This document shows, in pieces, positions 1 to 26,776 of a DNA stretch of 26,776 nucleotides (positions are counted from its first letter, which is position 1; each line of letters starts with the position of its first letter). This stretch comes from a virus. The stretch spans positions 1 through 26,776 of the IMG/VR virus record IMGVR_UViG_3300017989_003351. One strand, given 5' to 3'. The notes under the pieces were generated by a model, which was not told the origin of the DNA, ran no database searches, and saw only the letters and a program-made list of their open reading frames with translations. The translations under genes and the position numbers were made by a program.

Positions 1-1
1 C

Positions 2-42
2 TTTGATAATATAATTAATATATTATATATTATTTTATCAAA
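2..42. repeat. AT-rich imperfect palindrome at the window edge
   Basis: The outer arms TTTGATAA (2-9) and TTATCAAA (35-42) are perfectly complementary. The AT-only centre is close to self-complementary as well. The element lies just beyond the terminator that ends the leftmost gene. It could be a cruciform-forming site, a second weak terminator or simply low-complexity sequence at an assembly edge. Nothing in it identifies an origin or attachment site. Confidence 0.5.
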
Positions 43-53
43 ATCAACCAAAA

Positions 54-80
54 AACAACCAGGGTCTTTCCCTGGCTGTT
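54..80 (-). terminator. Rho-independent terminator after the 83-residue ORF
   Basis: CCAGGG (59-64) and CCCTGG (70-75) form a 6-bp stem around a 5-base loop. It extends by AACA/TGTT across one mismatch. On the minus strand the stem is followed by TTGTTTTTT. It lies just past the stop codon at 88-90 and closes the leftmost transcription unit. Confidence 0.8.
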
Positions 81-87
81 TAACGCA

Positions 88-339
88 TTAAATAAATGCG
101 CCTACAAACATTCCTTTCGCTTCTTGAATGTCATTATCGACCTCTCTGAAATCGGCGATACTGGAATGCCAGTTATTGATCTCTGACTTGCATTCGTTGA
201 TTTCTTCCTGATCACCGATTCGCATGGCCTGCTTTAATTGATTTTTCTTCAATTTCAACATCGCCTTGCAATAGTCCAGTCGGTTTTCGTTTTTCTTGCT
301 TAGGAATTGTGCTGGGGTTACGGCTTGTGAGGTTTTCAT
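88..339 (-). CDS. Hypothetical 83-residue hydrophilic protein behind a structured leader
   Basis: The protein is 83 residues, starting MKTSQAVTPAQFLSKK. ATG 337-339 is chosen because AAAGGAG lies seven bases upstream on the minus strand. The frame stays open much further upstream, but that part runs through the hairpins of the leader and is unlikely to be translated. The middle is rich in Lys, Gln, Glu and Asn and looks helical or coiled-coil; the end is more hydrophobic (GMFVGAFI). I recognise no family. A strong terminator follows at once, so this is a single-gene or last-gene unit. The leader at 340-500 looks like an attenuator that could hide its ribosome site, suggesting that expression is conditional. 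The function is unknown. Confidence 0.65.
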   Translation of the reverse strand: MKTSQAVTPAQFLSKKNENRLDYCKAMLKLKKNQLKQAMRIGDQEEINECKSEINNWHSSIADFREVDNDIQEAKGMFVGAFI

Positions 340-370
340 GGTGAATCTCCTTTGAGTTAGACAATAAAAA

Positions 371-432
371 AACCCAGTCTTGTCTACTCTCAAAGGAAAG
401 CTCAGGCGCTCACGCAACCTGAAGACTGGGTT
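371..432 (-). terminator. Terminator-shaped hairpin within the leader
   Basis: AACCCAGTCTT (371-381) and AAGACTGGGTT (422-432) are a perfect 11-bp inverted repeat with a 40-base loop. The loop holds a small CAGG/CCTG stem. On the minus strand the 3' arm runs into seven Ts. It sits before the SD of the 83-residue ORF, where it could stop transcription before the gene. Confidence 0.6.
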
Positions 433-455
433 AAAATTTAGTACGGACATAAAAA

Positions 456-477
456 AACCAAAATAACGGTTTTGGTT
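456..477 (-). terminator. AT-rich terminator hairpin
   Basis: AACCAAAA (456-463) pairs with TTTTGGTT (470-477) around a 6-base loop. A run of Ts follows on the minus strand, from the A run at 451-457. It would end transcripts of the signal-peptide gene upstream. The low GC content makes it weaker than the terminator at 54-80. Confidence 0.55.
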
Positions 478-571
478 TTCCGCCTTTGAAGTAGACAATA
501 GAATTGTAACTTTTTTACCGATAAAAGTCAAGTGTTTTTTTAATGTTTTATAAAAAAGTTTCATTTTATTT

Positions 572-1267
572 CTATTCAACTAAATTGCTTTTCACCGCAT
601 TTTTAATTTCATCTGCCAAAAACCAACCAGTATAATCTACTACATCTCTACTGGAAATGGATATTTCAGCATACACGTACAGGCTGCCATCATCGTTTTC
701 TTGAATCGCCCTCACAAACACTAACGATCCAACCGGCAGGTAGTCAATAAAATTGTTCAGATTCACAAGATCATCACCAGATACAATAGGCAACCTGTTT
801 ATTTTTACCAGGTCTGTAAATGTCAACCAAAACTGCCCAGGCGAGACATTGGCCTTAAAATCTGCTTTGTAAGTGCTGTAAACGTCAGCTTCGGTCAACT
901 CTTTTGGTTCGAACTTTGGGACTTTTTTCTTGTTGCCGGTCATCTTTGCGAAATATATGTATCCATATATTTCGTCGTTTAATTCAACCAAAAACAAATC
1001 AGAACCACCCGCCCTGTTCTTAACTTTTTGACAGATCTTTACAAGGTCACCTTTTTTTAATTCAAATACTTTTGTAAAAGAATTAGCAAATTCATCATCC
1101 CAAGCAACATTCGGCATCGCATATAAACCCTTTGCGATATCCATTTGAAAACGATCAATCTCCCACGTTTCGCCGAGCTTGGCACTCCTCATGTCGGTAG
1201 CAGAAAACACATTGATTGCAATTACCAAGATCAAAAAGCTAACCACAAATAGACTTTTGTTTTTCAT
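572..1267 (-). CDS. Secreted or membrane-anchored protein of unknown function
   Basis: The protein is 231 residues, starting MKNKSLFVVSFLILVIAINVF. Residues 1-23 look like a Sec signal peptide: Lys-rich start, long hydrophobic core, and a plausible cleavage after Phe-Ser-Ala. There is no lipobox cysteine. The rest is mixed and acidic, with a motif such as YAEISISSRDVVDYTGWFLA near the end, and suggests a small folded periplasmic domain. A good SD (CGGAGA) precedes the ATG. It follows the tape measure gene, where distal tail genes would be expected, but has its own promoter candidate at 1298-1326 and a terminator after it. It may therefore be an independently expressed gene altering the host envelope, for example a lysogenic-conversion or exclusion factor. 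That role is inference; no family was recognised. Confidence 0.8.
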   Translation of the reverse strand: MKNKSLFVVSFLILVIAINVFSATDMRSAKLGETWEIDRFQMDIAKGLYAMPNVAWDDEFANSFTKVFELKKGDLVKICQKVKNRAGGSDLFLVELNDEIYGYIYFAKMTGNKKKVPKFEPKELTEADVYSTYKADFKANVSPGQFWLTFTDLVKINRLPIVSGDDLVNLNNFIDYLPVGSLVFVRAIQENDDGSLYVYAEISISSRDVVDYTGWFLADEIKNAVKSNLVE

Positions 1268-1297
1268 CTTTTTCTCCGTTTTTTATTAGGCTCTTTA

Positions 1298-1326
1298 ATG
1301 ATAAATTTATCTAAACTTAAATTCAA
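1298..1326 (-). promoter_or_regulatory. Candidate sigma70-type promoter for the secreted protein
   Basis: On the minus strand TTGAAT (1326-1321) and TATCAT (1303-1298) are separated by 17 bases and match the -35 and -10 consensus in 4 and 5 of 6 positions. A 12-bp perfect palindrome (GATAAATTTATC, 1300-1311) overlaps the -10 and could be an operator. The sequence is AT-rich, so chance matches are possible. Confidence 0.4.
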
Positions 1327-1394
1327 GGTATTTGTTGTTTTTTGGGGTATTTTGTTAGATAAAAGTATCATTTATAAATCCTACTCTGAACCTA

Positions 1395-4300
1395 TTACTT
1401 GTACGGATTAGAACCAATCTCAAAGTGCCGCTCTAGCTTTTTAACATTCGAATAAATATCATTCTCTACAACCTCAACCCATGTATTTGGACCTGCGTTG
1501 TGAACGTGAACATTTACATTTGCCGCTTGCGGCTGGCTGTTTAAAACATTCGGGTCCAAAGAAGCATTAAAAGCGTTTAGTTGTTGCTCGCTAAATTTTT
1601 GCGTGGCAGCGGGACGCAATACAAATTCATCCTCCAAACCAACAAACATTTTTTCTCTTGGAAGCAATGACCTGCCAGTGTGTGCGGTTAACAGGCCGCC
1701 GGAATGATAGGCTTGCGATTGGTTTTCATCCCCCTTGATGGGATCGACTCCTGAAATATTTGGATCTTTAAATAAATTATCTAACTGGTTTTCCAAGTCG
1801 GCAATTTTTTTCAACGCTTCGGAAATATCCAAATCTAATTCGTACTTTGTTTCATCGAGCCAAGAGTAGGTACTTTTTAATTCTGTTAACAATAATCCAA
1901 TATTCGTTTGGGCTTCGGATATTTCAAGATTTATCTTGGCCTTTTCCAACTCGGCGCTTTCGACAAAACCATCAATATCCTTTTTTAGCAAACCAATTGT
2001 TTCAATTGCCTTGGAAATTTCAACGTTAATGCTTGCCTTTTCAATATTAGCGCTTTCTATTAATTCATCTATTTTTCTATCAAGATCATTTATTTTAGTT
2101 AGCGCATCATTTGTATCTATCTTAAATTGCATATCATTTTCTTGCATTTGCAAGAACAACGCATCTAATTGAGTTTGAAGCTCGTTTACACCTGTATTGG
2201 CCACCAAGTCAATCGCAGCATTTTCGTCTATTTCGCCACCAGCTGCGGTGAAACTTGCAACAAGATCATCCAGTGCTGTTTGAACCTCTGTAAACGCTTC
2301 GGAGTCCGGATTTAAGTCAGCAAGATAGTTTTTCATCTGCTGAATCATTGCATTGATCTGTTCATCAACATTTGTTGTGTCCAAATCAACATTAAAAAAC
2401 AACAATTGTTCAACGGCATCGTTTGCTTGTTTTAATTGTGTTTCGAATTCGGAGTGCTCGCCCATTAAAGACGACATCATTGAATCCCAAGTAAGTTGCA
2501 AGGTGGCGGCCCCACCGGTCGCAGTTTCGATGAAATTAGTTATTTCAGTAAAATCAAAATCCGAAACACCATCGTCTAAGCCGTCAATAACACTTTTTAA
2601 AAACGTAATATTGTCCATCGTGCTGTCAATGTCGATCTTGATGCTTCTGTCTTTTTGAATATAATTCGTCTGAATATCTTCAAGCTGTCTTCCTAATTCA
2701 GCCTTTTGAGACTCAATATTTGAAATGTCGACGCCTAACTGAATATCAACCATGCCTATTTCGGCAAAAAGATTATCAATAATTTCATGCTGTTCCGCTA
2801 TCTTTACCCGTGTTTTGTCAATATCGATACCGAGCTGTGCATCAATTGCGATTTTTTCAAGTTCCAAATCATCGATCGTTTTTAACTGATCACGAATTTG
2901 ACCTTGTAAGTCTTCGATCTTTATTTGCGCTTCGAGTTCAATAACCTCCCTCTTTTCATATAAACCATCAAGAGCAAGTTTAACATCGTTCAATTCACTC
3001 TTAATTGCAAGCGCTCCGCTTTGTGTATCCTGCAATTTTTGCCAAAGCTCGTTTAATTCGTCGAGCCTTTCCTTTGCGTCCTGATAGGCCTGCGAATCGG
3101 GGCTAAGTGTGGTCAAGTATTCCCGCATAGATTGAATGGACGCCGCAATCTGTTCGTCGGCGTCTGTTGTACTCAGGTCAACATTAAAGTATAAAAGCTG
3201 TTCAATCGCGCTCGATGCCGTTATAATATCTTTTTCAAATTGCGAAAATTCATCAAATACAGCTTTTGTCATATCGCCCCAGGCAATTACCAGGGCTTTA
3301 ATGGATTTAGTTGTGTCGTCAAAAGATTCCGCAACCTGGCTCTGTAAACCGGATATATATTCCTCATATTCTATCATTGCCGACATTTCAAGATTCAATT
3401 CAGCTTGCCGTTCCTGTCTTTTTTTCAACATTTCCAGACGCTTTTCTTCTGCCGCTGAGTCCTCTGCTATTTTTTTCAAATATTCTTCATAATTAATCAT
3501 AGCAGCAAGCTCTTTATTGTGCTCTCCCCTGCGTTCGGCCGCTCTTTGTTGCATCCGTTGTTGTTTCTCCAATTCTTCTGTTTCTTTGGCAATTAATTCG
3601 GCAATGTATGCTTCATAATCACTCATAGCAGCAAGCTCTCTATTGTGGTCTTCCCTGCGTTCGGCTGCCCGTGCATGAGATTCCGCCTCACCATTTATGG
3701 AATCGTTGTAATTTTCCTGGCTTTGTTTTAATTCAGCCAGTCTTACAATAGCTGCCTCTCTCTTTTCGTTAAGGGCATCCATTTGTGCCAAAATTGCGGC
3801 ATATTCTTCACCGTTAGATGCGTCATTTAGCGAATCCTCAAGAGCGTCAATTTCCTCTTGATAGCTTCCAATTGATTCCGATAGTGCCGCTATTTGCTCT
3901 GCGTATGGGGTGTAATTTATGTTGTCTGTTTGTCCACTCAACTCAAGCAAGGCCGCCCCTGCTTGTCTAATTTTCTCAGCGAGATCGGCATAAGCCTGAC
4001 TTGCTGGATCAAGAGAATCCATTAATTTTTGAGCGGCAGCAATTTCACCTTCTAATAGATATTGCAATCCCGTTGTATCCATCCCACCAAAATAATCTGA
4101 CATTTCCGAGGCTTTTTCAATCAGCACATCAAGAGACGCAATTTCAGATTGCAAGTTTTCGCTCAACACAAAACTTGATGTTAAATCTCGAAGCTGTTGC
4201 GAATATTCTTCCGCTAAAAGATAAAGATTTGCCAGCGTTGAACCTGTTGCAGTTTGCATATCCTCCATGACTGCGTTAAGCTGGTCTTGGTATTGACCGA

Positions 4301-6995
4301 TAATTTTCGAGCTAAAAGCACCGTTCATGTCCTCCAATATCGAAACGGAATCCTCAAAGGACTCGTTCGTTGTGCCAAGCATTTCTTTAACGTCACCAAG
4401 ACTACGGGAAACTTCTTCATTTTTATCTTTAAATAAATTTAGACCCATGTTAATTGCTTTTAACCCCAGCGATACAGGGTCAAAGGAGTCGGTTGCAATA
4501 TTGGTAATCATCGAAATACCCTCTTTCATTAACCCGGCATTTTTGCCACCAATATTAAAACCGTCAATAATTTCATCTAAATATGACGCATAATCAGCCC
4601 AAGACTTGCTACCGTCCCCTGTTTCATCCCGTAAGTTTTCAAGTTTTTCTTTGACTAATTCGGTTTCTTCGTTTGTTAAATCATAAAGATTTAAAGCTGA
4701 TTCAAGTTGTTCAATTTCTTTTTTGCGAGGATCTTCAAGGTCTGCCGTTATTTTCTCAAGCATTGCATATTTACTAACAAAACCTGTCATCAACGACTCA
4801 CCAGATTCCAATACAGGTTTCAACTCCTCGAAACTCGTTCTGATGCCACCAAGCGGAACGTCAGGCAATGATATTTTAATATTACCATAACTCTTAGTTA
4901 CCGCATCAAGTGCAGCTTGGTTATCGCCAAGCTTTAAATTCAAATCAATTATCTTGTCTAATAATTGACCGTGAGCAAAAGCGTCATCTTTTACGAGTGG
5001 AATTAATGCAGTATGTTCATCAATTTGCGATCTGATTTGGTCCGTAGTTTCAATGCCCAAATCTTTCAGTTTCGCAAGCAAATCACTGCGAGCATCTTCA
5101 GCAGCAGAAAGTGCGTTAGTTGATATGACCCCCGCATCGGTTGCAATATTTAAGGTCTCTTGTATTTCCGTTTGTTTTTCAGTTGTACCGCTTAATTCCT
5201 CTAACTCTTTTTTAAGCGCTGCATATTCTTGGCCCAAATCATCAACTCGACCACCGCCAAGTTTAGAAATCAAATCGCCCAAATCCCCGCCGATAGCGGC
5301 ACCAAGCCCCGCAAACGCTCCGGACGTTTCTCCGATTTTCCCTGCGAGCTCGTCCATTTTTAATTCTATCTGCTCTTTTCGTAATTCTCGATATGCAGCG
5401 GCAGCTTTTAATATATCTCCACCGTATTCAGTCATATCTACGCCAGCCTCGTCGAGCATTTTACGCAACTCGCCACCTGTGGAAATAAATTCCTCAGTTT
5501 CCTTTTTGGTTAACGTTTTCTTTTCTGCGAGTTCGGCATAACGATTTTTTAATTTCTCAACGCTCTCAACTTCATCACTGGTAGCATCAATCTCTTTAAG
5601 TATTGCCGCCCGATGTCCCTCGTACAAACTGATTGAAGCGGTAATCGCTGCGGTAATTACAGTCAACGCAATTCCAACCGGCCCCAAAGATGTCGCCCAT
5701 AATTTCTGAACTGCAATCAAACCTTTTGCGGCCGTCGCAGTTGCACCGAGACCAACAGCCAACGTTCCAAGAGTTGTAACAACGGATTGAATCGCTTCCG
5801 GATGTTCATTTAAATTACCCAGCAGATTAGACAGAACCGGATTAGTACTATTTCCCATCCCTATAAAAGCATCAGTTATGATGTTTAAGGAAATTTTTGC
5901 TTGTGATGCTAAAGTCCCAAAACGCTGCTCTGCCTCTTTTGTTAAGGCGTTGTTTTCTTCATACGCCTCTGATCCCTTTGACAGGGCATCAGAAAACAAG
6001 TCACTGGCGCTTGAGGCTCTTAAAAGACTATCCCGGAGTCTTATTTCGCTCATACCTAAATCTTCAAGCACCCCAAACACGTTGCCGCCCTCTTCTTTGA
6101 CATCTCCAAGGCCGGAAATGAACTTGGTAATAGCTTCACTGGAATCCTGACTGAAAAGATTCGCAAAACTTTCGGATGTTAATCCTGCTATATCAGCAAA
6201 TTTTTCTAAATCGCCATTGCCGGTACTTACGGCGTTGGCAATTTTAATCATTAATTTGCTAATCGCCGTTCCACCGGCTTCAGCATTCAAACCGACTGAT
6301 GACAGTGCGGCACTAAAGCCAAGAATTTCGCCTTGAGACAAACCAATCTGTGCACCAGCGCCAGCAATTCTCATTGCGAACGCCACTACTTCACTTTCAG
6401 TCGTTGCGAAATTATTCCCAAGGTCAACAACGGTTGAACCGATACGTTCAATTTGTTCAGAAGCGCTCATCCCTGCGGGGGCAACTTGTTTGGTAATATT
6501 TACAAATCTCGCAAAATCAGATGCGGCTTGTTCCGTCGTCAAATTCGTTGTAACGCCAAGTTTTGCAATGGTTTCGGTAAACAACAAAAGGTCGCTTTTG
6601 GCAATACCAAGCTGGCCACCAAGCTCGCCTATTTTATTTAGCTCGTGTACTGACTCGGGGATTTCAAAAGCGAGTTCCCTAAAACCCTCTGCAAGCGCTA
6701 AACCCTCGCTGTTCAGATTGCCAAAATCATCCCTCAACCCGTCAACGGTTTTAGTCACACCCGTGAAACTTGACTCGAATTTTACACCAGCCATAACAAT
6801 AGTAGCAAAAGCCGCCGCTCCCACAACCGCAGCAGTATTCATTGCTTTCTGGATTTGCTGGGATTTTTGTTGAGCGGTCTTATCCGCCTGATCCATACCC
6901 TTTTTAAAATCTTCATACCCGCCTATTCCCAAATAAGCGACTATATCACCAACACCCGGAGAGGATGAACTCAACATACCAGAAAAATTACCCAT
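1395..6995 (-). CDS. Phage tail tape measure protein
   Basis: At 1866 residues this is the largest gene. It sets tail length and is packed inside the tail tube, then acts in DNA ejection. The N-terminal part (about residues 75-330) has the look of the TP901-type tape measure core, with motifs such as ELGGQLGIAKSDLLLFTETI and AFAMRIAGAGAQIGLSQGEI. Hydrophobic stretches lie near residues 53-70 and 398-452. The middle and C-terminal parts are long coiled coils with internal repeats (listed separately). The ATG overlaps the stop of the upstream chaperone frame by one base (TAATG), with GGAG seven bases upstream, so the two are translationally coupled. By the usual rule of about 0.15 nm per residue, the tail would be near 280 nm. 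No peptidase or lysozyme motif was recognised. Confidence 0.95.
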   Translation of the reverse strand: MGNFSGMLSSSSPGVGDIVAYLGIGGYEDFKKGMDQADKTAQQKSQQIQKAMNTAAVVGAAAFATIVMAGVKFESSFTGVTKTVDGLRDDFGNLNSEGLALAEGFRELAFEIPESVHELNKIGELGGQLGIAKSDLLLFTETIAKLGVTTNLTTEQAASDFARFVNITKQVAPAGMSASEQIERIGSTVVDLGNNFATTESEVVAFAMRIAGAGAQIGLSQGEILGFSAALSSVGLNAEAGGTAISKLMIKIANAVSTGNGDLEKFADIAGLTSESFANLFSQDSSEAITKFISGLGDVKEEGGNVFGVLEDLGMSEIRLRDSLLRASSASDLFSDALSKGSEAYEENNALTKEAEQRFGTLASQAKISLNIITDAFIGMGNSTNPVLSNLLGNLNEHPEAIQSVVTTLGTLAVGLGATATAAKGLIAVQKLWATSLGPVGIALTVITAAITASISLYEGHRAAILKEIDATSDEVESVEKLKNRYAELAEKKTLTKKETEEFISTGGELRKMLDEAGVDMTEYGGDILKAAAAYRELRKEQIELKMDELAGKIGETSGAFAGLGAAIGGDLGDLISKLGGGRVDDLGQEYAALKKELEELSGTTEKQTEIQETLNIATDAGVISTNALSAAEDARSDLLAKLKDLGIETTDQIRSQIDEHTALIPLVKDDAFAHGQLLDKIIDLNLKLGDNQAALDAVTKSYGNIKISLPDVPLGGIRTSFEELKPVLESGESLMTGFVSKYAMLEKITADLEDPRKKEIEQLESALNLYDLTNEETELVKEKLENLRDETGDGSKSWADYASYLDEIIDGFNIGGKNAGLMKEGISMITNIATDSFDPVSLGLKAINMGLNLFKDKNEEVSRSLGDVKEMLGTTNESFEDSVSILEDMNGAFSSKIIGQYQDQLNAVMEDMQTATGSTLANLYLLAEEYSQQLRDLTSSFVLSENLQSEIASLDVLIEKASEMSDYFGGMDTTGLQYLLEGEIAAAQKLMDSLDPASQAYADLAEKIRQAGAALLELSGQTDNINYTPYAEQIAALSESIGSYQEEIDALEDSLNDASNGEEYAAILAQMDALNEKREAAIVRLAELKQSQENYNDSINGEAESHARAAERREDHNRELAAMSDYEAYIAELIAKETEELEKQQRMQQRAAERRGEHNKELAAMINYEEYLKKIAEDSAAEEKRLEMLKKRQERQAELNLEMSAMIEYEEYISGLQSQVAESFDDTTKSIKALVIAWGDMTKAVFDEFSQFEKDIITASSAIEQLLYFNVDLSTTDADEQIAASIQSMREYLTTLSPDSQAYQDAKERLDELNELWQKLQDTQSGALAIKSELNDVKLALDGLYEKREVIELEAQIKIEDLQGQIRDQLKTIDDLELEKIAIDAQLGIDIDKTRVKIAEQHEIIDNLFAEIGMVDIQLGVDISNIESQKAELGRQLEDIQTNYIQKDRSIKIDIDSTMDNITFLKSVIDGLDDGVSDFDFTEITNFIETATGGAATLQLTWDSMMSSLMGEHSEFETQLKQANDAVEQLLFFNVDLDTTNVDEQINAMIQQMKNYLADLNPDSEAFTEVQTALDDLVASFTAAGGEIDENAAIDLVANTGVNELQTQLDALFLQMQENDMQFKIDTNDALTKINDLDRKIDELIESANIEKASINVEISKAIETIGLLKKDIDGFVESAELEKAKINLEISEAQTNIGLLLTELKSTYSWLDETKYELDLDISEALKKIADLENQLDNLFKDPNISGVDPIKGDENQSQAYHSGGLLTAHTGRSLLPREKMFVGLEDEFVLRPAATQKFSEQQLNAFNASLDPNVLNSQPQAANVNVHVHNAGPNTWVEVVENDIYSNVKKLERHFEIGSNPYK
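2250..3260 (-). repeat. Duplicated module in the tape measure gene
   Basis: Two stretches, near residues 1250-1315 and 1520-1580, share the pattern (A/S)xEQLL(Y/F)FNVDL followed by DEQI, SM/QM, YL and a P-D-S-x-A/E element. Each is followed by several hundred residues of coiled coil. A weaker third relative lies near residues 960-1015 (SLDPASQAYADLAEKI). This looks like segmental duplication. Coordinates are approximate. Confidence 0.6.
3376..3671 (-). repeat. Short tandem-like repeat in the tape measure gene
   Basis: Copies at 3624-3671 and 3498-3545 encode RAAERREDHNRELAAM and RAAERRGEHNKELAAM. They differ at about 6 of 48 bases. A diverged third copy (RQERQAELNLEMSAM) lies near 3376-3420. 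The spacing is about 126 bases. The high DNA identity of the first two points to recent duplication or gene conversion. Confidence 0.7.
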
Positions 6996-7941
6996 TAACG
7001 AACTCCAACTAATCTTCCATCGGGAAGTTTAACAACCTTTTTGAACGAGCTTTTATCAGTCTGGGAACTTTCATCAGCTTTTTGAATTGCGTGTTTAATT
7101 TTAATTCCTTTTGAACGAGCGTAAAATACAAGAGCTATGTCAATTAAATTTGTAATTCGCTTTATTAAAAAATCGTGTGGCGGTTCAACTTTTAATTGTT
7201 CCTCTAATATTGCCCGTCTGTACGGGTCTTCCATATCCTGCAAAAGCTGTGGATCAAAAGGCCCGTTATAACTGTACTTTTGGGCGAGAGCGTTTTGTAA
7301 AGTCCACTCATACTCTCCCGCCTCAATTAGTTTTTTGCGTCTTCGCTCGCCTGTTCCTTCATGTTTGCGAGTTTAGCGAACTGTTCAGTCATTAAAGTGA
7401 TTAAGCCTGCGTCACTTTTTACAACCTCTTTAAACGTTTCAAGCTGGGCTGAATCCTTAAAAAGCTTTTCGTTTGTTTGCGGGTCTTTTAAGAATTCTGG
7501 AACAAGCTCAATTCCGGTACTGGAAAACGACAAACGCCTTGCAACCTGGGCCGCTAAAGATTTAGGCGGGTCCGAGTACAAAGCGGTTCTTGTTTGTTGA
7601 GCGCTTTTTTTTCGGGTTTCTATTTGTTGCCTTGTCGCACCGTTGCTTTCCATTTCAGCAAGTTCTTGCTCAACCCTTTTATCGTATGCCTTAACCTCAT
7701 CGTTCCAAGCATCCATATTGGGTTTTTCGTCACCCATGCCTTTTCTTTTGCAAACAGCGAATTCTTTTTCGTAAATCAATGTTTGCTCTCTCTTGATCGC
7801 AGAAATGTCAGGCATGGATAACTTTGCGGCAACGCCTTCTTCCGGGTTGCTGGAATCCAACGGAATGATAAACTCAACACTGTTAATGCTTCCTGCACGG
7901 GCTTTAATTAAAGCTTCAATCGTATGTTTTGGTTTGCTCAT
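6995..7941 (-). CDS. Tail assembly chaperone G-GT fusion made by -1 frameshifting
   Basis: A second frame, open from the end of the chaperone gene to the tape measure start, would be fused to it by a -1 slip at A AAA AAC (7336-7330). The fusion is 204 + 111 = 315 residues; the added part begins LIEAGEYEWTLQNALAQKYS. The extension has no good start of its own (only a TTG at 7243) and continues through YNGPFDPQLLQDMEDPYRR to PDGRLVGVR, overlapping the tape measure ATG by one base. In lambda the equivalent gpGT, made in small amounts, binds the tape measure protein and recruits tail tube subunits. The position between tube and tape measure genes is the conserved one. Confidence 0.85.
7283..7336 (-). 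promoter_or_regulatory. Programmed -1 frameshift signal
   Basis: The canonical heptamer A AAA AAC (7336-7330) sits in the right phase, with codons GCA AAA AAC and the stop TAA directly after. Seven bases further on, GGCGGGAGAG (7322-7313) can pair with CTCTCGCC (7290-7283) as an 8-bp stem with a two-base bulge and a 22-base loop. That spacing suits a stimulatory structure. Confidence 0.85.
7327..7941 (-). CDS. Tail assembly chaperone (G-type)
   Basis: The protein is 204 residues, starting MSKPKHTIEALIKARAGSIN. It occupies the slot of lambda gpG, directly upstream of the tape measure gene and downstream of the tail tube gene. Residues 45-120 are highly charged and helical (KAYDKRVEQELAEMESNGA). 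The C-terminal part ends QFAKLANMKEQASEDAKN. An AAGGA SD precedes ATG 7939-7941. Most ribosomes would stop at 7327 and make this short form; a minority would shift to make G-GT. The family assignment rests on gene order and the frameshift signal rather than on recognised residues, as these chaperones diverge quickly. Confidence 0.8.
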   Translation of the reverse strand: MSKPKHTIEALIKARAGSINSVEFIIPLDSSNPEEGVAAKLSMPDISAIKREQTLIYEKEFAVCKRKGMGDEKPNMDAWNDEVKAYDKRVEQELAEMESNGATRQQIETRKKSAQQTRTALYSDPPKSLAAQVARRLSFSSTGIELVPEFLKDPQTNEKLFKDSAQLETFKEVVKSDAGLITLMTEQFAKLANMKEQASEDAKN

Positions 7942-7943
7942 TT

Positions 7944-8192
7944 TTATTTTCCTTTTTTATCTCGCTCTGCGAATACTTTAATTTTTAAGTCTTTGTGCGC
8001 TTTGGCAAAAGCATTCGCCTCTACACAAAGCGCACTGTTTTTTAATTTATCAACTAAGGAATTGTCGATTTCAGTAAATCCAAAAACCGTCAACTCATTA
8101 TCGCCAATTGTTTCAGTGATATCTGGTTTTTGATTACTCGCCACGGATAAGGCAGCGATATTGTAAAGATTTGTTGTTTTATATGATCTCAT
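7944..8192 (-). CDS. Small protein between tail tube and chaperone
   Basis: The protein is 82 residues, starting MRSYKTTNLYNIAALSVASN. The stop codon is two bases from the chaperone ATG, and AAGGA lies before its own ATG. The composition suggests a compact alpha/beta protein: an acidic N-terminal half and a basic C-terminal half (AKAHKDLKIKVFAERDKKGK). I recognise no family. Position suggests a minor tail or assembly factor co-expressed with tube and chaperone. Confidence 0.75.
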   Translation of the reverse strand: MRSYKTTNLYNIAALSVASNQKPDITETIGDNELTVFGFTEIDNSLVDKLKNSALCVEANAFAKAHKDLKIKVFAERDKKGK

Positions 8193-8209
8193 ATTATTTC
8201 CTTACCGGT

Positions 8210-9007
8210 TTAAGCGTCAGCAGCCACGTAAAGAACTTCGATTTCGCTTGAAGCAGCGGGTGCAGTGGTGAATGTCAATGTGGTTGTAGCGATTGAAAAG
8301 CCTGTTTTCTGAATATCACCAGCTTCATTGCCGGTTGTTTTGACCTTTACAAAAACGGCATTGTCAACAACCCAATGTTTGTTGTGGTCAAGCGAGGAAT
8401 CAGCGAGATCCAGCGGTGTATCAGACAACGTAAAAGCAACTGTGCTTCCATCACCTGAAAACTTGTCTAATACAGCATGAGCGCCGGTTACAATATCCAA
8501 CGGCTCAATTCCTTTGTATTTAAAAGGAATCTGGATATTTCCCGTTTCCAAATCCGTTGTAATGCCGGACGGTAACAGGATCATTTCAGAAACCAGAGAA
8601 GAAAACAGAACTGTTGATTCATCTACATCACGATAAATCACTTCCAGTGCACCGATTGGATGGGTAGGAGCAATTTTCTGAACAGCAGCTTTGTCGCCGG
8701 TACCCCAAGTTACACCAAGCATTGTTGCGATATCATCGTCCGCCAAGCCAGGCAAACAAGTGATATTTCCGGTTCCCTCAATGCCAGTATTGAGTTCCAA
8801 AGCACGATCACCAGAACCGTACCTGTGGGCCATTTTTGTGTTAGTGAATGAAGGTGCGCCAATGTCTACGCCCTGAACGCTGGTTAAAACATCAACCGTG
8901 ACCGGAGCGGCGACAGATGCACCGTAACGATGGAATTGAGCAACCGCCATCTTCCCTTCAATTAACGAATCGGAACCGGGAGCGCCCAAATGAGAATTTT
9001 TTGACAT
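8210..9007 (-). CDS. Major tail tube protein
   Basis: The protein is 265 residues, starting MSKNSHLGAPGSDSLIEGKM, with a strong SD (TGGAGG, seven bases before the ATG). It forms the stacked rings of the tail tube. It is rich in Gly, Ser, Thr and beta-forming residues throughout, as expected of the tube fold. Residues from about 185 (DKFSGDGSTVAFTLSDTP to EIEVLYV) look like an added C-terminal beta-sandwich of the kind often appended to tail and surface proteins. It precedes the chaperone pair and follows the tail terminator. No tail sheath gene was seen between them, supporting a non-contractile tail. Confidence 0.85.
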   Translation of the reverse strand: MSKNSHLGAPGSDSLIEGKMAVAQFHRYGASVAAPVTVDVLTSVQGVDIGAPSFTNTKMAHRYGSGDRALELNTGIEGTGNITCLPGLADDDIATMLGVTWGTGDKAAVQKIAPTHPIGALEVIYRDVDESTVLFSSLVSEMILLPSGITTDLETGNIQIPFKYKGIEPLDIVTGAHAVLDKFSGDGSTVAFTLSDTPLDLADSSLDHNKHWVVDNAVFVKVKTTGNEAGDIQKTGFSIATTTLTFTTAPAASSEIEVLYVAADA

Positions 9008-9060
9008 GGTAAAACCTCCATTAAATTAGATAATGTGATAAATAAATTAGGTTATTTTTC

Positions 9061-9084
9061 TTTACCTTTGGGGTAAATTTTTTT
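9061..9084 (+). terminator. Hairpin with plus-strand T run after the tail terminator gene
   Basis: TTTACC (9061-9066) and GGTAAA (9072-9077) form a 6-bp stem followed on the plus strand by seven Ts. On the minus strand the T run is absent. It could stop antisense transcription or be a processing hairpin. The evidence is weak. Confidence 0.3.
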
Positions 9085-9574
9085 AAACATGTACTCTTAA
9101 TGTTAATACAAATTCTTTTCTAAACTGGTCGTCGTCTTCCGTATACATATCTCCACGATCATGTATATGTGTAACTCTCAGCCCTTGAGCAATCAATGTT
9201 GTGTTTGTGAAAGCGGACGCAAGGGTCACATCGAACTGTTGTGTATGGGTGGTTCTGCCACAACCAAAAAATGCGAGGATAGCAGACGCCATAATATTAT
9301 TTTCTTTAGGACCGCCAGTTTTTACATTGTTCCAAATTCCAAACGTCAGGGTAAAATATTTATAATTCCCGCCGCCGTATCTATAATTTAATTTTGTTGC
9401 CTCTGGCGGTAAAATATAAATAAATGGCGTGGTGAAATTTTCAAACACATCACCGGTCGGCCAATTTTCGTTTATCTGCCAATAACTCCATGGAGCAGTA
9501 GCGTCAATTTTTGCCTGCACCAATCCAACAATCACTTTTTGGATGTCATTGTATAATTGGCTTTCTCGAATCAT
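9083..9574 (-). CDS. Probable tail terminator / tail completion protein
   Basis: The protein is 163 residues, starting MIRESQLYNDIQKVIVGLVQ. Such proteins cap the finished tail tube and join it to the head. The alpha-beta pattern, the motif WPTGDVFENFTTPFIYILP and the ending FRKEFVLTLRVHV are compatible with that fold. The main support is its place: directly after an HK97-gp10-like protein and before the tail tube gene, as in many siphoviruses. It overlaps the upstream gene by four bases (ATGA), so the two are coupled. The exact family cannot be confirmed by eye. Confidence 0.7.
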   Translation of the reverse strand: MIRESQLYNDIQKVIVGLVQAKIDATAPWSYWQINENWPTGDVFENFTTPFIYILPPEATKLNYRYGGGNYKYFTLTFGIWNNVKTGGPKENNIMASAILAFFGCGRTTHTQQFDVTLASAFTNTTLIAQGLRVTHIHDRGDMYTEDDDQFRKEFVLTLRVHV

Positions 9575-10029
9575 TTTGCCTGTCCATGTTTACGAATGTA
9601 TAATAAAAGCCGCCTGTTCATGTTGCCCTGAATTGCGGGTTTTCTTTCATTGATTGCATTTCTTAAAACTGGCCTTGGTTTTGTTCCTGCGTCGCCGTCG
9701 TGAACTTTTCTGGCATGTTTTGCAATTTTGCTATTCAGGAAAACGGCAATTAACTGCTTTGTGTGCCGGAACACTTGAACGCTTCTCGCAAACTGTCCAG
9801 TAATGCGAGGAACAGGAATGCCGCCTTTTGCTGCTTCATATTCTGGCGAAATCTGTTTAGGCTTTGAACCTTGGATGTACTTTTGAGGACCAGAAACGTC
9901 ATGGTCAACTTTTTGCACAATCTGATCTGTTCCGGTCTCAACAACCTTGGCTATTTCGTCCAGCAAGCCAGATTCAATTTTATTTAATTTTCGGGTCCAG
10001 CCCGAAGTGTCTGCTTTACGTTGATTCAT
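9571..10029 (-). CDS. HK97 gp10-like tail-joining protein
   Basis: The protein is 152 residues, starting MNQRKADTSGWTRKLNKIES, basic and mixed alpha/beta. The middle motif IPVPRITGQFARSVQVFRH and the basic C-terminal helix (NMNRRLLLYIRKHGQAK) resemble the gp10-like neck/tail-completion family that sits between head closure and tail terminator genes. It starts in a one-base TAATG overlap with the gene before and ends in a four-base overlap with the gene after, so it belongs to a tightly coupled connector cassette. An alternative is a generic minor tail protein. Confidence 0.7.
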   Translation of the reverse strand: MNQRKADTSGWTRKLNKIESGLLDEIAKVVETGTDQIVQKVDHDVSGPQKYIQGSKPKQISPEYEAAKGGIPVPRITGQFARSVQVFRHTKQLIAVFLNSKIAKHARKVHDGDAGTKPRPVLRNAINERKPAIQGNMNRRLLLYIRKHGQAK

Positions 10030-10505
10030 TACGACGGAATCTTTTTAAGTAAAACCATTTCAGCTTGATTCGCTTCAAAACCAGCGTCAAAAGCTCTGTC
10101 AATTAAATATTTACTGGAACCGATTAATACATAATCTTTTAAATTGTTAAGGTTTTTCAACGACTGAAAAACTCCTGTACTTGCAACCACGCCACCATAA
10201 TAAATCAAATCGTCCTTTGTCATTTCTCCAATTGGCATAAGTTGTTTATATGGTGCAGTTACTTTTCCAAAAGAAGCAAAAGGCGAATAAATAAAGCACT
10301 TTACGGATGTTATCGTTTCAGAAACATCTATAACAGTCGTGCCGTTGCAATCCTCGTCTCCTGGCGCTGGATTGTCTCTATGCCACTGCGGATCGTAGCG
10401 TCCGGTTTCAGTTGTGCACGGGCAAGCGTCACCGGTGTATGTATAAAGGGAAACGGTTCTGCCGTTTCTCAAAAATGCTTTTACCATTTGTGCGCTAAAA
10501 TTCAA
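10029..10505 (-). CDS. Probable head closure (stopper) protein with Cys motif
   Basis: The protein is 158 residues, starting MNFSAQMVKAFLRNGRTVSL. It lies where the head closure protein is normally found: after the adaptor and before the gp10-like protein. Near residues 26-55 there is a cysteine cluster (DACPC, later CNG) with His and Trp between, which could bind zinc. The C-terminal half (LKDYVLIGSSKYLIDRAFDA to AEMVLLKKIPS) looks beta-rich, as in stopper proteins. The function is inferred mainly from gene order; the Cys cluster is unusual for this role. Confidence 0.6.
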   Translation of the reverse strand: MNFSAQMVKAFLRNGRTVSLYTYTGDACPCTTETGRYDPQWHRDNPAPGDEDCNGTTVIDVSETITSVKCFIYSPFASFGKVTAPYKQLMPIGEMTKDDLIYYGGVVASTGVFQSLKNLNNLKDYVLIGSSKYLIDRAFDAGFEANQAEMVLLKKIPS

Positions 10506-10509
10506 TTAC

Positions 10510-10986
10510 TTAACTCCAACGGGAAATACTTGAACTGTTATTGGAAAATGAAATGTTTTTAATGTTGCTTCCATCAGCTTCATAATCATTGCCGCCAACA
10601 CTGGAAAAAACAAAAGCGTTAGGTTTTTCTCTTATTTCCATCATGTCAAACGTATCGTTCCACTCTTTTTCTAAGGCTTTTATAGCAAGCTCACGATCAC
10701 CCCACTTTGCAGGATCAACGGTAAATGGCCCGGATTGGTTTTTGTCTGCAGGCGCTTGGGCGATAACTCTCGCTGCACAATTGGCGATTTGTGCGGCTTT
10801 TAAAAGTGCCTGTTTGTAATCTGCAAGATCCGCATAAGTCAATCCGTTGTTCGCTATAATCAAATCCATCCATGCAGCAGCAGCAGGAATAAAAGATGCT
10901 GACGCCAAAGCAGTATCGCTTATCTCTGCTTCCACAACGTTTAATTTGTAGCGAACTTCTGCGGCTGTGATTGTAATATTTGCCAT
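10510..10986 (-). CDS. Probable head-tail adaptor protein
   Basis: The protein is 158 residues, starting MANITITAAEVRYKLNVVEA. The first 80 residues are strongly helical and alanine-rich (AASFIPAAAAWMDLIIANNG, then ADLADYKQALLKAAQIANC), the helical-bundle look of connector proteins that bind beneath the portal ring. The tail ends in a Ser/Asn-rich stretch. AAAGGA lies before the ATG, immediately after the T run of the terminator at 11008-11025. It is the first gene of the connector cassette. The adaptor role is inferred from position and helix content. Confidence 0.6.
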   Translation of the reverse strand: MANITITAAEVRYKLNVVEAEISDTALASASFIPAAAAWMDLIIANNGLTYADLADYKQALLKAAQIANCAARVIAQAPADKNQSGPFTVDPAKWGDRELAIKALEKEWNDTFDMMEIREKPNAFVFSSVGGNDYEADGSNIKNISFSNNSSSISRWS

Positions 10987-11007
10987 TTCAAAACATCCTT
11001 TAAAAAG

Positions 11008-11025
11008 CCAGCCCCGAAGGGCTGG
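11008..11025 (-). terminator. UUCG-tetraloop terminator
   Basis: CCAGCCC (11008-11014) and GGGCTGG (11019-11025) form a 7-bp GC-rich stem. On the minus strand the loop is the very stable C(UUCG)G tetraloop, and CTTTTT follows. It lies just past the stop of the surface protein and just before the SD of the adaptor gene, so it would partly separate head from connector and tail expression. Confidence 0.85.
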
Positions 11026-11028
11026 ATA

Positions 11029-12012
11029 TTAAAACGAGTCCACAAAAACCAAAATCTGTTTATTGTCAATGGTTGAATACTCTAAAGCCCTGGCAATGTT
11101 TTTTCCAGTTGTTGCAGCAGCATCAACTACCAAGTCACCATTTGCAGCGCCTTCAAGCAAAACACCTGGACTCGCTGCGTTTGTGCCTGCGTCAACAGTT
11201 GCTTTACAAACTCCATGGACACAAATATATCCAAATGCGTTATCTGCAATCGCTCCAATAGCGATACCGGCAACGTCAGTATTTGCGCCGTCACACGCAA
11301 GAACCGTTGCAACGCCATAAGAGTTTACGGTAACTGCGGAAGCACCATCGGAAACGGCATCTGCGTTGTATTTGATAGAATCAATTTGTGACCAATGCAA
11401 AATCGGTGCGGCGGTTGTCGTATCTACAACAGCAAACGTTGCCCCGCTGGATGCGGGTAAAAGCATTTTTGTGTAATCATTTGCTCCGCCTTCATAAGTT
11501 GTTCCCCAAACCTTAATCGAATCGCCTGCGTCCGGTGTGCCGGTACATGCAACCGATAGGGTTCTCCATCCGCCCTCACCTGTTAAATCGTTTGCGATTG
11601 TTGCATCTGCAGCGGGAGCAGCGTCAGCAACAACAGCAACAGCAGCGTTATCCCATACAACAGCATCACCTAACGCCAAAGCGCTGCCGGTTTTGTTTTG
11701 TACTTTAATTAACGTCCGACCAAGCGTATCAAGCACACCGGTTCCTAATTGAAAAGTGTAGAACGTATTTGTTCCCGAATAAGTGCCTGTACCTGAATTT
11801 GCCACGGTGCCTGAAATTGTCGGACTTGTGATCGTCGGACTAGTCAATGTCTTATATGTAAAAGTCATTGTGCCGTTTTTGATGTAATCGTCCACACGAT
11901 CCCACCAGAAAAACGGCATATTCGGTTCCGCAGTTTGTGCAAACACGGCAGGACCAAGCACAGGCATAAACAGAAACAGCACCAAAATCGAAATAAAAAA
12001 ACTATGTTTCAT
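11029..12012 (-). CDS. Surface or decoration-like protein with a secretion signal
   Basis: The protein is 327 residues from ATG 12010-12012 (MKHSFFISILVLFLFMPVLG), chosen over an upstream TTG because GGAGA precedes it. Residues 1-25 are a clear Sec-type signal peptide ending in Val-Phe-Ala. Next comes a Thr/Ser/Gly-rich repeat segment (TSPTITSPTISGTV), then a long Ala/Val/Asp-rich domain. The C-terminal part (TDVAGIAIGAIADNAFGYIC to ILVFVDSF) resembles the beta-rich look of capsid cement or decoration proteins, though I cannot name the family. A secretion signal on a gene inside the head module is odd, since virions assemble in the cytoplasm. It may be delivered to the host surface or be an acquired host gene. 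Confidence 0.75.
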   Translation of the reverse strand: MKHSFFISILVLFLFMPVLGPAVFAQTAEPNMPFFWWDRVDDYIKNGTMTFTYKTLTSPTITSPTISGTVANSGTGTYSGTNTFYTFQLGTGVLDTLGRTLIKVQNKTGSALALGDAVVWDNAAVAVVADAAPAADATIANDLTGEGGWRTLSVACTGTPDAGDSIKVWGTTYEGGANDYTKMLLPASSGATFAVVDTTTAAPILHWSQIDSIKYNADAVSDGASAVTVNSYGVATVLACDGANTDVAGIAIGAIADNAFGYICVHGVCKATVDAGTNAASPGVLLEGAANGDLVVDAAATTGKNIARALEYSTIDNKQILVFVDSF

Positions 12013-12040
12013 TGCGGTTTCTCCAATTAAATTCAAATTA

Positions 12041-12055
12041 ACGGGAATATCCCGT
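12041..12055 (-). terminator. Short hairpin after the 83-residue head gene
   Basis: ACGGGA (12041-12046) and TCCCGT (12050-12055) form a 6-bp stem with a 3-base loop directly after the stop codon at 12057-12059. The following sequence lacks a good T run. It may be an mRNA-end or processing hairpin rather than a true terminator. Confidence 0.35.
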
Positions 12056-12056
12056 A

Positions 12057-12308
12057 TTATTTATTTTCATCTTTGTCAGTTTTCGCTTCCGCTTCTTTGG
12101 GAGCGGCTACTTTACTGACAAGGTCCAAACGAGCGTTTGGTCCGTTCATGTGATTAGCCCAAAAAGGACTATCCGGAACGCTGTACGTTTTATCAGGCGA
12201 CTTATTAAAAGCCGTATGTGAAACATCAAGAGTAAAACCGTTATCATCAACCAAAAGAACCGGTTCGGTTACTCTTACTTTACAAGCACCTTTATCTTTT
12301 GTTGCCAT
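12057..12308 (-). CDS. Small head-module protein
   Basis: The protein is 83 residues, starting MATKDKGACKVRVTEPVLLV, with AGAGGA eight bases before the ATG. The N-terminal two thirds look like a small beta domain. The tail (AAPKEAEAKTDKDENK) is charged and probably disordered. It sits between the major capsid gene and the secreted-looking surface gene, with hairpins on both sides. I recognise no family. A minor capsid or head-completion role is possible from its place only. Confidence 0.7.
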   Translation of the reverse strand: MATKDKGACKVRVTEPVLLVDDNGFTLDVSHTAFNKSPDKTYSVPDSPFWANHMNGPNARLDLVSKVAAPKEAEAKTDKDENK

Positions 12309-12340
12309 TTGTTATGTCCTCTATTTTTATTTTAAAATTC

Positions 12341-12365
12341 TGGCCGCCGCAATAACCAGCGGCCA
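12341..12365 (-). terminator. GC-rich hairpin after the major capsid gene
   Basis: TGGCCGC (12341-12347) and GCGGCCA (12359-12365) form a perfect 7-bp stem with an 11-base loop, about 20 bases past the capsid stop codon. The minus-strand sequence after it (GAATTTTAAAA) has only a weak T run. A partial terminator or mRNA-stabilising hairpin for the abundant capsid message is plausible. Confidence 0.5.
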
Positions 12366-12384
12366 TTACTTAAATTAATCGAGA

Positions 12385-13473
12385 TTAATGGTCAATATCC
12401 AAGCAACCAATTGCGTCCTGATCAATCACGTTGTAGCTGAACCGTGTAGAAACAACAGCTTCAACAGTTTGTTTTTGAACGATGCGATCCGTTTCAGTCA
12501 TCATAACTGTGTCATTTGTGACAAGACCAATTGCGTAACGGCTATCAACACCGATAAACCGGTCTGAAGTTACAACACTTCTATCCCACTCATGCGCTTT
12601 AGCAAGAGAGATGGAAGTTTGGCCCCATTGGGCGTTTGGATTTGTCATGTCTGACATTGTATCATCATAATCAATAAGCTTTGTTTTCTTGCCAACAAAG
12701 TTATCAAGTTTGTATGGCGCTGGTAAAGCTCTATTGAAAGTGATAACGTCTTTTTTGGAAATTGTGCCGGATGTTGCAGTTGTTTTGGTTTGTGCGGATT
12801 CCAAACCGTTGCTGTTTCCATCACCGTTTAACAAAACGTAAATCATTTCGTCAGTCATGGAAATGCCGAACTGCTGCCCGACTCGCTGCAAAGCGATATT
12901 GTAAAGAGACAGCGGGCTGTCCTGGATAACTTCATAATCGAACTCCAAGATGCGACCGAACTTTGCGAGCTTTACGCTTTGTTCTGCAACGTTGATTCGT
13001 GTACGACCGAATTCAGTTGCCCGGGTTGCACGAACAAGGTTTCTCTGAACTTCCGTATCTTCCAGATAGATTTTTTTGAACTCCAAACCTTGGATAACGA
13101 TTGTTTCAGCAAGGAAAGGATCGATCAATGCAGCCATTAACTGACCGGCATAAATCCTGTTGGAAATGTATTCAGGGAAAAGAGTTGCAACGTTTGCATT
13201 CTGGAAAAACTTGCTGACGTTATCTGTTTGATAACCGTATGCACGGATCCCAAACTCACCCAACAGTTTTTCAAAATGTGTTAACGGAACTTCTTTTCCT
13301 TCTGCTTTCAGAGAGCGACGAATTGCATTTCTTTCAAGCATACATTTACCATCATAAATGGTTGGTTCCCATCCCCATTCTTTTACGGCGTGATCCTCGA
13401 TAAAAACGGAAAATGGAAGACCTTTGCTTGCGGCTTCTTGGTACATGCCGACTTCCAGGTTGATCTTTGACAT
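12385..13473 (-). CDS. Major capsid protein
   Basis: The protein is 362 residues, starting MSKINLEVGMYQEAASKGLP. It would form the icosahedral shell. Features expected of HK97-fold capsid proteins include an extended charged N-terminal arm, the segment ANVATLFPEYISNRIYAG, a central FGRILEFDYEVIQDSPLSLY helix-strand region, and an axial-domain-like stretch with a Gly/Asn loop (LNGDGNSNG). It lies downstream of protease, scaffold and decoration genes, the standard order. AAGGA lies seven bases before the ATG. The long N-terminal arm may be cleaved by the neighbouring protease; no cleavage site can be assigned. Confidence 0.85.
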   Translation of the reverse strand: MSKINLEVGMYQEAASKGLPFSVFIEDHAVKEWGWEPTIYDGKCMLERNAIRRSLKAEGKEVPLTHFEKLLGEFGIRAYGYQTDNVSKFFQNANVATLFPEYISNRIYAGQLMAALIDPFLAETIVIQGLEFKKIYLEDTEVQRNLVRATRATEFGRTRINVAEQSVKLAKFGRILEFDYEVIQDSPLSLYNIALQRVGQQFGISMTDEMIYVLLNGDGNSNGLESAQTKTTATSGTISKKDVITFNRALPAPYKLDNFVGKKTKLIDYDDTMSDMTNPNAQWGQTSISLAKAHEWDRSVVTSDRFIGVDSRYAIGLVTNDTVMMTETDRIVQKQTVEAVVSTRFSYNVIDQDAIGCLDIDH

Positions 13474-13502
13474 ATCAAATTCCTTTATAGTAAATTAGAT
13501 TT

Positions 13503-13520
13503 TCAAATTAATTAATTTGA
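13503..13520. repeat. Perfect 18-bp AT-rich palindrome before the capsid gene
   Basis: TCAAATTAATTAATTTGA is a perfect palindrome in the 79-base gap between decoration and capsid genes. It could bind a dimeric regulator or form an mRNA hairpin in the capsid leader. There is no T run on the minus strand, so it is not a standard terminator. Confidence 0.5.
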
Positions 13521-13552
13521 TTTTCGAGTGAGCGAATAAAGTCAAAAAAACA

Positions 13553-13999
13553 CTAACACAGAAAATCAGCGATTCCGTTTGTGGAATCAATTGCAATAGC
13601 CGCATTGTTGTCAGCGGTTGTACCGTCGTCAACAGAATCATAATCAGAGTTGTAAATTACGCTGGAATCCTGCAAAGCAAGAGAACCTTCGTATGGAAGC
13701 TGTTTAATCATTGTTGGCGTTTTACTTGTACCGTTTTGAGTGGGGTAATGAAATACCCGAACACCAAGGATATAACCGTAAGTGTCATCTTTCTCAAAAG
13801 TGATAATTTCACCGTCAGGAATAGCGTTGGCGGCTGGGCTGGTCACTTCATAGTTATTTGACCAAGTAAATTGCACGAGTTTGTCAACGACTTTAGTGCC
13901 GGCAAGTACCAGTGCATCAATTTCGGTTTTAAAGGTTGCGTCTGGGACACATTGAATGTCCAACAGATTCCCTCTGTCACCACCTAAAGTTGCAAACAT
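13553..13999 (-). CDS. Probable head decoration protein
   Basis: The protein is 148 residues, starting MFATLGGDRGNLLDIQCVPD, with a strong SD (AGGAG, seven bases before the ATG). It lies between scaffold and major capsid genes, where many siphoviruses encode a decoration protein such as lambda gpD. The composition is Asp/Thr/Gly/Val-rich and beta-like, with an acidic C-terminal part (SDYDSVDDGTTADNNAAIAI). I recognise no specific family, so the function rests on position and composition. Confidence 0.65.
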   Translation of the reverse strand: MFATLGGDRGNLLDIQCVPDATFKTEIDALVLAGTKVVDKLVQFTWSNNYEVTSPAANAIPDGEIITFEKDDTYGYILGVRVFHYPTQNGTSKTPTMIKQLPYEGSLALQDSSVIYNSDYDSVDDGTTADNNAAIAIDSTNGIADFLC

Positions 14000-14051
14000 A
14001 TCAAAACTCCTTGTTTATGTTAAAATTCAAATGACTTGTTAATGAGAAAAC

Positions 14052-14561
14052 CTATACAATCGGAGCCTGAATAGATGCTTTGTCATAGGTTTTTTCGGTT
14101 TTAGACTCGGAACCATGTTCCTCGTCATTTTCTGCTACCACGGACTGACGAGGATTGTCTTTATTGTACTGGTCCTCGTAGGTTTCAATCCGGGATTTAA
14201 GTTCATCGATTGACAGTTTTTCAAGAATTTCTTTTTGTTCGTCTGCTTTATCTTCGGCGATCTGTTTTGCGAGTTTGCCATATTTTAAAGCGGATTCAAC
14301 GAGACTGTTCTTGTACTCTGTCGCTAAATCGTTTGCAGTTTTTGCAGTCTCAGCGCCATCTTCACCAAAAATATCCGTGAATTCCTTCAAGGATTTTTCA
14401 GCGGTTTCTTGTGCTGTCTCTGCCGCTTTTTTGGCAGCATCCAAGTCGGCACATTTGGCATCCACCTGAAATTGCATGAGTTGCAAATCTTTCTCGGCTC
14501 CGGAATCTTTTTCCACGTCGATTGTTTTCGAATAGCCGATTGATTCAAATTTTAATTCCAT
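14052..14561 (-). CDS. Nested scaffold protein from an internal start in the protease gene
   Basis: An in-frame ATG at 14559-14561 has a perfect AGGAGG (14570-14575) eight bases upstream. It would give a 169-residue protein starting MELKFESIGYSKTIDVEKDS. The product is highly charged, alanine-rich and coiled-coil (DAAKKAAETAQETAEKSLKE), typical of capsid scaffolds that fill the procapsid and are later degraded. It mirrors lambda, where the scaffold gene Nu3 lies inside the protease gene C. The protease-scaffold full-length product would carry the same tail and so be built into the procapsid. The ribosome site is stronger than that of the full gene, fitting higher demand for scaffold. Confidence 0.75.
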   Translation of the reverse strand: MELKFESIGYSKTIDVEKDSGAEKDLQLMQFQVDAKCADLDAAKKAAETAQETAEKSLKEFTDIFGEDGAETAKTANDLATEYKNSLVESALKYGKLAKQIAEDKADEQKEILEKLSIDELKSRIETYEDQYNKDNPRQSVVAENDEEHGSESKTEKTYDKASIQAPIV

Positions 14562-15482
14562 TGTTTTTACCTCCTGTTCCTTGGGAACATTTGTTGGATT
14601 ATTGTTGTCAAAATCTTTGAGATTTGGAGCTTCTACGCTTTTGCGAACCTGCGAACCGGGTTGAGCGCCAAGAAAAACAAAAGAGGCTTCGATTGCTTCT
14701 GCCGTCATATCCTTGGTGTTTTGAAACTCCCACCACAAAGTATTGCCTTCTTGGTCCGTAATCTTTACCCATTCGGGAGCATAAAAACCGATGCTGGTAT
14801 GTTTGATGATTCCAGCGTCAATCTTTTCAGTGACAGGATTGCTGGCGAGCATGTAAACATCAACCACCAGAAAATGAATAGCACCGTCAAGTTCCTCGAT
14901 TTCCTTTAAATGTCTTTCAAAGAATTTGTCCGGATAAGGTCCGACCAAATCAAAAGCCTCGTCAGCGGACACCTTTTCCAGCCTGGCGTCATACCATATT
15001 CCATCGCCAACGGTTCTTTTATCATGGCCATACAATTGACTTTTCCCGACAATCGTTTTCTTTAAAGACTTTAGCGCATCCAGGTTAAAGCGGTCGCCGT
15101 CTCTGTCACGAAAGTTGTGTGCTAACCAAATCTCGTATGATTCTATATCTTCTTTTTGGAACTTGTCAGGCCGTATCATTTGCGCCTGAATTTTTGTCCA
15201 CTTGGAATCCGTAATTTCAGAACCAGCCGCCTTTAAATGATTAACTGTCTTTTTTACTTCATCACCAGGTTTAAAATCTTTCAAAATCGCCATCTTGCCC
15301 TCTATTGCTTTATAAAAATCCAGACATTGATTCCAGTTTCTGAACTGCATTTTGTTGCTGTTTTCGTGGTGCATAGTTGGGAAAACAATATGCTCACCGT
15401 TACCACGAACGCCGAACATGTCGATCTTTAAATCGCTCTCGCCTTTAAAATGCAGCTTTGTTTTTTTAATCAGTTTGTCCAT
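14052..15482 (-). CDS. Prohead protease with fused scaffold domain
   Basis: The full frame from ATG 15480-15482 (MDKLIKKTKLHFKGESDLKI) is 476 residues. It matures the procapsid by cutting scaffold and capsid arms. Candidate catalytic residues are His153 (LYGHDKRTVGD) and Ser230 (KHTSIGF), followed by ASFVFLGAQPGSQV, a segment usual in phage S78/U35-type serine proteases. From residue 308 the scaffold domain begins. The start is uncertain: no SD precedes ATG 15482, and the T run of a terminator hairpin ends four bases before it. A later ATG at 15293, after GAGGG, is an alternative that keeps both catalytic residues. An upstream TTG frame would read through the hairpin and is unlikely. Confidence 0.75.
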   Translation of the reverse strand: MDKLIKKTKLHFKGESDLKIDMFGVRGNGEHIVFPTMHHENSNKMQFRNWNQCLDFYKAIEGKMAILKDFKPGDEVKKTVNHLKAAGSEITDSKWTKIQAQMIRPDKFQKEDIESYEIWLAHNFRDRDGDRFNLDALKSLKKTIVGKSQLYGHDKRTVGDGIWYDARLEKVSADEAFDLVGPYPDKFFERHLKEIEELDGAIHFLVVDVYMLASNPVTEKIDAGIIKHTSIGFYAPEWVKITDQEGNTLWWEFQNTKDMTAEAIEASFVFLGAQPGSQVRKSVEAPNLKDFDNNNPTNVPKEQEVKTMELKFESIGYSKTIDVEKDSGAEKDLQLMQFQVDAKCADLDAAKKAAETAQETAEKSLKEFTDIFGEDGAETAKTANDLATEYKNSLVESALKYGKLAKQIAEDKADEQKEILEKLSIDELKSRIETYEDQYNKDNPRQSVVAENDEEHGSESKTEKTYDKASIQAPIV

Positions 15483-15486
15483 AAAT

Positions 15487-15545
15487 AAAAAAAGGCCGAA
15501 CCCGCTTAACCTTCCCTGGAGGAGAAAAGAAGCGAATCCGGCCTT
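15487..15545 (-). terminator. Strong terminator-shaped hairpin before the protease gene
   Basis: The arms at 15530-15545 and 15492-15507 pair over 16 positions, three of them G-U, with a 22-base loop. On the minus strand the stem runs into seven Ts (15493-15487). It would end transcripts of the accessory block. Because it abuts the protease ATG, the protease operon needs read-through, antitermination or another start. Confidence 0.85.
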
Positions 15546-15584
15546 ATGTTTCAAAGTTACCGGTGAATATGTTTACAAAACTCG

Positions 15585-15695
15585 TTATTTGTTAATAAAA
15601 TATATTGCCCAAAAGACAACGTTAATGGCTATCGCAAACACGATTAACCAAAAAACATCTTTATTATTTTGCGGTTGTTGGGATGTCTGACTCAT
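15585..15695 (-). CDS. 36-residue single-helix membrane micro-protein
   Basis: ATG 15693-15695 opens a 36-residue frame: a polar start (MSQTSQQPQNNKD), a transmembrane helix (VFWLIVFAIAINVVFWAIYF) and a two-residue basic end. It overlaps the end of the 58-residue ORF in another frame. No clear SD is visible; it may rely on coupled translation. Single-pass micro-proteins of this form occur in phages as holin-like or regulatory membrane proteins, but no specific function can be assigned. The hydrophobic, Trp-containing helix makes chance less likely. Confidence 0.5.
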   Translation of the reverse strand: MSQTSQQPQNNKDVFWLIVFAIAINVVFWAIYFINK

Positions 15696-15840
15696 TTTCA
15701 ATCTTCATTTTTGTAATGAAAAAGCTAAAGCCTTCACCGCTTCCGGAATAGTTAATTCCTAACGACATTGGTTTTCCGCTTTCTGTTACTCGGTCAAGAA
15801 TGTTTTTTATTTCGTCTGCTTTTAAATTCTGATCTTTCAT
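15664..15840 (-). CDS. 58-residue hypothetical protein
   Basis: ATG 15838-15840 opens a 58-residue frame starting MKDQNLKADEIKNILDRVTE, followed by a Gly/Ser-rich stretch (SLGINYSGSGEGFSFFITKM). The SD is weak (AGG, seven bases upstream). The predicted helix-turn-beta pattern and normal composition suggest a real small protein. It lies just after the methyltransferase and overlaps the start of the 36-residue membrane ORF. No family was recognised. Confidence 0.5.
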   Translation of the reverse strand: MKDQNLKADEIKNILDRVTESGKPMSLGINYSGSGEGFSFFITKMKIENESDIPTTAK

Positions 15841-15920
15841 CTTTCAACCTAAAAAAAGGAACATTACACGTACATGGAAACGGATCGCCTGCAGGGTAAT
15901 GATGCACACGCAGGCATATT

Positions 15921-16415
15921 TTACATTGTTTTCTTGGCAATTTTTCGCCCAACAAATTTCAAATTTGGATATTGGCCTATCCAATGGCTTTTAATTTCTT
16001 CAACTTTCAAGTTTAGCAGTTTTGCATATTTCTCGAAAATGTCAGGCGTAAAACCTGCACAATGATAATTCCAGCTATGATCTTGATTGCCGTATATGCT
16101 GCGCATCCATTTTCCGGCATCTTCACCACTAACGATTAACTCGCAAATCGTAATCATATCCGGAACATTTAACTGTAATATACCACCCGTTTTCAATTTA
16201 CTGGTCCATATTTCCAGAACGGAAAGAGTTTGCCAATGTGGAAAATGTTCCAGAACATGATCTGCATTAATTTCGTCAACGCTGTTGTCGTTAATACCTT
16301 CCAAATAACGCACATCCAAAACCATATCAGGGTTCAAGTCTTTTTGAATATCCACGTTAATGTAACCTGGCTTTTTATCGGTGCCACAACCAAGATTTAA
16401 TTTAAGTTGTTTCAC
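15921..16415 (-). CDS. SAM-dependent methyltransferase
   Basis: The protein is 164 residues from GTG 16413-16415, chosen because CAGGGA lies nine bases upstream; it overlaps the glycosyltransferase gene by 14 bases. It carries class I methyltransferase motifs: LNLGCG (residues 6-11, SAM binding), YINVDIQ ending strand 2, HVLEHFPHW (post-II region) and LKTGGILQLNVPD. The substrate is unknown. This compact type is common in polysaccharide and glycan modification clusters, and the overlap with a GT9-like gene suggests the two act on one molecule. It could O-methylate a sugar on host surface glycans or on the virion. That is inference. Confidence 0.85.
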   Translation of the reverse strand: MKQLKLNLGCGTDKKPGYINVDIQKDLNPDMVLDVRYLEGINDNSVDEINADHVLEHFPHWQTLSVLEIWTSKLKTGGILQLNVPDMITICELIVSGEDAGKWMRSIYGNQDHSWNYHCAGFTPDIFEKYAKLLNLKVEEIKSHWIGQYPNLKFVGRKIAKKTM

Positions 16416-17283
16416 TGTACAATTTCCCTGCAAATTCTTTGATAGTTTTTAGAATACCGTTGAAATCAATTTGGCGTTTTATAAAACAATATTTTGGTGC
16501 TTTTGTGCTGGGGAACCAGTTGCTTGCTGCATAGTTCCATGCGATAACCGGCGTATTGACTGCACCTGCAACGTGTGCAAGGCCTGAATCTCTACCAATA
16601 AATAAATTGGATTTGTGAATAATATCAGCAGTTTGTTCCAAATCGGCAACACGTCTAAAGTCAACAATCTTTGCATTGTGTGGTTCGTTAAGAAATTTAC
16701 GATCTCTCCCAACGAGATAAATAAAATCCACAAAAGGCAGCTTTAATAATAAGCGAAGGATATAATCTAATTCATCTTCCAGCATGTTCTTTTCAGGAGC
16801 CTTGTCAATATTCCTTGCATGAATCGCAACGCTGAAACTCTCTACGTCTTTAATTAAAGGCTTTGCTTTAAATGGCAATGTGGGAAAATAACCCTGGCGG
16901 CCAAACGCTGCGACCTCGTTGCACAAAGAAAACCAAGTGCCGTCAATTTCTTTCTCGCCACCAACGTTACTAAAAAACACCTTGTCGAATTTTTGTAACC
17001 TTCTTTGAATATGGAATTCCTGCCAAGACTCTGCGAATAAAACAGTTTCGTCTGGATTGTCAGCTTCATACCTGTTTTTAACAACGGTTTGAATGACCTG
17101 ATCGCCTAGTGCGAAACCCATTGGTCCGAATAACGTTTTGCCGTTTTTGATATTTAATTCGTACTTGTGATCTGCGAGGATCGTTATACAATTAAGGCAA
17201 TGCCATTCGTGCTTTTCGTAAAAAGCTTTGTCCGTTGCCGGAACGTGGATCATTTTGTCGCATTTTTGGCAAAGGAAATTCAT
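16402..17283 (-). CDS. Zinc-ribbon GT9-like glycosyltransferase
   Basis: The protein is 293 residues from ATG 17281-17283, which overlaps the previous stop by one base (TGATG). The N-terminus holds a zinc ribbon with two CxxC pairs (Cys5, Cys8, Cys29, Cys32). The C-terminal domain has the donor-binding signature of the ADP-heptose:LPS heptosyltransferase family (GT9), FIGRDSGLAHVAGAVNTPVI near residues 232-250. The family moves sugars to lipopolysaccharide in diderm bacteria. Here the gene lies within a phage head module beside a methyltransferase. A zinc ribbon fused to GT9 is unusual in my knowledge. It may modify host surface sugars to block superinfection, or glycosylate virion proteins. 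Confidence 0.8.
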   Translation of the reverse strand: MNFLCQKCDKMIHVPATDKAFYEKHEWHCLNCITILADHKYELNIKNGKTLFGPMGFALGDQVIQTVVKNRYEADNPDETVLFAESWQEFHIQRRLQKFDKVFFSNVGGEKEIDGTWFSLCNEVAAFGRQGYFPTLPFKAKPLIKDVESFSVAIHARNIDKAPEKNMLEDELDYILRLLLKLPFVDFIYLVGRDRKFLNEPHNAKIVDFRRVADLEQTADIIHKSNLFIGRDSGLAHVAGAVNTPVIAWNYAASNWFPSTKAPKYCFIKRQIDFNGILKTIKEFAGKLYSETT

Positions 17284-17558
17284 CAAGCACCAAACAATTT
17301 GTCAGCTAATTTATTAAGCCAGCGAATCACTTTTGACTTGGAATAAATAAAGCCGTATAGTTTATGAAGCGGACTTTTATATTCCGGTTTAAATCTTCCA
17401 ATCGCATGTTGAACAAAATCATCTACGCACAAAATCAGGCCGAGAACAAAAACAAAGATTCCCGCTACAAATGCTTGCCAGTATGCGAGAAAACCCAAAA
17501 GCATAAAAACGAGACCAAGGTAAAAATGATGAAAACCTTTTAACGTGTGATTACTCAT
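17283..17558 (-). CDS. Two-helix membrane protein
   Basis: The protein is 91 residues, starting MSNHTLKGFHHFYLGLVFML. Two hydrophobic stretches (about residues 13-24 and 29-45) form a hairpin of membrane helices, followed by a basic cytoplasmic tail (SKSKVIRWLNKLADKLFGA). It overlaps the upstream zinc ribbon gene by eight bases and the downstream glycosyltransferase by one, so it is expressed with them. The form would suit a holin or a membrane anchor for the glycan enzymes. The His-rich start (FHH) and VDDFVQH could bind metal. No family was recognised. Confidence 0.7.
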   Translation of the reverse strand: MSNHTLKGFHHFYLGLVFMLLGFLAYWQAFVAGIFVFVLGLILCVDDFVQHAIGRFKPEYKSPLHKLYGFIYSKSKVIRWLNKLADKLFGA

Positions 17559-17772
17559 CGTTTTTTTCTTCCGGTTTTTCTTCTTTGGAAAAATTTAAAC
17601 CGCTAAAAGTATTGTCCTTACCTTTGCCTTTCGACGGATATTTCTCTTCTTTTTCCGGCTTTGGCTCTTGTGGTTTTTTATCCATATTTTTACCACATGC
17701 GGGACAAGTACTTAATGCAGTACCTTTTGCGTAATCGATTAAAGTGTTGCAATGTGGACAAATCTTTTTCAT
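17551..17772 (-). CDS. Small zinc ribbon protein with charged tail
   Basis: The protein is 73 residues, starting MKKICPHCNTLIDYAKGTAL. Two CxxC knuckles (CPHC, CPAC) make a zinc ribbon in the first 30 residues. The rest is a Lys/Glu/Pro-rich disordered tail. AGGAG lies nine bases before the ATG. Ribbons of this type mediate protein or nucleic acid contacts. It is the first of two zinc ribbon genes in this block, the other being fused to the glycosyltransferase. A partner role is possible but unproven. Confidence 0.75.
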   Translation of the reverse strand: MKKICPHCNTLIDYAKGTALSTCPACGKNMDKKPQEPKPEKEEKYPSKGKGKDNTFSGLNFSKEEKPEEKNDE

Positions 17773-17773
17773 T

Positions 17774-18013
17774 TTAATTAACTCCTGCTTTATTCAAATT
17801 AACTAAAAACTCTAATAGTTTATAAAGCCCGGCACCGATAGAAAAACCTCCAAAGCCAAACAGCGCCGCACGGGCTTGAAGCGTTCGGACCGTATCCTGC
17901 AATTTTTCAATCTTTGTGCTATTCCCATCAGCTTGAGCTTCAACCCGTTCAAGCAAATGCAATAAAAGACTGTAAAATTTTTGATCTTCATTAACTTTTA
18001 TTTTCTCCGCCAC
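17774..18013 (-). CDS. Coiled-coil membrane protein, holin-accessory-like
   Basis: The protein is 79 residues from GTG 18011-18013, chosen because GAAGGG lies seven bases upstream; a longer ATG form would overlap the cupin gene by 59 bases. Residues 10-45 form a coiled coil (LLERVEAQADGNSTKIEKLQ). Next is a Gly-rich hydrophobic segment (ALFGFGGFSIGAGLYKLLEF) that could span the membrane. The coiled coil followed by a single C-terminal helix recalls XhlA-type proteins that assist holins in lysis. No endolysin is present nearby, so the lysis role is only a possibility. Confidence 0.65.
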   Translation of the reverse strand: MAEKIKVNEDQKFYSLLLHLLERVEAQADGNSTKIEKLQDTVRTLQARAALFGFGGFSIGAGLYKLLEFLVNLNKAGVN

Positions 18014-18401
18014 CTGGGAACCCTTCTTCTCTGGGAATAGAAATTGCAATTAACCATGTGTCCTTTTTGGCTTTTACTTCGTGTAGTTCTTGATTGTAAA
18101 ATGACATTACATGACCTACTTGAATTTCTTTTTCGCCTTTATCAGTTTTCACAATCAACTCACCTTTGTAAACAATTAAATGCTCAATCGGTTGGTGATT
18201 ATGTAACCCAATTACAGCGCCCTCCCTAAGAAAAGTATCAGCAACGGCAATTTCCGGAATATTAATAACAGCAAAAGAATGGCACGGTCCACCCTCTTTG
18301 CACCGATAACGAAAAGCGATTTCGCCTGTTGGTACGGAACGACGACCTTCAATTTTCGTTTTCACCATATCTTTAAGCTGTTGCAGTTCTTTACTTGCCA
18401 T
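17991..18401 (-). CDS. Small cupin-domain protein
   Basis: The protein is 136 residues, starting MASKELQQLKDMVKTKIEGR. It fits cupin motif 1 exactly: His67, His69, Glu73 and a Gly seven residues on (GLHNHQPIEHLIVYKG). A motif 2-like stretch follows (GHVMSFYNQELHEV) with His107. These residues would bind one metal ion in a beta barrel. Small cupins include sugar isomerases, dioxygenases and binding proteins, and the activity cannot be told from sequence. The nearby glycosyltransferase and methyltransferase suggest a sugar-related role. A small Cys motif (RCKEGGPCHSF) precedes the barrel. Confidence 0.8.
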   Translation of the reverse strand: MASKELQQLKDMVKTKIEGRRSVPTGEIAFRYRCKEGGPCHSFAVINIPEIAVADTFLREGAVIGLHNHQPIEHLIVYKGELIVKTDKGEKEIQVGHVMSFYNQELHEVKAKKDTWLIAISIPREEGFPGGGENKS

Positions 18402-18411
18402 GTCCGGAGCC

Positions 18412-18621
18412 TTAATTCATAATCCTTGGTTTAATTATTTCCAGCATATCTCTTGTAGTAAATGCCTCGTCTGTGATCAAATTATCAATAGCACAATCGT
18501 TAACAGCTCCTTGAATTCTGAGCGAGTTGCGCCATTCCATACGGCGCAATCGACCGACAATTGCATCTCTAACGCAAGTTATTTTCTGTTTACTCTGTGC
18601 GATCGTGACAACATTTTGCAT
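18412..18621 (-). CDS. Small hypothetical protein
   Basis: The protein is 69 residues, starting MQNVVTIAQSKQKITCVRDA. It is basic and helical in the first half (IVGRLRRMEWRNSLR) and acidic after. The ATG overlaps the stop of the head morphogenesis gene by one base, and GGA lies eight bases upstream, so translation is coupled. I recognise no family. It could be a minor head protein or the first gene of the accessory block. Confidence 0.65.
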   Translation of the reverse strand: MQNVVTIAQSKQKITCVRDAIVGRLRRMEWRNSLRIQGAVNDCAIDNLITDEAFTTRDMLEIIKPRIMN

Positions 18622-20735
18622 TATAAAAGTCCGTCAATTAATAATTGGTTTCTTTGCCTGGCATCAACTCCACTATACGGATCCTCTCCCTCCCATCGTG
18701 GCTGAACCGGCTTGTCTGTGTTGAATTGCGGGTAGCGATAGCAAAGACAATTGTGAACAACAAAACCTTTAGCAATATAACTTTCGTCCTTATCGACAGA
18801 TAGGTTGTAAAGAGCGACCTCGCCTTTAGTGCTAAATTCCACATCAGAAACAGTCACATCGATAAATTCATATTCGCCAGAATGGTTTTTCAGTACCCGA
18901 CGTACCTCTTGAACGCATTGATCCACATTTCCAAGTATTTGCTCGTTATCAAAATCAAGCACGGTATAACCTTGCGATTCGATATAGTTCTTTCGTGTTT
19001 CATCGTAAGTAACGTCACGGCTCCACTGCTCGCCATTGCATTCAATAACTATATTCATTCCTGGCAATAAAAAATCGACTTTATAAAACCGATTCATTTC
19101 ACCATTCTTCCAGCAATTCCTTTTCTCAGGTCTTTTGATTATCTGCTGGCGCATAAAATTAATACCGGCTTTTTCTAACGCTTTACTAAAAAGCAACTCA
19201 GATTCAGTATTATATTTTTGTCTTGAATTGCTACTATTTGCTCTACTGCGAATATTTTTATCTGTTTGAAAATGATGCTTGCCAGACCTTACAAGTCGCT
19301 TGGTATTTTTATGGAATTCTTGTGTTAAATATTCTCCACCGTATTTTTCGACGGTATTTTTTGTATTACATTCCTGTGAACAGAAACGGGATTCTTCGCC
19401 CTTTTTGTCTCTCCAGCGGCTAAACGGAATTAATTTGCCACACGCTTTGCACCTTGTAGCAAGCAATCTTATTTTATCACCTGGCTTAATTCTTCCAGCA
19501 CCTAACCATTCTCCATTGACAAGCATAGGGTGATTATCTGTAAATGTAACGGATGCTGTGCTTTTGTTTCCGTTTTTCATATATGCAGAGTTTTTGTAAC
19601 TCACCTTTACCATTGCTTGGTTTCGCTCGTTGTGCTTATGGCAAAATGTCACTTTTCTGAATTTGCCCTTATGAGACAACACCAAATCGCCAACCTTAAT
19701 ATCTCTAATAAATCTCCATCCTGTAGATGTGTATATTTTGGTGTTCCATGTAGTACAGTGAGGATGCGAGTCGCTCACAGGTTGAGGACCTTCGTTCACT
19801 CGCCAAACTCGACCATCAAAAGCAGAGCAAATCGGACAAGCACCTCCCGCAGCAGACCACACTTCATAAACGGCGCCGGTCTGCTCTGCCATATAATCAA
19901 ATGAAACATTAACCGCTAATGTTGCCTCGCTGCGAACAAGCCTGTTCCAATACCATGCTTGGCCTTCTCCAATTGATTTATATAAGAATCGGCCAACATC
20001 CAAAGGATATGCACCGCTTTCAGCCATGCCCTGCAATGATAATAAAACATCATCCCTGTACGTTTCAGCGAGCCTTGTGGAAATTCTTTGTAGCCCGTTG
20101 TCCCGCATAGACATAGCGTATCTATTTTCGATATTAACAGGAATGCTCTGATAAAATTCATCATAGGACAATTCCGCTTTAACTTCTTCCGGAAGTGATT
20201 CGTAAAACATTTTTGCGTATTTCTGAAAAGAAGCGGTAAAAGCCTCGCTTAATTGCTGGTCGTAAATTGGATCCATTGCTCCGGCCGCCTTAGATAATTT
20301 CTTGCCAGTTAAATCCTCTGACCATTCATCCAAAATTCGATAATATGTAGCAACTCTATCAGCGGGCAATTCAAAAGTTCCCGATTCTCCACGATCACCA
20401 TTTGCGATTGCCTGGCGAATTGTTTTAGCGTCTGGAAGTTTTAGCGCTGCTAAAATATCATCGTAATATTCAAGAGCCTTTTTATAATATGCTCTGAAAA
20501 ATCTTTCATTAATTGACTGTATTTCCGGCCACCTGTGTTTTCTTGTGGCAAGATCGAGCTCAATTTCCGAGGTGCCTTTTTCCTCACATGAATGACAACC
20601 GCACTGGAATATCTTTATTGATTCCCCTGGCGGTGGAATAAGATTCGCAGGATTGACGAACAAATCAAACTCTACCAAAAGGTCGCCGTTTGGTTTTGGC
20701 GTATAGATGATATTTTTAGCAAAATCAATTAACAT
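18621..20735 (-). CDS. Head morphogenesis protein (Mu F / SPP1 gp7-like) interrupted by an intein
   Basis: The precursor is 704 residues from ATG 20733-20735 (MLIDFAKNIIYTPKPNGDLL); an upstream TTG is less likely. After splicing it would be 368 residues. The extein has the usual helical body and RSEATLAVNVSFDYMAEQTG, then a C-terminal cysteine motif (ACPICSAFDGRVW ... SHPH/CLCYRY), the hallmark of the Mu-F-like head morphogenesis family. These minor head proteins act with the portal and may enter the cell with DNA. The gene overlaps the portal by 11 bases. The intein (listed separately) splits the motif just before the Cys of HPHC, so it must be removed for the motif to form. Confidence 0.9.
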   Translation of the reverse strand: MLIDFAKNIIYTPKPNGDLLVEFDLFVNPANLIPPPGESIKIFQCGCHSCEEKGTSEIELDLATRKHRWPEIQSINERFFRAYYKKALEYYDDILAALKLPDAKTIRQAIANGDRGESGTFELPADRVATYYRILDEWSEDLTGKKLSKAAGAMDPIYDQQLSEAFTASFQKYAKMFYESLPEEVKAELSYDEFYQSIPVNIENRYAMSMRDNGLQRISTRLAETYRDDVLLSLQGMAESGAYPLDVGRFLYKSIGEGQAWYWNRLVRSEATLAVNVSFDYMAEQTGAVYEVWSAAGGACPICSAFDGRVWRVNEGPQPVSDSHPHCTTWNTKIYTSTGWRFIRDIKVGDLVLSHKGKFRKVTFCHKHNERNQAMVKVSYKNSAYMKNGNKSTASVTFTDNHPMLVNGEWLGAGRIKPGDKIRLLATRCKACGKLIPFSRWRDKKGEESRFCSQECNTKNTVEKYGGEYLTQEFHKNTKRLVRSGKHHFQTDKNIRSRANSSNSRQKYNTESELLFSKALEKAGINFMRQQIIKRPEKRNCWKNGEMNRFYKVDFLLPGMNIVIECNGEQWSRDVTYDETRKNYIESQGYTVLDFDNEQILGNVDQCVQEVRRVLKNHSGEYEFIDVTVSDVEFSTKGEVALYNLSVDKDESYIAKGFVVHNCLCYRYPQFNTDKPVQPRWEGEDPYSGVDARQRNQLLIDGLL
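18750..19757 (-). mobile_element. 336-residue intein with zinc-finger and PD-(D/E)XK-like nuclease regions
   Basis: It covers precursor residues 327-662. Splicing signs: Cys1 with block A (CTTWNTKIYTSTGWRFIRDI), block B with TDNH (intein residues 73-76), block F (VALYNLSVDKDESYIAKGF) and the terminal VVHN followed by Cys+1. A Cys4 cluster lies at intein residues 103, 106, 126 and 130. A NUMOD-like basic segment lies near 140-180. A nuclease-like region (about 183-290) shows Glu186, VDF (Asp228), IECNGEQW (Glu239, Asn241) and GYTVLDFDNEQIL, the pattern of DUF559/Vsr-like folds rather than the usual LAGLIDADG endonuclease. It is probably a homing element. Nuclease activity is inferred. Confidence 0.9.
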
Positions 20736-22104
20736 TATTAAAAACCTGTGCAAGCTTTGCAGCTTTAATCATCTTTGCTCTATCGGACATTCGCTCTAGA
20801 AATTTTTCACGTCCCATATTTTTTATAGTTTTTTCGTTTGCCATTCCTGTTACAATCGCCCATTCAACAACATCTTCATCTGCCACAAATCCAGTCATCC
20901 AAGCGTTGAGACGTGATTCCAATTCTTTGGCTTCTGCGGCAGCGTTTAAGTGCCTGGCCTTTGCTTCTTCTACCAAGTCCAGTAAGTTGACCGGCTCCCA
21001 CTCGATGGAGAATTTTGCGTTAGTGTAGCCTTCAAGAATTAAAAAAGTCCCGATAATTTCTTCAATGATGGGTGTTAGGTACGTTCGGTAGGTTGTAATA
21101 TCACTAATCAACATATCAGATTGCAACTTGCTCATTTCCTGACGGTTAGACCAGTTCTTCAAAGAAAACATAAAGTCTGGAAGGCCCGTTCTGGTAACGA
21201 TGTTTTCCATAATAATATCATGCGGCCATTGCATGTCAAATATAACACCGTCTTTTCCAAGCACCTCAACACGAACACTGCCACCCGCAGGAGCGCCACC
21301 CAAAACGTCTTCTACTTGTCCGGCCTTTCTTTTTTGGAAAGCTGTTTTCAGGTTACTCCCTAAACCGTTCAGCGCTTCTTTTACATCTGCGTATTTAGAA
21401 TTAGGACCGCCTTCAACAATACCTAAAAACGTAGGATCACCGATTCGCCACAAACCGTTGTCAATTGCGTTCGTCATACGAACGAATAACTGGGCGATAA
21501 ACGGCAACGAGTAAAACATGCTCAATCCCTGGGGGTGTCCGTCTCTAAAATCAAAGCCAAGGTATTGAACATATCTGGAATCTAAATTAACCGGCACAAC
21601 ATGATTGTCTTGCATTTGACCGAATGTTAAATTTCCGTCGTCCTTTTTTACAAAACGCATTGTGTTCGCTTTGGGGATGGCTAACCGGTCAACGCCATTG
21701 AGCGAGCGAGTAGGGACAACTTCAACAAACCCCATACCTTTAGAGAATGCAGAATCGCACATTTGCCACATTGCAGAATGAAAACCTTTGTGGAAGTGAC
21801 CAACTTTTACTTCCTTCATAAAATATTCAATCGCATCTTTAACGGCATCATTTCCGTTTGTTTCTATGCGATAATCGCCAATGAGTTTGACAAGTTTTAA
21901 TACTGCAATATCTAAAACTGGAATCGCTTCACGGATAAAGTCATATAAATCCATATTGTACTTCATGGGAATATAACCGTTAAGCGCTACCTGAAAGGGA
22001 GACTGCCACGTCTCACGAACCTGGGACGTGACAAGGGATTTCTTTTGCTGGGGTGTTAAATAACTGCGGATATTTTGAGCTAATAAAGAAAAAGGGTTTT
22101 GCAT
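20725..22104 (-). CDS. Phage portal protein
   Basis: The protein is 459 residues, starting MQNPFSLLAQNIRSYLTPQQ. It would form the dodecameric ring at one vertex through which DNA passes and on which the head assembles. Typical features are the alpha/beta body, the clip-like central region (FDFRDGHPQGLSMFYSLPFI), the TGLPDFMFSLKNWSNRQEMS segment and a long C-terminal helical region rich in Ala, Glu and Lys. The length is normal for the family. AGG lies seven bases before the ATG and is inside a 7-bp hairpin (22111-22140). The head morphogenesis gene follows with an 11-base overlap. The terminase genes that usually precede the portal are absent from this window. Confidence 0.9.
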   Translation of the reverse strand: MQNPFSLLAQNIRSYLTPQQKKSLVTSQVRETWQSPFQVALNGYIPMKYNMDLYDFIREAIPVLDIAVLKLVKLIGDYRIETNGNDAVKDAIEYFMKEVKVGHFHKGFHSAMWQMCDSAFSKGMGFVEVVPTRSLNGVDRLAIPKANTMRFVKKDDGNLTFGQMQDNHVVPVNLDSRYVQYLGFDFRDGHPQGLSMFYSLPFIAQLFVRMTNAIDNGLWRIGDPTFLGIVEGGPNSKYADVKEALNGLGSNLKTAFQKRKAGQVEDVLGGAPAGGSVRVEVLGKDGVIFDMQWPHDIIMENIVTRTGLPDFMFSLKNWSNRQEMSKLQSDMLISDITTYRTYLTPIIEEIIGTFLILEGYTNAKFSIEWEPVNLLDLVEEAKARHLNAAAEAKELESRLNAWMTGFVADEDVVEWAIVTGMANEKTIKNMGREKFLERMSDRAKMIKAAKLAQVFNNVN

Positions 22105-22110
22105 TTATTT

Positions 22111-22140
22111 ACCTTGCCTCAATTGTACCTGACGCAAGGT
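22111..22140 (-). promoter_or_regulatory. Hairpin over the portal ribosome site
   Basis: ACCTTGC (22111-22117) and GCAAGGT (22134-22140) form a perfect 7-bp stem with a 16-base loop. On the minus strand its 3' arm contains the AAGGT SD of the portal gene. The stem could limit portal translation, which suits a protein needed in only about 12 copies per virion. It is a structural suggestion only. Confidence 0.4.
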
Positions 22141-22237
22141 ATTGACAATAATTTATATTTTCAACTATATATTGTTTATTATATTGTTTTTTGGGGGATT
22201 TTAGCGAGCTTAGCCTACATAAAAATAATATTATAAC

Positions 22238-22339
22238 TCATTTTGTAGATTTTACATGTTCGCAATTGTTATTTATAAAGTTACATGGAATGTTTTTGCA
22301 AAGTGAGCAGTATAAACCGTTGTTAGCCCACTGCTTCAT
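22238..22339 (-). CDS. 33-residue Cys-rich micro-protein
   Basis: ATG 22337-22339 opens a 33-residue frame: MKQWANNGLYCSLCKNIPCN then FINNNCEHVKSTK. Four cysteines and a histidine (C-x2-C-x4-C-x6-C-x-H) fit a zinc knuckle. It overlaps the end of the 124-residue gene in another frame. No clear SD is visible, so translation would depend on coupling. It fills part of the gap before the portal gene. The dense metal-ligand pattern argues against chance, but the ORF is short. Confidence 0.45.
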   Translation of the reverse strand: MKQWANNGLYCSLCKNIPCNFINNNCEHVKSTK

Positions 22340-22697
22340 TTTTACGAATATTTTTAACAATTTCTTTCCAACTTTGTCCGTGCGCTACGCCAAATCCAAA
22401 TTCAACGGCATCCTCAATACAGCTACAAACTTCATAATAATAAGAAGAATGTGGTTCTGCAAATCCAGTTGTGTCATTCCATTTATCAAAATTCATCAAG
22501 GCAAACCTTTTCGCTTGGTCAAGCCTACCAGCATTGCAAGGCAATGGGCTAACACTCGCATCAACCGGAATTTGCTCCGATGTATCTATATAATATTCAG
22601 ACACGAACGATTTTATCATTTTTGCGTAATCTTCCAGTGTCTCAACATCACCAAAATGTGCCACCCAGTTCTCTATCTCTTGCAGTGTAAAATTCAT
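22323..22697 (-). CDS. Hypothetical 124-residue protein
   Basis: The protein is 124 residues, starting MNFTLQEIENWVAHFGDVET. A strong AAAGGAG precedes the ATG. It is mostly helical and acidic, with an aromatic middle (FDKWNDTTGFAEPHSSYYYE) and a Cys pair (VCSC). No family was recognised. It lies between the Fis-type regulator and the portal gene. A terminase small subunit would be expected in this region, but no helix-turn-helix is visible here and I do not make that call. Confidence 0.75.
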   Translation of the reverse strand: MNFTLQEIENWVAHFGDVETLEDYAKMIKSFVSEYYIDTSEQIPVDASVSPLPCNAGRLDQAKRFALMNFDKWNDTTGFAEPHSSYYYEVCSCIEDAVEFGFGVAHGQSWKEIVKNIRKNEAVG

Positions 22698-22751
22698 AAT
22701 AACTCCTTTTTTATTAACCGCAAATCCGGTTATGCCCGGCCATTAGAATTA

Positions 22752-22854
22752 TTAATCTTCGTTGCTTTGAACACGCTCAAGTTTAGCGTAGACCACTGGT
22801 AAATGATGCCCTTTTTCCGTTGTTAATCTGACCCTTGCCCTTGTAAATTTTCAT
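22752..22854 (-). pseudogene. Possible frameshifted micro-ORF
   Basis: ATG 22852-22854 begins MKIYKGKG. After about eight codons the next frame over continues as RLTTEKGHHLPVVYAKLERV to a stop at 22752-22754. The span is 103 bases, one more than 34 codons, so a single extra base, perhaps in the G runs near 22830-22840, would explain the break. It could equally be chance. It fills most of the 125-base gap between the regulator and the 124-residue gene. Confidence 0.25.
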
Positions 22855-23293
22855 TTTGTCCGTTCCTCTTAAACCTATCGTGATAAATATTCAGCTGGTC
22901 CATGTACCGGTAAACAACACGACGAGAAATGCCGAATTGTTTTGCAACCTCTGTAACGTTACCGCTATGTTCTTCCAGGTGATATTCATAAAATTCTTTA
23001 GTTAGCTCCTTTAGCATTTCCACGAATTTATAATAAACAGTTTGCTTTTTGGGTTGTCTAGGGTAAACATGAAATACAAACTCGTCCTTTACCTGAATTA
23101 CTGTTTTATTAACTAACTTTTCCAATATTGCTTCTGCGTGATCGTGGTCTTTGGCTTTTAGTGTGCCGATTATTTTTAACGATATTTCTTTGTTGTGATT
23201 TGGAACGTCTTTTAATTGCTCGATTTCATATTTGCTTAATAACTCAACTCGATACACACCGTTTAGCCTGAAAACGGTATAGATGTTTAACAT
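22823..23293 (-). CDS. Fis-type helix-turn-helix protein
   Basis: The protein is 156 residues from ATG 23291-23293 (MLNIYTVFRLNGVYRVELLS); a longer frame runs through the upstream membrane gene and is rejected. Residues 95-137 match the Fis/NtrC-type DNA-binding helix-turn-helix: YHLEEHSGNVTEVAKQFGIS followed by RRVVYRYMDQLNI, with the conserved GNV, GIS and R-x3-YR positions. The N-terminal 80 residues form a separate alpha/beta domain of unknown type (EISLKIIGTLKAKDHDHAEA). It lies just before the head genes, so it may control late transcription or be a terminase-small-like DNA-binding protein. No sigma54-activator ATPase domain is present. Confidence 0.75.
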   Translation of the reverse strand: MLNIYTVFRLNGVYRVELLSKYEIEQLKDVPNHNKEISLKIIGTLKAKDHDHAEAILEKLVNKTVIQVKDEFVFHVYPRQPKKQTVYYKFVEMLKELTKEFYEYHLEEHSGNVTEVAKQFGISRRVVYRYMDQLNIYHDRFKRNGQNENLQGQGSD

Positions 23294-23625
23294 AGATGCT
23301 CTACGTTTTGGATTGCGATTGTGATTAGCCTTGCGATTACATGACGACCGAAAATATATCCAAGAAAAGGTTGTGCAATGTAGTATATGTAAATCCCGGC
23401 CACAGCGTACCATGTGAATATTTCGTTTTCGTTGATCGCTTTTTTTCTCCACGTACCAAACCAATCAATAACATAAGCTGATCCACAAAAAATAATAAGC
23501 TGCAGCAAGTGAGCGATATTTGTTGGGGCATCCTTCGTGTGGACCATATAAACGCCATAAAGTAACCCACAAATAAACAGCACTGTACAAGCAAACCAAT
23601 AATCATAAATCTGTTTTTTATTCAT
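23287..23625 (-). CDS. Multi-pass membrane protein
   Basis: The protein is 112 residues from ATG 23623-23625 (MNKKQIYDYWFACTVLFICG), chosen because AAGGTGG lies six bases upstream. Three hydrophobic segments are visible: about residues 10-27, 39-54 and 70-85, with a fourth possible near the end (GRHVIARLITIAI). Charged residues lie between them. It overlaps the genes on both sides by a few bases in the small-gene cluster. It could be a holin or a superinfection-exclusion factor; no family motif was recognised. Confidence 0.7.
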   Translation of the reverse strand: MNKKQIYDYWFACTVLFICGLLYGVYMVHTKDAPTNIAHLLQLIIFCGSAYVIDWFGTWRKKAINENEIFTWYAVAGIYIYYIAQPFLGYIFGRHVIARLITIAIQNVEHLC

Positions 23626-23926
23626 TATTAACCACCTTCTGCCTTGCCATTTCAAACGGATCTCCCAAATAGTCCCAAGAAAAATAATATGATGTTTGTC
23701 TGCGATATCTTTCTTTATAATTTGTAGCGAATACTCCAAATCTATATTTGTCTCGATATTTCTTTTTGTCAAAATAGCGCATTGCGTGCTTAACAGCGTC
23801 CGGCACAAATAACCCATCGTCCGCATTAAAAGCGCCGGTCCACGCCTCCCATTCTTCAATATTGTGAGAAAACGGTTTTTCTAATGGCTGAATTTTAATT
23901 GTGCATTTAACGTAATCTTTTTTCAC
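23618..23926 (-). CDS. Hypothetical 102-residue protein rich in Tyr and Lys
   Basis: The protein is 102 residues, starting MKKDYVKCTIKIQPLEKPFS. The middle (DAVKHAMRYFDKKKYRDKYR) and end (YRRQTSYYFSWDYLGDPFEM) are rich in Tyr, Lys and Arg, suggesting a nucleic-acid or protein-binding surface. It overlaps the previous gene by four bases (ATGA) and the membrane gene by eight. No family was recognised. Confidence 0.7.
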   Translation of the reverse strand: MKKDYVKCTIKIQPLEKPFSHNIEEWEAWTGAFNADDGLFVPDAVKHAMRYFDKKKYRDKYRFGVFATNYKERYRRQTSYYFSWDYLGDPFEMARQKVVNNE

Positions 23927-24117
23927 TGTTCGTACCTGTAGTAAATATCCTGTATATGTGATTTGGCAAGCCCAAACATAGTTGAGGCCATACCAATTGC
24001 TTTCGTAACCGGGGCTTTTATTCTCTGCCGTTTCAACTCTGCGGATTTATCCAGAATAAAAACCCGAATAACAGCATTACGCTCAATTGTCGCTTGTTTT
24101 TTGGATGTTTTTTTCAT
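23923..24117 (-). CDS. Small basic protein
   Basis: The protein is 64 residues, starting MKKTSKKQATIERNAVIRVF. It is very basic and mainly helical (LDKSAELKRQRIKAPVTKAI). The end (TMFGLAKSHIQDIYYRYEQ) could be a helix-turn-helix half, so DNA binding is possible. It overlaps the end of the upstream 209-residue gene by 35 bases and has no strong SD, which suggests coupled translation. No family was recognised. Confidence 0.6.
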   Translation of the reverse strand: MKKTSKKQATIERNAVIRVFILDKSAELKRQRIKAPVTKAIGMASTMFGLAKSHIQDIYYRYEQ

Positions 24118-24712
24118 CCAGCTTTACCATTTCATTATAAAAATCAGCGAGCCTGATCAAAAGCAGATGTACTTGGGTTTCAATGATACCCGTTGATTTA
24201 ATATGACCCTGCTCAAAATTAGCTGTCTTTGTTGCGATGTTAGTCAAGTGAGTCTGGATCATTGCCAATTTATGCAAAAGATCACCGTCATTAGAAATTT
24301 TGTCATGTTCCTCTTTAAAGAATGCGTTTGCATCAACGACTATGTTTTTAAAAAGGCTGTCGATTGGGGCTGGTTGCTTTGGTGGCTCGTATTTAGGGAT
24401 TTCGCATTCAAAAGAACGGTGAAACTTTTTTACTAATTTATCTGCATCGCCGTTCGGTTCCGGTTCATCAGCAAGCACCCGCTCGCTAAACGGCTGGATT
24501 TTACCGGTCTTAGGATTTCGCCAGCGGTCGCCTTGTTTTGGCTGGTATGCACCAAAGGGGATTTGTTTTTGCTGCTCTTGTATTGACAAGCTATTTGTCA
24601 AAAAGGTATTAACCTCTACAAAATCAAAGTAAAGTTTTGTTTCTGATAGGTTGTTTTTTTCCAAACATTTCTCAACCTTGACAAGAGTGGAAATAATTTT
24701 CTTCAGATCCAT
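24083..24712 (-). CDS. Hypothetical 209-residue helical protein
   Basis: The protein is 209 residues, starting MDLKKIISTLVKVEKCLEKN. It has helical ends and a Pro-rich middle linker (ECEIPKYEPPKQPAPIDSLF). The segment PFGAYQPKQGDRWRNPKTGK is a compact basic motif. The C-terminal half is a helical bundle (HLTNIATKTANFEQGHIKST). It begins just after the terminator at 24742-24767, so it is the first gene of the next segment; the SD (AAGGA) is 12 bases from the ATG, a little far. No family was recognised. Confidence 0.75.
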   Translation of the reverse strand: MDLKKIISTLVKVEKCLEKNNLSETKLYFDFVEVNTFLTNSLSIQEQQKQIPFGAYQPKQGDRWRNPKTGKIQPFSERVLADEPEPNGDADKLVKKFHRSFECEIPKYEPPKQPAPIDSLFKNIVVDANAFFKEEHDKISNDGDLLHKLAMIQTHLTNIATKTANFEQGHIKSTGIIETQVHLLLIRLADFYNEMVKLDEKNIQKTSDN

Positions 24713-24741
24713 GCTTTTAAATTTTCCTTGGTTTAAAAGTC

Positions 24742-24767
24742 AGGGACCGCCAAAAGTGACGGCCCCT
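24742..24767 (-). terminator. Terminator after the exonuclease operon
   Basis: The arms 24742-24751 and 24758-24767 pair over 10 positions with two G-U pairs, around a 6-base loop. On the minus strand GACTTTT follows. It lies between the exonuclease region and the 209-residue gene. Confidence 0.7.
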
Positions 24768-24787
24768 TTATCAGTATGCGGAATCAA

Positions 24788-24907
24788 TTACGCTTTTTCT
24801 CCTTCACCATCAAAGCGGTGGCCTGTGCTCTTTCTGGTACTGGCACAGACAAAAACCGAACCATCGTTCCCCGTTTCGTGGGGTGGCTTGATCCCTTTTG
24901 GGTTTAA
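24788..24907 (-). other. Open -1 frame after the exonuclease stop
   Basis: Directly at the exonuclease stop, the -1 frame is open for 39 codons (LNPKGIKPPHETGNDGSVFV then CASTRKSTGHRFDGEGEKA) and stops just before the terminator. It has no ATG, GTG or TTG and no classic slippery heptamer. It may be an extension made by frameshifting, the trace of a base loss or sequence error, or chance. A competing frame (45 residues from ATG 24944) covers the same bases. Confidence 0.3.
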
Positions 24908-25728
24908 TATCCTGTATCTGTAGTTCCAGAAACCGGCGCTTCACCATCCATAGGAACAGGCTGTAAATAATATCCGGACCAGAAATTATACAAACGTTGA
25001 GTTCGGATAACATCGTGTTCGTTGTAAAGCAGCAGTTTGTCAGGGTCTTCACTCCACAATCTGTAAGCCTGGGAGCCATCAACACCTTCTGTTTCGTCCA
25101 GACCTTCTTCCAAACCGAACCAATGTGTTAAAGTTTTCAAACCTTTTGTAGAACCATTTACATGCCGGCCGTATCGAATAGCTTGCAAGTCAATAATTTC
25201 CGGATTGGAATAAGCTTGAAGATCAATAAATCGGGAAGGTTTAACGTTCAAATAAGCCGATCGGGTTACAATGGTCGGAATATCAAAGCCGTGGATGTTA
25301 TAGCCGATAAGGAAATTAGCCCTTAAAATCAAATCCCAAAGATGCTCTAATAATTCTTTTTCAGTATTATCAGCGCCAACCATTGCACTTTCAGGATCAT
25401 CCATTCCAAAAGCCCACGCTGCAGAAAGAATTCTGTTCAGCTCGGGGGTGACGTAAAACTGTTTAAAGAATTTGTCTTTGTTACCTTTTGCAGTATTGAT
25501 TGCGGCAAGAACACCGGCTCTTTCTTTTCCAGCCATTTCTTCATCAATCAATTCCTGGAACTGTTCGTCCGATAGGCATTTAAACGTTTCTCCGAGATAA
25601 GACTTTACAGTCTTTTCGGTTGTCAAACAACCAAGATCCACAAAAGCGATTTGCTCAATACCTTCTTTTTCCAGCTTTTGTTCATCTGGTCCGGTTTCCA
25701 AATCAAAAAAACAGGGTCTTCGTGTCAT
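24904..25728 (-). CDS. DEDDy-type 3'-5' exonuclease (DNA polymerase proofreading-like)
   Basis: The protein is 274 residues, starting MTRRPCFFDLETGPDEQKLE. The three exonuclease motifs are present: I, FFDLETG (Asp9, Glu11); II, GYNIHGFDIP (Asn144, Asp149); III, YNEHD (Tyr235, Asp239), the Y-x3-D form of family B polymerase proofreading domains. No polymerase domain follows, so it is a stand-alone nuclease that may act in phage replication, repair or host DNA degradation. Between motifs I and II lies a long insert (about residues 35-100) without recognised relatives. The SD AAGGAG is seven bases from the ATG. An open -1 frame continues past the stop. Confidence 0.85.
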   Translation of the reverse strand: MTRRPCFFDLETGPDEQKLEKEGIEQIAFVDLGCLTTEKTVKSYLGETFKCLSDEQFQELIDEEMAGKERAGVLAAINTAKGNKDKFFKQFYVTPELNRILSAAWAFGMDDPESAMVGADNTEKELLEHLWDLILRANFLIGYNIHGFDIPTIVTRSAYLNVKPSRFIDLQAYSNPEIIDLQAIRYGRHVNGSTKGLKTLTHWFGLEEGLDETEGVDGSQAYRLWSEDPDKLLLYNEHDVIRTQRLYNFWSGYYLQPVPMDGEAPVSGTTDTGY

Positions 25729-25748
25729 AGTTTAGCTCCTTTTTTTTA

Positions 25749-25964
25749 TTATATAGTGCATTCGGCGATCATTTCGCCGTTTGCGTTTGTGTAAATCCTC
25801 TCAACAGTCAAGACACATCCTTCGCCTACAGCAATCATTGGATTGTCATTAATTAATACACACGGGCGCAAATCCATTGACTTTTCATTATCGGTCAACA
25901 TTGGCACTACCGTTGAAGTAATGGTTGCAACAGATATTTTTTTTAGGAAATCCCTTCTATTCAT
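25749..25964 (-). CDS. Small Tat-signal protein (second copy)
   Basis: The protein is 71 residues, starting MNRRDFLKKISVATITSTVV. The RRDFLK twin-arginine motif followed by a mild hydrophobic stretch is a textbook Tat signal, used to export folded proteins across the inner membrane. No clear signal peptidase site follows, so it may stay anchored. The mature part is about 45 residues with three cysteines (RPCVLIND, EGCVLTVE, AECTI) and a beta-like pattern. It overlaps the other Tat gene by eight bases and starts almost identically, so the two may be duplicates that diverged. No family was recognised. Confidence 0.75.
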   Translation of the reverse strand: MNRRDFLKKISVATITSTVVPMLTDNEKSMDLRPCVLINDNPMIAVGEGCVLTVERIYTNANGEMIAECTI

Positions 25965-26256
25965 CTTTCACCACAAACATTTCTGGATAATCTTGCGGGT
26001 TATTGATTATTTCGTTCACTAAATAATCATGCTGGGCAATTGCTACTTGCTTTCCAATTAACGCTAAATGGCACATGCAATTTGGGTGTCCGGCCCAATT
26101 ATTAAGCTCAATACGACCAACGGTCTTTTCTAATACAACTACGCCTTGTTCAGCAATGGCAGCACTTTCAACCGCAGCTTTTGCGGCTGGAATGTTTGGT
26201 ACCGTAGCGGCAGCAGTAGCAGTAGCGGTTAATTTTAAAAAGTCTCTCCTATTCAC
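25957..26256 (-). CDS. Small Tat-signal protein (first copy)
   Basis: The protein is 99 residues from GTG 26254-26256; GGAG lies seven bases upstream, and a longer ATG frame runs through the membrane gene and is rejected. It starts MNRRDFLKLTATATAAATVP with a twin-arginine motif and ends its signal at Ala-Lys-Ala, a good signal peptidase I site. The mature part has a Cys-His cluster (GHPNCMCHLALIGK) that could bind metal or be oxidised in the periplasm, then a helical acidic tail (HDYLVNEIINNPQDYPEMF). Export of a folded metal-binding protein would fit the Tat route. The gene overlaps both neighbours. Confidence 0.75.
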   Translation of the reverse strand: MNRRDFLKLTATATAAATVPNIPAAKAAVESAAIAEQGVVVLEKTVGRIELNNWAGHPNCMCHLALIGKQVAIAQHDYLVNEIINNPQDYPEMFVVKDE

Positions 26257-26398
26257 CTGCCTGCTCCAATAGTTCAATTTGCATCCGCATATTGTCACGC
26301 TGTTGTTTGTTTGTGAAAATGAAAAAGGTGATATATAAAAGCGGAAGAATGACAAAGACGAAAAGCAAAGCGCCGACAATGTGCAATATTCTATTCAT
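26249..26398 (-). CDS. 49-residue single-helix membrane protein
   Basis: The protein is 49 residues from ATG 26396-26398 ([20 protein letters not shown]), with GGAG seven bases upstream and a one-base overlap with the SEC-C gene stop. One strong membrane helix (residues 5-28) is followed by a charged tail (NKQQRDNMRMQIELLEQAGE) that may be a short coiled coil. The shape resembles a small inner-membrane spanin or anchor. Next to two exported Tat proteins it suggests an envelope-directed mini-operon; that link is inference. Confidence 0.65.
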   Translation of the reverse strand: MNRILHIVGALLFVFVILPLLYITFFIFTNKQQRDNMRMQIELLEQAGE

Positions 26399-26715
26399 TA
26401 TTTCGCTCCTGCAAAAAGACGTGCGCCGCAACATTTTTTATACTTTTTTCCGCTTCCACATGCACAAGGTTCGTTTCTGCCTGTTTTTTCTGTGGTGCGG
26501 ATGGATTTATAAACGCCGTATTTCTCTGGGAATTTTTCTCGGTGGGCTTTTGAGCCTGGAATCAGCTTACCGTTCTTTTTGTTGTTAAACTTATCAGCAG
26601 CCTCTTGCGCTCCACTACTTTCGCCTGAATCTTCATCAAAATTCAAAACAACATCTGGGATGGTTGATACATCTACACCCGCAACGGCAATCATTTTTTC
26701 CTCTGATGTTCCCAT
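26398..26715 (-). CDS. SEC-C motif protein
   Basis: The protein is 105 residues, starting [20 protein letters not shown]. The C-terminus has a full SEC-C zinc motif ([19 protein letters not shown]), known from the tail of SecA and many small proteins, where it binds metal and contacts SecB or ribosomes. The N-terminal 70 residues are acidic then basic and probably disordered. AAAGGA lies seven bases before the ATG. It is the first gene of the envelope mini-operon; a SecA-like tail beside two exported proteins may be chance or may hint at interference with host export. Confidence 0.85.
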
Positions 26716-26776
26716 GCTTATTCCTTTATTATAAATTATGATTAAATTTATATATTATATAATATAATATATAATA
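26716..26776 (-). promoter_or_regulatory. AT-rich edge with possible promoter
   Basis: The last 61 bases are almost all A and T. They hold the SD of the SEC-C gene and several TATAAT-like hexamers on the minus strand, but no convincing -35 at proper spacing. The low complexity resembles the left edge and may be where an assembly broke. Confidence 0.3.

Follow-up and report, generated by a model that had tools for sequence, protein, structure and literature searches.

In a phage minor capsid gene we identified an insertion that is very probably a contiguous class-1-type intein carrying a homing-nuclease module, the nuclease itself probably being impaired. The gene lies on a 26.8 kb viral contig from IMG/VR, the whole of which (26,776 nucleotides) was analysed and is here called the window. 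A minus-strand open reading frame (ORF; 18621-20753) runs as one continuous frame of 710 codons and encodes a precursor of the MuF/SPP1 gp7-like minor capsid type (18621-20735, minus strand) that has 704 amino acids when counted from ATG and 710 when counted from an upstream TTG. Residues 333-668 of this precursor constitute the intein and map to 18750-19757 (minus strand), giving 336 residues from C1 to N336, exactly where a first-pass annotation of the sequence had placed them. The N-extein (19758-20735, minus strand) ends ...CPIC...SDSHPH and the C-extein (18624-18749, minus strand) begins CLCYRYPQ with Cys+1. The computed spliced product, from ATG, has 368 amino acids, the length predicted in that annotation. 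The two intein halves share the one 710-codon ORF, so a fractured (split) layout is absent from the window, and no long antisense or out-of-frame ORF lies within the window intein, the longest other open run being 88 codons.

Host gene, insertion motif and splicing domain

Homologues on other viral contigs align along the whole host protein at 33-48% identity (the N-extein was aligned with L003, L004, L006, L007 and L008) and keep an invariant CxxC...DG...W...GP...HPxC motif. Direct profile matches are weak: taken by itself, the window protein hits SPP1 gp7 (TIGR01641) with E 0.011, and the relatives L003 and L007 match Phage_Mu_F with 0.0026 and 1.2e-4, all below the cut-offs. The gene nevertheless sits in the order expected of a MuF/SPP1 gp7 gene, directly downstream of a portal protein gene (20725-22104, minus strand; phrog_30703, 4.5e-52) and ahead of a major head protein gene (12385-13473, minus strand; phrog_3922, 3e-47), and L003 also has a portal-like gene upstream of its MuF-type gene. 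The assignment as a minor capsid gene is therefore based on relatives and gene order. Between the minor and major capsid genes the window also carries a glycosyltransferase-9-like gene (16402-17286, minus strand) and a cupin-like gene (17991-18401, minus strand); by eye, glycosyltransferase-like and methyltransferase-like ORFs occupy the corresponding interval of L003.

The insertion falls at HPH|C, just before the final cysteine of the CxxC...HPxC motif, which we infer to bind metal in the host protein. Comparison of junction DNA places the insertion identically in every homologue compared, and the homologous host proteins of L004, L005 and L014 are uninterrupted: the empty codon is read as HPFCRC in L004 and HPHCLC in L014, the L005 protein being the same as that of L004. 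An insertion exactly at HPHC, as first proposed, is thereby confirmed. No close intein-free allele of the window phage was found.

The window intein holds the complete set of class 1 splicing residues, C1, T73-x-x-H76, H335 and N336 followed by Cys+1, in agreement with the earlier claim that all splicing blocks and both flanking cysteines are visible. The N-terminal splicing region (19464-19757, minus strand) contains C1 and TDNH at residues 73-76, and the C-terminal region (18750-18869, minus strand), ending ...YNLSVDKDESYIAKGFVVHN, is matched by the intein_Cterm profile with E 5e-7. An AlphaFold model of the intein has a mean pLDDT of 71.9, with the splicing parts mostly at 84-92, and it superposes on the splicing domain of the Mtu RecA intein (2in8) with Z 17.8 and 1.8 A over 130 residues spanning residues 1-336; the predicted fold is thus that of a HINT splicing domain. 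Taken together, the intein_Cterm match, a DUF559 match of 3.9e-12 within the insert and the relatives that share its insertion point place the identification as an intein far beyond chance, and the intein likely splices. When the intein sequence alone was used as the query, no relative was returned among viral contigs, and its relatives were found only through extein queries and alignments. In a scan of genome contigs the sole matches were distant inteins located in genes of other kinds; of these, the two that were inspected (L048 and L049) are LAGLIDADG-like by eye.

The nuclease module and its relatives

Full-size inteins are mostly regarded as carriers of LAGLIDADG or HNH endonucleases. In the window intein neither domain, nor a NUMOD, is matched in Pfam up to E=1, so that a NUMOD-like segment proposed from the sequence was not borne out; by eye, an NNPM/HNPM-type segment occurs only in the longer relatives L006 and L008. 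Instead, the core of the insert (18879-19205, minus strand), in which E187, D228, E239 and D248 are present, is Vsr/DUF559-like. DUF559 (PF04480) matches precursor residues 556-621 with E 3.9e-12 and 46.5 bits against a cut-off of 20.6, and a profile that combines the window with four relatives matches two chains in the PDB, 3hrl (4.4e-11) and I-Bth0305I (3r3p, 2.1e-6). A separate model of residues 98-302 recovers the nuclease fold, with Z 13.1 to 3hrl, 12.1 to 3r3p and 9.6 to Vsr (1cw0), relating the core by fold to both I-Bth0305I and Vsr. Sequence profiles and structure models thus support the central claim of the first-pass annotation, namely that a phage head gene carries an intein whose nuclease is DUF559/Vsr-like. 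Its observation of E-x-N in place of E-x-K corresponds to E239-C240-N241. A plasmid search matched only DUF559 domains.

Upstream of the core lies a Cys4 segment (19368-19451, minus strand), C103-x2-C106...C126-x3-C130, whose four cysteines, already noted in the first reading, are invariant across five sequences. It is presumed to be a zinc-binding module that contacts DNA. The linker that joins it to the core (19206-19367, minus strand) has no family match and is likewise presumed to bind DNA. Most of the linker has pLDDT below 50, the Cys4/linker region as a whole models at under 50-60, and the separate model is also of low confidence there, so that no known fold is assignable to this part. 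PHROG family 9529 covers the Cys4 segment and the nuclease jointly (precursor residues 433-623, 2.2e-8), which indicates that the combined module exists outside the host gene too.

The codon that receives the intein varies greatly in its occupancy. In addition to the empty alleles, nuclease-free inteins of 137-147 residues occupy it in L007 and in two more distant homologues, L043 and L044, and inteins with an in-frame nuclease occupy it in L003, L006 and L008. In L003, the nearest relative, the nuclease core carries a deletion of ~40 residues and a frame change (7620-7860) that breaks the capsid frame, leaving the intein end in a different frame from the intein start; this may be real decay, an assembly error or frameshifting. 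The scattered pattern of occupied, nuclease-free and empty sites is as homing would produce. The arrangement is also found in a second gene, since a phage contig of 195 kb (L042, 3677-5383) encodes a uracil-DNA glycosylase with an in-frame Cys4 plus DUF559 intein at a cysteine codon, whose best-matching segment shares 31% identity with the intein of the window.

Comparison of these inteins suggests that nuclease modules have been swapped among related splicing domains, with one type in the window, L003 and L042 and another in L006 and L008. In its splicing domain the window comes nearest to L006 (64% identity, against 38% to L042), whereas in its nuclease it is nearer to L042 (46%, against 28% to L006). 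A quartet analysis of the nuclease strongly groups the window with L042 and L006 with L008 (AU p<0.001 for the other topologies). However, the corresponding quartet of the splicing domain rejects no topology, and fast divergence of one lineage would fit as well, so that we regard the case for exchange among same-site inteins as evenly balanced.

Position 246 and homing by the window copy

A feature absent from the first-pass annotation bears directly on nuclease activity. Directly after a conserved tryptophan the window has Ser246 (codon AGC, 19020-19022, minus strand), where all four in-frame relatives (L003, L006, L008 and L042) have histidine. Phage SA1 also has W-H at the corresponding position. 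The histidine of this W-H motif is catalytic in Vsr, and the window nuclease lacks it at the place expected for EDxHD/Vsr-like homing endonucleases. To turn a histidine codon (CAC or CAT) into this AGC, two or more bases must change, which is more than one sequencing error would account for. The window nuclease is accordingly viewed as probably impaired through loss of a likely catalytic residue. With this substitution, and with the nuclease of the nearest relative broken, homing by the window copy is doubtful.

According to the model that we favour, the splicing domain would excise itself after translation, through attack by Cys1, transfer to Cys+1 and cyclisation of Asn336, and would join HPH to CLC to yield the 368-residue capsid protein. 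As the predicted metal-binding motif is interrupted by the intein, the unspliced protein would be non-functional and selection would keep splicing intact. The Cys4 segment and the Vsr/DUF559-like core would together form a homing endonuclease module, an active copy of which would cut intein-free alleles of the capsid gene during mixed infection, with repair copying the intein in.

It is conceivable, if distinctly less probable, that the window nuclease has kept its full activity and that the intein actively homes. Ser246 could be tolerated if other side chains or bound water act, as in PD-(D/E)XK-type sites; the frame is intact, the remaining acidic residues are kept, and DUF559 proteins place their histidine one residue earlier, not at exactly position 246, which renders the importance of this position uncertain. 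Against this stand the W-H motif in all four in-frame relatives and in phage SA1, and the broken nuclease of L003. We consider it unlikely that the inner domain is instead retained for a role other than homing, for example regulation of splicing or binding of DNA or capsid. The frame has stayed open although some active-site residues may be lost, as such a role would predict, but the same-site inteins of L007, L043 and L044 have no inner domain, which makes it dispensable for splicing, and the relatives of the domain are nucleases. MuF proteins can bear extra effector domains and PT-HINT is among the weak Pfam matches (E 2e-4, below cut-off), yet a non-splicing autoprocessing domain of the BIL or hedgehog-like kind in a capsid-linked polymorphic protein is highly improbable, given a full intein C-terminus with HN|C followed by a homologous C-extein, the existence of uninterrupted homologues and the finding of no additional domain.

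Coding arrangements at the equivalent site and known systems

An intein with an impaired Vsr-like nuclease, the reading that we prefer, has several partial counterparts. I-Bth0305I, an EDxHD homing enzyme, is intron-encoded (PMC3943268), and a divergent group of EDxHD homing enzymes resides in phage group II introns (PMC12350094). The window nuclease resembles I-Bth0305I in its profile and in the fold of its catalytic domain (2.0 A over 94 residues at the Z score given above) but lies within an intein frame and has serine for the likely catalytic histidine. The DUF559 protein NGO0050 (3hrl) shares the nuclease core, yet is a single small domain, whereas the window core is inserted in an intein and accompanied by a Cys4 segment. 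The phage ShiLan contains an element that is likewise an in-frame phage insertion with a homing endonuclease, but its HNH is hidden out of frame and it was not identified as an intein (PMC11855218), whereas the window nuclease is in frame.

As far as checked here, Vsr-like homing nucleases have been linked to introns and to split inteins of the fractured kind. In the fractured genes attributed to Dassa et al. in 2009, a free-standing Vsr-like endonuclease gene is said to lie between the halves of a split intein; such loci likewise combine a phage intein with a Vsr-like endonuclease, but the window intein is contiguous and its nuclease in frame. No description of an in-frame DUF559/Vsr intein was found in the literature searched. 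This gap is filled by the in-frame copies seen in two phage genes that are unrelated, one for a capsid protein and one for a uracil-DNA glycosylase. The in-frame Vsr-like variant is thus newly described, although of a known kind, in a host gene already known to carry inteins. On this last point the earlier suggestion of a new host gene did not hold: inteins are present at the equivalent cysteine in MuF-like minor capsid genes of the Gordonia phages Nordenberg, Lennon, Sitar, Thing3, Barsten and SchottB and of the Vibrio phages 1.265.O and 1.266.O.

These inteins share the type of host gene and the insertion cysteine with the window but differ in their nucleases. None of those read (Nordenberg, Barsten, 1.265.O and 1.266.O) shows a nuclease in frame. 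Nordenberg and the two Vibrio phages instead have an ORF of 236-246 codons nested antisense within the intein, and the sense frame of the Vibrio inteins is uninterrupted. The antisense ORFs of the Vibrio phages (2636-3373, minus strand, in 1.266.O and 2657-3397, minus strand, in 1.265.O) match DUF559 above the cut-off, at 1.9e-10 and 7e-13. That of Nordenberg (3112-3822, minus strand; 236 codons) has no Pfam match and a LAGLIDADG-like segment by eye. Antisense Vsr-like genes are also nested in the MuF-gene inteins of L028 (2945-3823, minus strand; MTES_1575 7.5e-9, HTH_7 1.4e-8) and L018 (4364-5173, minus strand; MTES_1575 1.7e-5). Both are unrelated environmental phages, and the L028 nuclease has clear helix-turn-helix domains.

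In all five of these cases the antisense codons share one register with the sense codons. In that register a stop on the sense strand appears in the antisense gene as a TTA, CTA or TCA codon, and all five genes are free of these three. Judged from background codon use, such an absence would arise by chance with a probability of 10^-6 to 10^-9 for the Vibrio phages, with the GC-rich ones giving weak evidence. It is required if the intein is to stay open, which supports the use of both the sense and the antisense frame but does not prove expression.

Further arrangements occur at sites of this type. In L046 an N-terminal half (3308-4276), an HNH ORF (4295-5122) and a C-terminal half (5035-5451) lie in separate frames, a fractured version at the same type of site. 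In L016 an ATGA stop-start overlap (1931-4480 / 4477-5187) divides the MuF-gene intein ahead of an HNH gene, and the C-terminal intein half comes after the HNH domain; L017 gives the same match, and L016 is a possible natural split intein.

On balance we lean towards the view that the HPxC cysteine codon of MuF-type genes is a hub for inteins, found empty, with nuclease-free inteins, and with in-frame, antisense and split or fractured nuclease arrangements, and that antisense nesting has gone unrecognised. The antisense-nested nuclease arrangement may be new, although part of it may be covered by a preprint of 2025 that deals with 'non-canonical architecture' in actinobacteriophage inteins. 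Of the results, we regard the variety of coding arrangements at this single site as the most interesting. It makes the gain and loss of endonucleases by inteins directly testable; if the antisense nesting is real, it would be a plausible step in the capture of endonucleases by inteins. In a different gene, the helicase-gene intein of Corynebacterium phage phi673 encloses an out-of-frame ORF (2132-2770, plus strand) with a Cys-rich segment and a DUF559 match of 1e-11.
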